From Leptolyngbya sp. BC1307 (GTDB lineage Bacteria > Cyanobacteriota > Cyanobacteriia > Phormidesmidales > Phormidesmidaceae), in contig NZ_NRTA01000005.1 in assembly GCF_002286735.1 (NCBI RefSeq), forward strand, positions 1-64,000: 64,000 nucleotides of DNA, written 5' to 3'. The position numbers and the translations under genes were made by a program. Below, piece by piece: positions 1-64,000 of this stretch (position 1 is the stretch's first letter; each line of letters starts with the position of its first letter). The notes under the pieces are model-generated. The model searched no databases, had not been told where the DNA came from, and worked only from the letters and a program-made list of their open reading frames with translations.

Positions 1-2
1 AC

Positions 3-818
3 TATGCTTCGGCGAAGGTGTTGAGACCGTTTCGAGCGCAGGGTTTACATTTGATCAGCCGAGCGGCGATTTCCACCGTGGCGCATGCCGACTTTTCAGC
101 CAATTCGGATATTCGTGGACCCGGTCGGCCCAGAGTCTGGGGTTCTGACATAAAACTCAGAGAGCTATTTGCCCCGATGGATGCCTGCTCTCAAGCAGCC
201 GTTTGGCTCTATGGTCAACGTCAAACCGTGTACTATCAGTGCTTTAAATTCTATTGGGACAGTCCTGATGAATTAGTGTTGTTCGTGCTCACGCAACTGC
301 CCAATGGCAAACAGATTATTTTGCTCTCTAGTGACACCACACTCACCGGAGCGCAAGTGATTGAAGCCTATGGCTGGCGGTTCAAAATTGAGGTCAGCTT
401 TCGCTCATTAGTTCAGTTGCTTGGGGGCTTTGACTATCGCTTCTGGTTGCGCTCTATGACCAGAGCCTCTGGCTGGCCCAAGAATCTTATCTTGGCTGAC
501 TTCGATGCCGATTTCCAGGCAAAGGTTGCCATTAAAGTTGAAGCATTTGAGCGCTTCGTCAATCTCAATGCTATTGCCTTGGGGCTATTGCAAGTACTCG
601 CTTTAGAACTGCCTAACGTGGTTTGGGTACATTTTCCGCAATGGTTTCGGACGCTGCCAAAACATGGGTTGCCCAGCGAGCAAATTGTTCGAATGGCGCT
701 TCAGCATCTACAACCGGTGGTTTTATCAAAACGTAGGCCCAATCTACTTCTGGCTAAATTACTCGCTGCCAAAATTCAGCCCCCTGAACCCCAACAACAG
801 ATACCTTTGGCCGCATAA
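3..818 (+). CDS. DDE transposase, 3' part (IS4-like), start outside window
   Basis: The reading frame is open from the first bases of the window, so the first in-window start codon (GTG at 18) is probably internal and the N-terminus lies to the left. The C-terminal half carries a Y-x2-R-x3-E pattern (YGWRFKIE, about residue 115), which resembles the last catalytic glutamate region of IS4-type DDE transposases. A basic tail (KRRPNLLLAKLLAAK) follows. The element appears to end near 837, because the next sequence on the minus strand is a cut type I specificity gene. The IS family is an inference from the motif only. The left terminal repeat cannot be seen. Confidence 0.75.
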   Translation, partial: YASAKVLRPFRAQGLHLISRAAISTVAHADFSANSDIRGPGRPRVWGSDIKLRELFAPMDACSQAAVWLYGQRQTVYYQCFKFYWDSPDELVLFVLTQLPNGKQIILLSSDTTLTGAQVIEAYGWRFKIEVSFRSLVQLLGGFDYRFWLRSMTRASGWPKNLILADFDADFQAKVAIKVEAFERFVNLNAIALGLLQVLALELPNVVWVHFPQWFRTLPKHGLPSEQIVRMALQHLQPVVLSKRRPNLLLAKLLAAKIQPPEPQQQIPLAA

Positions 819-836
819 TTCTTCAACAGAAACTTA

Positions 837-1258
837 GGACTGTCTAGTTCATGAGCTTCTCTGCCTAAATTATGTTCAAGCAGTTGTTCTATCTTTTCGC
901 AAGCTACAGAAAACCTTTCTTGGCTCTGAATCGGAGGTAAAAAAATAGGAATTTTCTTCATCTCTCCTAGCTGAAGATCTTGAACGGCATTCCCCTTAGC
1001 ACGCCTTTGAGGAAGTGTCTGAACGTACTCTGTTCTCAGATAATGAAGTCCAAATATTGGAAGAATCTTGCTTGCTTCGAATACTAGCCGTGCAATATTT
1101 TGTGCAATAGATCCGTTTAGAAAAGTGCCCACGGCAATTACTTGTTTTAAGAATTTTTGATGTGATACGCCAGTTACACTTATCACCGCTTCGCAATCTG
1201 TGAGCGCTGATGACGAAGCCCTTTTATTTGCGCTAGTGAATGCCTGCGTATTTATCAA
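837..1258 (-). pseudogene. Type I restriction specificity subunit (HsdS) remnant cut by the IS
   Basis: The minus frame from 1258 encodes about 140 residues like the end of one HsdS target-recognition domain plus the conserved dimerisation helix: LQLGEMKKIPIFLPPIQSQ followed by a helix ending REAHELDS. Full HsdS proteins are about 400 residues with two such domains, so this is a fragment. After ELDS the frame runs into the IS end and adds an unrelated tail of about 20 residues before a stop at 776. The IS has therefore probably replaced the true C-terminus. No hsdM or hsdR is visible. The start is uncertain because the 5' part of the gene is also missing. Confidence 0.6.
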
Positions 1259-1982
1259 GATTCCCTGTATCGGATAGTTGATGCTCTTTAAAAGGGCTGA
1301 TACGCTACTGTTTACGCGATCACACCTCCGTCTGTTGCGGGTGCAGGTGCGATCGCCTAACTACCTCGAAAAATTTAGCCGCTACCGGCATTGGTTGGCC
1401 CCAATACCGATAGCTCGCCCCTAACACTGACTCAGAATTCCAAAACTCTAAGGCATTAAAAAATACCGAAGTCGCGAAAATGTACGTCTCCAGACAGGGC
1501 GGCGATATCGAAGTGCCGTCAGCATCACCGTGGCATATCTTCGAGCGAACCTTTCTACTACGTTAGTTGAGCCACAACTGCTTGTATGGCCGTCGTCTGA
1601 TGCAGACTCGCAGAGAAGGCTACGCCTACGTACGACGACGGCTAGCCATTTAGCCCTCAGCACATAGCGGTTCTAGCGATCGCTAATGCAGCCAGCTCTG
1701 TGGCCAAAGCTACAGTTGGCTAAAGGCTTCTGCATCCATCGCGAGCATGGGTAGACTGTCGTTCATGGTTTGTAACGTTGGCTGAGCGACCTCCAGCCGA
1801 GTCCTATGCAGCAACCACTTTTAGACCTCGAAGCCGATTGGCAACGGTGTTAGTACATCGGCTTTGCTGGCAGGCAATTTTAAAGGGATCGTGTCCTAGC
1901 GCAGAGCCTAACAGGTGAACTGGTTTGGCCTGCTAAACCGAGACTCACAAACAAGCTGGCTTCTGTCTCAGCGATACAACCG
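1259..1982. other. Gene-free stretch between IS/hsdS debris and the M16 peptidase pair
   Basis: No convincing coding region was found. A 71-codon minus ORF (1448-1663) is Arg-rich and resembles no family I know. A plus ORF starting at 1806 stops after 15 codons. The stretch holds HIP1 sites and an imperfect hairpin around 1690-1722 (AGCCA and TGGCT arms). It reads like decayed accessory DNA beside the IS. Confidence 0.5.
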
Positions 1983-3470
1983 TCATAGCTGAGCTGTCGG
2001 CTCTGGAATGGTGATGTCAACCGGGGTAATCTCAGCGCCCAAAGTCGCCAGCGCGGGGTTCATCCCAGCCATATCTCCCACTACAAGGGTGATGAGTTTG
2101 TCAGGCACCAGCGTTGCTTGTGCCGCCGCCAGCACCTGCTCAGTCGTCGCACTTTCTACCTGGTCTCTAAACTGAAAGACAAAATCCGACGGGTAGTCGT
2201 AATATTCGTAGCGAATCAGCCGCGACAGGGTTTGATTCGGCGTTTGAAAGTTAAAGACAAAGCTGTTCAGCACCGAGTCTTTAGCAAAGGCTAGCTCTGT
2301 CTCAGTAATCGGCTCTTGGCGCACTCTTTCTAGCTCTTTATACATCGACTGAATAAAGGGCACTGTCGCCTCAGAGCGCGTTTGGCCACCGCCGATAAAT
2401 AGACCGTTGTAGTCATAGCGAGGGCTCCAAAAAGCGTAGACGCTATAGGCCAGCCCCTGCCGCGAGCGAATCTCGTTGAACAACCGGCCCCCAAAGCCAT
2501 TTAGCACTTCGTTGAGAACGGCCATAGGCGCATAGTAAGGGCTACTTAGCTCACCGCCAATATGCCCAATTTGAATGTAGCTCTGAGTCAGCTGAGGCTG
2601 ATCTACCACGAATAGACCAGCTGTCTGCTGTTCGCCTGGTGGTGGCTCGCTCGCCGCTACAGCTTCCCCACTTTTCCACTGCCCTAATGTGCTATCGATC
2701 AGCGCCTTCATCTGAGCCGGGTCAAAGTCTCCGACGATTCCTAAAATCGTGTCTTCAGGTCTCAGCGCCTGCTGGTAAAACTCCACCACATCTTCACGGC
2801 TAATATTCTCCAAATTGGCATATTCTACCGTGCGAGCATAGGGGCTCTCATCGCCGTAAACCAGTTTGCGAAATTCTCGTGAGGCAATATCATCAGGCGA
2901 GTCGTTGCGGCGGGCAATTCCCCCGGCTGTGCGGCTTTTGATCAAAGCTACCTGTTCCTCATTAAAGGTCGGACGAACAATGACTTCCGCAAACAGATTA
3001 AAGACTTCAGCGAGATCTTCGCTCAGGGTAGAAAAGCTGGCGCTGCCTGCCGTATCGCTAATGCCGGTTTCTACAGAAGCAGCTCGCTGCTCCAGCATCT
3101 GACTGAGTTCGTCGGGCGAATGAGTGGCTGTACCGCCCAAACGCATCGCTTCGCCTGCAATATCCGCTAGCCCAACCTGCTCTGGAGACACCAGGTAGCT
3201 ACCCGTGCGAAAAGTCGCTGAGCCGCTGACTAAGGGCAAGTCGTGATCTTCCATCAGGTAAACCACCAGACCGTTGTCTAGTGCGTAGCGCTCATACTCA
3301 GGGATCTGAATGTCTCCCAAAGGCGGAAAAACCAGCTCATCGTAAGGCTTGGCCTCTATTGCCTGAGCGGGCTCAGACCAGCCTAAGGTCAGCAGCACCG
3401 AAAGAGTAGCAGCCGCTAAAAACAGCAGGGGCAAAAGACGTTTGCGCGTGCGCCGTGAGATCAAACCCAT
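1983..3470 (-). CDS. M16 family peptidase-like protein without the zinc motif
   Basis: The product is 495 aa and secreted: an Arg-rich N-terminus, then a hydrophobic segment ending at AQA (about residue 37). Two M16 lobes follow. The N-terminal lobe has the usual YALDNGLVVYLMEDHDLP start, but the place where HxxEH should stand reads ADIAGEAMRLGGT, so the zinc ligands are absent. The C-terminal lobe keeps the R/Y region (FNEIRSRQGLAYSVYAFWSP). In this family an inactive subunit commonly pairs with an active one, and the gene just upstream (3530-5314) encodes an HxxEH member. The two probably form a periplasmic heterodimer. The genes lie 59 bp apart on the same strand, so co-transcription is likely. 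Confidence 0.85.
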   Translation of the reverse strand: MGLISRRTRKRLLPLLFLAAATLSVLLTLGWSEPAQAIEAKPYDELVFPPLGDIQIPEYERYALDNGLVVYLMEDHDLPLVSGSATFRTGSYLVSPEQVGLADIAGEAMRLGGTATHSPDELSQMLEQRAASVETGISDTAGSASFSTLSEDLAEVFNLFAEVIVRPTFNEEQVALIKSRTAGGIARRNDSPDDIASREFRKLVYGDESPYARTVEYANLENISREDVVEFYQQALRPEDTILGIVGDFDPAQMKALIDSTLGQWKSGEAVAASEPPPGEQQTAGLFVVDQPQLTQSYIQIGHIGGELSSPYYAPMAVLNEVLNGFGGRLFNEIRSRQGLAYSVYAFWSPRYDYNGLFIGGGQTRSEATVPFIQSMYKELERVRQEPITETELAFAKDSVLNSFVFNFQTPNQTLSRLIRYEYYDYPSDFVFQFRDQVESATTEQVLAAAQATLVPDKLITLVVGDMAGMNPALATLGAEITPVDITIPEPTAQL

Positions 3471-3529
3471 AGATTTTCTTGATGACTCGCTGAATGACTT
3501 TGGATGATTGAATGGAACGATTGAGCCGC

Positions 3530-5314
3530 TTACCGAACTGTCTTAGGCACAGGGGTTGCTTTCGCGTCGGGCATGGTCTCAGATGGGGGGGAGCTAGCGG
3601 GCTCCGTCGAGGGCTCAGCCGTTTGACCGGTAGATTGATCGGGGGATGAGTCGGGGCTTGCTGGCGGCACTGGCGAAACATCACTTGGCGGCGGAGCAGG
3701 TGCGGTCTGGCCCGCAGAAATCAGCTTGCCCACGGTTTGATTGGCCGGGCGAAAGGTTGCTTGGGCTACGCGCTGCACATCGGCAGCACTAACCGCTTCA
3801 ATCTCCTGAAGCTCTGCAAAAACATTGCGCCAGTCGCCGGTCTTGGCTTCGTATTCGCTCAGCAGGCTGGCCATGCCCTGGTTAGAATCTAGCTGTTGCA
3901 ATAAGCCAGCTCTGGCCTGGGTTTTTACCCGCTCTAGGGTAGCTTCGTCTACGGGCTCCTGCTGTAAACGGGTGAGTTCGGCTTCTACGCCGACGGCTAG
4001 CTCCTCTACTGTGTGCCCCGGAGCAGTCAGACCGTACAGCAGTAGGACTGTCGGTTGGCGATCACCCGGAAATCCATTTGCGCTACCCACATCCAGCGCG
4101 ATTTGTGGCTCCACCAGTGCCTTGTACAGGCGAGCCGTGCGTCCGCCCGTTAAGATGCTGTCGATCATGCTGTAGACGACATGATCCGGGTCATTAATTC
4201 CTGGCCGGTGGTAGCCCTCCAAATACCAGGGCTGAGAGATCAGCTCCAGGGTAAAGCTATTCGGCTGTTGCTGCTCAGCTTCGTCAACGACTAGCTCGGG
4301 CGGCGTAGTGCGAGACTGGTAGCGGCCAAAATAAGCCTCAGCTAGCTGCTTGACCTGGTTGGGGTCAACGTCGCCAACGACGGCGGCAATCAGGTTGCTT
4401 GGGCCGTAGTACTGGTCAAAAAATGCCTGCACATCAGCGCGGGTCGCCTTGCGCAGATCTTCCATGTAGCCGATTACCGGACGACGGTAGGGATTGTTGG
4501 TAAAGGCAACTTCCGAAAACCGCTCCACCATCTGGCCGATCGGTGAATTATCAACGCGCATCCGGCGCTCTTCTAAGATCACCTCTTTTTCTTTGTAAAA
4601 CTCTCGAAAAACAGGGTCGAGGAAGCGCTCAGATTCGAGTGAAAACCACAGCTCTAGCTTATTAGAAGGCAGATTGTAAAAGTAACGGGTGGCATCGGCA
4701 GAGGTGGTCGCGTTTAGCCCAGTGCCCCCCGTCTGCTCAATAATTTGACCAAACTTATTTTGTTCGACATAGCTCGCGGCTTCTGCCTGAATGTCTTCAA
4801 AGCGCGATCGCAGCTCAGCTGCCTTAGCCTCATCGCCAGCGGCCTCTGCCGCCAGCAGCTGGTCAAAAACCTGATCGAGCTTGTCCAGTGCTTTTTTCTC
4901 AGCAGCATAGTCGCGGGTACCGATGCGGGTAGTCCCCTTAAAAGCTAAATGCTCCAGATAGTGAGCAATGCCCGTTTTCCCGTCTTCTTCGTAGGCCGAG
5001 CCGACATTGGCATAGAGCATCACCGAGACGATAGGAGCCTCGTGCTGCTCTAGCACGATAAATTTCATGCCGTTGTCAAGGGTGAACTCAGTCACCTCTT
5101 CGGCAACCCGGTCTAGATAGGGCTGAATCGAGTTGACAGGCTGAGCCAGGGCCGGGGGAGCAGAAGCGCTAATGCCAAACCAGCAGATCAAAAAAACAGC
5201 CACTAACCGCGTTCGGTATGGCTGTCGCTGAAGCAATATGAAGACCTGCGGTACTGCGCGGTAGCGGCCCCGAAAAAAACGCCACAAAAAGCCAGGGAGG
5301 CGGGAAAAACCCAT
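3530..5314 (-). CDS. M16 family zinc peptidase, catalytic partner
   Basis: This is a secreted zinc protease of the pitrilysin/insulinase family. I chose ATG 5314 (594 aa) over an upstream GTG at 5341 because AGG stands 5 bases before the ATG and nothing like a ribosome site precedes the GTG. A basic stretch and hydrophobic helix ending ALAQ (about residue 58) form the export signal. HYLEH at residues 118-122 is the inverted zinc motif, and the distal Glu is in the KEKEVILEERR helix. The C-terminal 60 residues are Pro/Ser/Thr-rich and disordered. An insert of about 60 residues after KGTTRIGTRDYAAEKK looks helical. It probably acts in the periplasm on small peptides with the inactive homologue encoded next. 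Confidence 0.9.
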   Translation of the reverse strand: MGFSRLPGFLWRFFRGRYRAVPQVFILLQRQPYRTRLVAVFLICWFGISASAPPALAQPVNSIQPYLDRVAEEVTEFTLDNGMKFIVLEQHEAPIVSVMLYANVGSAYEEDGKTGIAHYLEHLAFKGTTRIGTRDYAAEKKALDKLDQVFDQLLAAEAAGDEAKAAELRSRFEDIQAEAASYVEQNKFGQIIEQTGGTGLNATTSADATRYFYNLPSNKLELWFSLESERFLDPVFREFYKEKEVILEERRMRVDNSPIGQMVERFSEVAFTNNPYRRPVIGYMEDLRKATRADVQAFFDQYYGPSNLIAAVVGDVDPNQVKQLAEAYFGRYQSRTTPPELVVDEAEQQQPNSFTLELISQPWYLEGYHRPGINDPDHVVYSMIDSILTGGRTARLYKALVEPQIALDVGSANGFPGDRQPTVLLLYGLTAPGHTVEELAVGVEAELTRLQQEPVDEATLERVKTQARAGLLQQLDSNQGMASLLSEYEAKTGDWRNVFAELQEIEAVSAADVQRVAQATFRPANQTVGKLISAGQTAPAPPPSDVSPVPPASPDSSPDQSTGQTAEPSTEPASSPPSETMPDAKATPVPKTVR

Positions 5315-5440
5315 AGAACCTAAGTTGTTTCTGCAAAACACTGCTTACTAGCATAGGTTTTTTTGCAAGATTCAGGGAGTCTTTATCGCTACCAACCCAC
5401 TTAATTTAGAGCAGTCAACATTAGGCAGCTAAAAACGGAG

Positions 5441-5761
5441 CTAGTCTTTAGTCACGTTAGACATAGCCAGGTGCCACTCGGAGCGTTGGCTCCGCTTATA
5501 GGCGCTAAAGCCACCCAGCAGAGCAGTGACGACGCCGATAGTGACGGCAATGACGACCATGCCTTCGAGGCGATCGCCCCCGCCAAAGACTGCCAAGAAC
5601 CAACTGGCCTGGACATAGCAGGGCTGAGCGATTGAGGCAACAGGCGACGCTTGCAGTACCAGCAGCCCGCCCATCAAAGTACTCAGAGCGAAAATCGAGA
5701 GCAAAAAGCCAGCTAGCAAGGTAACCACCAGCGACCGGAGAAAATGTAATAAGGTAGCCAT
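5441..5761 (-). CDS. Small membrane protein, unknown function
   Basis: From ATG 5761 the gene encodes 106 aa with two clear transmembrane helices: LVVTLLAGFLLSIFALSTLM and, after a soluble stretch, MVVIAVTIGVVTALLGGFSAY, then a basic tail. The longer reading frame starting at 5875 has no membrane or domain signal in its first 38 residues, so I prefer the internal ATG. I do not recognise the family. It stands alone between the M16 pair and the divergent MlaE-like gene, and the codon use is ordinary for the window. Confidence 0.6.
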   Translation of the reverse strand: MATLLHFLRSLVVTLLAGFLLSIFALSTLMGGLLVLQASPVASIAQPCYVQASWFLAVFGGGDRLEGMVVIAVTIGVVTALLGGFSAYKRSQRSEWHLAMSNVTKD

Positions 5762-6006
5762 AAATGACAGAGGAACGCTGCGTTCCTTCCTTTCAGTTGC
5801 GTTTAGCGGTTCAGTCTTCCAAGGCCATACCAACCCGCAGGGAAGGAGCCAAGCATGTAAGATTAGACCTTGCAACGCTGATTTCGCTCCGCCTACCGAT
5901 CACCGCCTACCGATCACCATAGAGGATGTATTTTGCGAACCCCAGCGTCCTTGAGAAATCTTAAATTTTCATAAAACATCGTTGCTAAGTCCTGTAAACG
6001 ATTCTC

Positions 6007-6801
6007 ATGAACCGCTCCCTTCTTCCCGCTAATCTCACACTTTGGCTACGGCGGCTACTGGCGGCTATTTTTCTAGGCGGGCAGGTGCTGATTCATGTCA
6101 TATCCCGGCCTATTCATCGCCGCAATACCATTGAGCAGATGGCCGCAGTCGGGCCGCAGTCTCTCATTATTTCTCTGGTGACGGCGCTGTTCGTTGCGAT
6201 GGTCTTTACAATTCAGGTAGCCAGGGAATTTATCAACTTTGGGGCGACGAGTGCGATTGGCGGCATTTTGGCCCTGACCCTATCGCGAGAGCTAGCACCG
6301 GTGCTGACGGCTGTGGTGATTGCCGGTCGGGTGGGCTCCTCCTTTGCCGCCGAAATCGGCACTATGCGAGTAACAGAGCAAATTGATGCCTTGCAAATGC
6401 TGAAGAGTGATCCCGTAGACTATCTGGTCATTCCCCGGGTAATTGCTTGTGCCCTGATGCTGCCACTGCTGAATGTGCTGTCTTTTATCACCGGTATGAT
6501 GGGAGGGTTGCTCGTCACAACCACCCTCTACGGTATTTCTTCGAGCGTATTTATCACCTCAGCGCGTAACTTTCTCACCATTTGGGATTTGGCCAGTTCT
6601 TTAATTAAAGCCGTGGTCTTTGGCATTTTGATCGCGGTTGTCGGCTCTAGCTGGGGACTGACGACGACGGGCGGCGCTAAGGGCGTGGGGCAATCGACGA
6701 CGACGGCTGTCGTCACCTCCTTATTGGCAATTTTTGTGACGAATTTCTTTATGTCTTGGCTGATGTTCCAGGGCACCGGTAGCGCCTTTATCGGTAAGTA
6801 G
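6007..6801 (+). CDS. MlaE family ABC lipid transporter permease (Ycf63-like)
   Basis: The product (264 aa) is a membrane permease of the MlaE/TGD1 family, which moves phospholipid or other lipid between envelope membranes together with an MlaF-type ATPase and an MCE protein. Diagnostic stretches are IEQMAAVGPQSLIISLVTALFVAMV, SRELAPVLTAVVIAGRVGSSFAAEIGTMRVTEQIDAL and the C-terminal GLTTTGGAKGVGQSTTTAVV. About five hydrophobic segments are visible and the length is normal. No ATPase or MCE gene is adjacent, which is common in cyanobacteria. The next gene, a DUF3119 membrane protein on the same strand after 55 bp, may be co-transcribed. Confidence 0.92.
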   Translation: MNRSLLPANLTLWLRRLLAAIFLGGQVLIHVISRPIHRRNTIEQMAAVGPQSLIISLVTALFVAMVFTIQVAREFINFGATSAIGGILALTLSRELAPVLTAVVIAGRVGSSFAAEIGTMRVTEQIDALQMLKSDPVDYLVIPRVIACALMLPLLNVLSFITGMMGGLLVTTTLYGISSSVFITSARNFLTIWDLASSLIKAVVFGILIAVVGSSWGLTTTGGAKGVGQSTTTAVVTSLLAIFVTNFFMSWLMFQGTGSAFIGK

Positions 6802-6856
6802 CTCACAGCTGCCGTTTTTAGCTACCGTTTTGTTTTTAGCTTGAGAGGTAATTTCT

Positions 6857-7252
6857 ATGACGACCGCACCAGCCGCCTCGATTACGCTCAATCCTAGCTA
6901 CAGGCTACCGATTGGCATTGTTCTACTTTCCCTACCGGTCCTGTTCATTCAGCTAGGACTGGGTCTTGCTCTAGCCTTATTAGGTCTCTTCTTGCTCTAT
7001 CAGAGCACCACCATTCGGCTTGTCTTTACCCCCACCGACCTGGAAGTCAGGCGAAATGATCGCTTGCTGAAGACTTTTCCCTATGCTGAGTGGCTAAACT
7101 GGCAGGTATTTTGGCCTTCTGTCCCGATTCTTTTTTACTTTAAAGAAGTCAACAGCATTCACTTCTTACCGGTGCTGTTTGATCCGCAGCAGCTGCGCGA
7201 GTGTCTAGATACGTACTGCGGTGACTGTGCTGAAACGCGATCGCAATCCTAA
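6857..7252 (+). CDS. DUF3119 family membrane protein
   Basis: The product is 131 aa and of unknown function. Residues 18-50 form a hydrophobic hairpin (PIGIVLLSLPVLFIQLGLGLALALLGLFLLY). A PH-like soluble part follows, with the TDLEVRRNDRLLKTFPYAEWLNWQVFW pattern seen in cyanobacterial and plastid DUF3119 proteins. It follows the MlaE-like gene on the same strand, which suggests a membrane-lipid connection, but that is inference only. Its TAA overlaps the TAG of plsY on the other strand within CTAA (7249-7252). Confidence 0.85.
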   Translation: MTTAPAASITLNPSYRLPIGIVLLSLPVLFIQLGLGLALALLGLFLLYQSTTIRLVFTPTDLEVRRNDRLLKTFPYAEWLNWQVFWPSVPILFYFKEVNSIHFLPVLFDPQQLRECLDTYCGDCAETRSQS

Positions 7253-7887
7253 TTGCCAAACGTCTTAGGTTCGGTGCCAGCAAACAGGCGAGCAATATTG
7301 CTGTGATGGCGATACACCACATAGCAGCCACCGGCGATCGCTAACAAAACATAGGCTGTTGGCTGCTGAGTCACTAGCATAAAAACGGTCGCCGATAGAG
7401 CGGCTGCGATCGAACCGACCGAAACCGTCCGCGAAACACCCAAGGCCACCGCAAAGACCGCAGCCGTTCCTAAACCAACCGGCCAGGCCAACGCTAGCAG
7501 TACGCCCAGACCAGTCGCTGCCGACTTGCCGCCCGTAAAACCCAGCCACACCGACTTGCTATGGCCTAACAAAGCTAAAAATGCCGCCAGCACGTGAGTC
7601 CATGGCTCCCAGGCTAGCGGTATCTGGCCGCGCAGCGCGGTCGCTACTAACCAAATCATCCCCGTTACTGCTAGCAGTCCCTTGACCAGATCAATCAGCA
7701 GCGCCGCTGTACCTGCCGCTTTGCCGACCACCCGAAACACGTTGGTTGCGCCCGTATTGCCAGACCCATGCTCGCGAATATCTACACCCAGGAGCGCTTT
7801 TGTCAGCAAAAAGCCCGTCGGAATGGAGCCCAGTAAGTACGCGCCCAGCAGCCCTAGTAGCAATATCGCGAGAGTAGACCCAGACAT
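7249..7887 (-). CDS. plsY: Acyl-phosphate glycerol-3-phosphate acyltransferase PlsY
   Basis: PlsY moves the acyl group from acyl-phosphate to sn-glycerol-3-phosphate, the first committed step of membrane glycerolipid synthesis, at the inner membrane. The 212-aa protein has the family's loops in order: LGSIPTGFLLTK, REHGSGNTGATNVFR (glycerol-phosphate binding), GHSKSVWLGFTGGKSAATGLGVLL and HHSNIARLFAGTEPK. Five to seven hydrophobic helices are visible and the length is normal. It converges on the DUF3119 gene with overlapping stop codons, leaving no room for a terminator between them. Confidence 0.95.
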   Translation of the reverse strand: MSGSTLAILLLGLLGAYLLGSIPTGFLLTKALLGVDIREHGSGNTGATNVFRVVGKAAGTAALLIDLVKGLLAVTGMIWLVATALRGQIPLAWEPWTHVLAAFLALLGHSKSVWLGFTGGKSAATGLGVLLALAWPVGLGTAAVFAVALGVSRTVSVGSIAAALSATVFMLVTQQPTAYVLLAIAGGCYVVYRHHSNIARLFAGTEPKTFGN

Positions 7888-7928
7888 AGCAGTCGCTTAA
7901 ATAATTGTCTTAAAGATTAGTCTTAAAG

Positions 7929-8978
7929 CTAATAGTAGTCGTAGTCGGTAGACGGATTGGCCGGGTCAGGGGCAAATCCTAACCACAGCGGAAACTGTAA
8001 CAGTGAGAGGCTGACTTTGTCCTCCGCTTCATCCATGACCAAAAAGGGAATGCGGCCACTGTCCATCAGGCGCTCGGCCCGCTGAGTCATTGGCTCAGAT
8101 GCTTCAAACAGCATGACGCCGCGATTCGTGCCAAAGTCGGCGCGGGCAATGCCCAGGCAATCTTGCAGCCAGCGTCGCCATTCGCCCAGACGCTCGGGGG
8201 TCGTTGCCAGCACCAGCACGCAGAGCCGACGGTCATAGATCGAATACAGGCAGGAGATCGCGGCTGACGCAACCAGCACATTTTGCAGACGGCTACCCAT
8301 GCTCTTAACCGCGCCGCGCCCAGCCTGGGTAAAAAACCAGTTAGATACTCGGTCGGCATGAACAGGTTCAAAGGTGCGGCGTAGCTGCCAGGGCGGGCCG
8401 TAATAATCGGGGCGAGTCCGATATTGATCGAGCAGACTGCTGATGCGATCGCGCTGCTCGGCAAATCGTTGGGCTGCCAAAGGCACAATCTCAGTGTCTT
8501 CTGAAGCCGGCGCTACCGGTGTCGCTGGGGCCACCGGTTCAGGGGCAATCGGGGCGATGTCCATCTGTTCAGCAGCCGAAGCCAGATCTTGCAAGCTGCC
8601 GGCCAGATACTCCTTAAAGCCCTGTACGCGAATGGCAATGTCTTGAGAAACACCGGCAAAGCTAGAGCGCATTTCTATAGCTATCCGCTCTTTGCGCCGC
8701 TCTAGCTGCTCAATCTCTCGCTGCAAATCTCGCCGCTTGCTCTCTAGCTCTTGCAGCCCTTGACGCACCATCTGATCAACATCTGCCTGTGCGCCCGCCG
8801 AGGGGCTTCTCAAGGGTTGCCCTGAGGTCAGACTGCTGCTCCGACTGCGATCGCGCTGTAGTTCAAGCGGTGTCCGAGACGTTGGAGCGGTTTCAGCATT
8901 AGCGGTTTCAGCATTAGGAGGGGCCGTCTCACCGCTGGCTGCTTCTGAATTTTCGTAGGGCGTATCTTCTGGAGGCAT
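7929..8978 (-). CDS. DUF3086 domain protein, cyanobacterial, function unknown
   Basis: The product is 349 aa. The N-terminal 75 residues are Ala/Thr/Glu-rich and disordered, with a near-repeat (ETAPPNAETANAETAP). A long coiled coil follows at about residues 78-125 (QELESKRRDLQREIEQLERRK). The C-terminal half is globular (YYGPPWQLRRTFEPVHADRVSNWFFTQAGRGAVKSMGSRLQN) and matches my memory of the cyanobacteria-restricted DUF3086. No catalytic motif is evident. It lies 86 bp downstream of proC and 41 bp upstream of plsY on the same strand. Confidence 0.8.
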   Translation of the reverse strand: MPPEDTPYENSEAASGETAPPNAETANAETAPTSRTPLELQRDRSRSSSLTSGQPLRSPSAGAQADVDQMVRQGLQELESKRRDLQREIEQLERRKERIAIEMRSSFAGVSQDIAIRVQGFKEYLAGSLQDLASAAEQMDIAPIAPEPVAPATPVAPASEDTEIVPLAAQRFAEQRDRISSLLDQYRTRPDYYGPPWQLRRTFEPVHADRVSNWFFTQAGRGAVKSMGSRLQNVLVASAAISCLYSIYDRRLCVLVLATTPERLGEWRRWLQDCLGIARADFGTNRGVMLFEASEPMTQRAERLMDSGRIPFLVMDEAEDKVSLSLLQFPLWLGFAPDPANPSTDYDYY

Positions 8979-9064
8979 GGGCGCAGGCTATGGGGGCTGT
9001 CGGGGCGTTTGAGAGGACTGACTAAATTGGATTGATTAGAAGAAGCAGATAGCCGAAGAAAGCC

Positions 9065-9880
9065 TTATTGGGTGGCCTTGCCTAACTCGCGCGATCGCGA
9101 ACTAGCCGTCCGCACCGCCTCAATCAGCGCTGAGCGTAACCCTAGCTCTTCTAAGCAGGCAATGCCCGCAATCGTGGTGCCACCGGGGCTGCTGACGCGG
9201 TCTTTCAGCTCGGCAGGGTGAATGCCGGTAGTCCGTAACAGTTCGGCGGTCCCTAGCACGGTTTGCACCGCCAGCTGATTGGCGATCGCCCGAGGCAAAC
9301 CTGCCGCCACGCCGCCATCGGCCAGCGCCTCAATCACAATCGACACATAGCCCGGCCCCGAACCAGACAGGCCCGTCACCGCGTCCATCATGCTTTCAGG
9401 CACCTGCACCACCTGGCCTACCGCTGAGAATATTTCATGGGCTAGCTCGCTGTGTTCGGGTAGCGCCCGGCTACCGAGGGCGATCGCCGTCATGCCAGCG
9501 CCTACAGTCGACGGCGTATTCGGCATGGCCCGCACTACCGGCCAACCGGGAACAGCCGCTTCTAACTTAGCTAGCGGCAGCCCGGCCAATATTGATAAAA
9601 TTAAGGGCGGGGTCTCGCAGTGAACGCCTTGAAAATCTTTGGCTACCAGCTCGAATATCTGAGGCTTAATCGCCAGCAAAATGATCTGACTTCCCTCGAT
9701 CACCTCAAGGTTGTTGCCTGTTATTTGCACGGAGTACTGCTCGGAGAGCACCTGCTGTCGCTCTGGAGTCGGGTCGCTCAGCAAGATTTCCTCAGGTGCA
9801 TATAGCCCCTGAGCAAGAAGGCGAGATAACAGGGCTTCGCCCATTACCCCGCCGCCAATGATGCCAAGTCTTACAGGCAA
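9065..9880 (-). CDS. proC: Pyrroline-5-carboxylate reductase
   Basis: ProC reduces 1-pyrroline-5-carboxylate to proline with NAD(P)H in the cytosol. The 271-aa protein has an N-terminal Rossmann motif (LGIIGGGVMGEALLSRL), the VVRAMPNTPSTVGAGMTAI core and the C-terminal signature LSGSGPGYVSIVIEALADGGVAAGLPR plus SSPGGTTIAGI. Length is normal. It is downstream of sepF on the same strand, and pipX-pipY-sepF-proC is an order seen in many cyanobacteria. PipY-family proteins and ProC are both linked to amino-acid/PLP metabolism, but the functional link here is inference. Confidence 0.96.
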   Translation of the reverse strand: MPVRLGIIGGGVMGEALLSRLLAQGLYAPEEILLSDPTPERQQVLSEQYSVQITGNNLEVIEGSQIILLAIKPQIFELVAKDFQGVHCETPPLILSILAGLPLAKLEAAVPGWPVVRAMPNTPSTVGAGMTAIALGSRALPEHSELAHEIFSAVGQVVQVPESMMDAVTGLSGSGPGYVSIVIEALADGGVAAGLPRAIANQLAVQTVLGTAELLRTTGIHPAELKDRVSSPGGTTIAGIACLEELGLRSALIEAVRTASSRSRELGKATQ

Positions 9881-10037
9881 AAGACGACGCCTCTAGCAAT
9901 TCCTCCCACAGCATACCGCGAATGGTTCCTGGAATACAGCCGTCGATGCCAGCTTCCATGGCGGTTCTTTAGCTGATGGGGATAGAAATGCTTAAGAAAA
10001 CTTGCCTTTCCCTGTGTTCAACAGCAGTCAAACTCGT

Positions 10038-10640
10038 CTACGCCATCCGAGCGACTTGCTCAGTTGCCCAAGCTGGCGTAGGCGCAGCCTGACGCGGGGC
10101 ACTCATGGGCTCTTGGCCGCTGAATCCATCTTCGCCTTCAGTCGGCATACTCACCTGAACACAGTTAGGTGTAAACAAGAAGATGCTCTCGCCGATGCGC
10201 TCTTGATGGCCGTCCATGGCGTAGGTGCCGCCAGCGACAAAGTCAACTGCCCGCTGCGCCTGGTCAGGATCCATAATCGTCAGGTTGAGGACGACCGACT
10301 TGCGCTCACGCAGCGCCTGAATCGCCTGAGGCATTTCTTCAAAGGTGCGGGGCTCCATCACCAGTACTTCAGACATGCCGTTCATTGCGCCAGGCATACC
10401 GATCACGTTATTCATTGACACCATTCCAGAATCAGTTGACAAAACTCTCTCGCGGATGCGCCGACGGCTGGGCCGAGCTACTTCCTCAGGGGGAATTGGC
10501 GGGGCGATCGCCTCAGGTTCGGTATTTTCCTCTTCGTAAAGGCTCTGATACTCTTCGCCTTCTTCCTCGTATTCGTACTCGTAGTCAGCCGGATCGTTCA
10601 ATCCGACAAAGTCCTTAATCTTTCCAAAAAGACCGCTCAT
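10038..10640 (-). CDS. sepF: Cell division protein SepF
   Basis: SepF anchors and bundles FtsZ at the division ring. From ATG 10640 the protein is 200 aa: a short amphipathic N-terminus ([14 protein letters not shown]) for membrane contact, an acidic linker rich in Tyr/Glu ([19 protein letters not shown]), then the SepF core [29 protein letters not shown] and [35 protein letters not shown]. The longer frame from 10676 adds 12 residues with no family match, so I place the start at 10640. A candidate promoter lies about 340 bp upstream at 10983-11011. Confidence 0.95.
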
Positions 10641-11072
10641 AACTTGTGTTCCATTACGACGTTGACGACTTGGCAAAAAACTGCGTGAACATGTTTAGAA
10701 CACAGCAGAATTATGGCAATAAAACTAAGGCATTTCCGAAAAATTCAACCCGCTTCAAAAGGCATGTTTTGTAGTGGGAGATCCCTGATGTTAGAAGTCC
10801 GTATGAATAGCTCCGTATAATAGCAGGCCCAGTCATCAAAGTTGCTGATAGATTTGGAGGGTTTCCAAAAGATGTCGGCACTTCGGCTGGTTTAGCTGAC
10901 GGATCTCACTCAGTATATACACGCATGGGAAAACGGGAGTGACTGCTTAGTTTTCCCTAGTCTTAAGACTAGATTCACAAGCATTACCCCACGGTTTAGA
11001 AAATATGTCAAGCTTTTTTGATTGCTTTTTTTGACATAGCGCTTTCTCAAGAAATTTCGGCCTTTCCAGGCG
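10641..11072. other. Long leader/intergenic region upstream of sepF
   Basis: The 432 bp hold no convincing gene. Visible elements are a perfect 16-bp palindrome CTAGTCTTAAGACTAG (10957-10972), a TTGACA-type promoter for sepF, and an inverted TGTCAA/TTGACA pair (11006-11036) around two copies of GCTTTTTTGA. A minus ORF of 64 codons (10910-11104) overlaps the end of pipY and looks spurious. Confidence 0.5.
10983..11011 (-). promoter_or_regulatory. Candidate sigma70-type promoter for sepF
   Basis: On the minus strand TTGACA (11011-11006) is followed by a 17-bp spacer and GGTAAT (10988-10983), four of six matches to TATAAT. It points to sepF and would give a leader of about 335 nt that contains the 16-bp palindrome at 10957-10972. 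Confidence 0.45.
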
Positions 11073-11765
11073 TCAATTTCGGCGACCAAAAAGGCCACTG
11101 CCAATTCTCACCAGCGTAGCACCCGCTGCGATCGCCAGCTCAAAATCGTCTGACATCCCCATTGACAGCTCGTTCATTGTGATGCGCTGCCAGCCCTGCT
11201 GCTCAATTTTGGCTGCTAGCGCCTGAGCCCGTTCGAAGACTGCTTGGGTCTGCTCAGGCTGTAACCCGTAAGGTGCAATCACCATCAGCCCCTGAATGTT
11301 TAAGTGGCAAAGCTGATCTAGTGCTGGTAGCGCCGCCATTAGCTCGGCGGGGTCAAACCCGTCCTTGGTCGGGTCAGGTGCTAGCTTGACCTGCAAGCAG
11401 CAGTTAGGCTGCCTACCGAGGTCTGCTGCCTGTCGGTCGAGCCGAGTTGCTAGCTTTAAGCTGTCAATCGAGTGCACCCAGTCAAAGCTTTCGAGCACCT
11501 TGCGAGTTTTGTTAGATTGCAAGTGTCCAATGAAGTGCCAGGTGACATCTGTGAGATCGCCCAATTCTGCCTGTTTTGTCAGGGCTTCTTGCACCTTGTT
11601 CTCAGCAAACTCTCGTAGGCCAGCGGCGTAGGCTGCTCGCACCACTGCTGCCGGAAAGGTCTTAGTGACCGCAATCAGCCGCACCTGTGGCGGAATCAGT
11701 CGCTGAATTTTTGCGACACGAGCCGGCAAGTCAGCTGAAGATAAGGCATCGAACTGAAAGGGCAT
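11073..11765 (-). CDS. pipY: YggS/PROSC-type PLP-binding protein PipY
   Basis: This is a PLP homeostasis protein of the YggS family, single-domain TIM barrel, cytosolic. The 230-aa product shows VRLIAVTKTFPAA (PLP lysine in VTK), EFAENKVQEALTK, WHFIGHLQSNKTRKV and the C-terminal MNELSMGMSDDFELAIAAGATLVRIGSGLFGRR phosphate-binding signature. It starts only 2 bp after pipX ends. In cyanobacteria pipX and pipY form a conserved pair, and PipY modulates vitamin B6 and amino/keto-acid balance. No oddities were seen. Confidence 0.95.
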   Translation of the reverse strand: MPFQFDALSSADLPARVAKIQRLIPPQVRLIAVTKTFPAAVVRAAYAAGLREFAENKVQEALTKQAELGDLTDVTWHFIGHLQSNKTRKVLESFDWVHSIDSLKLATRLDRQAADLGRQPNCCLQVKLAPDPTKDGFDPAELMAALPALDQLCHLNIQGLMVIAPYGLQPEQTQAVFERAQALAAKIEQQGWQRITMNELSMGMSDDFELAIAAGATLVRIGSGLFGRRN

Positions 11766-11767
11766 CG

Positions 11768-12034
11768 TCAGAACGCTTGCTTGTAGGTCTTCTGCAACCG
11801 GTCATACTCTACTTGCTGACCGGTGCGGCGAATGACTCGCAGCCGTTGCTCAATGAGCTGTTTGGCTTCTACTCGCCCAATCGGTTCGAACGAGAGACCG
11901 CCAGGATCATTGTTAACTAAGAAAAATAGCCGGTGCGCGTACAGGGTCGCAAACAGTTCCTGACCCTTACCGACTAGACACACTCTAAAAAGCAGGCCGA
12001 AATTAGGATGGTTAAGATAGTTTTCTGCGCTCAT
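11768..12034 (-). CDS. pipX: PII-interacting protein X (PipX)
   Basis: PipX is a small cyanobacterial coactivator. When 2-oxoglutarate is high it binds NtcA and stimulates nitrogen-control genes; otherwise it is held by PII (GlnB). The 88-aa product matches the family along its length: ENYLNHPNFGLLFRVCLVG (Tudor-like fold), LFATLYAHRLFFLV, GLSFEPIGRVEAKQLIEQRLR and a C-terminal helix pair. It is the first gene of the pipX-pipY pair. No NtcA palindrome (GTA-N8-TAC) was identified by eye just upstream. Confidence 0.95.
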   Translation of the reverse strand: MSAENYLNHPNFGLLFRVCLVGKGQELFATLYAHRLFFLVNNDPGGLSFEPIGRVEAKQLIEQRLRVIRRTGQQVEYDRLQKTYKQAF

Positions 12035-12376
12035 TCAGGCTTCTGAGGGAGAGTTTGGAAAAGATGCAGTCGTCGTATCGCTGCTAAAGTTATTTTTTAA
12101 GTATTGCCTTTTCGAGGTGTTCGTCCGCCTTTCCCGAACTTAAGCTCAAGCAACAGACTTGAAAGACTCACCTGAAGAGACATGCTGCGCAGCCACCCTG
12201 AAAAGTTAACGTTTCAAGAACATGATTCCGGCGCAGCAAAAAGTATCATATATGACTGAGTTTACAGCGTTTTCCTAAAACCCCCAAAGATTCCTTCAGA
12301 GATGTCTCTCAAAATCCTCCATACGGCTGTTCCCATACGGCCAGAGACCGGCTTCTAAATTAACTGCACTGCCATT
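12035..12376. other. Intergenic region between pipX and the 105-bp repeat
   Basis: The stretch holds no ORF that I can support. GAAAAGTTAACGTTTC (about 12199-12214) is a near-palindrome upstream of pipX. The right end meets the repeat element at 12377. Promoter signals for pipX must lie here on the minus strand, but no clear -35/-10 pair stands out. Confidence 0.4.
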
Positions 12377-12481
12377 TATAGCGTTACCCGGATGCATTCG
12401 AGTAACGCTAGTCACTTGGCCTGTTGTTATGCAAAGGTTTTGCCTGCGTTGCTGTATTCAAGCCAAGTGACCAACGCTATA
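12377..12481. repeat. 105-bp palindromic element, copy 1 (MITE-like)
   Basis: The ends are inverted: TATAGCGTT at the left and AACGCTATA at the right. GTCACTTGGC (left) and GCCAAGTGAC (right) continue the pairing. The left arm has an inserted small palindrome (GCGTTACcCGGATGCATTCGaGTAACGC). The centre of about 41 bp is not coding. A second copy at 21183-21287 is the same length with three mismatches. It abuts the stop codon of the pabB-like gene exactly (12482). TA at both outer ends would suit a TA target duplication. Confidence 0.85.
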
Positions 12482-14029
12482 TTACAGCCCCAGTGCTAGC
12501 AGCTGTGCCTTCGCTTTTTGCAAAGACTCTCGCCACTCCCGCTCAGGTTCACTGTCGGCAACAATACCTGCGCCTACCTGCCCCCAAACGGTTTGCCAGT
12601 CTGAGACAGACGGCGGATGCTCGCTTGGTGCCATTAGCAGGGTGCGGATCAAAATGTTGAGATCTAGTCGGCCACGCCTATCAAAGTAGCCACACGATCC
12701 GTAAAATAAGCTGCGTCGCACCGGTTCTAGCGCTTCAATGATTTCCATGCAGCGCACTTTAGGGCAGCCGGTGATCGTCCCGCCGGGAAACATCGCAGCG
12801 ACTAGCTGAGCCATTGATTGCTCAGCGCCAAGCTGACCGACAACGTTACTGACCAGATGCATGACATGACTGTAATATTCAATCGTCATGAGATCGCCCA
12901 CCTGTACCGATCCCCATTCACATACCCGGCCCAGATCGTTGCGTTCTAAGTCCACTAGCATGATGTGTTCGGCTTGTTCCTTGGGATCGCGCTTTAGATC
13001 TTGAGCGATCGCCGCGTCCTCCTCTACCGTTGCTCCCCGAGGTCGCGTTCCCGCAATCGGCCTAGACTGAGCAACGCCTGTAGCCAAATGCACCAGGCGC
13101 TCCGGCGAGCAGCTAACGATCGCTCCCAAGGGGGTATGCCAGTAGCTGGCAAAAGGAGACGGATTAATGGCGTGCAGCGTCTTATAGACTTCCCAACTGG
13201 GCATAGTCGTCTGGGCGTGAAACCGCAGCGAGTGATTGACCTGGAAGACATCGCCCGCGCGAATATGGGCCTTTGCCTGCCGCACTGCCCGTTCAAATTC
13301 GGCTTGCTCAGTTTCAAAGACCAAAGACTGAGTCATCCAATGCTGAGCCGTAGCAGCTGTCTGTTTGGCGCTAGCAGGATTTTCCCTCAGTTGTTCAACC
13401 ATACGAGCTAGCACGATGGCAGTTTCGGCGGCTAACCACAGCCGCTGTGAGTAATGATCGAGCACAGCAAACTCAGCCGGTTCGTACCAAAAAGCGACGG
13501 GAAAGGGCAGCTGCTCTCTCTTGAGCCAGGGCAATCGCTCGATCTCCCAGGCAAAGTCATAGCCGAGCCAGCCGAGCCAGCCACCCGTAAACGGCAGGTC
13601 GTCATCAGGTACGGTCTGATCTGTTAAAAACGGCTGTCTATTTGAGGCGCTATGAGCCGAGCTAACCACCTGCATCTGCACTAATAAGGGCAAAATCTGG
13701 CCAATCTTCGGTGTCCATAGCTGTGTCTGCCCGTCTGCTATGCGGGGGGGGCCAGCGCAGATAGAGTAGCGGGTCATTGCGCTGATGCCCTCATCGTGCG
13801 AGGCCGGGTTAGTCGGAAAACCGCTCGGCGAAAGGGGCGGGCTTTCTAGTAACGTAGCGATCCCCGCAGGGCCCGGGCGATCGCACTGTGGCTGAAACAA
13901 AGCGGCAAAAATATCTGAGCCAGTGCGCTGAGCGAGGGGGAGCGATCGCCATACCCGCCGTTCACAGGGGCGCAGCTCCAGATCAGCGCCATCGGTTCTT
14001 TTCTCTTCAGCACCGGCAAACGACTTCAA
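12482..14029 (-). CDS. Anthranilate synthase component I / PabB family chorismate enzyme
   Basis: The enzyme aminates chorismate, either to aminodeoxychorismate (folate, PabB) or anthranilate (Trp, TrpE). I start it at TTG 14029 (515 aa), which overlaps the ecfT stop in TTGA; the longer frame from 14122 lies fully inside ecfT. The chorismate-binding core shows SPERLVHLATG, RPIAGTRPRG, ERNDLGRVCEWGSV, FPGGTITGCPKVRCMEII and WGQVGAGIVADSEPEREW. PIAGT has Ala, as in TrpE, where E. coli PabB has Lys. Overall length and N-terminus (VWRSLPLAQRTGSDIFAALF) resemble the cyanobacterial second TrpE/PabB paralogue. I cannot settle which product it makes. The 3' end touches a repeat element. Confidence 0.85.
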   Translation of the reverse strand: MKSFAGAEEKRTDGADLELRPCERRVWRSLPLAQRTGSDIFAALFQPQCDRPGPAGIATLLESPPLSPSGFPTNPASHDEGISAMTRYSICAGPPRIADGQTQLWTPKIGQILPLLVQMQVVSSAHSASNRQPFLTDQTVPDDDLPFTGGWLGWLGYDFAWEIERLPWLKREQLPFPVAFWYEPAEFAVLDHYSQRLWLAAETAIVLARMVEQLRENPASAKQTAATAQHWMTQSLVFETEQAEFERAVRQAKAHIRAGDVFQVNHSLRFHAQTTMPSWEVYKTLHAINPSPFASYWHTPLGAIVSCSPERLVHLATGVAQSRPIAGTRPRGATVEEDAAIAQDLKRDPKEQAEHIMLVDLERNDLGRVCEWGSVQVGDLMTIEYYSHVMHLVSNVVGQLGAEQSMAQLVAAMFPGGTITGCPKVRCMEIIEALEPVRRSLFYGSCGYFDRRGRLDLNILIRTLLMAPSEHPPSVSDWQTVWGQVGAGIVADSEPEREWRESLQKAKAQLLALGL

Positions 14030-14976
14030 GCAACGCCTCCAAATACAATGCGGGCCCACCAAAAGCTGACCAAACCACCCAGCACCACCCAATCCCACCA
14101 GCGCAGGCGCAGCCGGTGCCACACTACCCGATGCTGGTTAGGACTGGTAAAGCCGCGAACCTGCATGGCACTGGCAATCTGCTCAGCCCGCAGCAGCAGG
14201 TTTTCGATCAGCCGCTCTGAGACCATTAGCCAAATTTGAATTGCCCCGCGCACGCCTAGTTTCTGCCATTTGATCGCCCGCGTCCGCACTGAACGCACCA
14301 GGTTTTGCACTTCTTCTAGCACCAGCGGAATAAACCGCAGCGCTAAAGTCAGGGTTAGAGCAATCTCGGTCACAGGTATGCCCAATTTGCTCAACGGCTG
14401 CATCAAATTTTCTAGGCCTTCGGTAATTTCTTCGGGCGCGGTGGTCAGCAAAAAAAGCGTCGTTGCATAGATGAGCGTGAACAACAGCGTGCTGACTTTA
14501 ATTGCCAGGCGGAGCGATCGCTGCGTAATCTGCAGGCTCAAGTTGAGAGGTGGCAGTTTGGCAATCTCCAAATTCGCAATGTCGTACTGATAGCCCGTCA
14601 CTGGTGGCACATCGGGCAGCTTCTCAGGTGTGGTCAGCTCGTCTGGCCAGCTATTGAGCGAATCGGCAGTGGGCAACCGGGGCTGTTGTGAAATAGCGAT
14701 CCCGTCCGGCATTACCAGTATGAGCAGCGTGACGAGAGTGCCTAGTAATAGCAGCCAGCCCATTTGCTGTCGCCATACCCGCCAGGGAATGCGGGCGCTG
14801 ATAGTCAGCAACACTAAAAACGCAACAATGGCGATGCGATAGGGCGAACTCGCCAACACTGGCGCAAGCAACAAGCTCAGCAGCCAGGCTATTTTTACCC
14901 GCGCGTCAATCCGGTGCAGCCAAGTCACCGGCTGCTCTAAATAGAGCCCAATGGGGAGCGATCGCAGCAGATCCAT
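14026..14976 (-). CDS. EcfT/CbiQ family energy-coupling transmembrane protein
   Basis: The product is 316 aa with five or more membrane helices and the cyanobacterial/plastid CbiQ-type layout: RIDARVKIAWLLSLLLAPVL near the N-terminus, a hydrophilic insert of about 60 residues after the third helix, then LRFIPLVLEEVQNLVRSVRTRAIKWQ and ENLLLRAEQIASAMQVRGF. The last two contain the two Ala-x-Arg-like coupling motifs (RTRA, MQVRG) that contact ECF ATPases. Neither the ATPases nor a substrate-specific S component is adjacent. The gene sits 11 bp after der and overlaps the next gene by 4 bp, so it is part of a der-ecfT-pabB-like operon. The substrate is unknown. Confidence 0.85.
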   Translation of the reverse strand: MDLLRSLPIGLYLEQPVTWLHRIDARVKIAWLLSLLLAPVLASSPYRIAIVAFLVLLTISARIPWRVWRQQMGWLLLLGTLVTLLILVMPDGIAISQQPRLPTADSLNSWPDELTTPEKLPDVPPVTGYQYDIANLEIAKLPPLNLSLQITQRSLRLAIKVSTLLFTLIYATTLFLLTTAPEEITEGLENLMQPLSKLGIPVTEIALTLTLALRFIPLVLEEVQNLVRSVRTRAIKWQKLGVRGAIQIWLMVSERLIENLLLRAEQIASAMQVRGFTSPNQHRVVWHRLRLRWWDWVVLGGLVSFWWARIVFGGVA

Positions 14977-14987
14977 AGAGAATTAAA

Positions 14988-16355
14988 TTACTTAACCTTA
15001 ACCGCCCGGTTAGCATTGCTGCCCCGCTCAATATCGCGCATACTCTTACCGCGCCACATCAGGCGAATCGGCGTGCCATCGTAGCCCAAATTTTTGCGAA
15101 ACTGCTTTTCGATATAGCGCCGGTAGCCATCGCCAAAGAGCTTGGGATCATTCACAAACAGCACAAACGAAGGTGGCTGAGCCGTTACCTGAGTGCCATA
15201 GTAAATCCGACCCTGACGGCCCTGACGAGTGGTCGGCGGTGTGTGCCAGCTCACGGCATCTTCTAGCACCTCATTCACCACCGAAGTCGTCACCCGTCGC
15301 CGATGCTCAGCCACCGCCGCATTCACCGCATCTAAAATATTGGGCAGGCGCTGACCGGTTAGAGCGCTCACATACAGACGCTTGGCCCAGCCCAAAAAGT
15401 GAATTTTCGCTTCAATGGTCTTATCAAATTCGTAGATGGTGTGCGCGTCTTTTTCGACCGCATCCCACTTGTTGACGACAATGACGCAGGCGCGGCCCTC
15501 TTCTTCAATGCGCCCGGCTAGCTTTTGATCCTGCTCAGTCACCCCGTCCAAGGCGTCGATTACCAGTAGCACCACATCGGCTCGCCGAATGGCTTTAAAG
15601 GCCCGGTTAATGCCAAAAAACTCCGGACCGAAGTCCACATTCTTCTTTTTGCGAATGCCCGCTGTATCGATCAGCCGGTAGCAATGCTCGCCCCGTGTCA
15701 CCACCATATCGATGGCATCGCGCGTCGTACCAGAAATGGGGCTGACAATAGATCGAGATTCACCTACAAAAGCGTTGAGCATGCTCGATTTGCCGACATT
15801 GGGCCGTCCGACGATCGCCACCCGATACTCTTCAGTGACTTCGATCTCGTCTGCAGCAGGCAGATGCTCTATGAGCGCATCTAGCAGTTCGCCCGAGCCG
15901 CTGCCGTGAATGGCCGAAACCGGATAAGGCTCTCCCAGTCCTAATTCCCAAAACTGAGCCGCCTGGATCATGCCTTCATCAGGCGACTCGCACTTATTTA
16001 CCGCTAGCATCACAGGCACGTTTTGCGTGCGCAGCCATGAGGCAATTTCCTGATCGCCTTCAGTCGGGCCAAACTGTCCATCTACTACAAATATAGCGGC
16101 TGAGGCTTCTACTAGCGCCGCCAGTGCCTGCTCGCGGATAAACGGCAAAAATTCGGTATCGTCATCAAATACCAATCCGCCCGTATCGACGACTAAAAAA
16201 TCGCGGTCTTGCCAAAATGCTGGCTGATAGGTGCGATCGCGCGTCACCCCCGGCTGGTCAAACACAATCGACTGCCGCCCGCCTGCCAATCGGTTGACCA
16301 AAGCTGACTTGCCCACGTTAGGACGACCGATAATTGCAACAATAGGGAGAGCCAT
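14988..16355 (-). CDS. der: Ribosome-assembly GTPase Der (EngA)
   Basis: Der is a tandem-GTPase factor for maturation of the 50S subunit. Domain 1 has [14 protein letters not shown] (about residue 9), DTGGL and NKCE. Domain 2 has [14 protein letters not shown] (about 182), [12 protein letters not shown] and NKWD. The C-terminal KH-like domain ends [19 protein letters not shown]. At 455 aa it is full length with all G motifs intact. It precedes ecfT by 11 bp. Confidence 0.97.
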
Positions 16356-16424
16356 AGCGGAACCGAAAGGTGGTCGGAAACCATCATTGTAGCAATTCCC
16401 TTTGGTACTGCTGCGCCCAAAATG

Positions 16425-17132
16425 CTATAAAACAGCCTTAATCTCGGCCTTAGCGTCTTTCCTTAACCCTGCCGAAATCCGAAACAGCTCCTGCCCATCA
16501 TGCAAATAGCTATCGTCATAGGTATAGGTGAACCGCTCAATCTCTTCTATCCCATCTTCTAACTGGTTAAGACAGTAGTAAAGATTAGCCGCGCCGCTAG
16601 CCACGCCAGACGGATTGGGCATAGAGCGAAACTTAGACTTGGCCTGCTCTAGAGCCTCCCGGCAGGTCTCTATATAAGCCTGAAAAGCAGCCATCAGTTC
16701 ATCATCAAAAGGGTCTGCCGAAAGCGCCCTGACTTCAGCCTTCAAGGGTTTCAAAATTTGACCGATCAGCCGATCAGTCGGGTTAAAGACACTGCGCAGC
16801 CACTGCTCAATTGTCGTATCAGCCGGTTTGCTAGCCCGTCGTCGCCGGTACTGGTTATGAGAATCTACAGTCCGAGCAGCGCGTTTGCTAGCGGCCATTT
16901 CAACTAGCAATTGCCGCTCAGCGTCGTATTGGCGGCGTTCCTGAATATCCCCCAACACCTCGTAGGCGGCATTTATAGCCGCAATCCGGTCATGGGCCGC
17001 TGCCTGATTCTGGCTATCTGGGTGAAACTGCTTAGCCAGCTTGCGATAGGCTTGCTTCACCTCAGCCTGAGTGGCCCCAGCCGAAATGCCCAACGTTTCG
17101 TAGTGATTAGCAGCGCGATTGTCTTGTCCCAT
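16425..17132 (-). CDS. J-domain protein, cyanobacterial
   Basis: This is a 235-aa co-chaperone-like protein. Residues 8-70 form a J domain with the HPD tripeptide (QFHPDSQNQ) and the QAYRKLAKQ helix, expected to stimulate a DnaK. There is no Gly/Phe-rich or zinc-finger region, so it is not DnaJ itself (type III). The rest is helical and basic then acidic, without a motif I know. It lies 27 bp downstream of cysK and 69 bp upstream of der on the same strand. Confidence 0.9.
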   Translation of the reverse strand: MGQDNRAANHYETLGISAGATQAEVKQAYRKLAKQFHPDSQNQAAAHDRIAAINAAYEVLGDIQERRQYDAERQLLVEMAASKRAARTVDSHNQYRRRRASKPADTTIEQWLRSVFNPTDRLIGQILKPLKAEVRALSADPFDDELMAAFQAYIETCREALEQAKSKFRSMPNPSGVASGAANLYYCLNQLEDGIEEIERFTYTYDDSYLHDGQELFRISAGLRKDAKAEIKAVL

Positions 17133-17159
17133 AGCGCTATTTTAAACCGATTTTGGGCA

Positions 17160-18107
17160 CTAGCCCACCGGTTCTGGATCTTGAAAGAGGGGCGTACTCA
17201 AATAGCGCTCTCCAAAGCTGGGCTGAATCATCACAATCAGCTTGCCGGCGTTTTCCGGTCGCTGAGCGATTTTAACCGCCGCGCACAAGGCCGCGCCGCT
17301 AGAGATGCCTGAGAGGATTCCTTCTTCTTTAGCCAGTCGTCTGCCGTAGGCGATCGCCTCATCGTCTCGCACTGAGATCACTTCATCAATCAAATCTTGA
17401 TTGAGCACCTTTGGGACAAATCCTGCCCCAATTCCCTGAATCTTATGAGGCCCTGGCCTGCCGCCCGACAGTACAGAGCTATTTACAGGCTCTACGGCTA
17501 CGACCTGAAAACTCGGTTTGCGCTGCTTAATCACTTCGCCGACGCCGGTAATGGTGCCGCCAGTGCCGACGCCCGCCACCAAAAAATCTATCTCACCATC
17601 GGTGTCCTGCCAGATTTCTTCAGCGGTAGATCGTCGATGCACCGCCGGATTCGCCGGATTGTCAAACTGCTGCAGCATGTAGGCATCAGGCAGCCCTTCA
17701 ACTAGCTCTTTAGCTCGCTGAATGCAACCGCTCATCCCCTCCACGCCTGGCGTTAGCTCTAGCTTAGCGCCATAGGCCCTGAGCATTGCCCGCCGCTCCG
17801 AGCTCATCGTTTCTGGCATGGTCAGCACGAGCTGGTAGCCTTTCGCCGCCGCCGCCATCGCCAGCGCAATCCCCGTATTGCCCGAAGTCGGCTCTACCAG
17901 AGTTGTTTTACCTGGCGCTATATCGCCTGCTGCCTCCGCCGCTTCGATCATACTGATGCCAATCCGGTCTTTCACCGAGGCCGATGGATTCATCCCCTCT
18001 AGCTTGACGGCAATTTGGGCGACGCAGCCCTCACGCTCTGGAATTCGATGCAGCCGCACCATCGGAGTATGGCCGATTAGCTCAGTGACATTGTTAGCAA
18101 TTCGCAT
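17160..18107 (-). CDS. cysK: Cysteine synthase (O-acetylserine sulfhydrylase)
   Basis: CysK condenses O-acetylserine with sulfide to give cysteine, using PLP. In the 315-aa product the PLP lysine lies in [11 protein letters not shown], the substrate loop is [11 protein letters not shown], the phosphate-binding loop is [13 protein letters not shown] and the C-terminal part has [13 protein letters not shown]. Length is typical. An Rrf2-type regulator gene lies 75 bp upstream on the same strand. In Bacillus the Rrf2 protein CymR works in complex with CysK, so this pairing may be functional, though that is inference. Confidence 0.97.
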
Positions 18108-18182
18108 AGGTCTCGTATAGGAGGATTACGTCTATAGGGTTACATCTACTGCTGAGAGGCCCGCCTCTTAACGCCCTTTCCC

Positions 18183-18617
18183 TCAGATGTAGTACATCAA
18201 ATCTACTTGCTGGTGGGCATTTCGCTTGTCTACCAGGTCTTGCAGCGTGTACTTTTCCAGCACTGTCTCCGCCGCCTGCCGCACTTCTTGCCACACTTCA
18301 CAAAGTACGACGCCGTCAGTTGTCTGAGGCGATTTCGCTTCTTTGGCATTCGCTTCAAAGCCCTCTATGCAGCTCACGACATTCAGCAAAGTCACCTTCC
18401 AGGGCTCGCGAGTGAGCAGATACCCCCCTTTTGCGCCGCGCTGGCTCTTAACAAATCCTCCCCGGCGCAAAGTCGCGAGTAGCTGCTCCAGATAGCGATC
18501 AGGAATGCTTTGCTCGGCAGCGATTTGGCAGATCCGCAGGGGCTCACCTTTGCTGTAGTGCAGGCTTAGTTCCATCAGCGCTAGCAGCGCATACTCACTT
18601 TTGCACGATAGTTCCAC
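18183..18617 (-). CDS. Rrf2 family transcriptional regulator
   Basis: I take GTG 18617 as the start (144 aa) because cyanobacterial relatives begin at the equivalent of VELSCKSEYALLAL; the frame upstream to 18662 adds unrelated residues. A winged helix-turn-helix spans residues 1-80 (IAAEQSIPDRYLEQLLATLRRGGFVKSQRGAKGGYLL). IscR-type [2Fe-2S] binding needs three closely spaced Cys. Here only VVSCIEG and VVLCEVW carry Cys in that region, so a classical IscR cluster site is not evident. It may sense redox, iron or sulfur status. It is placed to be co-transcribed with cysK. Confidence 0.9.
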   Translation of the reverse strand: MELSCKSEYALLALMELSLHYSKGEPLRICQIAAEQSIPDRYLEQLLATLRRGGFVKSQRGAKGGYLLTREPWKVTLLNVVSCIEGFEANAKEAKSPQTTDGVVLCEVWQEVRQAAETVLEKYTLQDLVDKRNAHQQVDLMYYI

Positions 18618-18762
18618 AGTTTCGCCGATAGGGTTTTGCGGGCCGCCCGAGCCAAAGGTCAAGCCCTTTCATTATATCCCGGTTCTACGGTGGGGATTGT
18701 TTATTAAAGTCAACCGCCACTAAACAGATAGCCAGACGCCTCCGATAGCAGAATTTGACAGC

Positions 18763-18793
18763 AAAAAAAAGACCCCGCAAGCGAGGCCCCTTT
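18763..18793 (-). terminator. Intrinsic terminator of the porin gene
   Basis: Reading the minus strand, an 8-bp GC-rich stem around a 2-base loop (GGCCTCGC TT GCGGGGTC, with two G-T pairs) is followed by eight T. It lies 48 bp after the porin stop codon. Confidence 0.8.
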
Positions 18794-18840
18794 CTTCAAA
18801 CTATTGGTTCGCTAAGCCCGAAGGTCATAGCAAGCCAAAT

Positions 18841-20364
18841 TTAGAAATTGAACGTAGCGCGGAGTGCACCGTAGACGTTGCTATCGTCACCAACACCCGA
18901 ATCGTTATCAGTATAGATAACAGCAGGGGTAAAGGTGAAGAACTCGTTCACGGCTATTGCGTAGTAAGCCTCAACCAACAGAGGGTCTCTGTTGAGCGCA
19001 GGGGAAATACCACCGTACACGCCGAACTCATTGCCAACGCCAAAGAGGTCGGAGATAGCAACACCACCCATGTAAGAGTCAAGGTCGCCGCCGCCGTTAG
19101 CAGGCGTGTAGGCGTAGTGACCACCCACTTGGAAACGACCGAAGTTGAGGTTTAGCAAACCAGCAATGGTGTACTCAGGAGAACCTAAGCCATTTTGGTC
19201 ACCGTCGACATAGGCAACAGCAGCGTTAATCAGGCCATCAGTCAGCAGGTTGAGCTGAGCGATGTAGCTGTAGCTGTTGAAGAGGCCACCCTCGGGGGTG
19301 TTTAGGTTACCGGTATCGGTAGCGTAGCCAAGGTCAAGAACCAGGTTATTTGTGAAGGCAATGTTAGCACCCGCACCAAAGGAGCTACCCCCTTGATAGA
19401 GGTCGTAGAATTCAGGGCCACCTGCGTCAGCAACACTCGGGCCATCAAAGGGCACGATGGTGCTAGTGACAAAGTCGTCAGTCACGACGCTGTTAGCAGC
19501 GATGATACCGCTGATGCGACTACCGACAGGGAAGCTGTAGTACACATCGTCTAGACGAACGTTGTCTTCGCCAAGACCACGACTACTCTGATTGGCTAAG
19601 CCACTTTCTGTGTTGCGCAAAGCTTGGGCATCGTCAGAAGCCTGCAAGCGAATTCGCAGTCTGTCTTCACCAGTGAAGCTGGTATCAAAGTTGAGACGAG
19701 CCCGATACTCAAACGTAGCGTCGGCTTCGGGGCCACCTACAGTTGGAGTGGTGGCTACCTCTGTCTCAGATGGATCAGTCCCTTGAAAACCATCAAGGCC
19801 AGTAAAAACTACATCAGCATCGCCAAAAGGCACTACCAAGTGTGCGTCTACCTGACCGCGTAGCTTAGTAGTCGTAGAGAACTGGTTAGCTTCTAGCTCA
19901 GCCACGTCAGTCTCTAGGGTGTCTACCCGGCCACGGATAGTAGCTAGCTCAGCAGCGAACTCTTCTTGCAGGCGACGGATTTCATCCAGACCAGTGCCGC
20001 CGTCAATCAGCTGAATAACCACGTCCAAGCAAGCGTTTAGACCGGCAGCAAACTCATAGCGAGTTAGGGCGCGGTTGCCTCGGTAGGTACGGTCAGGGTA
20101 GCCTTCTAAGCAACCGTATTCTTCTACAAGGCGCTGTAGTGCGGTAAAGGCCCAGTCGCCAGGCTGTACATCAGAAAGTTCGGAAACGCTGGTTACTTGA
20201 GCAAGTTGGATAGGCTCAGCAACGACGATACCTGCTGCTGCAGGCTCTACAGCAGCAGACTCGGTGGTGATTGCCTCAGCAGCGATCGCATTGCCAGAAA
20301 CAGCTAGAGCCGCACCCAAAGCAGCGGGACCCACCAATAATGTTTTCCAGAGCATTTTCGTCAT
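18841..20364 (-). CDS. SLH-domain OprB-type outer membrane porin
   Basis: This is a major cyanobacterial outer-membrane porin for small solutes and ions. The start is ATG 20364 (507 aa) with AGGAG 10 bases upstream; an earlier GTG (20382) would lie inside the ribosome-binding region. Order: a signal peptide ending near AIAAEA, an SLH domain at about residues 55-120 (SDVQPGDWAFTALQRLVEEYGCLEGYPD) for peptidoglycan contact, a coiled coil (about 125-170), and a beta-barrel to the C-terminal Phe (RATFNF). The length matches Som/iron-stress porins. The leader holds a Yfr1-type sRNA site over the Shine-Dalgarno, and a strong terminator follows the gene. Confidence 0.92.
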   Translation of the reverse strand: MTKMLWKTLLVGPAALGAALAVSGNAIAAEAITTESAAVEPAAAGIVVAEPIQLAQVTSVSELSDVQPGDWAFTALQRLVEEYGCLEGYPDRTYRGNRALTRYEFAAGLNACLDVVIQLIDGGTGLDEIRRLQEEFAAELATIRGRVDTLETDVAELEANQFSTTTKLRGQVDAHLVVPFGDADVVFTGLDGFQGTDPSETEVATTPTVGGPEADATFEYRARLNFDTSFTGEDRLRIRLQASDDAQALRNTESGLANQSSRGLGEDNVRLDDVYYSFPVGSRISGIIAANSVVTDDFVTSTIVPFDGPSVADAGGPEFYDLYQGGSSFGAGANIAFTNNLVLDLGYATDTGNLNTPEGGLFNSYSYIAQLNLLTDGLINAAVAYVDGDQNGLGSPEYTIAGLLNLNFGRFQVGGHYAYTPANGGGDLDSYMGGVAISDLFGVGNEFGVYGGISPALNRDPLLVEAYYAIAVNEFFTFTPAVIYTDNDSGVGDDSNVYGALRATFNF

Positions 20365-20374
20365 TTGTTTATTT

Positions 20375-20384
20375 CTCCTCACAC
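20375..20384 (-). promoter_or_regulatory. Candidate Yfr1 sRNA target site over the porin ribosome binding site
   Basis: The minus-strand leader reads GTGTGAGGAG 10 nt before the ATG. It is fully complementary to CUCCUCACAC, the conserved unpaired core of the cyanobacterial sRNA Yfr1, which is known to block translation of som porin mRNAs in Prochlorococcus. The match covers the Shine-Dalgarno AGGAG. Yfr1 itself was not seen in the window. Confidence 0.65.
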
Positions 20385-20796
20385 CTTTTTAGATAAGAAT
20401 GCTGTCAATATCTTAAGACCAATCGTACAGAGCATAGGCTCCAAGTACAGGTATTCAAAACGACTAACTTTCTCCAGCGCTTGAGACAAAACCACACAGC
20501 GGCCATCCGCTAGTGAGTAGCCTTTTCTCAAACTTACAGATGATGCTAGCAGATTCATTTGGCATAGGCTAGCAAATATGACAGTTTTGCTCGTTTGTTT
20601 AAACTGACCCTGCCTGATTCGCTTTGATGATCAAGATGGTTTCACAGCTCAATAGACGCTGCGCTAGCAATTCAGTGCTCTGTAGACCATGCAATCGGCA
20701 AAGTGAAGCGTATAAATCGGGCGCAGCCCAAAACGCCAACTGCTTTGCAATCAAATTTTAGATAATCAATATAGACAATCAAAATCGGTTTGCCCT
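20385..20796. other. Gene-free stretch between the structured RNA unit and the porin
   Basis: About 410 bp without a supportable ORF. It must hold the porin promoter on the minus strand. TTGACA near 20400-20405 sits too close to the start for a usual spacing, and no clear -35/-10 pair was picked out. Confidence 0.4.
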
Positions 20797-20798
20797 TT

Positions 20799-20876
20799 AA
20801 AAAACCATCCGCTCCCATCTGGGGAAATGCCGATAGCTTCAAGAACAGCTTTACGACATTTCAAAGATGGGAGCGG
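20799..20876 (-). terminator. Intrinsic terminator of the structured RNA unit
   Basis: On the minus strand CCGCTCCCATCT (20876-20865) pairs perfectly with AGATGGGAGCGG (20820-20809). An inner GAAATG/CATTTC stem lies within the 44-nt loop. ATGG and six T follow (to 20799). Confidence 0.8.
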
Positions 20877-20956
20877 TCTGGTCGGGTCTTCAGGTTAAAA
20901 CCAAACTGCCGGAAGGAAATCCAGCTATCTAGCTCTAACTGATGTTAAAGCTAGTT

Positions 20957-21028
20957 CTAGAGAACAGCCCCGGCACACAGCCGGCTTACATCAACCTGGA
21001 GACCCACGCATTTATCACTTACTGACAT
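20957..21028 (-). CDS. Candidate 23-residue small protein or leader peptide
   Basis: ATG 21028 is preceded by AGGAGGTGAT ending 4 bases upstream (AGGAGG 8 bases away), among the strongest ribosome sites in the window. The peptide starts MSVSDKCVGL and ends SRLCAGAVL, with two Cys and no membrane helix. An in-frame ATG two codons earlier is possible but too close to the Shine-Dalgarno. The coding sequence contains the 5' arm of the long-range helix, so its translation would open that helix. No family known to me; coding status is not proven. Confidence 0.4.
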   Translation of the reverse strand: MSVSDKCVGLQVDVSRLCAGAVL

Positions 21029-21097
21029 GGGCATCACCTCCTATATTCCTAAACAGGTTACGTTCAGTAGCTGAGTGGCGAACCACTCACAGGAGCT

Positions 21098-21106
21098 AAT
21101 ATAGCA
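21098..21106 (-). promoter_or_regulatory. Extended -10 element driving the structured RNA unit
   Basis: TGCTATATT on the minus strand fits TGnTATAAT with one mismatch. No good -35 is visible at 16-18 bp upstream. Transcription would begin near 21091, just before the TTCG hairpin. Confidence 0.5.
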
Positions 21107-21182
21107 TGCCTTTTATGGGGGGTGTGTAGACTTTGGGAGGAAAGTGGAAATAGCGTGCTGAAAATAGTGGTGCTCTACTAGA

Positions 21183-21287
21183 TATAGCGTTACCCGGATG
21201 CATTCGGGTAACGCGAGTCACTTGGCCTGTTGTTATGCAAAGGTTTTACCTGCGTTGCTGTATTCAAGCCAAGTGACCAACGCTATA
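21183..21287. repeat. 105-bp palindromic element, copy 2 (MITE-like)
   Basis: Same length and ends (TATAGCGTT ... AACGCTATA) as the copy at 12377-12481, with three substitutions. In this copy the inner palindrome is nearly perfect (GCGTTACCCG / CGGGTAACGC). It lies between prfA and the structured RNA unit, 106 bp from the prfA stop, in non-coding DNA. Confidence 0.85.
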
Positions 21288-21393
21288 GTTCAACTAGACA
21301 AGCGTGTGAACTCCTGGGCAGATTTACCTATGGGATGGATAGCTACGAGGAAAACCCCTGAACGTCGCTGGCAGTGTTCTTTGGCAAAACTGC

Positions 21394-22497
21394 CTAAACG
21401 ACCTCGGCAGTAGAGGCCGCTAGTTCTTCTAGGCGTTCCTGCTGGTCTTGAGTGATGCAAGACTGCACGACGGTTTCGATGTCGCCTTCTAAAATGCCGC
21501 TGAGTCCGAAGTTCTGGTTGAGCCGGTGATCGGTCATACGGTTGTCTTTGTAGTTGTAGGTGCGAATTTTTTCGGAGCGGGAGCCAGAGCCGACTTGCGA
21601 TCGCCGCATCGAAGTAATCTCCGCCTGTTGCTCAGCGAGCTTCATTTCGTACAGCTTGGCCCGCAGGATCTGCATGGCGCGCTCACGGTTTTGCAGCTGC
21701 GATCGCTCTTCCGTACAAAACACCCGAATGCCCGTCGGTTTGTGCATCAGGTCAACCGCCGTCTCCACCTTGTTCACATTCTGACCACCCGCGCCGCCAG
21801 ATCGGGCCGTAGTCATTTCAATGTCTTTTGGATCAATGTGAATTTCCACATCGTCCACTTCTGGCATCACCGCTACCGTCGCCGTAGAGGTATGTACCCG
21901 TCCACCCGACTCCGTCATGGGTACTCGCTGCACCCGGTGAACGCCCGACTCAAACTTCAGCTTGCTGTAAACCTGACCGCCCTTGACTTCAATGATGGCT
22001 TCTTTTACACCGCCCATATCTGCCCGCGATTCGCTGACTAGATGTGCTTTCCAGCCCTGACCTTCCGCATATCGACTGTACAGGCGCATCAGATCGCCCG
22101 CCCAAATGCCCGCCTCATCGCCGCCCGTCCCGGCGCGAATTTCCAGCATGATGTTTTTATCATCATTGGGATCTGTGGGCAGCAGCAGTACCTTCAGACG
22201 GTCTTCCAGCGTTTCATTTTTTTCTTCTAGCTCAGCCACTTCAAGCCCGGCCATCTCGTGCATTTCGGCATCGCTGACCGATTCCTTATACACTTCCTGA
22301 GCGCCTTTCAGATCTTCCTGCAACTGCTGCCACTGGCGATAGGTCATCACCGTCTCTTCTAGAGAAGCGCGCAGCTTCGCAATTTCTTGGAATTCATCAG
22401 GATTGCTGGCCACATCCGGGTCAGCCATGCGGCGAGTGAGCTCGGTAAAGGTTTGCTCTACCGATTCTAGTTTTTTAAGTAAATAGGGTTCAGCCAT
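21394..22497 (-). CDS. prfA: Peptide chain release factor 1
   Basis: RF1 reads UAA and UAG and releases the finished peptide. The 367-aa product has the helical N-terminal domain, then [28 protein letters not shown], the GGQ loop ([26 protein letters not shown]) and the [19 protein letters not shown] end. The stop-codon recognition motif PxT is within the VPMTES segment region as usual for RF1-type proteins. Last gene of the rpmJ-to-prfA cluster; it lies 102 bp after rpmE. Confidence 0.96.
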
Positions 22498-22599
22498 CGT
22501 CTTAACCAGAAATGTATTGATTGTTTCAAAAAAATATCCGAGCGGCCTACCACCAGTATCTGGGGTTTGCCACTCGGAAGCTTGTTAAGACTATGGTCG

Positions 22600-22848
22600 C
22601 TACTTCTTGGCGTCGCCAGTATCAGCCGCTTCGTCAGTTTGAGAAGACATGCCGTACTTACGCAAGAAGCGCTCAACGCGGCCTTCGGTGTCAATGATCT
22701 TTTGAGTGCCGGTGTAGAAAGGATGATTGCCTGACCACACGTCAACGCTCAGTTCAGGCTTGGTAGAGCCCACGGTCATTACCTGCTCGCCATTGCAAAA
22801 GACTTTGGCCTCAGGGTACCACTTGGGATGAATATCAGCTTTGGGCAT
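22600..22848 (-). CDS. rpmE: 50S ribosomal protein L31
   Basis: 82 aa; bL31 joins the central protuberance and bridges to the small subunit. IHPKWYPEAKVFCNGEQVMTVGST and SVDVWSGNHPFYTGTQKIID are typical. Only one Cys (VFCNGE) is present, so this is the zinc-free type. The C-terminal tail is acidic and Asp/Ala-rich. Confidence 0.96.
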   Translation of the reverse strand: MPKADIHPKWYPEAKVFCNGEQVMTVGSTKPELSVDVWSGNHPFYTGTQKIIDTEGRVERFLRKYGMSSQTDEAADTGDAKK

Positions 22849-22908
22849 TTTTCTAGAAAACTAAGGAGAGTACGTAGGGAAAAAATTAATGTCAGAACTT
22901 GAGAAAAA

Positions 22909-23316
22909 TCAGCGCTTTGAGAACTGACCTGCTTTACGGGCCTTCTTCAAACCGTACTTTTTGCGCTCTTTTTGACGGGGGTCGCGAGTCAGGTAGCCTT
23001 CGGTCTTGAGCGGCATCCGATTGTCGGGATCAAGCACGCACAGGGCTCTGGCAACGCCTAGCTTAATCGAATCAGCCTGGCCAGTGAGGCCGCCGCCGCG
23101 CACGTTAACTAAAATATCGTACTCACCTTCTAGCCCTAAGGTTTCTAGAGGAGCCTTGGCAGCCGTTAGGTAGGCAGGATTGCCCTGAAGGTAATCTTCA
23201 CCTGGCTTCTTGTTGACGGTGAGTTGTCCGCTGCCAGGAACCAGGCGGACTCTCGCGACTGAGGACTTGCGACGGCCTGTGCCCCAGTAGACGGCGCGAT
23301 CAGATTGGTCAGCCAT
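22909..23316 (-). CDS. rpsI: 30S ribosomal protein S9
   Basis: 135 aa; uS9, whose C-terminal tail reaches the P-site tRNA. The start [19 protein letters not shown] and the end [20 protein letters not shown] are diagnostic. It follows rplM after 3 bp, the usual L13-S9 pair. Confidence 0.97.
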
Positions 23317-23319
23317 GGT

Positions 23320-23772
23320 CTATTTACCTCCAGTGGTATTAACGGTTAGGGTCTCGGGATTTTGGGCGGCGTGGGGATGCTCAGGCCCAGCGTAGACTTT
23401 GAGCTTGGTGAAAAGCTGACGGCCCAGGGTGTTTTTGGGCAGCATGCCTTTTACGGCCTTCTCAATGATGCGCTCAGGAATGCGTTTTTGCAGCTGGGCA
23501 AAGGTCTCTGTTTTCATGCCGCCGGGCCGACCGGAATGGCGATGGTAGAGCTTTTGCGAACTCTTTTTGCCAGTGACGGCTACTTTGTCAGCGTTGACAA
23601 CGATTACAAAGTCACCTGTGTCCATGTGGGGCGCATAGTTGGGCTTTTTCTTGCCTCTAAGCACTTGCGCAATTTCAGTTGCCAACCGACCTAAGCGCTG
23701 ATCGGCGGCATCTACCACATACCAGTCGCGCTCGATTTCTTTTACAGGAGTAAGGGTAGTTTTAGTGGACAT
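23320..23772 (-). CDS. rplM: 50S ribosomal protein L13
   Basis: 150 aa; uL13, an early assembly protein of the large subunit. [37 protein letters not shown] and [26 protein letters not shown] are typical. Directly upstream of rpsI (3-bp gap) and 34 bp after truA. Confidence 0.97.
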
Positions 23773-23806
23773 AGCGGTTACCGTAAGCTTCGTGAATCGT
23801 TGAACA

Positions 23807-24703
23807 TCACTGATTGACAGTGAAACTAGAGAGTGAAAACTGAGGCTGAGTATCTACCCAGACCTCGGGGGAAAACGGAAAATCTTTGTAGCCTACTCGC
23901 AGTAGGCAAAGTCCTTGAGGGGGAGCTGAATATCTTACCAAATCCCGACGCTGGTTTTGCCAGATGGCGGTAAAGTCAGCGGGCGATCGCCGCCCTTCCC
24001 CCACTTCCACCAGCAGCCCCATGATCAGGCGAACCATGCCATACAGAAAGCCGTTGGCCTGTAGCTCTACCTGAATAAAATGCCCCGAGCGGCGGCACTG
24101 TACTTCCTGCAGCTCTACCCAGGAATGCGATCGCTCTGAGCCAGCGCGATGAAACGCGGCCAGATCATGATAACCCAATAAAGGGTTAAGTGCAGCCAGC
24201 ATCAGGCTTTCATCTAGCGCCCGCCGGTAGTAGTGCCAGACAAATGGCCCGACAAACAAGTTAGGGTAGCGGCTAGTGTAGAAAATATACCGATATCGCC
24301 GCCACTCGGCTGAGAACTGAGCGTGCCAATCATCGGCAACTAACGTAGCAGCTCGGATCACAATGTCATCATCGGGCAGCCGGTCATTGAGAATGGTGGC
24401 CCAGCGCTCTGCTGGAATCACCGCTGGGGCTACAAAGTGAGCCACTTGGGCGGCGGCATGTACGCCAGCGTCAGTTCTCCCTGCGCCCTGGAGGGCGGTG
24501 TGATGGCCAAGGACTGAGGCGATCGCTTCCTCAATCTCAGCCTGCACGGTCCGTTCGCTAGCCTGCCGTTGCCAGCCGTGAAATGCAGTCCCCCGATACT
24601 GGATAACTATCGCTACCCGCTGAGTTTTCTGCTTATCTGGTGGCACGTTTGCTAGCTGTTTGGAGGTTCGCTGCTCAGCCCGCCGGGCAGCGTAGCTAGC
24701 CAT
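23807..24703 (-). CDS. truA: tRNA pseudouridine(38-40) synthase TruA
   Basis: TruA makes pseudouridine at positions 38-40 of tRNA anticodon stems. The 298-aa protein has an N-terminal extension of about 27 residues (basic, Lys/Gln-rich), then [15 protein letters not shown], the catalytic Asp in [11 protein letters not shown] (AQVAHF follows), RYRYIFYT and [22 protein letters not shown] 24703 has AGGGA 9 bases upstream. It lies between rplQ (28 bp) and rplM, the usual cyanobacterial order. Confidence 0.96.
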
Positions 24704-24731
24704 CTGTTAATTCCCTGGCAGCGATCAATCG

Positions 24732-25082
24732 CTAGGTGAGTTCGATGATTGCCATCCGAGCATTGTCGCCTCGACGGCTGACGGTTCGCACAACGCGAGT
24801 GTAGCCGCCTTCGCGATCCGCGTAGCGCTCAGGAGCCTGGTCAAACAGGGCATGCACCAGCTGCTTGTCGTAAATGTAGCCAATGGCCCGGCGGCGGGCA
24901 GAGAGCGAACCCTCTTTGGCCAGCGTCACCATCCGCTCGGCTTCGGCGCGGACGGCTTTGGCTCTGACTTCGGTGGTTTTGATTCGGCCGTGACGAATGA
25001 GCTCAGTAGTGAGCGATCGCAATAAGGCTTTGCGCTGGTCAGCAGCCTTACCCAGCTTTGGTATACGACGACCATGTCGCAT
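24732..25082 (-). CDS. rplQ: 50S ribosomal protein L17
   Basis: 116 aa; bL17 near the exit tunnel. [38 protein letters not shown] and [24 protein letters not shown] are the family signatures. It follows rpoA by 69 bp. Confidence 0.97.
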
Positions 25083-25151
25083 CGATTTTCTCCCTTGTAA
25101 CTATCTTGAATTTTGATGGTCTTGAGAAATGGGTTAGCTGAAAGCTAAAAA

Positions 25152-26099
25152 CTAAGCAGTTTTGGCCGGTTTCTCCAGCGGCAGCATAATCCCCAAGTGC
25201 ACCTGTAGAGCCTCGACCACTTCCTCAGCCGATTTCTGACCGAAGTTTTTGATCTCCAGCAGGTCTTCCTGGCTGTAGTCCAACAGGTCAGAAACTGCGT
25301 TGATCTGAGCCCGCTTAAGACAGTTGTAGGCACGTACCGACAGCTGCAGTTCCTCAATCGGAATCTGATAGGTGGGATCTTCTTCTTTGGTGTCTTCGTC
25401 GCGCTTAGGCTCTAAGGTGACATCTTTAAGCGGGCTAAACATGTCAACGAGCAGCGCTGCCGCCTCGCTCATCGCCTGCTGCGCCGTTAAGCTACCTTTT
25501 GTCCAAATCTCCATCACCAGCCGATCTTTTGGATCGCCAGCGGTGTCGATAAAGTTTTCGACACTGTAGTTGACCTTACGCACAGGCATAAAGACCGCGT
25601 CGATCTGCATAAAGTCTACGCCGCCTGTTTCTTCTCGGCTGCGGTCAATGGCCCGGTAGCCTTTGCCCTGCTCAATCCGAAACTCCATCTCTAGAGTATT
25701 GCCTGCCGAAACCGAAGCGATGTACTGATCAGTGCTGATCAGCTCGACCTCAGAGGGCAGATCAAAGCTGGCAGCGGTCACTTTAGCGGGGCCCTGCACC
25801 ACTAATCGGCCAATTTGAGGCTGAACTGAATAACTTTTCATCACCATCTCCTTCATGTTCAGCAAGATGTCTAGTACATCTTCACGAACGCCTGGAATAG
25901 TGGAAAATTCGTGGCTGGCACCGGCAATTCGGACGGCAGTGATCGCCGTTCCCTCCAGGTTAGAGAGCAGCACACGGCGGAGGGCATTGCCGACGGTCGT
26001 CCCCTGGCTGCGCTCTAGGGGCTCTATGATAAACCGGCTGTACTGACTCTGGTCGTCGTCAACGATGGATTCTACGCAATTAACTTGAAACTGTGCCAT
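25152..26099 (-). CDS. rpoA: RNA polymerase alpha subunit
   Basis: 315 aa. The N-terminal dimerisation domain (RFIIEPLERSQGTTVGNALRRVLLSNLEGTAI) nucleates the core enzyme. After an acidic linker (KRDEDTKEEDPTYQ) comes the C-terminal domain (IEELQLSVRAYNCLKRAQINAVSDLLDYS ... EIKNFGQKSAEEV) that contacts UP elements and activators. It is flanked by rpsK and rplQ as in other bacteria. Confidence 0.98.
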   Translation of the reverse strand: MAQFQVNCVESIVDDDQSQYSRFIIEPLERSQGTTVGNALRRVLLSNLEGTAITAVRIAGASHEFSTIPGVREDVLDILLNMKEMVMKSYSVQPQIGRLVVQGPAKVTAASFDLPSEVELISTDQYIASVSAGNTLEMEFRIEQGKGYRAIDRSREETGGVDFMQIDAVFMPVRKVNYSVENFIDTAGDPKDRLVMEIWTKGSLTAQQAMSEAAALLVDMFSPLKDVTLEPKRDEDTKEEDPTYQIPIEELQLSVRAYNCLKRAQINAVSDLLDYSQEDLLEIKNFGQKSAEEVVEALQVHLGIMLPLEKPAKTA

Positions 26100-26205
26100 T
26101 CACTCACCTCTTTTCTTTGCTCAAGTAGCCTGGCAAGGGCTTTATCGGCTAATTCTTGTTGCTTTTAGCTAAATATCTCTGTAAACGTTCAGATCGGGCG
26201 ATCGC

Positions 26206-26598
26206 CTACACCCGACGACGCTTGGGTGGGCGGCAACCATTGTGAGGAATCGGCGTCACATCGCGGATCAGCGTAATTTCTAGCCCTGCGCCTTGCAAAG
26301 CGCGAATCGCCGTCTCGCGACCAGACCCAGGACCACTGACTTGAACTTCGCACTGACGCATGCCCTGATCAATGGCCCGACGAGCAGCCCCGTCGGCGGC
26401 AGTTTGAGCAGCAAAAGGCGTGCCCTTTTTTGCCCCTTTAAACCCGCTAGAACCCGCAGAGGCCCAAGAGACTGCATTACCGCTAGCATCGGTAATGGTC
26501 ACAATGGTGTTGTTAAAAGTCGATTGAATGTGCGCAACCCCATTGGGGATATTTTTTTTCTGCTTACGAGGCCCGGTCTTTCTAACTGGTTTTGCCAT
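26206..26598 (-). CDS. rpsK: 30S ribosomal protein S11
   Basis: 130 aa; uS11 on the platform near the mRNA exit. [56 protein letters not shown] and the C-terminal [14 protein letters not shown] are unmistakable. Confidence 0.98.
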
Positions 26599-26759
26599 GT
26601 CTAATTATCCAAACTATCCCTATCCAAAATGTCCTAAGAATTTCACGCGAAAGCGCGAACTGATCTCCATCAGTGCGCGCTACCGTCAGCCAGCTGTTGT
26701 CCGTATTTGCCAGGGCTTAACCCGTTCAAAACACAGCCGCTAAAGCCCATTGCTAGGCA

Positions 26760-27140
26760 TTACTTGCGCGGCGGCTTTTTCTTGCCAGCAATCGTTCGCT
26801 TACCGCTGCGACGAGTGCGGCTATTAGTTCGAGTTCGCTGACCGCGCACGGGTAACCCCACCCGGTGACGACGACCCCGATAGCAACCGATATCCATCAG
26901 TCGCTTGATGTTTAGATTTACCTGACGGCGCAGATCACCCTCAATCAGGTAATCACCCTCGACGGTTTCTCTCAGCTTAATGACGTCTGCATCTTCTAGA
27001 TCCTTTACCCGAGTGTCGGGGTTGACACCCGTTTTCTCTAAAATCTGATGAGAGCGACTGAGGCCCACGCCGTAGATGTAGGTCAGGCCGATTTCAATCC
27101 GTTTGTCTCTTGGCAGGTCAACGCCCGCAATCCGTGCCAC
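26760..27140 (-). CDS. rpsM: 30S ribosomal protein S13
   Basis: 126 aa; uS13 at the head of the small subunit, touching bridge B1. [24 protein letters not shown], the helix-hairpin-helix and the basic tail ([21 protein letters not shown]) are normal. The gap to rpsK is 161 bp, longer than usual in such clusters. Confidence 0.98.
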
Positions 27141-27403
27141 CGATTATTTCTCCCTTCTTTGCCCGCTCACGCTGAGCGTAAATATTCGTCAAAAATAGAT
27201 TTTCTATGCCCGCTGATTGGTAGGTAACCCCACCTGTAGAAAGCGCTATAGACCTATATTCTGTAGACTCAAAACCAACTGATACTTTACTCAATTGATT
27301 CAGATTTTTCTCTCTAGCTCTCTATGGTCTAGATCTTTATCACTGTTGACCGCTGCGCAGAATGATGAGCTTAGCTCAATCCTGACAGCAAGGCCTGCCG
27401 TTG

Positions 27404-27517
27404 CTAACCCTGACGCTGCTTATGCTTGGGGTTAGGGCAAATGACCATCACCCGACCACGACGGCGGATGACTCGGCACTTTTCACACATTTTTCGAACA
27501 GATGCTCGGACTTTCAT
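27404..27517 (-). CDS. rpmJ: 50S ribosomal protein L36
   Basis: A 37-aa ORF starting [19 protein letters not shown] and ending NPKHKQRQG. It has the bL36 zinc ligands (CEKC, then C and H in ICPNPKH). ATG 27517 has AGGA two bases upstream. It is the first gene of the split alpha-type cluster. In most cyanobacteria rpmJ follows infA, but here infA is 16 kb away on the other strand. Confidence 0.95.
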
Positions 27518-27560
27518 GTCCTAAAATTGGTTAGGTTTACTACACAGATTTGCAATCTTA

Positions 27561-27605
27561 GCAAAGATCTCTACAAGTATCAAATAACTGTGTAGAGATT
27601 TTTGC
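27561..27605. terminator. Stem-loop between psb27 and rpmJ
   Basis: GCAAAGATCTCTACA (27561-27575) pairs with TGTAGAGATTTTTGC (27591-27605) over 15 bp with one G-T pair and a 15-nt loop. The T run lies on the plus-strand side. On the minus strand, which psb27 uses, only three T follow, so termination there may be weak and the hairpin could instead protect the psb27 3' end. Confidence 0.5.
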
Positions 27606-27648
27606 TACGCTGCTTTCTCACTGAGGCTAAAGAGCAGCCTCAAAACCG

Positions 27649-28053
27649 TCAGGCCCCGCGTTTCAGGGCCGCTTCTACCTGGCGGAATTCTTGCTCTAGG
27701 CGATCCTGTAACTTTTGCGGTACGGGGCGGTTGGGGTAAGAGCTGTAGTGACCCGCTAAGGCATTGAGCGCGGTGCGCATAGTTGCAAACGAACTTAAGT
27801 TAGAAACTGCCCCATCGCGCCGATAGCGGGAGGCAAAGTCGTTAATTTGCTGTTTGGCTTCGGCCTGTAGCTCTACTTTGTCGGAAGTGTCATTGGGCAG
27901 GGCGATGGAATCTCTAAGGCTATCGATCAGCGCAATCGTGTCTTCGGTGTAGTTGCCACTGAGGCCATCGCTTGGCTCAACTGCACTACAGCCCGTCAAC
28001 GCGATCACGGCCACCAGCATTAGGGCAAACGCGCGAGACAGTAAACTTCTCAT
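27649..28053 (-). CDS. psb27: Photosystem II assembly/repair lipoprotein Psb27
   Basis: Psb27 binds the lumenal side of CP43 in assembling or repaired photosystem II and keeps the oxygen-evolving cluster site open. The 134-aa product has a lipoprotein signal with lipobox LTGC (about residue 21), then the four-helix bundle: NYTEDTIALIDSLRDSIALPND, QINDFASRYRRDG, SFATMRTALNALAGHYSSYPNRP and a C-terminal helix. Length is normal. The gene sits between the R3H protein and rpmJ on the minus strand. Confidence 0.93.
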   Translation of the reverse strand: MRSLLSRAFALMLVAVIALTGCSAVEPSDGLSGNYTEDTIALIDSLRDSIALPNDTSDKVELQAEAKQQINDFASRYRRDGAVSNLSSFATMRTALNALAGHYSSYPNRPVPQKLQDRLEQEFRQVEAALKRGA

Positions 28054-28202
28054 GAAAAATCGGGGGATAGCATTTTGACAGGTTACGGGCGTGAATGCAG
28101 CTAGGCACGCACCTTAGCTGTCATCTTATCTGAATGGGGGACGGCAAGAATAGTCCTAAAGGCGGGGGAGATTTCGTTGATCCCCTGTCTTCAGTCTAGC
28201 TC

Positions 28203-30134
28203 TTAGGCAGGATAGATCCTCAGTCGCCGGTTAGGCTCCTCGCCAAAGCTCAAGGATTTGAGCCGGTAGTGCTCGGCTAGCTCATGCTGCATTTTTCGGA
28301 TTTTGGGCGATCGCGGCAGCAATTCCACCGGCTGGCTTTTAGGGATGACAATCTGCTCGACGGCTAGCCGCGCTTCTTCTAGTGCCTCTAGCTCATCGTC
28401 TGCGCCGTTGTGGGCAAACAGATCCAGGTTGATCGCTTCTGACATTTCTCCTTCGTCGTCAAGATCTAAGACGCGCCGCAGGGAGCGAGTGATTTGAGGA
28501 ATGCTGTTAGATTTGACGGTATATACCGGCACCTGCCGCGCCTTGGCGACCTGCTGGAGTTTGGAGTGGTTGCGGATATGCGATCGCAAAGCCAATACCG
28601 CATCTGCCGAAGCCAGCTCTTTGGTAAATTTCACTGGCAAAGACAGAGTACGCACAACATGATCTAGCTGCTGACGGCTAATGCCATAGGCGTAAATGCG
28701 GGTCAGATTGCTGTCATCTTCTTCGGTAGCGTTCACGCCCTTGCGATCTAGACGACTCGAAGAAGCCGGTAACTGAGCTAGTGAATTATCCAGCAGGGTC
28801 TGAAAGCTTTGCCGCTCATCGACAACCGCTGGCGGACGGCTGGCTCGCTTACCGAATGAGTCAGACCCCAAAGGCTTCATTCGCCCGGTAGAACGCCAAC
28901 CACCTGGGGCAGGCTGTGGCGACTTTAAGCTGCCAGAGCGCAATTGCCCTCGCCGGTCAGCTCGCAGGGCAGGGGTCGCTAAAGAAGATTCACCAGGTAG
29001 CTCGTCGGTGATCACAACCTGGTTGTCAGGGCTGAGCGATCGCACCTGTTGACCTGGCACCCGGCCTCGCAGCAGATAGTCCACGGTATCGGCTACCTCT
29101 TCATGCACAACCCAGCGCTGACGCTCTAGCATCTCTACCGCGATGTCAAAAGTCGGCGGCGCTTTGCGCTCTAGTACGCTCTTCTGGCTACCTCGTCGCC
29201 GGGCCTCATCATCTCCTAACGTGACTGACTGAATGCCGCCGACCAAATCGGAGAGCGTTGGGTTTTTGATCAGGTTTTCCAGCCGGTTGCCGTGGGCCGT
29301 GCCGACTAGCTGCACGCCGCGTTCGGCAATGGTGCGAGCTGCCAGTGCTTCTAGCTCCGTGCCAATTTCGTCAATGACGATTACCTCAGGCATGTGGTTT
29401 TCTACCGCCTCAATCATCACCTGATGCTGTTGTTCGGGCCGGGCTACCTGCATTCGCCGCGCGCGCCCAATCGCCGGATGGGGAATATCGCCATCGCCCG
29501 CGATTTCATTGGAGGTGTCAATAATCACCACCCGCTTCATCAGATCGTCGGCCAGCACCCGAGCAATTTCTCTAAGCGCCGTCGTTTTCCCAACGCCTGG
29601 CCGTCCGAGCAGTAGGATTGACCCGCCGGTTTCTACCAGATCGCGAATCAGGCCAATCGTGCCAAAAATCGCTCGCCCTACCCGGCAGGTGAGTCCGATG
29701 ACTTCACCCGCTCGGTTGCGAATGGCGCTAATTCGGTGCAGCGTTTTCTCTAGCCCAGCCCGGTTATCGCCGCCAAAGTGACCGACCCGGTCAATGCAGT
29801 GCTGCAAATCGGCCTTGGAAACTGGCGTCTCAGAGAGATATTCCACCGCGTCTGAAAATCGGGCTTCTGGCTGACGGCCCAGATCTAAAACCACCTCAAT
29901 CAGCTGATCGCGGTGAGGGTGGTCGGTCAGGGTGGCTCGAATGTAGGCAGGCAGAATGGCTAGTAGCTGAGATAAGTCATCGGTGACTTGGGGAGTGGCG
30001 GACTGATCGGAGGCATTGTCGGTCTGAGCTGCGGCCTGTGGTTTTGAACGGGATGCTGATGAGACTTCGGTAGAGTTCTCTGTAGATTCTTCCGAGGGGC
30101 CACTGTCAAACAAGCTGTCGTCAAGACTTTGCAT
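28203..30134 (-). CDS. AAA ATPase with R3H domain (Ycf45-like)
   Basis: A 643-aa cyanobacterial/plastid protein related in its ATPase part to SpoIIIAA. The first 60 residues are polar and disordered. Walker A is LLLGRPGVGKTTALREIA (about residue 175) and Walker B is VIVIDEIGTELEALAARTIAERG. The middle linker is basic and Ser/Pro-rich (about 380-440). The C-terminal part ends in an R3H-type segment (MQHELAEHYRLKSLSFGEEPNRRLRIYP), a predicted single-strand nucleic-acid binder. Its role is not established. It may handle RNA or DNA in an ATP-driven way. Confidence 0.88.
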   Translation of the reverse strand: MQSLDDSLFDSGPSEESTENSTEVSSASRSKPQAAAQTDNASDQSATPQVTDDLSQLLAILPAYIRATLTDHPHRDQLIEVVLDLGRQPEARFSDAVEYLSETPVSKADLQHCIDRVGHFGGDNRAGLEKTLHRISAIRNRAGEVIGLTCRVGRAIFGTIGLIRDLVETGGSILLLGRPGVGKTTALREIARVLADDLMKRVVIIDTSNEIAGDGDIPHPAIGRARRMQVARPEQQHQVMIEAVENHMPEVIVIDEIGTELEALAARTIAERGVQLVGTAHGNRLENLIKNPTLSDLVGGIQSVTLGDDEARRRGSQKSVLERKAPPTFDIAVEMLERQRWVVHEEVADTVDYLLRGRVPGQQVRSLSPDNQVVITDELPGESSLATPALRADRRGQLRSGSLKSPQPAPGGWRSTGRMKPLGSDSFGKRASRPPAVVDERQSFQTLLDNSLAQLPASSSRLDRKGVNATEEDDSNLTRIYAYGISRQQLDHVVRTLSLPVKFTKELASADAVLALRSHIRNHSKLQQVAKARQVPVYTVKSNSIPQITRSLRRVLDLDDEGEMSEAINLDLFAHNGADDELEALEEARLAVEQIVIPKSQPVELLPRSPKIRKMQHELAEHYRLKSLSFGEEPNRRLRIYPA

Positions 30135-30258
30135 AGAGAATGGATGAGCGAGAAAGTAGTGTATTGGGTGACGGTCAGATGAAAGTCAAAAATGCTACTG
30201 CCCATAAATGCTACTGCTACTGCCCATACTCTATGCACAGAGGCTGTAAAAGGCGCAG

Positions 30259-31371
30259 CTACCTTGACGACATGACCGCTTTCAAAGGCCCCACTAAAGA
30301 TTCGGCTAGCTCCACAGCCTTCCACAACGTATGGGGATCCTCTTCAAGATAAAGGGTTTGCTCAATAACTGACATTAACAAGTGTCGCGCGAAGCTGCCA
30401 TAGGCGATCCCCGCTACTGTTTGATGAGTAGTATGGCCAGCGGTGCGACCTACCTGGCGTGAGTTTAAAAGACCTAGTTCTTTAAGCTTGAGCGCTGTGT
30501 ATTGATTAGTCCCGCCTGCTAGCTGCACATAGCCCGTTAGCCCAGAAGCCAGAACTTTCTGAGCCAGGCGAATGGCGGCGTGCGTCGTGCCCCGACCAAT
30601 GTCACCGCTCATGGGCCGACCGTCTGTCTGCCAGACCAAAGTCGGGCCGGTGGCGGTCGAACAAATAAGGCGCTGTAGCTCAGTGAGATAGGAAATTAGG
30701 CCTTCTCCATCAGGACAACTGATAGAAATCAGCTTGAGATGACCCATCTGCGGATACAGGGTTTGCCACAGGCGTTCAAAGGCTGCCTGCTGGCCAACCT
30801 GCGTATGAATTTCTAGGGCGTCTGCCTGGCTGAGCACCTGCTGAGCGATCGCATTTAACGTCGTCGGATATGACCGCGCTTCGATCAGTCCCAGCGGGCA
30901 TACGGGCAAACAGCGTCCGCAGCCATAGCAGCGATCGCGAATGACCCCTGATGATTGGGCATCGAAAGCGATCGCCGCCGCCGGACAAATCTGCTCACAA
31001 GGGCGCGGACAATCAGCCGGACAGTTGGCCGGGTCAAACCAGGCTTTGCGAAAGTGAGGATCTGCCCCAGCGCTCATGCTGACCATCAGCCAGGGCCGCC
31101 GATAGGAACCGGAAAAATTAGGGCCGTTAGCAATGCGCTCAGCCGCTGCTAGTCCTGCCTTTGCCGCGGCTACTACGGCCGGATCTGCGGCCACGTCAAT
31201 ACAGTCAGCGCCTGCTAGAGCGTAGGCAAGCGCCAAGTTCCTGACTGCTGGAAGATCTTGATAGCTTGCACCGCAAATAAGCTTGAACCAAACGCCCGCT
31301 TGCAGTGAGGCTAGCGGCGTGAGCGGGTCAGTACGGAGGGTTGTTTTAGTCTTGGCTTCGGAGGTTTCCAC
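30259..31371 (-). CDS. ldpA: Light-dependent period protein LdpA
   Basis: LdpA is an iron-sulfur protein that passes redox/light information to the KaiABC clock in Synechococcus elongatus. The 370-aa product has two ferredoxin-like cysteine sets at about residues 120-165: CPADCPRPCEQICPAAAI and CYGCGRCLPVCPLGLIE, fit for two [4Fe-4S] clusters. The C-terminal half is a TIM-barrel-like fold (LVWQTDGRPMSGDIGRGTTHAAIRLAQKVL). The gene lies 26 bp after ndhN, an arrangement known in other cyanobacteria. Confidence 0.9.
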   Translation of the reverse strand: METSEAKTKTTLRTDPLTPLASLQAGVWFKLICGASYQDLPAVRNLALAYALAGADCIDVAADPAVVAAAKAGLAAAERIANGPNFSGSYRRPWLMVSMSAGADPHFRKAWFDPANCPADCPRPCEQICPAAAIAFDAQSSGVIRDRCYGCGRCLPVCPLGLIEARSYPTTLNAIAQQVLSQADALEIHTQVGQQAAFERLWQTLYPQMGHLKLISISCPDGEGLISYLTELQRLICSTATGPTLVWQTDGRPMSGDIGRGTTHAAIRLAQKVLASGLTGYVQLAGGTNQYTALKLKELGLLNSRQVGRTAGHTTHQTVAGIAYGSFARHLLMSVIEQTLYLEEDPHTLWKAVELAESLVGPLKAVMSSR

Positions 31372-31397
31372 CGCTCTATGCTAGCGGGTGGCAGGTC

Positions 31398-31868
31398 TCA
31401 AGCCGCGACAACTTCTTTGAGGGGGAACCAGGTAAAGGTGCGATCGCCCCCCACTTCTAATACCACTTTTACACGGGGCTCAATCGTCGGCAGCGATGCC
31501 AGAAAGTCCACCTCCTGACTGGAGAGAATATGGCCTTCGATCAGCCACAGCAACAGCCCTTTAGACTTAGGTGACAGTGCTTCTAAGCGGTAGCTCACGA
31601 TTGGCGGGATGAAATAGCGATCGCCCACCGCCGCCCCCTCTATATTCTTCTTACCCAAGTGAGGAGGCCGCACGCCATGCACATCTAACAGATAAGCCGA
31701 CAGATCGCCCAAGCCTCGCGCTGACATATAGGCGCACTCGTAGCCTGCCGAGCGCACCCGGCGGCGGTAACGGCCTTCAAACCCCCCTTCTAGTGGCATT
31801 CGTACTGCCAGAGCGCCGGCCTTTTCCAAATCGCGAGTAAACTTATTGCCCAGTGCAAGCAGTGCCAT
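31398..31868 (-). CDS. ndhN: NDH-1 complex subunit N
   Basis: NdhN is a peripheral, cyanobacteria/chloroplast-specific subunit of the ferredoxin-dependent NDH-1 complex in cyclic electron flow and respiration. The 156-aa product matches along its whole length: RMPLEGGFEGRYRRRVRSAGYECAYMSARGLGD, LLDVHGVRPPHLGKK, IVSYRLEALSPKSKGLLLWLIEGHILS and the end RTFTWFPLKEVVAA. It is head of an ndhN-ldpA unit and is divergent from rplC. Confidence 0.95.
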   Translation of the reverse strand: MALLALGNKFTRDLEKAGALAVRMPLEGGFEGRYRRRVRSAGYECAYMSARGLGDLSAYLLDVHGVRPPHLGKKNIEGAAVGDRYFIPPIVSYRLEALSPKSKGLLLWLIEGHILSSQEVDFLASLPTIEPRVKVVLEVGGDRTFTWFPLKEVVAA

Positions 31869-32155
31869 AGTAAATTAGCCGTCTAGAAGGGGACACAGAG
31901 GACATCCTACTCCATAAACCCGGCCCGAGAAAATAGCCCCATGGGCTGGTTAAACAGGTCTAATCTTAAGTGAGTCTTCTGCCAGCAACCGCCTACAACT
32001 CGATTGCGCCCCTTTTACCCATCCCCCATTTACCCTTGCCAAGACGACGAAAATCAATTTCCTAGTCCAAGTCCCAAGCATTGAGATCTTGCGGTATGAT
32101 ACAGCTTCTCTTGTGCGCGGCGATTCTCTAGTGTTGGCCAAGCGGCTTTGAAAGG

Positions 32156-32185
32156 TTTGCTCAAAAATTTTTTGCTCAAAAATTT
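32156..32185. repeat. Exact tandem duplication of 15 bp upstream of the rplC promoter
   Basis: TTTGCTCAAAAATTT occurs twice in a row (32156-32170, 32171-32185). It is AT-rich and ends 33 bp before the TATGAT box, where an UP element would bind. Confidence 0.9.
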
Positions 32186-32194
32186 CTCAAAAGG

Positions 32195-32223
32195 CTGAAA
32201 ACACAGTCAAAAGCGTGTATGAT
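32195..32223 (+). promoter_or_regulatory. Candidate promoter of the rplC-infA cluster
   Basis: CTGAAA (32195-32200) with a 17-bp spacer and TATGAT (32218-32223). The -10 is good and the -35 is weak. A UP-like AT-rich repeat stands upstream. Confidence 0.45.
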
Positions 32224-32606
32224 TGGAGACTGTCGCCGTTAAACAGATACTGGAGAGAAACTGCTCTTTTGTCTGAAAGCTTGTTAGCGAAGACGATCTA
32301 GCGTGAGCTATTCCGTCCTAAGTCACGAGTTTCTTTCAGCTCTGAGTATCCTCCAAGTCTGAGGCGAAAAAGGTAAGCCGTGTTCGAGCGATCCCATTAA
32401 TCTGGATCCCCTACACCGGTTCTACCAAGCGATTTCCAGTGTGGCTAAGTAAAGTAGGCGCTGGCTGACTGTTTTTCTGATGCTCATGGGCTAATAGGAA
32501 AGGTTGGTTAAGCGGCCTGCTGCTGGCTGGTTGTGTTGTGTCAAAAGGCATCGCGGTGGATTCGTCCATCAGTGCTCTTGGCGTCGTGAAGCGGAGACGA
32601 GGATTA

Positions 32607-33242
32607 GTGTCTGTCGGGATTCTTGGTACCAAACTGGGCATGACCCAGGTGTTTGACGAAATTGGCAATGCTGTGCCAGTGACCGTCATTCAAGCTGGCC
32701 CCTGCGTGATTACGCAGATAAAGACAAAGCAGACAGACGGATATTCGTCTGTGCAGCTTGGCTTTGGAGCGGTCAAAGAAAAGGCGCTTAACAGGCCCAA
32801 GCTAGGTCACCTGGGTAAGTCTGGAGCTTCTCCGGTGCGCCACCTGCGGGAGTACCGAGTCGATGAGGCTGACGAGTTTGAGGTGGGGCAAGCACTGGCA
32901 GCAGACCGTTTTGAAGCAGGTCAGCTGATCGATGTAAGCGGCATCAGCATCGGTAAAGGGTTTGCGGGCAACCAGAAGCGAAATAACTTCCGGCGCGGGC
33001 CAATGGCTCACGGTTCTAAAAACCATCGGGCTCCGGGCTCTATTGGTGCTGGTACCACACCAGGCCGCGTTTATCCCGGCAAAAAGATGGCGGGTCAGAT
33101 GGGTAACAAAAGAGTAACGGTTCGCAAGCTGAGTGTGCAGAGAGTAGATAGCGATCGCAATCTGCTGCTTGTCAAAGGAACTGTACCGGGTAAGCCCGGC
33201 ACACTGCTGAGTATTGTGCCTGCAAACATTGTCGGGCAGTAG
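32607..33242 (+). CDS. rplC: 50S ribosomal protein L3
   Basis: 211 aa from GTG 32607 ([17 protein letters not shown]), with GAGGA 4 bases upstream. The longer frame from 32538 adds 23 residues without family match. uL3 starts assembly of the 50S subunit; the core loop [34 protein letters not shown] is intact. First gene of the plus-strand ribosomal cluster. Confidence 0.96.
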
Positions 33243-33281
33243 CCTGCAGATATCGTCGGGCGGTAGGCCAAAGGATACATT

Positions 33282-33914
33282 ATGGTTGATTGTGTAATTA
33301 AAGACTGGCAAGGCGGAGAGGCGGGCACAGCGACCCTAGACCTCAGAGTTGCCAACGAAGCAAACGCGCCGCATATCGTCCACCGGGCGTTGGTGCGTCA
33401 GATAAATAACGGTCGTCAGGGTACCGCCTCCAGCAAAACTCGCGCTGAAGTACGCGGGGGTGGCCGCAAGCCCTGGAGACAAAAGGGTACAGGGCGAGCG
33501 CGAGCAGGCTCCATTCGTTCTCCCCTATGGAGAGGCGGCGGTGTAATCTTTGGCCCCAAGCCTCGCGACTACACCACTAAAATGAATCGCAAAGAGCGGC
33601 GGTTGGCCCTGCGCACTGCTTTCTTGAGCTGCGCTGAAGACATGGTTGTCGTTCAAGATTTCGTTAGCGAACTGACTCAGCCCAAGACTAAAGAGATGTT
33701 AGCCGCTATTGATCGCTGGGGCGTTGATAGTACCGCTAAGATTCTGCTGATTACGGTTGAAAAGAACGAGACGCTTCACCGCTCCGTGCGCAATGTACCG
33801 ACCATCAAGCTGATCTCCGCTGTCACCCTCAATATCTATGACATTTTGTATGCCGACAAGATCGTGGTAACGGCATCTGCCCTTGAAAAAATTCAGGAGG
33901 TCTACGGTGAGTAA
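33282..33914 (+). CDS. rplD: 50S ribosomal protein L4
   Basis: 210 aa; uL4 lines the exit tunnel with its loop ([29 protein letters not shown]). In E. coli L4 represses its own operon; whether that holds here is unknown. The last 8 bp overlap rplW. Confidence 0.97.
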
Positions 33915-34212
33915 ACGATTTGAAGCGTACGAACTGCCCGACATTATTCGTAAGCCGCTGATTACCGAAAAGGCGACGATCGCCCTGGAAAACAATCAGT
34001 ACACCTTTGAAGTGGCCCCCAAGGCAACCAAGCCTCAAATCCGGAGCGCCATTGAAGAACTCTTCGAGGTGAAGGTGATCGGCATTAGCACCCAAAATCC
34101 ACCGCGCAAAAAGCGCCGAGTGGGTCAATTTATTGGCCACCGGGCGACTTACAAGCGAGCGGTGGTCACGCTGGCTGAGGGCGATACCATCACGCTCTTC
34201 CCAGACGTTTAA
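33907..34212 (+). CDS. rplW: 50S ribosomal protein L23
   Basis: 101 aa from GTG 33907, which overlaps the rplD stop and has AGGAGG 7 bases upstream. uL23 at the tunnel exit docks SRP and trigger factor. [27 protein letters not shown] and [20 protein letters not shown] are typical. An ATG-like start at 33883 would lie within rplD and is less likely. Confidence 0.95.
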
Positions 34213-34272
34213 GCTGCTAACCCCAGACCATAGCCTCAGACCACAGAAGTACCAAAAGCGACAAGTATAGCC

Positions 34273-35136
34273 ATGGGCATTCGCTCCTATCGACCTCTAA
34301 CGCCGGGCACGCGCGAGCGTACCGTCTCCGACTTTTCTAGCATCACCGTAGATAAGCCAGAAAAGTCTCTGACCTACTCGGTTCACCGTCCTAAAGGGCG
34401 TAATAACCGAGGGGTAATTACCTGTCGTCACCGTGGTGGCGGTCACAAGCGGCTGTACCGTCAGGTTGACTTTAAGCGCGACAAGCGCAACATTCCCGCT
34501 AAAGTTGCCACTATTGAGTACGATCCCAACCGCAATGCTCGGATCGCGCTGGTCAACTACCAAGATGGTGAAAAGCGCTATATCCTCCACCCGGTTGGGC
34601 TAGCCGTTGGCGACTCAATCATTGCTAGTGAAGAGGCCCCTTTTGAAGTCGGCAATGCGCTGCCGCTGCACCGAATTCCTTTAGGAACCACGGTTCACAA
34701 TGTAGAGCTAGTCGCTGGAAAGGGTGGCCAGATGGTGCGCTCAGCCGGTGCGGGCGCACAGCTAGTCGCTAAAGAAGGTGGCTATGTCACGCTGAAGCTG
34801 CCTTCTAGCGAAGTGCGAATGGTTCGCCGTGAGTGCTACGCCACGATCGGTCAGGTTGGCAACGTTGAGCACCGCAACCTGACTTTGGGTAAGGCGGGTC
34901 GCAAGCGCTGGGCCGGTCGTCGTCCGGAAGTACGCGGCAGTGTGATGAACCCGGTAGACCACCCACATGGTGGGGGTGAAGGCCGTGCGCCGATTGGTCG
35001 CAGCGGCCCGGTAACGCCTTGGGGTAAGCCAGCGCTCGGCTACAAAACCCGGAAGAAGAAGAAAGGCAGCGACTCGCTGATTGTGCGCCGACGGCGTCGG
35101 TCTTCTAAGCGGGGTCGTGGCGGTCGTAACGCTTAG
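34273..35136 (+). CDS. rplB: 50S ribosomal protein L2
   Basis: 287 aa; uL2 supports the peptidyl-transferase centre. [49 protein letters not shown] and the [20 protein letters not shown] loop with its conserved His are all present. Confidence 0.98.
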
Positions 35137-35213
35137 GGTTTGAGTTTTTGGGTAGCTAAGCAGCTAGCAACGGCGATTTAGATTTTACAGGTTTAGTTTT
35201 TAGGTTTAATAGC

Positions 35214-35492
35214 ATGTCTCGTTCCCTAAAGAAGGGGCCATTCGTGGCGGATCACCTTCTCACCAAAATTGAAAAGCTCAATGCGAAGAATGAAAAGCAG
35301 GTGATTAAAACCTGGTCTCGCGCTTCGACCATTATTCCTCAGTTCATCGGTCATACGGTGGCTGTGCACAATGGTCGTCAGCATGTGCCCGTCTTTATCA
35401 ATGAGCAAATGGTGGGTCATAAGCTGGGTGAATTTGCCCCGACTCGAACCTTCAGGGGCCATGCTAAGAGCGACAAAAAGGCACGGCGCTAG
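35214..35492 (+). CDS. rpsS: 30S ribosomal protein S19
   Basis: 92 aa; uS19 in the head of the small subunit. [51 protein letters not shown] and the basic C-terminus are normal. rplV follows after 14 bp. Confidence 0.98.
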
Positions 35493-35506
35493 AGGAATTT
35501 GAAGAA

Positions 35507-35869
35507 ATGATTGATATTGATTCAGAGTTACAAGTGAAGGCAACGGCTAAGTTCGTTCGCATGTCGCCTCGCAAAGTGCGCCGCGTTCTCGACCAGATTC
35601 GCGGGCGCTCTTACCGTGAGGCGCTAATCATGCTCGAATTTATGCCTTATAAATCCTGCGAGCCAATTCTTAAAGTGCTGCGTTCGGCAGTCGCTAATGC
35701 AGAGCATAACAATGGGCTTGACCCGGTCGAACTCTACATCAGCGAAGCGTACGCCGACCAGGGTCCCGTATTGAAGCGCTTCAGGCCGCGCGCTCAGGGC
35801 CGTGCCTACCAGATTCGCAAGCCGACTTGCCATATTGCGATCGCTGTCGCCCCCGGCACCGAAGCATAG
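35507..35869 (+). CDS. rplV: 50S ribosomal protein L22
   Basis: 120 aa; uL22, whose hairpin lines the exit tunnel. [39 protein letters not shown] and [22 protein letters not shown] are diagnostic. Confidence 0.97.
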
Positions 35870-35923
35870 CTGCCCTGATCGCCATCAACCCCGTTCTAAA
35901 GTCGTTTTTTAAGGAGTACATCA

Positions 35924-36655
35924 GTGGGACAGAAGATTCACCCTACCGGTCTTCGTCTTGGCATCACCCAGGAGCATCGCTCCCGCTGGTATGCCGACAA
36001 AAACCGTTACCCGGACCTGCTCAAAGAAGATCATGAGATTCGTCAGTACGTTGAGAAAAACCTGGCCAACGCCGGTATTTCAGAGGTACATATTGAGCGC
36101 AAGGCAGATCAAATCGATCTGGAAGTGCGCACCGCTCGGCCTGGCGTAGTCGTCGGCAGAGGGGGCGCAGGTATTGAAGCGCTGCGAGTCGGTCTGCAAA
36201 ACCAGATCAAAGACAGCAGTCGCCAGATCAGAATCAACGTGGTCGAAGTGACTCGCGTCGATGCTGACGCCGGACTGATCTGCGAGTACATCACGCAGCA
36301 GCTAGAGCGCCGGGTTTCTTTTCGCCGGGTTGTAAGGCAGGCGATTCAAAGAGCGCAGCGAGCTGGTGTCGAAGGCATCAAAATTCAGGTGAGCGGTCGC
36401 CTCAACGGGGCCGAAATTGCCCGTACTGAGTGGACCCGCGAAGGCCGGGTGCCTCTACACACGCTGCGAGCCAATATCGACTACGCCTATCGCACGGCTC
36501 AGACCACCTACGGCATCTTGGGCGTTAAAACCTGGGTATTTAAAGGTGAAGTCATACCGGGGCAAGAAAATCAGCCTGAAGATACCAAATCTCAGCCTCG
36601 CCGCCGTCAGCCTCGCCGCCGTCAGCAGTTTGAAGATCGCTCCAACGATTCGTAA
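35924..36655 (+). CDS. rpsC: 30S ribosomal protein S3
   Basis: 243 aa; uS3 with KH domain ([21 protein letters not shown]) at the mRNA entry. GTG 35924 has GGAG 8 bases upstream. The C-terminal extension holds a basic repeat (RRRQPRRRQ) that comes from an exact 15-bp tandem duplication at 36593-36622. Confidence 0.97.
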
Positions 36656-36703
36656 ACCCGCCTTGCCGACAGCCCTTGCCTCTATTTTTCAGTGTGATCA
36701 ATC

Positions 36704-37123
36704 ATGTTAAGCCCAAGAAGAACAAAATTTAGAAAGCAGCATCGCGGTCGGATGCGTGGCATGGCCCACCGAGGTAACGAAATCAACTTCGGCCAGTTTG
36801 CGCTGCAGGCGACTGAGCCCTCGTGGATGACCTCGCGCCAGATTGAAGCCGCTAGACGAGCCATGACTCGCTATATCCGTCGCGGCGGCAAGATTTGGAT
36901 TCGGGTCTTTCCGGACAAGTCAGTGACGATGCGAGCCGCTGAAACCAGAATGGGTTCGGGTAAAGGTAACCCAGAATTTTGGGTGGCGGTAATTAAGCCG
37001 GGTCGAGTGGTCTTTGAGATTGCGGGTGTCACTGAAGAAATTGCTAGAGAAGCCATGCGACTGGCCTCTTTCAAGCTCCCTTTCAAGACCAAATTCATTG
37101 CGAAAGACAGCGAGGAGGGCTAA
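36704..37123 (+). CDS. rplP: 50S ribosomal protein L16
   Basis: 139 aa; uL16 near the A-site. [61 protein letters not shown] (with W for the usual I at one place) and [17 protein letters not shown] are normal. Confidence 0.97.
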
Positions 37124-37128
37124 TTCTA

Positions 37129-37386
37129 ATGGCATTGACAAAAGTTACAGATATTAGAGCGCTGAGTGACGGAGAAATCACGACAGAGATTGCCCGAATC
37201 AAGCGAGAGCTGTTCGACTTGCGATTTAAGAAGGCCACCCGGCAAATGGAAACCGGCTTTCATCAGTTTCGGCACACGCGCCGTCAGCTAGCGCAGCTGA
37301 TGACCATTCAAAAAGAGCGGCAGCTAGCGGCAAAAGAGACAGCGACTGAGACAGTGACTGAGACAGCGGCCCCGGGAGAGGCTTAA
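37129..37386 (+). CDS. rpmC: 50S ribosomal protein L29
   Basis: 85 aa; uL29 by the tunnel exit. LSDGEITTEIARIKRELFDLRFKKATRQ and FRHTRRQLAQLMTIQKER are the family core. The tail has a Thr/Glu repeat (KETATETVTETAAPG) not found in shorter L29 proteins. GAGGAGG lies upstream. Confidence 0.95.
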   Translation: MALTKVTDIRALSDGEITTEIARIKRELFDLRFKKATRQMETGFHQFRHTRRQLAQLMTIQKERQLAAKETATETVTETAAPGEA

Positions 37387-37392
37387 AGAACT

Positions 37393-37641
37393 ATGGCAGC
37401 GAAAGAGAGAATTGGCCAAGTGGTCAGCGACAAGATGGATAAGACGGTGGTGGTGGCGGTGGAAACCCGCGTGCAGCACCCTAAGTACGGCAAAATTATG
37501 GTGCGAACTCAGCGCTATAAAGCCCACGACGAGGAAAATAACTGCAAAACGGGCGATCGCGTCAAGATCAGCGAGACCCGTCCGCTCAGCCGCACCAAAC
37601 GATGGGTCGTGGCCGATATCCTCAGTTCTTCAGACATATAG
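37393..37641 (+). CDS. rpsQ: 30S ribosomal protein S17
   Basis: 82 aa; uS17, an OB-fold protein that binds early to 16S r[33 protein letters not shown] and [20 protein letters not shown] are typical. It starts 6 bp after rpmC. Confidence 0.97.
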
Positions 37642-37670
37642 AGCCAGACAGCTAAGGCGAGGATAAAACC

Positions 37671-38039
37671 ATGATTCAGCAAGAGACCTATTTAAACGTA
37701 GCCGACAACAGCGGCGCTCGTAAGCTGATGTGCATTCGAGTGCTCGGTGGGCGCAAGCAATATGCAGGCGTGGGCGATGTCATTGTTGCCGTCGTCAAAG
37801 ACGCGCTCCCTAACATGGGTGTAAAAAAATCCGATGTGGTCAAAGCAGTCGTCGTACGCACGCGCAAAGGCATTCGTCGTCAAAGCGGAATGAGCATCCG
37901 CTTTGATGACAACGCCGCTGTGATCATCACGCAAGATGGCAGCAACCCCAGAGGAACCCGGGTCTTTGGCCCAGTTGCTCGTGAGCTGCGCGATAAAGGC
38001 TTCACCAAAATTGTTTCGCTAGCGCCGGAGGTACTTTAA
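37671..38039 (+). CDS. rplN: 50S ribosomal protein L14
   Basis: 122 aa; uL14 at the subunit interface. [27 protein letters not shown] and [18 protein letters not shown] plus the C-terminal [13 protein letters not shown] are diagnostic. rplX starts at the very next base. Confidence 0.98.
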
Positions 38040-38384
38040 ATGCGTAAGCAGAAAGAGGTCGTGCGTCAAAAGATGCACGTCAAAAAGGGAGACACCGTAC
38101 AGGTGATCTCCGGTAAAGACAAAGGCAAGGTCGGTGAAGTCGTTGCCATCAGTGCCAAAAAGTCTCAGGTGATTGTGCAGGGCGTTAACATCCGCACCAA
38201 GCACGTTAAGCCTCAGCAAGAAGGCGAGTCCGGCCAAATTCTGACCAAAGAGTTTCCGGTTCACAGCTCCAATGTGATGCTCTACTCCACCAAACAAAAG
38301 GTGGCTAGCCGGGTAGCCCACACCTTGACTGACGATGGTCGTAAAGTGCGAATGCTTAAAAAGACCGGTGAGATTTTAGACTGA
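38040..38384 (+). CDS. rplX: 50S ribosomal protein L24
   Basis: 114 aa; uL24, an assembly initiator with a KOW motif ([23 protein letters not shown]). The Shine-Dalgarno GGAGG lies inside the end of rplN, 8 bases before the ATG, so the two are translationally linked. Confidence 0.97.
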
Positions 38385-38429
38385 TCAACAATGCCCTGAC
38401 CAAGCCCAGGGAAACATTCAGAGGATGCA

Positions 38430-38975
38430 ATGGCCGATTCACTCAAGACACTCTATCAAGAGCAGGTAGTCCCCAAGCTGACCGAACAGTTTGGCTATAC
38501 TAACCCCCACCAGATTCCGAAGCTTGCCAAAGTTACCGTTAACCGGGGCTTAGGCGAGGCGTCTCAAAACGCTAAAGCTTTAGAATCTTCAATTAGCGAA
38601 CTGGCCATGATTACCGGACAGCGTCCGGTGGTTACTAGAGCTAAGCGCGCGATCGCAGGCTTTAAGATTCGCGAAGGTATGCCGGTCGGCGTCAAAGTGA
38701 CGCTTCGTTCAGACCGCATGTACGCTTTCACGAACCGCCTAATCAATTTAACCCTGCCCCGCATCAGAGACTTTAGAGGCGTTAGTCCTCGCAGCTTTGA
38801 TGGCCGTGGCAACTACACCCTGGGCCTGCGCGAGCAGCTGATTTTCCCAGAGGTCGATTACGACAGCGTTGACCAAATTCGCGGTATGGACATCACCATT
38901 GTCACTACCGCGAGTACCGATGAAGAAGGCCGCGCCCTTCTGAAGGAATTGGGAATGCCCTTCCGAGATAACTGA
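38430..38975 (+). CDS. rplE: 50S ribosomal protein L5
   Basis: 181 aa; uL5 binds 5S rRNA and contacts P-site t[56 protein letters not shown] and [29 protein letters not shown] are intact. Confidence 0.98.
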
Positions 38976-38997
38976 GGCAGTAGCAAACAAGAGGATT

Positions 38998-39399
38998 ATG
39001 GCGTCTAACGACACGATTTCAGATATGCTGACGCGCATTCGGAATGCTACGCTTGCGCATCACCAAACCGTCGATATTCCATCGACCAAAATGACTCGCA
39101 GCATTGCCAACGTTCTGAAAGAAGAAGGCTTTGTCGCCGAGACTGAGGATAGCGGCGAAGGCATCACGCGCAAAATTACCATCACGCTGAAGTACAAAGG
39201 CAAGCAGCGTCAGCCGATCATTCGCAACCTGACCCGCGTCAGCAAACCGGGCCTGCGGGTGTACTCCAACCGCAAAGAGCTACCTAGAGTGCTCGGCGGC
39301 ATCGGTATTGCGATTATTTCCACCTCCAGCGGCGTTATGACTGATCGCGATGCGCGACGTCAGGGTATTGGCGGAGAAGTCCTTTGCTACATCTATTAG
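38998..39399 (+). CDS. rpsH: 30S ribosomal protein S8
   Basis: 133 aa; uS8 binds helix 21 of 16S rRNA and is the spc-operon repressor in E. coli. [29 protein letters not shown] and [36 protein letters not shown] are typical. uS14 does not precede it, as is usual in cyanobacteria. Confidence 0.98.
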
Positions 39400-39432
39400 A
39401 CCTGATCATGCAGGCCCAAAAGGAGGAAAAAA

Positions 39433-39969
39433 ATGTCTAGAATTGGCAAGCAGCCTGTGGCCGTCCCTAAAGCGGTAACTATCACTATCGACGGCCAACA
39501 CGTCACCGTCAAAGGCCCTAAGGGCGAACTCGCCCGCGAGCTACCCCCGGAGATAGCTTTTGTCCAAGAAGGCGAAGAAATTGTCGTGACTCGCCGCAAT
39601 GAGTCTCGCAATGCCAGGCAGCGGCACGGCTTAGTTCGCACCCTGATTGCCAACATGGTAGAAGGGGTTTCCAACGGCTATCAAAAGAAGCTAGAAATCC
39701 AGGGCGTGGGCTACAGGGCTTCGCTGCAGGGTCAAAAGCTGGTGATGGCCCTTGGCTACAGTCACCCCGTAGAATTCGAACCGCCTCAGGGCATTCAGTT
39801 CGCAGTAGAAGGTAACACCAACGTTACCGTGAGCGGCATCGATAAAGAAATAGTCGGCAACACCGCCGCCAGAGTGCGCGCCGCTAGACCGCCCGAACCC
39901 TACAAAGGAAAAGGCGTTCGCTACGCAGGCGAACAAGTCAGACGTAAGGCCGGCAAGGCAGGCAAGTAG
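39433..39969 (+). CDS. rplF: 50S ribosomal protein L6
   Basis: 178 aa; uL6, two similar lobes near the sarcin-ricin loop. [30 protein letters not shown] and the C-terminal [27 protein letters not shown] are diagnostic. AGGAGG stands 6 bases before the ATG. Confidence 0.98.
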
Positions 39970-39983
39970 GTAGGTAACTAAAC

Positions 39984-40340
39984 ATGAAAACAACCCGTAG
40001 AGAATCTACCCGCCGCCGCCATGCGCGCGTTCGCCGTCGGGTAAAAGGCACCACCGAGCGACCCAGACTGGCTATCTTCCGCTCTAACCAGCACATTTAT
40101 GCCCAGATAATTGACGATACTGAGCACAAGACGCTGGCGGCAGCGTCTACTTTAGATAAAGATGCTGAGATAAAAACGGGCTCTAATTCAGAAGCCGCCG
40201 CCGCCGTTGGTAAACTCATTGCAGAGCGATCCCTAGCAAAAGACATTTCGCAGGTGGTCTTTGACCGGGGCGGTAAGCTCTATCACGGTCGGGTAGCAGC
40301 TTTAGCGGATGCGGCCCGTGAAGCTGGCCTTAAGTTTTAA
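39984..40340 (+). CDS. rplR: 50S ribosomal protein L18
   Basis: 118 aa; uL18 with a basic N-terminal tail ([20 protein letters not shown]) that binds 5S r[23 protein letters not shown] and [28 protein letters not shown] are typical. Confidence 0.97.
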
Positions 40341-40426
40341 AGCTTCATACTGATTTGTACCCGAGGCAATTTGCCGGGGTAAATCACTCGCGCATACATC
40401 TAAGGTTGTAACAATGGTTAAAGAGC

Positions 40427-40957
40427 ATGGCAGATAATAGAGATCGTCGAAAAAAAAATAAAGGCCGCGAGAAAGATTCTGAATGGCAGGAGCGCGTCGT
40501 CCAAATTCGCCGCGTGACCAAGGTAGTGAAGGGCGGTAAAAAGCTCAGCTTCCGGGCCATTGTGGTCGTCGGAAATGAAAAGGGCCAGGTGGGCGTCGGT
40601 GTGGGTAAAGCCAGCGATGTCATTGGCGCAGTCAAAAAAGGCGTTGCTGATGGCAAAAAGCATTTGGTAGAAGTGCCTTTGAATAAGGCTTACTCAATTC
40701 CGCATCCCTCAACTGGTCGCGCGGGTGGGGCAAGAGTGTTCATGCGTCCGGCGGCCCCAGGTACCGGGGTAATTGCTGGGGGTGCTGTACGCATTGTCCT
40801 AGAGCTAGCAGGCATTCGTAACATCCTGGCTAAGCAATTAGGATCAGACAACCCGCTCAACAATGCTCGCGCCGCCGCAGAAGCCCTTGACTCGCTGAGA
40901 ACCCTGGCTGATGTTGCCGAAGAGCGTGGTATTCCGCTCGAAAAACTATACGCTTGA
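40427..40957 (+). CDS. rpsE: 30S ribosomal protein S5
   Basis: 176 aa; uS5 with a double-stranded-RNA-binding fold, involved in decoding accuracy. [58 protein letters not shown] and the C-terminal [13 protein letters not shown] are intact. The gap from rplR is 86 bp, and the ribosome site is weak (AAAGAG). Confidence 0.97.
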
Positions 40958-41015
40958 CCTGCGATTACCCGAGCACAACTCGGGCGACGCTTACCCATAA
41001 GGAGACCACTCTGAG

Positions 41016-41459
41016 ATGAGATTAGAAGACGCAAAGCCCAAGGCGGGCTCAAAAAGACGAAAAAAGCGTAAGGGGCGCGGCATCGCTGCAGGCCAGGGCG
41101 CTAGCTGCGGCTTTGGAATGCGCGGTCAAAAGTCTCGCTCCGGTAGTGGGACTCGTCCCGGGTTTGAAGGCGGTCAGATGCCCCTCTATCGTCGTATTCC
41201 CAAGCTGAAGCATTTTCCCATTGTCAATCAGAAGGACTACACGGTGATCAACGTCAGGGGGCTAGCTGACCTAGCGGCCAATAGCGACGTTACGCTAACC
41301 TCTCTGATGGAAGCTGGCATCATCACAACTGACGACGGCCCGCTGAAGATATTAGGCGATGGCGAACTGTCTACGGCGCTCAACGTAAAGGCGGCTGCTT
41401 TTACTCGGTCGGCACGCGAGAAAATTGAAGCTGCCGGGGGTAGCTGCGAAATCGTTTGA
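41016..41459 (+). CDS. rplO: 50S ribosomal protein L15
   Basis: 147 aa; uL15, a late assembly protein. [35 protein letters not shown] and [19 protein letters not shown] are diagnostic. AAGGAG stands 11 bases upstream of the ATG. A 189-bp gap with two hairpins separates it from secY. Confidence 0.97.
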
Positions 41460-41524
41460 TCTTCTCTCCGGGGTTGCTTAATGCCTCTATCGTTAAAGTA
41501 GAATCTTTAATCTAAAATGGAGAC

Positions 41525-41631
41525 AGCCGATGTCCTTAAGGCATTAGGATATCGGCTTGTGACATCGTTGAGATCTGAGCAAAGTGGCCAGCGCTAATGC
41601 AGCCAAAGCGACAGAGACACGGCTTAGCGCT
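41525..41631 (+). promoter_or_regulatory. Two hairpins in the rplO-secY gap
   Basis: Hairpin 1 pairs 41525-41536 with 41546-41557 (AGCCGATGTCCT / AGGATATCGGCT, 12 bp, one G-T, 9-nt loop). Hairpin 2 pairs AGCGCTA (41590-41596) with TAGCGCT (41625-41631), with an inner AGCC/GGCT. Neither is followed by a T run, so they look like a secY leader or an mRNA processing site rather than a terminator. Confidence 0.55.
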
Positions 41632-41648
41632 ATAAGAGGTTTTTAGAT

Positions 41649-42962
41649 ATGGTTGTGAGTCAAGGCAAGTCGCCCAGCGCTCAAGAGACATTTTTGCAGA
41701 TGGCCCAGGCAGCGGGGCTGCGTAGCCGTCTGCTGGTGACTGTTGGCCTTTTGGTGCTGGTGCGATTAGGGATTTATATTCCGGTTCCTGGCATTGATCG
41801 CGCCGAGTTTTCTAACTTCGTTCAGGGCGGCGGTGCGGGCGGCGTCCTCGGGTTTTTAGACATTATCGGCGGTGGCGGTCTGTCACTGGTTGGCATTTTT
41901 GCCCTGGGCATTTTGCCTTTCATTAACGCCTCCATCATCATGCAATTGCTGACGGCGGCAATTCCAGCCCTGGAAGACTTGCAGAAAAATGAAGGGGAAG
42001 CAGGCCGGCGGAAAATCTCTCAGGTAACCCGCTATGTTGCCTTTGGCTGGACTATTGTGCAGAGCACAATGCTCTCGTGCTTTTTGCTGCGAGACTTTGC
42101 CTACGATTTTGGTGTGCCGTTCGTTTTTGAGACGGTGATCGCACTGACGGCAGGCTCTATGTTCGTGATGTGGATCGGCGAGCTGATTACGGAGCGTGGA
42201 CTGGGAAATGGGGCATCGCTGCTAATTTTTCTCAACATTGTGTCGTCGCTGCCTCGGGTATTGGGCGAGACGGTTGATCTGGCGCAGACGGGTGATCGCA
42301 GCACCATCGGCGGCATCGTCATTTTATTCCTCGTGTTTATCGCTACCATTATCGGCATTGTCTTTGTACAAGAAGGCACCCGCCGCATTCCCATCGTCTC
42401 TGCGCGTCGTCAGGTTGGCAGGAAGCTGTACTTAGAGAAAAGCAACTACTTACCACTGCGACTGAATCAGGGGGGCGTGATGCCGATCATTTTTGCTTCC
42501 TCTATGCTGATTATCCCGATCTCGCTGGTGCAGTACATCCCCAGCCAGGCTTTTGCCGAGTTTATGAGCGAAAACTTCCGGGCTACCTCGCCGCTGTACA
42601 TTTTGGTGTACCTGCTGATGATTATTTTCTTCAGCTACTTTTATGCGTCGCTGGTGGTAAACCCAGAAGACATGTCTCGTAACTTGAAAAAAATGGGAGC
42701 TAGTATTCCGGGCATTCGGCCAGGGCGGGCGACGACCGACTACATCGGCAAAGTTCTAAACAGGCTGACGTTTTTAGGGGCAATCTTCTTGGGCCTGGTG
42801 GCGGTCGTCCCCAGTCTGGTGGAAAGCGCCACTCGCGTGCAGACCTTTCAAGGCTTCGGTGCCACTTCGCTGTTGATTTTGGTAGGGGTAGCCATCGATA
42901 CGGCTAAGCAAATTCAAACCTACGTGATCTCGCAGCGCTACGAGGGCATGGTGAAGCAGTAA
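41649..42962 (+). CDS. secY: Protein translocase subunit SecY
   Basis: SecY forms the membrane channel of the Sec translocon in plasma and thylakoid membranes. The 437-aa product has ten hydrophobic helices. [25 protein letters not shown], the plug region, [23 protein letters not shown]-like [18 protein letters not shown] and [38 protein letters not shown] are diagnostic. Length is normal. The stop overlaps the adk start by one base (TAATG). Confidence 0.97.
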
Positions 42963-43570
42963 TGACTAGACTGATTTTCTTAGGCCCGCCGGGTGCAGGG
43001 AAAGGCACGCAGGCTCAAATCCTGTCCCAGCGCTGCGAGGTTCCTCATATCTCTACTGGAGACATTCTGCGAGCAGCGGTCAAGGCAAAAACGGAGCTGG
43101 GGCAGAAGGCCGACGGATATATGAGCGCTGGGGAGCTAGTGCCCAATGATCTGATGCTGGGGCTGATTCGCGAGCGGCTAGGTCAAGCGGACACCGCCAA
43201 CGGCTGGCTGCTAGACGGGTTTCCTCGCAATGTAGAGCAGGCTGAGTTTTTGGATCGGCTGCTAACCGAGATTGAGCAAACCTGCGAGTTTGTGATCAAT
43301 CTAGAGGTGCCTGACGAAGAGCTGGTTGCGCGGATGCTAGAGCGAGGCCGTAAAGATGATGAGGAATCGGTCATTCGCAACCGTCTGGAAGTCTACCGGG
43401 AGCAGACTGAGCCGCTAATCGATTTTTATCAGGGGCGGCAGCTACTGCGCTCTGTGGATGGCAATCAAGATTTAGATACGGTAACTCAGGTGCTTCAGAC
43501 CATCGTGAAGCAAGACCCAGAAGCCACGCCGGAAGTAGAACCAGATATAAAGTCAGAAGCTAAGCCATAA
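42962..43570 (+). CDS. adk: Adenylate kinase
   Basis: Adk interconverts ATP + AMP and 2 ADP. In 202 aa it has the P-loop [12 protein letters not shown] (about residue 9), the AMP-binding [11 protein letters not shown] and DGFPRN. The LID is short ([16 protein letters not shown]), without the zinc-type insert, as in other cyanobacteria. An acidic tail of about 20 residues ([15 protein letters not shown]) extends beyond the usual end. Coupled to secY by a one-base overlap. Confidence 0.96.
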
Positions 43571-43684
43571 ACTACCCATCGGTAGCGGCAACCAGCCAGA
43601 CGGATCGGGTTTCCGATTCGGTGTTTATTCGGCAGTTTGCTAGGCTAGAGGTAACGATATACGTGACTGATGAGGAATAGCTAA

Positions 43685-43912
43685 TTGTCTAAGCAGGATT
43701 TGATTGAAATGGAAGGGACGATTACCGAGTCGCTTCCGAACGCAATGTTTAGAGTCGATCTCGATAACGGCTTTAACGTACTGGCCCATATCTCTGGTAA
43801 GATTCGCCGCAACTATATTAAGATTTTGCCAGGCGATCGCGTCAAGGTAGAACTCACCCCCTACGATCTCACTAAAGGCCGCATTACCTATCGCCTGAAA
43901 AAGCCACGCTAA
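43685..43912 (+). CDS. infA: Translation initiation factor IF-1
   Basis: 75 aa; an OB-fold factor that blocks the ribosomal A-site during initiation. The protein begins at TTG 43685 ([23 protein letters not shown]) with GAGGAA 8 bases upstream; the rare start fits known autoregulated infA genes in this phylum only as inference. A hairpin (43601-43620, 4-base loop) lies in the 114-bp gap after adk. In most cyanobacteria rpmJ follows here; in this genome the cluster ends. Confidence 0.96.
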
Positions 43913-44051
43913 TATTGGCGAACCGAGTGTTCAGATGACTGGTCAAGGTGGTTTTGACTGCGGCTAATTGTAGATGGAATAGGCGATTACGTTACAGTAG
44001 GTGATCGCCCATTTAAGTATGGATCGCATCAGTGCCAATTACGTCTTTGGT

Positions 44052-45098
44052 TTAGTGTCCCTCCATAATCTCTTTCAGTAAAGGCTCTCCACCGAATCGG
44101 ACGGCGTCGGTGCAGGTTAAGCCGGTCTGTTGGGATGTGTCTGCGATCGCCCCCCTAGCCGCTTCCTCATCCAACCCAAACGTATTCAGCGCAATCCCTA
44201 CCACCTTAGCCGGAGCAAACGTGCCGCCCGCTGTAGTAACCGATTCGTATAGCTTCACAACTTCAGTCAGCGGCGGAATTTGAAAGTCCGAAAAGTGCTG
44301 AATGTGGGTGAGATTAGCCTTGTGAACCAGGATGAGATGAGTAGGCTGAGTGCCTCTGATCAGCGGCAAAGTTGCCGTAGAAGCTGGGTTGAATAGCGAG
44401 CCCTGACCTTCTACAAAGAGAACATCGTGGTCGTCGCCATAGCGAGTTAAGCACTGCTCAACCGCACCCGAAGCGTAGTCTACGCGAATTGCATCGAGCG
44501 GGACTCCGTCTTCACCGAGCATGAGGCCAGTTTGACCGGTGGCAATCAGTTTGGAGCGCAGGCCGCTGGCCTTGGCGGTGCGGTTGAGTTCTATGCTGGT
44601 GGACATTTTGCCGACGGACATGTCAGTGCCGACTGTGAGCACGCGATCGCACTCCAACAACCTCGCCTTCCCCCCACCGACAGTCAGTCCCTCGGGCTCC
44701 TGCCGCATATCCCACACCCACCGACCGGGCGCAATTGAACCGGCGATCTCAGCATCCTGATTCATCTGAGTGTGCAGGCCATTCATCACCGAAAGCCCTG
44801 CCTTTACCGCCTGCTTAACTTCGGCGTACCAGGGCTCCGGCAAAATGCCGCCCGAGGGCGCTAACCCGATTGCTAAGACGGTCGGCTTTAGCGGCAAAGC
44901 CGCCTGCAAAGAGGGCACAATCGGCACCTCACGGTCGATTCCGGTCAAGGCTGGAATCGATTCACCAGCGGCAGCTTCGTCAATCACGGCCACGATAGAA
45001 TTTTGGCTATAGCGCAGCAGGGAAATGCCGGTTTTGCCCTTGGCTCCCTGGAGGCCGTCGTGCATCAGAATGGCAATCCGATCATCAGAAGTCAGCAT
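44052..45098 (-). CDS. DUF1611 family protein, DgcN-like N-acetyltransferase
   Basis: 348 aa with a P-loop (VGTDMSVGKMSTSIEL, about residue 160), an N-terminal Rossmann-type domain (ILMHDGLQGAKGKTGISLLRYS) and HDVLFVEGQGSLFNPASTATLPLI. DUF1611 members paired with an enolase-family epimerase include DgcN, reported to acetylate D-glutamate before racemisation by DgcA in marine bacteria. That assignment is by family and by the adjacent gene, which overlaps it by 14 bp. In cyanobacteria the pair may recycle cell-wall D-Glu; that is inference. Confidence 0.8.
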   Translation of the reverse strand: MLTSDDRIAILMHDGLQGAKGKTGISLLRYSQNSIVAVIDEAAAGESIPALTGIDREVPIVPSLQAALPLKPTVLAIGLAPSGGILPEPWYAEVKQAVKAGLSVMNGLHTQMNQDAEIAGSIAPGRWVWDMRQEPEGLTVGGGKARLLECDRVLTVGTDMSVGKMSTSIELNRTAKASGLRSKLIATGQTGLMLGEDGVPLDAIRVDYASGAVEQCLTRYGDDHDVLFVEGQGSLFNPASTATLPLIRGTQPTHLILVHKANLTHIQHFSDFQIPPLTEVVKLYESVTTAGGTFAPAKVVGIALNTFGLDEEAARGAIADTSQQTGLTCTDAVRFGGEPLLKEIMEGH

Positions 45099-46140
45099 GG
45101 CGAGAGAGGCCCAGTCCGGGGTGATTGTTGGGTACTAGCGCGCCGTTAGCTAGCTGAGCGCCAGAGAACGGATCGTCTTTGAGGTTGAAGTGGCTATCAA
45201 GGTCGAGATGGTCAGCCAGGGGAGAAAGCTGGGCGAGGGCCGTGTTAGAAATGGCGCTGTCAGAATAGCAGCCAAACATCACCTGCAATCCGCAGGCTCT
45301 AGCCGTGTGGATCATTCGCCTCGCCTCTGTCAGCCCGCCCGATTTCATTAGCTTAATATTGATGCCATGAACACAGTGTGCCAAACGGGGAATATCTGCG
45401 CCGGTAAAGCAGCTTTCGTCTATGAAAATAGGCAGCGGCGACTTTTCATACAGATCGGGAAGCAGGGCGTCATCAGCTACAGCTAAAGGCTGCTCCAGGT
45501 AGGTCACGCCGCGCTCTGCTAGCCAGTGAGACATCGTCAGTGCATCCGCTAATGCCCAGCCACCGTTAGCGTCAGTGCTTACCTTGGCCCCTGATGGGAC
45601 GTGAGGCATCAGCGCTTCAAACATAGCCTGGTCAGCGGCAATCCCAGCAGGACTTCCCAGCTTTACCTTCACAGAGGCGACCTGCTGCTGAGCGCACCAT
45701 TTTTGCAATCGCTCTACGGCGCTTTCGGGCGAGCTGATGCCGACTGTTACCGCTGTCGGGCTAATCTGCTGAAGATCCAGACCCCAAAGCTGCCACAGCG
45801 GTAGGCCCGTGTGTTTGCCGAGCCAGTCGTGCAGGGCCACATCAATGGCGGCGCGCGCCGCCGAACAGGTTGCAGATTTGGCTAGCAGCGCTTCAATAGC
45901 TTGATGCTGAAGCGGATGCAGCGAGGACAGGAGCGGTACTACATCGGCTAAATCGCGAGCGATTTTCTCGTGCGTTTGCGCAGAGGCCGAATCTACTGAA
46001 AATGGCGTCGCTTCTCCCCATCCTGCGATGCCTTCTGCCTCAACGCGCACCCAAAGATTGGTAGAACTGGCGCTGGTGCCCCGACTGATGGTGAGTGGCA
46101 CGCGCTTATGCACTGTAAAAGGCTCAAGGTGGATCTGCAT
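45085..46140 (-). CDS. Enolase-superfamily dipeptide epimerase / N-acetyl-D-Glu racemase (DgcA-like)
   Basis: 351 aa of the mandelate-racemase/muconate-lactonising branch. The catalytic Lys pair is in SVKVKLGSP (KxK), metal ligands are D in STDANGGWALADAL, E in YLEQPL and D in FIDESCFTG, and the second catalytic Lys is in GINIKLMKSGGLTEARRM. L-Ala-D/L-Glu epimerases share this set. The next gene encodes a DgcN-like protein, so N-acetyl-glutamate racemisation is also possible. It overlaps the VOC gene by 17 bp upstream, so all three form one operon. Confidence 0.88.
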   Translation of the reverse strand: MQIHLEPFTVHKRVPLTISRGTSASSTNLWVRVEAEGIAGWGEATPFSVDSASAQTHEKIARDLADVVPLLSSLHPLQHQAIEALLAKSATCSAARAAIDVALHDWLGKHTGLPLWQLWGLDLQQISPTAVTVGISSPESAVERLQKWCAQQQVASVKVKLGSPAGIAADQAMFEALMPHVPSGAKVSTDANGGWALADALTMSHWLAERGVTYLEQPLAVADDALLPDLYEKSPLPIFIDESCFTGADIPRLAHCVHGINIKLMKSGGLTEARRMIHTARACGLQVMFGCYSDSAISNTALAQLSPLADHLDLDSHFNLKDDPFSGAQLANGALVPNNHPGLGLSRHADF

Positions 46141-46540
46141 TCAGCGGGTTGGCTACCTCAACTAGATTGCCGTCAGGATCACGAACATACACAGATAGGA
46201 TAGGGCCAAGTGTGCCAGTACGCTGTATCGGGCCAGCAATAATTTGGATGTTTAAGTGGGAGAAATGTGCGATCGCTGCTTCCAGGGGTGTAGACATGAT
46301 AAAACACAGATCGGCTGAACCCGGCTGGGGCATTTGTGCCGCAGGCTGAAACGGGTGCTCCGCTGAATGCAGGTTGAGCTTCTGCGGACTGTCGCCAATC
46401 CGCAAAGCCACTCTATCTTCGCCACTGACTGCTTTGGAGCGAACGACCTGACAACCCAATACCTTCGCGTACCACTGGCAGCTCAGCTCAATATCGGCAA
46501 CCGTGAGCACTAAGTGATCTATCTGTTGAAGGGCATTCAT
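46124..46540 (-). CDS. VOC (glyoxalase/bleomycin-resistance) family protein
   Basis: 138 aa with two beta-alpha-beta-beta-beta repeats: the first starts LQQIDHLVLTVADIELSCQWYAKVLGC (His metal ligand in DHLVL) and the second ends YVRDPDGNLVEVANPL (Glu ligand). It is close to the virulence-type VOC proteins of unknown substrate. First gene of the VOC-dgcA-dgcN unit. Its ATG (46540) overlaps the ATG of the divergent DUF4058 gene, so its promoter must lie inside that gene. Confidence 0.88.
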   Translation of the reverse strand: MNALQQIDHLVLTVADIELSCQWYAKVLGCQVVRSKAVSGEDRVALRIGDSPQKLNLHSAEHPFQPAAQMPQPGSADLCFIMSTPLEAAIAHFSHLNIQIIAGPIQRTGTLGPILSVYVRDPDGNLVEVANPLNADPP

Positions 46541-47312
46541 GCCCTCTCCTTTTCCTGGAATGGATCCCTATTTGGAAGGCTACCTCTGGCCTGATGTGCA
46601 TAGTGCCTTAGCCAGCAAAATCAGGCAGCATCTCACGCCTTTGCTTCGCCCCAAATACGCAGCGCGTTTAGAAGTCTACTTCGCTGAAGATCCTTTTCCT
46701 GAAGGCGAAATAGGCATCCTTTATCCCGCCCTTGAGGTAGTCGAAACGCAGCAGCGCCCTACTCTGCCTTCCACTGGCAGCACGCTCACTATTACGCCCG
46801 CAACCCTAGTGCTTCCTGTGACTCAAGCCATCCAGGTTCGATTGACCAGTGTTGAAATCCGCGATACGGCTAACAACAAGCTCGTGGCGAGCATCGAGAT
46901 TCTTTCTCCGGTAAATAAACGGGAACCCGGTCTCACGGCCTATCGAAAAAAAAGGCAAAGGCTCTATCAGGCCGATGTTCACCTGCTTGAACTCGATCTC
47001 TTAAGACGTGGCACTCGCCCTTTTGCGCAGCCGCGCCTGCCGGACGTTTCTTACTGCATTGCCCTCACTCGCGCTCAGGCTAAGCAGGTTGAAATTTGGC
47101 CGGTTGACCTGCCCACGCCGCTTCCTGTTGTCCCGGTGCCGCTGCACTCGTCCGACTCTGACGTTCCGCTCGATCTGCAAGCTGCCCTTGTCGCTATCTA
47201 CGACGAAGCAGCCTACGACCTTACCCTTGACTACCGCCAATCGCCGCCGCCGCCAGCACTTTCTAGCGACGATGTTGACTGGTCTAAGGCTTTGCTTGAT
47301 TCTATGGATTAG
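46539..47312 (+). CDS. DUF4058 family protein
   Basis: 257 aa; the start MPSPFPGMDPYLEGYLWPDVHSALA is the hallmark of this family, abundant in cyanobacteria and of unknown function. A central segment TLSVEIRDT-like (QVRLTSVEIRDTANNKLVASIEILSPVNK) resembles PD-(D/E)XK-type folds (E and K pattern), followed by YRKKRQRLYQADVHLLELDLLRRG. That nuclease resemblance is tentative. Its start codon overlaps the start codon of the VOC gene on the other strand. Confidence 0.85.
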   Translation: MPSPFPGMDPYLEGYLWPDVHSALASKIRQHLTPLLRPKYAARLEVYFAEDPFPEGEIGILYPALEVVETQQRPTLPSTGSTLTITPATLVLPVTQAIQVRLTSVEIRDTANNKLVASIEILSPVNKREPGLTAYRKKRQRLYQADVHLLELDLLRRGTRPFAQPRLPDVSYCIALTRAQAKQVEIWPVDLPTPLPVVPVPLHSSDSDVPLDLQAALVAIYDEAAYDLTLDYRQSPPPPALSSDDVDWSKALLDSMD

Positions 47313-47369
47313 TGTCAGCAGCCTTTACATCGGCTACACAGCGTCAAAGGGACAGGCCGCTCAGGGAAA

Positions 47370-48602
47370 TCACTGAAGCTGAGTTTTGGAGGCGATGCGG
47401 GTCTTTTTGCGATCGCGCTCCGACAGCTCCCCGCCAGCCTGCAACTGCGTAGCATTCTCTTGCAAAACCGTAGCCGCGTTTTTATCGCCCATTTGAATGG
47501 CAGTATTCGCCGCCGATTGCAGCATGGTGACTGCGCCCTGGCGATCGCCCGACTTCAGCCTATCTTCCGCAATTTGTGTCTGCCGGTATTTGGCCAGCGC
47601 CAAAATATTTTGCTGAACGCTCGCATCTATCTTGGGAACGTAGGCGTCCTGGGCTTCCACTTGAATCTCGAAGGTCTCGGTCACCTGCCCGGTCAAACCC
47701 AGTGCTGGATTGTCGCAGGTCACCTGTAGCCGCGCAATCGTCGCCGTACTCGCCGCGAGCTGTGGTACGTACAAATTGAGCAAAATCACGCGGGGCCGCT
47801 CCTTCATCAGATCGCCAATACGCACCATCGCCTGATTGCCTTCCTGGACGGCGGTGAGTTCTATCGTCTCAGGCGAAACTTGGGCGACCGGCTTTAGATC
47901 GGCCAGTCGAGTACCGTCTGCTAGCTCTAAGTTGAGATAGGCGTTGGTGAGGCCGACTGATTGGATGCGCTTGAATAGACGACCAAAGATAGCGATCGCT
48001 TCCTCAGCATGCTCAATGTAGTTCAGCGAACCGCCGCCCGCGTCGGCAATTTGCTCCAGCACATCCTGATTCCAATGGTCGCCAAAGCCCAGCGTATTCA
48101 CCGTCAAGTTATAGCCAGTGGCTACGTCTGCGAGCTTTAGTGCCCGCGCATTGTCGCCATGCTCATTTTCGCCATCGGTCAGCAGCAGCAGTTGAGAAAC
48201 GCGATCCTCCTTGCCCGAAGCCAGTTCGCCGATCCCCGCCTTCAGGCCATCGTCAATCGAAGTGCCACCCCCGGCCCGTAGTCCGTCGATGCGTCTCTTG
48301 ATGTCTTCCAGGTCAGTGGCGGGCTGATTTTTGACCAGGACTTCGGCTTTGTGGTCGAAGGCGATGATAGAGATGCGATCGCGCGCCGTCAGCCGATCAA
48401 TAATTCGATGCGCCGCCTGCTTGACGGTCTTTAGCGGTGTGTCCATCATTGAGCCACTGCGATCTAGCACAAAGCACAGGTTCAAAGGCGCTTGCGAGCC
48501 TTCGCCGCTAGCTGACAGCGATACTGAAAGCTGTCGCTGACTATTGGGCTGATCGGTAGGAATGTGGGCATCGCTCAAGGCCCATTGCAAATCAACTTTC
48601 AT
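47370..48602 (-). CDS. VWA-domain protein
   Basis: 410 aa. A von Willebrand A domain at about residues 40-220 carries the MIDAS motif DRSGSM (CFVLDRSGSMMDTPLK), TDGENEHGDNARA and the conserved Thr in GTSIDDGLKAG. A beta-rich domain and a helical C-terminal part (about 320-400) follow. No signal peptide is visible, so it is probably cytosolic. Such proteins bind metal-dependent partners or act with MoxR-type ATPases, but none is nearby. Confidence 0.88.
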   Translation of the reverse strand: MKVDLQWALSDAHIPTDQPNSQRQLSVSLSASGEGSQAPLNLCFVLDRSGSMMDTPLKTVKQAAHRIIDRLTARDRISIIAFDHKAEVLVKNQPATDLEDIKRRIDGLRAGGGTSIDDGLKAGIGELASGKEDRVSQLLLLTDGENEHGDNARALKLADVATGYNLTVNTLGFGDHWNQDVLEQIADAGGGSLNYIEHAEEAIAIFGRLFKRIQSVGLTNAYLNLELADGTRLADLKPVAQVSPETIELTAVQEGNQAMVRIGDLMKERPRVILLNLYVPQLAASTATIARLQVTCDNPALGLTGQVTETFEIQVEAQDAYVPKIDASVQQNILALAKYRQTQIAEDRLKSGDRQGAVTMLQSAANTAIQMGDKNAATVLQENATQLQAGGELSERDRKKTRIASKTQLQ

Positions 48603-48839
48603 ACTCGACCAAGCTCCCGCATTTAACTAAACTCACTCTTATTTACCCCAATTAACTGATCTAACATCAGTGCCTCAAGGATCAATCCCAGATGTGAAAG
48701 AGGATGTCGGGGAGTGGGGTTATCCGCCAAAAACCGACCAAAAATCACCAAACTATCGACAGCGCAGCGAGTTCGCTCCCGAGCTACTATGGAAAACATA
48801 CTATGTAATGTTTTGAAAACGTAGCAAGCTGAGCCATTT

Positions 48840-49532
48840 ATGAGTTCTCCCATCAAGGCCGTTCAAGCTCCCTACGGTGGAGGCGCACAAGCCTATCGAA
48901 CCCCGCCGCCAGATCTGCCGTCGCTTCTCCTCAAAGAGCGAATCGTTTATCTGGGTACACCGCTGGTTTCTTCTGACGACTTCAAGCGGCAGATGGGCGT
49001 TGATGTGACCAAGCTCATCATTGCCCAACTGCTGTACTTAGAGTTTGATGATCCCGATAAGCCTATCTATTTCTACATCAACTCTACCGGCACGTCCTGG
49101 TATACCGGTGACGCCGTAGGCTTCGAAACTGAAGCCTTCGCCATTTGCGACACGCTGAAATATATCAAGCCGCCGGTACACACCATCTGTTTAGGCCAGG
49201 CAATGGGTACCGCTGCGATGATTTTGTCTTCTGGGGCGAAGGGTTCGCGGGCGAGCTTACCCCATGCCACCATCGTTCTTAACCAGGCCCGCTCTGGGGC
49301 GCAAGGCCAGGCTACTGACATTCAGATTCGGGCAGAGGAAGTACTCTCTAACAAAGCTTCTTTCCTCGACATTTTATCGGGCAACACCGGCCAGTCTGTC
49401 GAAAAACTAGAGAAAGACACTGACCGTATGTTCTATCTTACGCCTGAAGAGGCGAAGGAATACGGGTTGATTGACCGCGTTCTCAGCAGCACTAAAGAGC
49501 TGCCCACCGCTATCCCTGTAGGCGTGACTTAG
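48840..49532 (+). CDS. ClpR-type (catalytically dead) Clp protease subunit 1
   Basis: 230 aa of the ClpP fold. At the nucleophile the sequence reads LGQAMGTAAMIL (Gly for Ser) and at the histidine position ATIVLNQA (Asn for His), so it is not active. A loop of about 9 residues is inserted after NSTGTSWYTGDAVGFETEAF, as in ClpR of cyanobacteria and plants. The N-terminus (IKAVQAPYGGGAQAYRTPPPDLPSLLLKERIVYLG) is a cyanobacterial ClpR hallmark. First of three tandem clp genes. Confidence 0.9.
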   Translation: MSSPIKAVQAPYGGGAQAYRTPPPDLPSLLLKERIVYLGTPLVSSDDFKRQMGVDVTKLIIAQLLYLEFDDPDKPIYFYINSTGTSWYTGDAVGFETEAFAICDTLKYIKPPVHTICLGQAMGTAAMILSSGAKGSRASLPHATIVLNQARSGAQGQATDIQIRAEEVLSNKASFLDILSGNTGQSVEKLEKDTDRMFYLTPEEAKEYGLIDRVLSSTKELPTAIPVGVT

Positions 49533-49583
49533 GCCAGCTCTGCCCTATTTGCTCTATGCCCATTATCTCCAAGTAAACCGCTT

Positions 49584-50267
49584 ATGTCTGTCGATGGAAT
49601 CCTGCGCGTTCCTTACAATCTGCCGGGTAGCCGCTCCTGGCAGTGGGTTAGCGTCTACACGCGCATGAGTCAGGAACGCATCCTCTTTATCAATCAGCCG
49701 CTGTCAGACGGGGTGGCCAATTCGATTGTCTCTGCCCTGCTCTATCTCGATTCTGAAGATCCTAACAAACCCATTTACCTCTATATCAATTCCATTGGCG
49801 ATCCGGTGATGGGCGGAACGGCAGACGCTTCAGCGGGGATGGTGTCTATTCGCGCCGGGCTAGCGGTATACGATACGCTGGCCTATATCAAGTCTGAGGT
49901 GGTGACCGTCTGTATGGGAACTGCCTACGGCATGGCCGCTGTTTTGCTCTCTTCTGGCACTAAAGGTAAACGAGCCGCGCTGCCGCATACGAGCATCGCC
50001 CTGACTCACCCGCAAACGCTGACCCGGGGGCAGGCTACCGACATTGGCTTAGAAGCAGAAGAGGTGCTGGAGAAACGGCGTCTAATCCAGCGAATTTTAG
50101 CGGACAATACCGGTCAAAGCCCAGAGAAAGTTGCTAAAGATATGGAGCGGATGTTCTATCTTTCTCCAAAAGAAGCGAAAGCATATGGTCTAATTGACCG
50201 CGTCATTGAAAATCCGGCGGCCAATGTCACTGCGGATTTAGTCGATACATCAGTATCTTCTATTTAA
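49584..50267 (+). CDS. ClpR-type Clp protease subunit 2
   Basis: 227 aa. The nucleophile site is [12 protein letters not shown] (Gly for Ser) and the histidine site is SIALTHP with Thr in place of His. The loop insert [21 protein letters not shown] (about 10 residues) matches the ClpR L1 insertion. It is nearer to the third gene ([20 protein letters not shown]) than to the first in its N-terminus. It stands 51 bp after the first and 47 bp before the third, so one transcript is likely. Confidence 0.9.
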
Positions 50268-50314
50268 TCTTTTCTGTCTCAGACTCCTCCTACTCTCTAC
50301 AACTGCTTAAACCC

Positions 50315-50920
50315 ATGCCTATCGGAACTCCTAGCGTCCCCTATCGCCTCCCTGGCGGCACTTACGAACAGTGGATCAGCATCTACGAGCGGCTGTTTCG
50401 CGAGCGCATTATCTTTTTGACCGAAGAGGTCGATGACGGTATTGCCAACGCGATCGTTGCCTATATGCTGTATCTCGACTCAGAAGATTCGACTAAGCCA
50501 ATCTATCTCTATATCAATTCGCCGGGTGGCTCAGTCACAGCGGGCATGGCCATTTACGATACGATGCAGTACATCAAGTCGGATGTGGTAACGATTTGCG
50601 TTGGGTTAGCGGCCAGTATGGGGGCATTTTTGCTCAATGCGGGGTCTAAGGGAAAGCGTCTAGCCCTGCCACATTCGCGCATCATGATTCACCAGCCTTC
50701 GGGTGGGGTGGGTCGCCGTCAGGCTACTGATATCGAAATTGAGGCGGCGAGAATCGTACAGGTGCGCCGGGAGCTCAATCAGCTAATGGCTGAGCACTCA
50801 GGGCAAGATTTAGCGCGGATTGAGAAAGATAGCGATCGCGACTACTTCATGTCAGCTGCTCAAGCCAAAGAATACGGCCTGATCGACCGGGTGATTGAAG
50901 AACGGTTGCCCGCTAGCTAG
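50315..50920 (+). CDS. clpP: ATP-dependent Clp protease proteolytic subunit (catalytic)
   Basis: 201 aa. Catalytic triad in place: Ser in [12 protein letters not shown], His in [11 protein letters not shown] and Asp in the [12 protein letters not shown] region. [19 protein letters not shown] is the normal uninserted form. It probably supplies the active subunit of a mixed ClpP/R core that works with ClpC. Which ClpP paralogue (for example ClpP3) it is cannot be decided here. Confidence 0.95.
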
Positions 50921-50999
50921 GAAGGCCCTTCAGCAAGCGCCTACAGTCAAAAAATAAGTCTGTTTTGCCAACAAAGCGCTGAACAGGCGGGGGATCTTC

Positions 51000-51005
51000 T
51001 ATAAT
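51000..51005 (+). promoter_or_regulatory. TATAAT box ahead of the J-domain gene
   Basis: Exact TATAAT 94 bp before the ATG at 51099. No strong -35 is seen (CTGAAC with a 15-bp spacer). Confidence 0.4.
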
Positions 51006-51098
51006 TTGTGCCAACTCGAATCTTACAGCGGGCTACTGGGTACGATCATGGTAGAAAGCTCAAGACCATAGCCTTTTGCTCCTCTCGCCTGCGCCGCT

Positions 51099-51818
51099 AT
51101 GAATTTGGCCCATCACTATCAAACGCTAGGACTGCGCCGGGGGGCCTCGCTGCGGGATGTGAAAACAGCCTATCGGGGCTTAGCTAGGCGCTACCACCCC
51201 GATACCAATCCGGGTGAGCAGGCGATTGAGCACTTTATTCAAATCAACGATGCCTACACCGCGATTGTGGAGACCCTGCGATCAGCAGGCGGCGGGTATA
51301 AGGCACAAGACCATAGCCAGGCTCAGACCGAGGCGTTTGACTTAGACGGCCTTAGGTTGACTTTAGAGCAGCTAGGCATCGGTAACTTTGATGAAGAACC
51401 GTCAACCGCCTATGCTGCTGCACCGTATGACCAGACAGAATGGGCGAATGGTTCACAGTCAGCATCGTCAGCTAGGCCAGCGGGCGATCAGCTTTCTGAC
51501 CGAGAAGAGAGCCTGAAGCAGGAGGCTTATAGTCAGCTCAAAGAGCTCTTGAGGCAGCAGAAGTTTCCCCGAGCGGTGGCGCTAGTCGAAGGCTTGGCGC
51601 AGCGCATGCCCGCCGACTCCGAAATCAGCCAGTGGCAGGCCATCGTCTACCAGCGCTGGGGACGGCAGCTAATCGGCCAGGGACAGCTGCAAAAAGCCCG
51701 TATCTATCTAAAAAAGGCGCTACGCACCGATCCGAATAATCAGTCTCTGTGGCGCGAGGTCAATCACGACTTTTGGCAGCTGGCTAACTTAACAGGGCAG
51801 TCAAGCTCGGCAACATAG
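51099..51818 (+). CDS. J-domain protein with helical C-terminus
   Basis: 239 aa. Residues 5-65 are a J domain with HPD (RYHPDTNPG) and AYRGLARR. After a Gln/Ala-rich linker the C-terminal 100 residues read like TPR helices (FPRAVALVEGLAQRMPADSEISQWQAIVYQRWGRQLIGQGQLQKARIYLKKALRTDPNNQSLW, split over two repeats). It resembles the J-TPR proteins of cyanobacteria. Likely recruits DnaK to a TPR-bound client. Confidence 0.88.
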   Translation: MNLAHHYQTLGLRRGASLRDVKTAYRGLARRYHPDTNPGEQAIEHFIQINDAYTAIVETLRSAGGGYKAQDHSQAQTEAFDLDGLRLTLEQLGIGNFDEEPSTAYAAAPYDQTEWANGSQSASSARPAGDQLSDREESLKQEAYSQLKELLRQQKFPRAVALVEGLAQRMPADSEISQWQAIVYQRWGRQLIGQGQLQKARIYLKKALRTDPNNQSLWREVNHDFWQLANLTGQSSSAT

Positions 51819-51876
51819 GCCCGGCGACATGTCGATAGGTCACTCGCACCGGAATCGCGACAATAGACCTGCTTGC

Positions 51877-52254
51877 CTAAAGCCGACTGTTATCAAAACT
51901 GCGACAAAAGCTATCTACACCAGATTTCAAAACGTAGATAGCGACTGGCGCGGCGATTAAAGCCGGGCAGTCTGTCTCCTGAGTGAGATAGTTGATCAGA
52001 GTGCTCAACTGGCCTGCCGCGAGTGAATCTCTAAACTGAGGCTGACAGGCGATATGGCGATAGCGTTTGCTAAAACCGGCTAGCCACTGCTCATTGGTAT
52101 CGGGCTCTTGTCCGGATCTAAGCGCTAGAGAAATAGCGGCATCTTCTACATCACCCTCACAGTCTTCGATCTCTTGAAGGGCCGATAGCGCTTCTGGATA
52201 GTCGGCCAGTCGAGCTTGAAGCTGGGTGATTTCTTCGGGGGTTAAGGCAATCAT
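51877..52254 (-). CDS. Conserved hypothetical protein
   Basis: 125 aa, soluble and acidic (LTPEEITQLQARLADYPEALSALQEIEDCEGDVEDAAISLALRSG, then GFSKRYRHIACQPQFRDSL). I do not recognise the family but similar short proteins occur in other cyanobacteria. Convergent with the J-domain gene. Confidence 0.65.
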   Translation of the reverse strand: MIALTPEEITQLQARLADYPEALSALQEIEDCEGDVEDAAISLALRSGQEPDTNEQWLAGFSKRYRHIACQPQFRDSLAAGQLSTLINYLTQETDCPALIAAPVAIYVLKSGVDSFCRSFDNSRL

Positions 52255-52376
52255 GCAAGTCTACGGAGGGTCGGGGGTGATCGAAATGGAATTATTGTGG
52301 CAGAGTAGCGACGATCTAAAATAAATCTCCCTTAAGAATTTCATTGATGGATAGGAAAATCCGTAACGGGGTTAAG

Positions 52377-53510
52377 TTAGCTGCCTATCGTACCGGAAAT
52401 AATTTGATTGAACCACTGCTCGCAGCGATCGCCCCAGGCGGCCAATGAATACATGGTTTCGGCCTGTTGACGGCAGGCGTATCGGTCAATCTGCTCGATT
52501 TGCGCGATCGCCGCGACCATCCCCGCCCGATCACCCGGCTCTACCAGCCAGCCCGTTTTGCCATGACAAACAATTTCAGCAGGCCCACCACGCCGATAGG
52601 CAATGACGGGCACTCCACAGGCTAATGCTTCAATCACGCCAATGCCAAAGGCTTCTACCCACTGTGGCGTCACCAGCAGCGCCTGACAGTGGCCCAATGC
52701 CTGCTGCAACTGGGGCGTCGGTAAAAAGCCGCAGTACGTGATCAGCGCTGCCGCCGTTGCCGAGAGGCTTTGCTGAATGCTTTGCCAGTAGTCAGTCGTT
52801 TCTAGTTTGCCGAAGATTTTGAGCGGACGATTAGCCGCTACGGCTGCTGCGATCGCCGCCGTCAGCCCTTTCTCTGGAGAAATTCGCCCTACCCAGGCCA
52901 GAGAGTCACCGGGGCGATCGCAATAGTCATACTGAGCAATGTCAATGGCGCTACCCAAAATTTGCCACCGCAGGGGGGCTGTGCCTGTCGGCGAGACAAA
53001 CGTGTCTGCCTGTGATCGCGTGTAGGCCCCTAGGGTGGCAGGAAACTGAGCCGACAGCTGAAAAATAGCTTCATCCAGACAGTCGTTCAGCGACCCCATG
53101 CTGACAAAATGAGCCACTGGCGTCGTCAAAAATGGCGTCAGATAAAAAGGTAGCCAGTCGTAGGCAAAATTGATCAGCAGGTCATAATTAGCCTGAGCCT
53201 GACGCGCATAGGCCCAAGCGTTAGCCAGCGCCGAGCCTACTATCACTGGAGCGCTGCGGTTTTGCGTCTGCGCTGTTGGCTGACAGCTGCCGGATACTTG
53301 AATAATCTCTATCTGGCAGTCTAGAGCGTCAGTGCGAGCGGCGGGCTGACCGGACAAAACAGAGCCCGCTGGCGCTGCGATCGCCACTCGATGTCCGCGC
53401 TGCCTCATCACCCGCGCCAAATTAGCCACCGTCAGCTCTACCCCGCCTCCCCGCCCAGACCCCAGCGGCCCGACCGGTGTAGACAGAATCAGCAACCGCA
53501 GAGAATTCAC
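52377..53510 (-). CDS. Glycosyltransferase family 4
   Basis: 377 aa with a GT-B fold. The N-terminal half starts LRLLILSTPVGPLGSGRGGGVELTVANLARVM; the C-terminal half has AWVGRISPEKGLTAAIAAA, the E-x7-E motif EAFGIGVIEALACGVPVIAYRRGGPAEIV and GWLVEPGD. It uses a nucleotide-sugar donor. The acceptor is unknown. It starts at GTG 53510, 15 bp after the next gene upstream ends, and no other glycan genes are nearby. Confidence 0.9.
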   Translation of the reverse strand: MNSLRLLILSTPVGPLGSGRGGGVELTVANLARVMRQRGHRVAIAAPAGSVLSGQPAARTDALDCQIEIIQVSGSCQPTAQTQNRSAPVIVGSALANAWAYARQAQANYDLLINFAYDWLPFYLTPFLTTPVAHFVSMGSLNDCLDEAIFQLSAQFPATLGAYTRSQADTFVSPTGTAPLRWQILGSAIDIAQYDYCDRPGDSLAWVGRISPEKGLTAAIAAAVAANRPLKIFGKLETTDYWQSIQQSLSATAAALITYCGFLPTPQLQQALGHCQALLVTPQWVEAFGIGVIEALACGVPVIAYRRGGPAEIVCHGKTGWLVEPGDRAGMVAAIAQIEQIDRYACRQQAETMYSLAAWGDRCEQWFNQIISGTIGS

Positions 53511-53525
53511 GCTGCTCCGAATGCC

Positions 53526-55001
53526 CTATTGAGTCCGGCGGATAGACGCTTCGCTAGACAGTAAATCTATGGGTTTTGCGCCGCTGCCGCCTGTGAAGGC
53601 GCGCATGTTCGGGTCTGTGTCGCTCACCCGGCGAATCCGGTTGAGCTGCTCAAGGGCCCAAGTCGCCGTCTGACGAACCTCGGCGTCTTCATCCTCGGTG
53701 GCATGACCGAGCATCTGGCTAATTTGGACCACTAGCTCGTAAATCCGGGTAAGGTCGCGAATGGCATTCTTACGAACCTCCGGGTTGTCGTCTTTAAGAG
53801 CGATCGCCAGCGCCCGGTTCATGGGTTTGAGCGATCGCGCCCCAATTTCTGAGAGAGCGGCTAACAGTAAGCTTTTCTCTTTAGAATCCGCATCGACCAT
53901 TGCATCGACTAACGGCTGCACCGCCATCGAGTTGCCACGCTGGCCTAGCTCCCAAATCGACTTACGGCGGCTAACCGGGTCAGGATTGCGCAAATTGCCG
54001 ATCAGCCCATCTACTACATCTCCTTGGGTTAGGGAGGAGACTTTCCCCATCTGACCGCTGGTTTGCAGGGCGCTGGTGGTAGGGGCGATCGCCCCTGTCT
54101 GCAAAGCCAGACTGCTGCCACTTAGTCTAGGCCCAGGCTGACCGGTCACCGGCGTCTCCATCCGAACAGATGGAGCTCGGTTTGGCGCTCCAGCATCGAG
54201 ATCTGCCTCGCCCCACGGATCGCCTACCGCTGGGCCACCCTTAGATTTGCCGCGATTGGCGACCAAAAAACCGACCCCAAAACTAGCTAGCAAACCTGCC
54301 AACCCTAGCCCCCAGCCCAGCGCAGGGCTAATCCCGTCTGCCGTATCATCTACGACAACCGTGTCATCCACCGCTTCCGCACTATCTATGGTCTCCGCAT
54401 CGTCTCCCGCCGCCGTATCATCGACGGTTTCCGCGTCATCAACGGTCGCTGCATCGGCAGTCGTTACGTTGATCGCTACGCCGTCTTGCTCAATGGCCGG
54501 TAGCTCGCTAGCGGTAGGCATTGCTTCTAGCAGCGGCGTAGCATCAGCTGCATTTGCAGCAAATGTCGCGGGCTCTGCGTCAGTAGCAGGTTTTTGATTA
54601 GCAGCAGGTTCTGTATTGGCATCATTTTGAGTAGAGAGCACTGCTTGCAGTTCCTGCCAGGTCTCATCGTCTAGTCTGCCGCTAGTCGCCAAATTCGCAT
54701 CGGATTGAAAAGTGCTGACGGCTCGCTGAGTCGCCAACCCGTAAATACCATCAACAGGACCTTTGTAATACTGACTCTGCTGCAGACGGCGCTGAACTAC
54801 CTTGACAGCTTCACCCCGAGCGCCTACGTCTAGAGCGCTACTCACCGAGCCCGCCGCCGAGCCTCCAGAAGCCTGAGCCATCAATGTTTGAGAAGAACCG
54901 GGCCTGGGCGCGATGATGGCAGCAGCAATCTTTGGCCGCATAGCCGGAGCGCCAATCGCAGTCAGGCAAGTTAGAAATACTAGAGTAGAACGCCGAATCA
55001 T
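53526..55001 (-). CDS. Exported/membrane protein with PG-binding domain and HEAT repeats
   Basis: 491 aa. Order: signal peptide (about 1-28), peptidoglycan-binding domain type 1 at about 60-115 (VKVVQRRLQQSQYYKGPVDGIYGLATQRAVSTFQ), Asp/Val/Ala low-complexity linker (VDDAETVDDTAAGDDAETID), one transmembrane helix at about 240 (LGWGLGLAGLLASFGVGFLV), then HEAT repeats (PDPVSRRKSIWELGQRGNSMAVQPLVDAM, DDNPEVRKNAIRDLTRI, EDAEVRQTATWALEQLNRI). The N-terminus would face the wall and the repeats the cytosol, which suits a sensor or scaffold. I know no characterised member. Confidence 0.85.
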   Translation of the reverse strand: MIRRSTLVFLTCLTAIGAPAMRPKIAAAIIAPRPGSSQTLMAQASGGSAAGSVSSALDVGARGEAVKVVQRRLQQSQYYKGPVDGIYGLATQRAVSTFQSDANLATSGRLDDETWQELQAVLSTQNDANTEPAANQKPATDAEPATFAANAADATPLLEAMPTASELPAIEQDGVAINVTTADAATVDDAETVDDTAAGDDAETIDSAEAVDDTVVVDDTADGISPALGWGLGLAGLLASFGVGFLVANRGKSKGGPAVGDPWGEADLDAGAPNRAPSVRMETPVTGQPGPRLSGSSLALQTGAIAPTTSALQTSGQMGKVSSLTQGDVVDGLIGNLRNPDPVSRRKSIWELGQRGNSMAVQPLVDAMVDADSKEKSLLLAALSEIGARSLKPMNRALAIALKDDNPEVRKNAIRDLTRIYELVVQISQMLGHATEDEDAEVRQTATWALEQLNRIRRVSDTDPNMRAFTGGSGAKPIDLLSSEASIRRTQ

Positions 55002-55551
55002 TGCTATCCTTACCTGTTATTTTTCAATATTTAACGACTATGTGAAGGTCGAATCTTGTGACAGGTGGTACTTTCGAGGAATTGCGCTGTATCAGGTCCG
55101 CACGTCGGACAAAAGCGAAAAATTCCTTTAACGTTGCTTCCACTAAAGTGTAGGATGCCCGCCTGAATTATTTTCTGTTAGTTTAAGACCAAACTGAGAA
55201 GATGCTACTGACCCTATAGAAACCTTTGAGCTTAAAAATGAACTCAAGTATTAAGTTTGAGCTAACTGCTGACGAATAATTTAGTCAGCCATTGGATGCG
55301 CTAAGCCCTGCATTGAGCTGTCTCAGTGAGTTGCTTTAAACTCCTCAATTTGTCAAAACGAATAAGAGTGCAGTGTGGCGTTTTCAGTGTGAACTGTAAC
55401 CTTCACGCTAACCAGCTCAGCCATTTTACTGAGGTCATTCTATCCTGAGCATTCAATTTCAGCGACGGGTAGTAGCTTGAGTTTTTCGCTTCTTTACAGT
55501 CGCTCTCTGTATGTTTACGTATCTCTTTTGATGTATTGGGAGAGCTGCCTG
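55002..55551. other. Gene-free stretch between the HEAT protein and the DMT permease
   Basis: 550 bp without a supportable ORF. It has small hairpins (GCTGAC/GTCAGC at 55268-55289) and a TTTGAGCT repeat at about 55225-55262. No clear promoter was identified. Confidence 0.4.
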
Positions 55552-56661
55552 CTAATCGGCGGATTTTTCAGCGATCGCCGCATTTTTGGGAGGCGTAGCC
55601 CAGGCAGGTATAGATAGCTGCGTCGAGAGCCAGTTAGCGAGCTGAGTACGCTGGTTAATCAAATAAATGCTGAGTAGAGTTAGCATGACGCCACTCCACT
55701 GTAGCAAGCTGAGGCTTTCTGAGAGTAAAAGGGTGCTAAACAGCAGGGCAAAGACTGGCGTGAGAAAGGTCAGGGCGCTCAGGCTGGTCAGATTGCCCTG
55801 AGCCGCAATATAAAAAAATACGCCGTAGGCGATCGCACTACCAAAAATAGTAGCGTAGCTCATCTCTAGCCAGCCAGGGAGCGAAATCCCCTGCCAGGGC
55901 GCTAGCTCAGCGTCCATAGACTCAACAACAGATAGCGCTAACAGCGGCACACCGCCTAACACCATATGCCACCCGGTTGCCGCAATCGGATCGGCCCAGC
56001 GCACCACATAGCGAATCAAGATGGTTCCGACCGCCATTGACAGAGCGGCCATCAGCATCAGCCACTCGCCCTGCTGAAACAAAGCCGTCCACACCTCTTG
56101 CTCAAAGGTGATCAGCGGCCCCAAGTCAAATCCCTGACCTTGAAAGAAGCCTAAAATCCACTCGTCAGGCAGACCAATACAGCTAATGCCCGCCAGCCCA
56201 ATCAGCAGCCCCAACCAGCCCAGCGGCCCAATCCACTCTTGAAAGAGAAAGCGCGCCATAATCGCCACCGCCAACGGCTGAGAGTCAATCATGACTGAGC
56301 CTAGGCCCGCGCCCGTCCGCTCTAGCCCTCGGGCTAAAAAGCCCTGGAATAAGGTGCCATCTACCAGAGCAAAGAGCGCGATCCACAGCCATGCCCGCCA
56401 GCCCTGGGGCTGCTCTCGGCCCAATAGGAGAGAAACCAGCACAACCATTAGGCCGGCAGGCAGCAGCCGTACCCCTGCTAAAAACATGGGTGTGGTCTCT
56501 ACCATCACCCCTTTCATCGCCACCATGGCAGTGCCCCAAAGAAAAAAGGGCGAAATCAGCACCAGCGGATGAGCGGCTAGCTTTGACAGCGGCTGCGGAA
56601 CGGGAATATGGAGCGCATTGCGGGGGGAGGTCGCCGTGTCAGAAGAGGGGCGAGGGTTCAT
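55552..56661 (-). CDS. DMT superfamily (EamA) transporter
   Basis: 369 aa with ten hydrophobic helices and two EamA halves (HPLVLISPFFLWGTAMVAMKGVM; GWHMVLGGVPLLALSVVESM ... YATIFGSAIAYGVFFYIAAQGNLTSLSALTFLTPVFALLF). The halves are separated by a soluble insert (FEQEVWTALFQQGEW) longer than usual. It is a metabolite exporter of unknown substrate. It stands alone, divergent from sppA. Confidence 0.9.
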   Translation of the reverse strand: MNPRPSSDTATSPRNALHIPVPQPLSKLAAHPLVLISPFFLWGTAMVAMKGVMVETTPMFLAGVRLLPAGLMVVLVSLLLGREQPQGWRAWLWIALFALVDGTLFQGFLARGLERTGAGLGSVMIDSQPLAVAIMARFLFQEWIGPLGWLGLLIGLAGISCIGLPDEWILGFFQGQGFDLGPLITFEQEVWTALFQQGEWLMLMAALSMAVGTILIRYVVRWADPIAATGWHMVLGGVPLLALSVVESMDAELAPWQGISLPGWLEMSYATIFGSAIAYGVFFYIAAQGNLTSLSALTFLTPVFALLFSTLLLSESLSLLQWSGVMLTLLSIYLINQRTQLANWLSTQLSIPAWATPPKNAAIAEKSAD

Positions 56662-56771
56662 AAGCGAGCAGGATAGATAAGGGCACCAGCAGCGTCAGCA
56701 GAGGCCAGGTGCGCCTGGCAGGTCGTATACTTACTTTAAAGTAATGTAAAGCACAGCGCCCTGAAAGTTTT

Positions 56772-57635
56772 ATGATTTGGCCTTTTAAGCCTCGCTATCG
56801 CAAACAAGTTGCCCGGATCGAAGTGACAGGTGCGATCGCTGGTGCGACCCGCAAGCACGTACTAGAGGCGCTTAAGGAAATTGAAGAAAAAAAGTTTCCG
56901 GCCTTGCTGCTACGGATTGATAGCCCCGGGGGCACCGTCGGCGACTCTCAGGAGATCTATAGTGCTCTCAAGCAGCTACAGGAAAAGGTCAAAATCGTCG
57001 CTAGCTTCGGCAATATTTCAGCGTCGGGCGGGGTTTACATTGGCGTGGGGGCTCACCACATCGTAGCTAACCCCGGCACGATTACCGGCTCTATTGGCGT
57101 CATTTTACGCGGCAACAATATAGAGAAGCTGCTGGACCGGGTGGGCGTATCTTTTAAGGTGATTAAATCTGGCCCCTACAAGGATATTTTGGCCTTTGAC
57201 CGGCCACTGACGCCTGCCGAAGAAACGATCTTGCAGGAGCTGATTGACACTAGCTACGGTCAGTTCGTGCGGACGGTAGCAGAGGGGCGAAATCTGTCTG
57301 AGGAGAGCGTCAGGGCTTTTGCCGATGGCCGCGTGTTTACGGGCGAACAGGCGCTGGCTTTGGGCGTCGTAGACCGGCTGGGCAGCGAAGAAGATGCCCG
57401 GCGCTGGGCGGCTGAACTGGGCGGGCTCGATCCGGATAAGGCTGAGTGCTACACCTTTGAAGAGAAAAAATCGCTGCTGACCCGCCTGCTGCCGGGCAAT
57501 CGCTCAGCGCTATCTATTTTACCGGCCGCTATGCCGGCTACGCTGGCGCGCATAGATTTTGAAGTGGCCACTAGCGGCGTGCCGCTGTGGCTCTATCAGC
57601 CGCCGGGTATGGCTAGCCAGTTGGCTCGTTACTAG
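56772..57635 (+). CDS. sppA: Signal peptide peptidase SppA
   Basis: 287 aa of the S49 family (short form). The Ser nucleophile is in ISASGGVYIGVGAHH, and the catalytic Lys is in VIKSGPYKDILAF. RIDSPGGTVGDSQEIY and NPGTITGSIGVI are typical. There is no clear N-terminal membrane helix, unlike E. coli SppA, so it may be peripheral; cyanobacterial SppA acts in thylakoid light acclimation. aroH follows on the same strand. Confidence 0.94.
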   Translation: MIWPFKPRYRKQVARIEVTGAIAGATRKHVLEALKEIEEKKFPALLLRIDSPGGTVGDSQEIYSALKQLQEKVKIVASFGNISASGGVYIGVGAHHIVANPGTITGSIGVILRGNNIEKLLDRVGVSFKVIKSGPYKDILAFDRPLTPAEETILQELIDTSYGQFVRTVAEGRNLSEESVRAFADGRVFTGEQALALGVVDRLGSEEDARRWAAELGGLDPDKAECYTFEEKKSLLTRLLPGNRSALSILPAAMPATLARIDFEVATSGVPLWLYQPPGMASQLARY

Positions 57636-57763
57636 GGTCGTTACTAGGGGGTGCGATCGCTCCCTCCCATCTGGATCTAGGCTCAAATCTGCACCGCTCT
57701 CAAATCGGGCGAGAATCAATGCTTAAATGGGGGAGCGTCAGAATAGCAAAGGAAGCAACCGCT

Positions 57764-58144
57764 GTGGACTGGCAGATACGAGCCATTCGAGGAGCAACCA
57801 CCGTCCCTGAAAATTCGGTCGAGGCGATCGCTGCTGCCGTCACCGAACTGCTCGATGCGGTAGAGTTGGGCAATCCGCTAGACCCGGAGCGTATTGTCAG
57901 CGTGACGTTTTCGGCTACTCGCGATTTGGATTCTGTGTTTCCAGCGGCGATCGCCCGGTCACGTCCCCAATGGGACGATGTTCCCCTACTGGATGTTCAG
58001 CAAATGCACGTCAAGGGCAGCCTGCCCCGCTGCATTCGGCTGATGATTCACCTCTATTTACCAGCCCACCAGAGCGAAGTCAGCCATGCCTACCTGCGCG
58101 GGGCCCGCCACCTACGCCCAGATCTCTGCTTGACTTCTGATTAA
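57764..58144 (+). CDS. aroH: Chorismate mutase, AroH type
   Basis: AroH converts chorismate to prephenate for Phe and Tyr. GTG 57764 gives 126 aa (DWQIRAIRGATTVPENSVEAI) with AGGAA 9 bases upstream; the frame from 57719 adds 15 residues not in the family. Active-site residues Arg in RAIRGATT, Glu in ERIVSVTFSATRDLD and Arg in SLPRCIRLMIHLY are present. Confidence 0.93.
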   Translation: MDWQIRAIRGATTVPENSVEAIAAAVTELLDAVELGNPLDPERIVSVTFSATRDLDSVFPAAIARSRPQWDDVPLLDVQQMHVKGSLPRCIRLMIHLYLPAHQSEVSHAYLRGARHLRPDLCLTSD

Positions 58145-58293
58145 TCTAGCTGTGCCCAATCTGATTGTCCAAATTCCTCGGGCACTCGCTCTTTTGAGAG
58201 AGCTTCGCGGCCCTTGAGGTCTCCCTTTTGAGGTTTTATCTGCTCTGCTCCCACCGCTACGCTTTTAGAGAAAACGTATGCAAGGAACCAACT

Positions 58294-58776
58294 ATGGTAA
58301 GCAGTTCACAAGCCTCTACTTCTCAGCCCAATATTCCTGATGATATCGCCCAAGAGCTTTCAGCTTTTAATTCATTGACGACCGATGACAAGCTAGGCCT
58401 GCTGTGGGTGCTCTATGAAAATATGGGCGAGTCGGTCACGCCAGCTGCGCCTGGATCAGCTAATACCCAGTTTACGGAAAGGCTGTACGAAGACGTGAAA
58501 GCAATGTCAGAGTCTGATCAGCTAGCTTTCATGCGAGATCTAGTAGAGAAAAAGCAGACCGAGCAGACCAAGACCTACGGCACCTTTGTTGAGAATAACA
58601 AGCTGGCATTTTGGTATCAGCTCTCTGAAGGCATGGCGGCTGGCGACATTATTCCCGTGCCTGATGACTACGAGCTGCCCTCATCAGCCTCTAAAGTCTT
58701 CACAGATATCACGGCGCTCGATTTTGAGCGGCAAATTACGCTGCTGCGTCACGCCGTTTTAGAGATGGGCGCTTAG
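58294..58776 (+). CDS. Helical carotenoid protein (OCP N-terminal-domain homologue)
   Basis: 160 aa from ATG 58294 (VSSSQASTSQPNIPDDIAQELSAF). The whole protein matches the all-helical N-terminal domain of the orange carotenoid protein: LTTDDKLGLLWVLYENMG, LYEDVKAMSESDQLAFMRDLV, YGTFVENNKLAFWYQLSEGMAAGDIIPVPDDY and DFERQITLLRHAVLEMG. There is no NTF2-like C-terminal half, so it is a stand-alone HCP that binds a keto- or hydroxycarotenoid and quenches singlet oxygen or phycobilisome energy. The gene converges with crtR on a shared terminator. Confidence 0.92.
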   Translation: MVSSSQASTSQPNIPDDIAQELSAFNSLTTDDKLGLLWVLYENMGESVTPAAPGSANTQFTERLYEDVKAMSESDQLAFMRDLVEKKQTEQTKTYGTFVENNKLAFWYQLSEGMAAGDIIPVPDDYELPSSASKVFTDITALDFERQITLLRHAVLEMGA

Positions 58777-58800
58777 GTTTATTAGAATCTGCTGAATATC

Positions 58801-58837
58801 AAAAAAGTCCTGCTGTGTAATTCAGCAGGACTTTTTT
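58801..58837. terminator. Bidirectional intrinsic terminator between HCP and crtR
   Basis: A perfect 15-bp stem AAAAAAGTCCTGCTG / CAGCAGGACTTTTTT with a 7-nt loop. The T run is on both strands, so it ends the HCP transcript (plus) and crtR (minus). Confidence 0.92.
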
Positions 58838-58847
58838 GTTTGCGCTA

Positions 58848-59768
58848 TTAGCCAGTTGGCTTTTGAGTGTCTTTCTCCGGTTTGGGATGAAAGCGAATGC
58901 CCAAGAACAGGTCATATAAAAAGTTGAGAAAGTCCTTGGTCTGCATCAGGCCAAGAGACTGGGGTGAGCCCTTTTCATCCAGTAAAGGCTTCATCACCTC
59001 ATACGTGCTCTTGTACTTATACCAGGGGATAGAAGGCCACAGATGATGAATCAAATGGTAATTCTGCCCCATGATCAGCAGATTGAGCAAGCCACTCGGA
59101 TAGACCCGAGCATTTTGCCAACGGTTACGCGCTTTAAAAGGGCGGTGCGGCAAGTAATCGAAAAACAAACCCAGCGCCAACCCGACAACCAGTGCCGGGG
59201 AAAACCAGTAGTTGAACAGGTAATCAATAAAGCCAAAGTGACAGGCAGCGTAGACGAAGACACCCACCATCAATCGACTTAAAAACCACTCCAGTAGCTC
59301 GTATTTCTTCCATAACCGCCGCTGGAAAAAGTAAATTTCGTGATAGAAAAACCGGGCAGCAATCAACCACAGCGGGCCGCCAGTTGAGACAAAATGGTCG
59401 GGGTCGTTCTCTGGGTCGTTGACATGAGCGTGATGCTGCAAGTGCACCCGCGTAAACACCGGAAAGGTGAACCCCAACATCAGCGCACTGCCATGGCCGA
59501 GCGCCGCGTTGATAATTGGATTTCTATGGGCCGACTTGTGAGAAGCGTCATGAATGACGGTACCCACTAAGTGTAAGGCCAGTGTGTTTAGTGCAAAACA
59601 GCACCAGCTTAGCCAATGCCAAACGAAATATCCGACTGTCGAAAAAGTTACTAGAGAAACAGCCCCGAAAAAAATCACCAGATCGAGGCTTACGCCGCCA
59701 TCTGCGTCTAGAAACCGCTTAGGGACTCTCCGAGTAACTGTCAGGGGCTCCACTGCCGCCGACACCAT
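58848..59768 (-). CDS. crtR: Beta-carotene hydroxylase CrtR
   Basis: CrtR adds the 3-hydroxyls of zeaxanthin and 3'-hydroxyechinenone. The 306-aa product is a di-iron fatty-acid-hydroxylase-type membrane protein with the histidine boxes HDASHKSAH, HLQHHAHVNDPENDPDHFVS and NYHLIHHLWPSIPWYKY. The whole length fits CrtR better than the ketolase CrtW, which has HDAMHG-like boxes and is shorter. AGGAG lies upstream of ATG 59768. Together with the HCP gene across the terminator it forms a carotenoid pair. Confidence 0.94.
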   Translation of the reverse strand: MVSAAVEPLTVTRRVPKRFLDADGGVSLDLVIFFGAVSLVTFSTVGYFVWHWLSWCCFALNTLALHLVGTVIHDASHKSAHRNPIINAALGHGSALMLGFTFPVFTRVHLQHHAHVNDPENDPDHFVSTGGPLWLIAARFFYHEIYFFQRRLWKKYELLEWFLSRLMVGVFVYAACHFGFIDYLFNYWFSPALVVGLALGLFFDYLPHRPFKARNRWQNARVYPSGLLNLLIMGQNYHLIHHLWPSIPWYKYKSTYEVMKPLLDEKGSPQSLGLMQTKDFLNFLYDLFLGIRFHPKPEKDTQKPTG

Positions 59769-60191
59769 ACATTCGCTCCTTCACACCACGTTTTCAGGTA
59801 TACGTTCTTGGGTAGTATACGCTACCTGAGATAAATATTAAAGTTTTGTGACATTGATCCGCCGATTCGGACTCGTTTATTAAGGCGGTGGCAATTCCCC
59901 CTCGTTGTGAGCATCGCCATGTGCCTGGCAACTCCCCTGCACAGATCGCATCAGCGCTCTGACAGACAGTTATTAAGGCAGGTGAGCAGTCGGTATGCTC
60001 ACTTAAAGACTCACTATATAGTCTATTCTCCTCATATTGTGGCCTAATCGGTAACTATTTTGCGAATTGCCGATCACTATAAAAATGAGTGAGGGCGCTG
60101 GTTTTATGAGCGACTCCCTGCAATGGATGGGGCCTCGCAATGGTATCGTTTGAGCAGATATGAACCTTTGTATTTTCACTAAAAAAAGCGT
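59769..60191. other. Divergent crtR/pyk promoter region
   Basis: 423 bp without a gene. It holds two copies of GTATACG (59798-59804, 59815-59821), an inverted GGTAG-N6-CTACC (59811-59826) over a candidate crtR -10 (TATACT), and ACTATATAGT (60013-60022) inside AGACT/AGTCT arms. Confidence 0.45.
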
Positions 60192-62003
60192 ATGCGATTT
60201 TCCTCAGGAGAGGCTCCACTAGCGCGCCCCGCCCTGCGCCGAACTAAAATCGTCGCAACCATCGGCCCTGCTACTCAAGATGCAGATACGCTGAGAGCCT
60301 TGATCGAGGCGGGCGCAACCACGCTACGCCTTAACTTTTCGCACGGCGATCAAGAAAGCCATCGCCAAAATATTCAGCTAATTCGTCAGATCTCTTTCGA
60401 GCTTAAGCAGCCTGTCGGAATTTTGCAAGATTTGCAGGGGCCTAAAATCCGACTCGGCAGGTTTGAAGCAGGCTCTATTCAGCTGGCTAAAGGAGATAGC
60501 TTTATCCTCACTAGCCGCAACATTGCCGGTACGCAAACCGAAAGCTCTGTCACCTACGAACCCCTGGTCGAGGAAGTGCCATTAGACGCCACTATTTTGC
60601 TAGATGACGGCAAGGTGGAGATGAAAGTGGTGGGCAAAGACATGGAGCAGCGCAACTTGCTCTGTGAAGTGGTGGTTGGCGGTAAGCTCTCTAACAGCAA
60701 AGGCGTCAACTTCCCGGGCGTCTATCTGTCGATTAAAGCGCTGACGGATAAGGATCGCAAAGATCTGCTGTTTGGGCTGAATCAAAACGTAGACTGGGTA
60801 GCGCTGAGCTTTGTGCGCAATCCGCAAGATGTCTTAGAGATCAAAGAGATCATTCAAAACACAACGAGTCGCCGGGTGCCGGTGATTGTGAAAATTGAAA
60901 AGCACGAGGCGATTGAGCAGATGGATGCCATCTTATCGCTGTCGGATGGGGTGATGGTGGCTCGGGGTGACTTGGGCGTAGAGCTACCGGCTGAAGATGT
61001 GCCCGTTCTGCAAAAGCGGCTGATTGCTACGGCCAATCGCTTGGGCATTCCAGTCATTACGGCGACTCAGATGCTTGATAGCATGGTCGATAGCCCGCGC
61101 CCGACTCGCGCTGAGGTCTCTGATGTCGCCAATGCAATTTTTGACGGGACTGATGCGGTGATGCTCTCGAATGAGACGGCTGTGGGTCAGTACCCAGTTG
61201 AGGCCGTCGCGACGATGGCGCGGATTGCGCTACGCACTGAAAAAGAGCAGCTAAGGCGGGTCGTTGATGACATTGGCAAGAGCCATACCATTCCCAATGC
61301 CATCAGCCAGGCGGTGGGGCAAATTGCCTCTCAGCTCAAAGCCTCGGCGATTATGACCATGACCCGCACGGGGGCAACCGCTCGCAACGTTTCAAAATTT
61401 CGGCCCCAAGCGCCGATCTTGGCAGTGACGCCCTTGGTAGATGTCTCCCGGCAGCTGCAGGTGGTGTGGGGGGTGAATACGCTGCTGGTAGCCGATTTGC
61501 CGTCTACTGGGCAGACTTTTCAAGCAGCGCTAAACGTTGCTCAGGAAGCCTCATTTTTGCAAGATGGCGATCTGGTGGTGATGACGGCAGGCACTTCGCA
61601 GGGAGTCGCCGGATCGACCGACCTGATCAAGGTAGAGGTGGTGACAGCAGTGCTGGGCAAGGGGCGCGGTATTGGCGAGGGATCCGTTAGCGGTCGGGCT
61701 CGCATTGCTCACGATACGGCGGCTGTGAAGGATTTTCACACGGGCGAAATTTTGGTGGTGCCGCGCACTAGCGCTGACTATATCGATGCGATTCGCCGAG
61801 CGGGTGGCATTATCACTGAAGATGACAGCCTCACCAGTCACGCGGCGGTGTTGGGGCTGCGGCTAGGCATTCCGGTGATTGTCGGGGTGCAGAGAGCGAC
61901 CGAGATTATCCGTAATGGAACGATGGTCACGCTAGATGTGAGCAAAGGGATGGTCTGCGCAGGCGCGTTTTATTCCCCTCAGTCAGAGATTGCCCTGGGT
62001 TGA
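60192..62003 (+). CDS. pyk: Pyruvate kinase with C-terminal PEP-utilising domain
   Basis: 603 aa against about 475 for the minimal enzyme. Catalytic motifs: TIGPATQD, LRLNFSHGDQ, VKIEKHEAI (Lys), MVARGDLGVELPAEDV and TATQMLDSMVDSPRPTRAEVSDVANAIFDGTDAVMLSNETAVG. The extra C-terminal 110 residues have the swivelling His motif (DDSLTSHAAVLGLRLGIPVIVGVQ) of PEP-utilising enzymes. This long form occurs in cyanobacteria and Firmicutes. Substrate PEP and ADP to pyruvate and ATP; cytosol. Confidence 0.96.
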   Translation: MRFSSGEAPLARPALRRTKIVATIGPATQDADTLRALIEAGATTLRLNFSHGDQESHRQNIQLIRQISFELKQPVGILQDLQGPKIRLGRFEAGSIQLAKGDSFILTSRNIAGTQTESSVTYEPLVEEVPLDATILLDDGKVEMKVVGKDMEQRNLLCEVVVGGKLSNSKGVNFPGVYLSIKALTDKDRKDLLFGLNQNVDWVALSFVRNPQDVLEIKEIIQNTTSRRVPVIVKIEKHEAIEQMDAILSLSDGVMVARGDLGVELPAEDVPVLQKRLIATANRLGIPVITATQMLDSMVDSPRPTRAEVSDVANAIFDGTDAVMLSNETAVGQYPVEAVATMARIALRTEKEQLRRVVDDIGKSHTIPNAISQAVGQIASQLKASAIMTMTRTGATARNVSKFRPQAPILAVTPLVDVSRQLQVVWGVNTLLVADLPSTGQTFQAALNVAQEASFLQDGDLVVMTAGTSQGVAGSTDLIKVEVVTAVLGKGRGIGEGSVSGRARIAHDTAAVKDFHTGEILVVPRTSADYIDAIRRAGGIITEDDSLTSHAAVLGLRLGIPVIVGVQRATEIIRNGTMVTLDVSKGMVCAGAFYSPQSEIALG

Positions 62004-62021
62004 GGGGTGCGCTCCGGTCAG

Positions 62022-62771
62022 CTAGCGGTGATAGAAGGCAGGGGAGCCCCGATAGATGCGATCGCGCTGCCCTTGGGGCAGTCTAGGCGATCTGGGGTCG
62101 CTGTCGGTCTGGTCAGACAGTTCCTGATTGCTGTTGTCGTAAGACTCTAGCAATTGGAACGGTGTCACGAAGATGTGGTTCTTGCGGTCGTAGGTAAGGA
62201 CGGAGCCATCTTCGATGTTGTAGATCCAGCCGTGGAGGGCAATTTCGTTTTTGTGGAGGTGCGATCGCACCGAAGGATACGTCCGCAAGTTATCGATCTG
62301 GGTCAGCACATTTTCCGCTATCAGAGTTGCCAGCTTTTCCTGCTGGCCCAGATGCCCGTAATGCTCCTCAACCATCTCACGAGTGCCCTCGGTATGCTTC
62401 AGCCAGTTGTAAACCAGTGGCATTTTGTGCTCTAGCTCGCCCACTTGCAGCAGCCCCTTCATCGCCCCGCAGGTGGTGTGCCCGCAAACGATAATATGCT
62501 CAACCTCCAGCGACTTAATGGCGTATTCAATCGTGGCCCCTTCGCCGCCGTTGGTCGCTCCGTAGGGCGGGATGATGTTACCGGCATTTCGAATCACGAA
62601 CAGATCACCCAGGTTAGACTGGGTAATCAGCTCGGGCTGCACCCGCGAATCGGAGCAGGTGATGAAAAGCACCCGAGGATGCTGCCCCTGCGCCAGCTCT
62701 TGCAGTAACTCCTTATGTTTAGGAACGTAGCTGCTCTGAAATTCGCGCAGCCCTTTGATCAAATCTTTCAT
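62022..62771 (-). CDS. ccaA: Beta-class carbonic anhydrase (CcaA-like)
   Basis: 249 aa. Zinc ligands by position are Cys39 (ITCSDSRVQ), His98 and Cys101 (CGHTTCGAMKG), the same numbers reported for Synechocystis CcaA. Asp41 and Arg43 form the dyad. RNAGNIIPPYG, GEGATIEYAIKSL and EIALHGWIYNIEDGSVLTYD follow. The C-terminal tail is about 25 residues shorter than in Synechocystis CcaA, and carboxysomal location is inferred, not seen. Confidence 0.88.
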   Translation of the reverse strand: MKDLIKGLREFQSSYVPKHKELLQELAQGQHPRVLFITCSDSRVQPELITQSNLGDLFVIRNAGNIIPPYGATNGGEGATIEYAIKSLEVEHIIVCGHTTCGAMKGLLQVGELEHKMPLVYNWLKHTEGTREMVEEHYGHLGQQEKLATLIAENVLTQIDNLRTYPSVRSHLHKNEIALHGWIYNIEDGSVLTYDRKNHIFVTPFQLLESYDNSNQELSDQTDSDPRSPRLPQGQRDRIYRGSPAFYHR

Positions 62772-62981
62772 AGCCTTGGCCCTTATCTCACCCCTCTATA
62801 ATCTCACGCTGAGAGGCGATGAACCTTTGAAAATTTGATGCTGCGCTAGTCCTGCGAGCAGAGGCGACAAATCTTGCTTCTAACTTGTGATTGGCCGAAA
62901 TCATACATAGGGCTAGACCGTTATCCGCATAGATTGCATATCTGTATTTCAGTGTGGTCTGTTTCGGGTTCAGCTACGGTG

Positions 62982-63028
62982 AAAAAGTAATAGCAAAGCG
63001 CGAACGCATCCACGCTTTGCTATTACTT
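62982..63028 (-). terminator. Intrinsic terminator after the CxxC protein gene
   Basis: A perfect 16-bp stem (62985-63000 with 63013-63028), 12-nt loop, and five T on the minus strand. It lies 28 bp beyond the stop of the 63056-63382 gene. Confidence 0.88.
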
Positions 63029-63055
63029 CAGTACGTTTTAAGTAGCGCCAAACAG

Positions 63056-63382
63056 CTATCCTCTCGACGAAGACACACCTGCTAGCATCTCTTCCATCTG
63101 CTCAGCTGATACTTCTTCAAATCCATAGTGATCGTCCGCTGTAATTGGCCTCAGCCTGTTCTCATCAGCGTTGATACAGCGGCGATCGGAGACGTGACTA
63201 CAAACCCTGGCATACAGCCGCTCACGACTGCCCGGCTTGCCAAAAGAGAAATGAACCGTATCTTTTTGATCAATGCGGACGCCGCAAAGTGAGCAGGTTT
63301 GGCAAGGTGAGGAGACTCGCTTAGCATCTAAACTCATAGCAATATCTGAGATAACGTCTTTGATGTACCCAGACATTAACAA
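63056..63382 (-). CDS. Small cysteine-rich hypothetical protein
   Basis: 108 aa. SPCQTCSLCGVRI holds two CxxC motifs, and later cysteines (RVCSHVSDRRCINAD) could complete a zinc site. C-terminal part acidic and helical. I do not recognise the family. A strong terminator follows, which supports expression. Confidence 0.65.
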   Translation of the reverse strand: MLMSGYIKDVISDIAMSLDAKRVSSPCQTCSLCGVRIDQKDTVHFSFGKPGSRERLYARVCSHVSDRRCINADENRLRPITADDHYGFEEVSAEQMEEMLAGVSSSRG

Positions 63383-63403
63383 TACTTAACAAGATCCGAC
63401 TGT

Positions 63404-63435
63404 GCCCATAGCAAGAATCTCGCTAGGGCTTTTTT
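63404..63435 (+). terminator. Plus-strand terminator-like hairpin without a plus-strand gene
   Basis: GCCC-AT-AGC / GCT-A-GGGC stem (63404-63429) then six T on the plus strand, between two minus-strand genes. Confidence 0.5.
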
Positions 63436-63555
63436 CTGCCTACCTGTACAGGCATCCATATCGTTTTATCGCTCTCCAGGGAGAAATCGTGAGACCTGTA
63501 ACAGCGAATACAGCCTTCCGTCACGAGCTGAAAAACAAGTCATGACAGCCGACCG

Positions 63556-64000
63556 TTATCGCATCTTGATCTCTGCTGAGGCAGCACTTTGAACAGTTGC
63601 TGATGGCACATTTGCCCGCACTGCTCGAAACATGCCAAACCGACACAGGCCGTTGCCAAACGCCAGACGCATGAGTAGCAGCGTCGGCACCTCTCGCACA
63701 GATTTGATAAATCCAGCCGGGCCAAACTTCACCAATCCCTGCGGACGGATGATGCCCTGCCAAATCGAATCTATCCAGGAAGGCAGCGTCTCTCTCGACC
63801 AATCGGCTGTGTCTACCGGACCCTTCACCAGACCAGTCGCCTCCAGCAGCTCCGAGAAGCCTTCAATGCTCGAAAATTCAGGATGGGACCATTGGTCGAG
63901 CAGTTGCCTCATCACCGGCTTTTCCCACCAGTTCAGCGGGCGATGGCGGTCATCTCGCTGGTTCCAGTCGGCTACGACCAATACACCGCCCGGCTTTAGC
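63556..64000 (-). CDS. SAM-dependent methyltransferase, tocopherol-type, 3' part
   Basis: The frame is open to the right edge, so the start is outside. LKPGGVLVVADWNQRDDRHR (end of the SAM fold) and the C-terminal half resemble the gamma-tocopherol/MPBQ methyltransferase family (FSELLEATGL, TADWSRETLPSWIDSIW, LRLAFGNGLCRFGMF-like). Which quinol it methylates cannot be told from this part. Stop at 63556. Confidence 0.75.
   Translation of the reverse strand, partial: LKPGGVLVVADWNQRDDRHRPLNWWEKPVMRQLLDQWSHPEFSSIEGFSELLEATGLVKGPVDTADWSRETLPSWIDSIWQGIIRPQGLVKFGPAGFIKSVREVPTLLLMRLAFGNGLCRFGMFRAVRANVPSATVQSAASAEIKMR

Follow-up and report, generated by a model that had tools for sequence, protein, structure and literature searches.

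A cyanobacterial RNA, very likely of the Sye_sRNA1 family, combines a full anti-Shine-Dalgarno match with a micro-ORF that forms one arm of a long-range helix

The window, by which we mean the whole stretch of 64,000 nucleotides of Leptolyngbya sp. BC1307 that was analysed, carries on its minus strand a compact RNA gene located between prfA, upstream, and an iron-uptake porin gene (NF033921), downstream. An earlier note, made from the sequence alone, had described a transcription unit between these neighbours, with an extended -10 element, a UUCG hairpin and a terminator, and all of these were found in the minus-strand sequence where it had placed them. The -10 element (TGCTATATT, 21098..21106), which aligns with those of the relatives, predicts a transcription start near 21091; the hairpin GAGUGG-UUCG-CCACUC (21073..21088), present in the sequence and in the fold, follows at the 5' end of the RNA and is common in relatives, with a variable sequence; and the unit closes with an intrinsic terminator, seen both in the window and in relatives, of the form CCA-GA-CCGCUCCCAUCU ... 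AGAUGGGAGCGG-A-UGG and six U (20799..20881). A generic promoter and terminator scan picked out none of the RNA's sites. The minimum free energy (MFE) of the 297-nt minus-strand transcript was -125.5 kcal/mol, compared to -85.4 +/- 4.9 kcal/mol for 200 dinucleotide shuffles (z -8.1), which bears out the structured nature attributed to it. The Rfam 15 covariance models gave nothing at gathering score and, on the minus strand, nothing even at an E value of 10, in line with the note's remark that no known non-coding RNA signature could be recognised.

The same remark, that no long ORF was recognised, passed over a short one. Behind AGGAGGTGAT the window carries a micro-ORF of 23 codons with stop TAG (20957..21028, minus strand) that encodes MSVSDKCVGLQVDVSRLCAGAVL. 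It is preceded by the Shine-Dalgarno (SD) sequence AGGAGGUGAU (21033..21042), 10 nt complementary to the 16S rRNA tail of its own genome, and directly 5' of this ribosome-binding site lies a box, ACCUGUUUAGG (21048..21058), that is conserved in the alignment with a family form close to ACCGUUUAGG. A pairing partner was looked for and none was found for this ACCGUUUAGG-like box, which most homologues have; pairing with the terminator CUAGAC was dropped after inspection by eye, the partners showing no joint change.

The element is widespread. A DNA search found it in 48 of 58 relatives, and a covariance model built from 28 sequences found it in 291 of 390 Cyanobacteriia genomes, representing 136 of 159 genera, so that the conservation in cyanobacteria proposed as a check in the earlier note is present; with this first model there was one copy per listed genome, with a single exception. 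A second model (R2, from 64 divergent sequences) matched the small genomes of family f2, probably marine picocyanobacteria, weakly but consistently over about 129 nt, and a third (R3) matched further f2 genomes. The layout there is alike and the sequence different: AGGAGGAGGUG, an AUG or GUG start, a 17-codon ORF (for example MSSSCLTQGLLIAENAG), a long hairpin and a terminator. Neither R2 nor R3 produced a full-length match in the picocyanobacterial genomes of 1.6-1.8 Mb or in genus g29, and outside Cyanobacteriia the search returned one weak 36-nt R2 match (G444), without support from R3. In one picocyanobacterial genome (L136, G086) R3 matched two sites 5.3 kb apart, and the weaker of the two may be a duplicate copy.

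The genes around the element differ between genomes. The common order is psbD2, the RNA, a pterin dehydratase gene (phhB) and a porin gene; psbD lies upstream in the S. elongatus-like genomes (L076 and L078) and in many others, and cobB in the Synechocystis-like ones (L061 and L103). Elsewhere prfA, an NmrA-like gene or, on the other strand, nadC is found upstream, and in many genomes none of these genes is present. Through all these changes of flanking genes, promoter, RNA and terminator remain one block. The extended -10 pattern TGnTAnnnT stands upstream of 65 of the 80 homologues, compared to 11 expected from base-shuffled (mononucleotide) sequence, and the terminator is kept in nearly all. 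Since the neighbours vary while its own promoter and terminator are retained, the RNA is a free-standing gene and not the leader of one gene. This agrees with the independent minus-strand unit of the earlier note, whose further proposal of a regulatory RNA or leader needs correction on two points: a porin leader does not fit the varying flanking genes, nor a simply non-coding RNA the ORF, open family-wide. The terminator shows a peculiarity of its own, in that the 3-bp stem at its base and the GA/A internal loop (20881-20805 in the window) turn up repeatedly in relatives, the stem as CUA/UAG or CCA/UGG and, in picocyanobacteria, as CGA/UCG; judged from the rows with an unambiguous CUA/UAG or CCA/UGG, this conservation exceeds the need of a plain terminator. 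In L079 and L086 the CCGCYCC terminator stem is replaced by an unrelated terminator hairpin.

These properties recall an RNA that has already been reported. Sye_sRNA1 of S. elongatus UTEX 2973 was described in 2018, without an assigned function, as a discrete transcript of about 200 nt, confirmed by dRNA-seq and Northern blot, that responds to light and is among the most abundant cyanobacterial sRNAs (PMC6091082). Its homologues TU475 (Synechocystis 6803) and TU2045 (6714) are also very abundant, and the family, with a conserved structure and 53 homologues spread broadly in cyanobacteria, lies downstream of psbD or cobB (PMC6091082). Because we found the same synteny in S. elongatus-like and Synechocystis-like genomes, the window RNA is very likely the local copy of this family, matched by synteny and description and not by sequence; psbD or cobB lies upstream in the family, but prfA in the window copy. 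The earlier note's best candidate for an undescribed RNA thus appears to have been described already. The other papers searched added nothing on this RNA. Compared to its 53 homologues, the element is found here in 291 of 390 genomes plus the picocyanobacteria, and whereas the accessible part of the published account says nothing of an ORF, a strong SD or a helix with a coding arm (PMC6091082), all three are present here. The micro-ORF with a full anti-SD match and the coding-arm helix are what is new.

The ribosome-binding site and the reading frame are both conserved. The spacing between SD and AUG is 8 nt in 75 of 80 homologues, and the pattern AGGAGGTGATN{1,6}ATG occurs only twice in the 4.9 Mb genome; the computed accessibility of the SD is only moderate (median 0.38). 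Frame 0 runs for 16 codons or more without a stop in 80 of 80 homologues (79 by script plus L102, which the script misread), compared to 19 and 2 for the two alternative frames. The ORF measures about 16-27 codons, and in 10 homologues three bases are inserted ahead of the conserved motif. Over codons 9-20 the mean BLOSUM62 score is +0.22 in frame 0 versus -0.95 and -1.01 in the others, a test that is not independent of the RNA structure because coding and pairing constraints overlap on the same bases; frame 0 has no advantage over frame +1 in codons 2-7, which are unpaired. As the statistics ignore relatedness, conservation of the frame is good, though not conclusive, evidence that the ORF may be translated. 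Codons 4-6 (21019-21011), AGU GAU AAA in the window, are almost always AGU AGU AAA in relatives, which gives UAG UAG UAA in another frame, and UCN codons for Ser are almost never used here. A start-codon-sequestering hairpin proposed by RNAalifold was dropped, several divergent homologues having none of its pairs.

These observations raised the possibility that the RNA is simply the mRNA of a micro-protein, the peptide of 17-24 residues being the product and the hairpin merely tuning translation or mRNA stability. Such a role would account for a frame open in all homologues, for in-frame insertions, for changes at codons 9-20 that are conservative in frame 0 only, and for the recurrent residues (D/E)SSK and GL..V...RLCAGAVL. 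It fits less well with a peptide that has no Pfam match, is very different in picocyanobacteria and has lost its last six residues in several lineages, or with an AGU-AGU-AAA run held at the nucleotide level beyond any amino-acid need, and we regard it as unlikely. A literature text search for the peptide or the SD string found no paper. Direct reading of MSVSDKCVGLQVDVSRLCAGAVL and its relatives revealed no long hydrophobic membrane-spanning stretch, and a type I toxin mRNA, which would encode a hydrophobic membrane peptide, was rejected.

The long-range pairing proved more extensive than first reported. The earlier note had paired GGGUCUCCAGGUU (21005-20993) with AACCUGAAGACCC (20896-20884) over 12 of 13 positions; the pairing is real, but it forms no more than the base of a family-wide helix of much greater length that the note had overlooked, in which codons 9-21 pair with CCUYCCGGCAGUCUGGUUUCAACCUGAAGACCC. 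In the window the 5' arm lies inside the micro-ORF (about codons 8-21; 20968..21005), the 3' arm is CCUUCCGGCAGUUUGGUUUUAACCUGAAGACCC (20884..20916), and between them is an apical region (20917..20967), variable in the alignment of relatives, that holds the stop codon together with small hairpins peculiar to particular lineages. The compensatory changes suggested as a check were found: in an alignment of 64 sequences, 95.4% of cells are paired and 18 of 22 pairs have changes on both sides, amounting to 168 cells compared to 37 in shuffles and 13-30 with the partners slid. Since this alignment had been fitted to a related structure, we added an alignment-free arm-swap test with 27 non-redundant sequences, in which native arms paired with a mean of -38.4 kcal/mol and swapped arms with -30.6 kcal/mol (0 of 20000 permutations). 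Of 74 homologues, 56 have at least 15 long-range pairs in the predicted MFE structure; the window copy, with local hairpins inside, has only 12, so that alternative local hairpins probably matter in this copy. In L073, L076, L078, L080 and L085 the ORF ends with UGA or UAG at codon 18, in the four-base bulge of the helix, and the RNA downstream still pairs; this stop occurs in S. elongatus-like and Thermosynechococcus-like genomes. With the coding sequence as the 5' arm, translation and the closed hairpin would be mutually exclusive.

If the ORF and its SD were incidental, the molecule could be an ordinary base-pairing sRNA that acts on other mRNAs. Its size, abundance and light response resemble those of regulatory sRNAs, it is called an sRNA in the available text of the published account (PMC6091082), and the closed hairpin with variable apical loops is in keeping with that class. 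However, a full anti-SD match with an intact frame in 80 of 80 homologues would be unexpected for an incidental ORF, and since both arms drift together the helix offers no fixed seed; we find this explanation improbable.

The arrangement of ORF, hairpin and terminator is also that of a leader-peptide attenuator, which here would act on the porin or pterin dehydratase gene downstream, and in many genomes, including the S. elongatus-like ones, phhB and the porin gene do follow the RNA in the same orientation. But many other genomes have neither gene downstream, in some the next gene is on the opposite strand, the 5' arm of the terminator is outside the long-range helix, and what is available of the account reports a discrete transcript, about 200 nt long (PMC6091082), all of which makes attenuation very improbable. 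That this is a functionless chance structure between genes, for which nothing but the shortness of the ORF was found to speak, is next to inconceivable for a single-copy element with a conserved promoter in 136 genera, and is already refuted by the covariation of the helix.

The reading that we favour, and on balance hold to be probable from comparative sequence data, is that of a ribosome-engaged small RNA coupled to its own translation, with a switch and an output that we infer. A ribosome initiating at the strong SD would have to open the helix to elongate. Ribosome occupancy would then decide whether the RNA is closed as a hairpin or open with its 3' arm free, and the abundance, stability or activity of the RNA would thereby be coupled to translation. 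Given the geometry of the ribosome footprint, the closed helix, with its start about 24 nt downstream of the AUG, would be positioned just ahead of an initiating ribosome. The candidate outputs are the peptide, the freed 3' arm or a ribosome held on the RNA, and since several lineages do without the last codons as peptide, we lean towards the latter two. A more speculative form of this idea, which we put forward tentatively and think rather doubtful, is that the RNA may hold initiating ribosomes, the full anti-SD match anchoring them and the stable hairpin some 24 nt past the AUG blocking elongation, so that it would buffer or sense translation capacity across cyanobacteria. Either way, an abundant and widely conserved cyanobacterial RNA, outside Rfam and without a reported function since 2018, has an SD, a micro-ORF and a mutually exclusive hairpin that together give a concrete, testable idea, namely that it works with the ribosome.

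Several known systems share parts of this design. Yfr6, or the Downstream-peptide motif (RF01704), is likewise a cyanobacterial RNA with a short conserved ORF, but its structure is in the 5' UTR and it has a link to nitrogen; as an identity for the window RNA it was rejected, there being no Rfam match even at an E value of 10 and the structure being located differently. Leader-peptide attenuators also combine a short ORF, alternative pairing and a terminator, whereas the RNA family analysed here has no conserved downstream gene. A further parallel in organisation is seen in SgrS/SgrT, SR1/SR1P and RNAIII, where a single abundant RNA likewise contains a short ORF and a structured part. These dual-function sRNAs keep coding and pairing largely in different regions, whereas in the window RNA the coding sequence itself is one arm of the helix.
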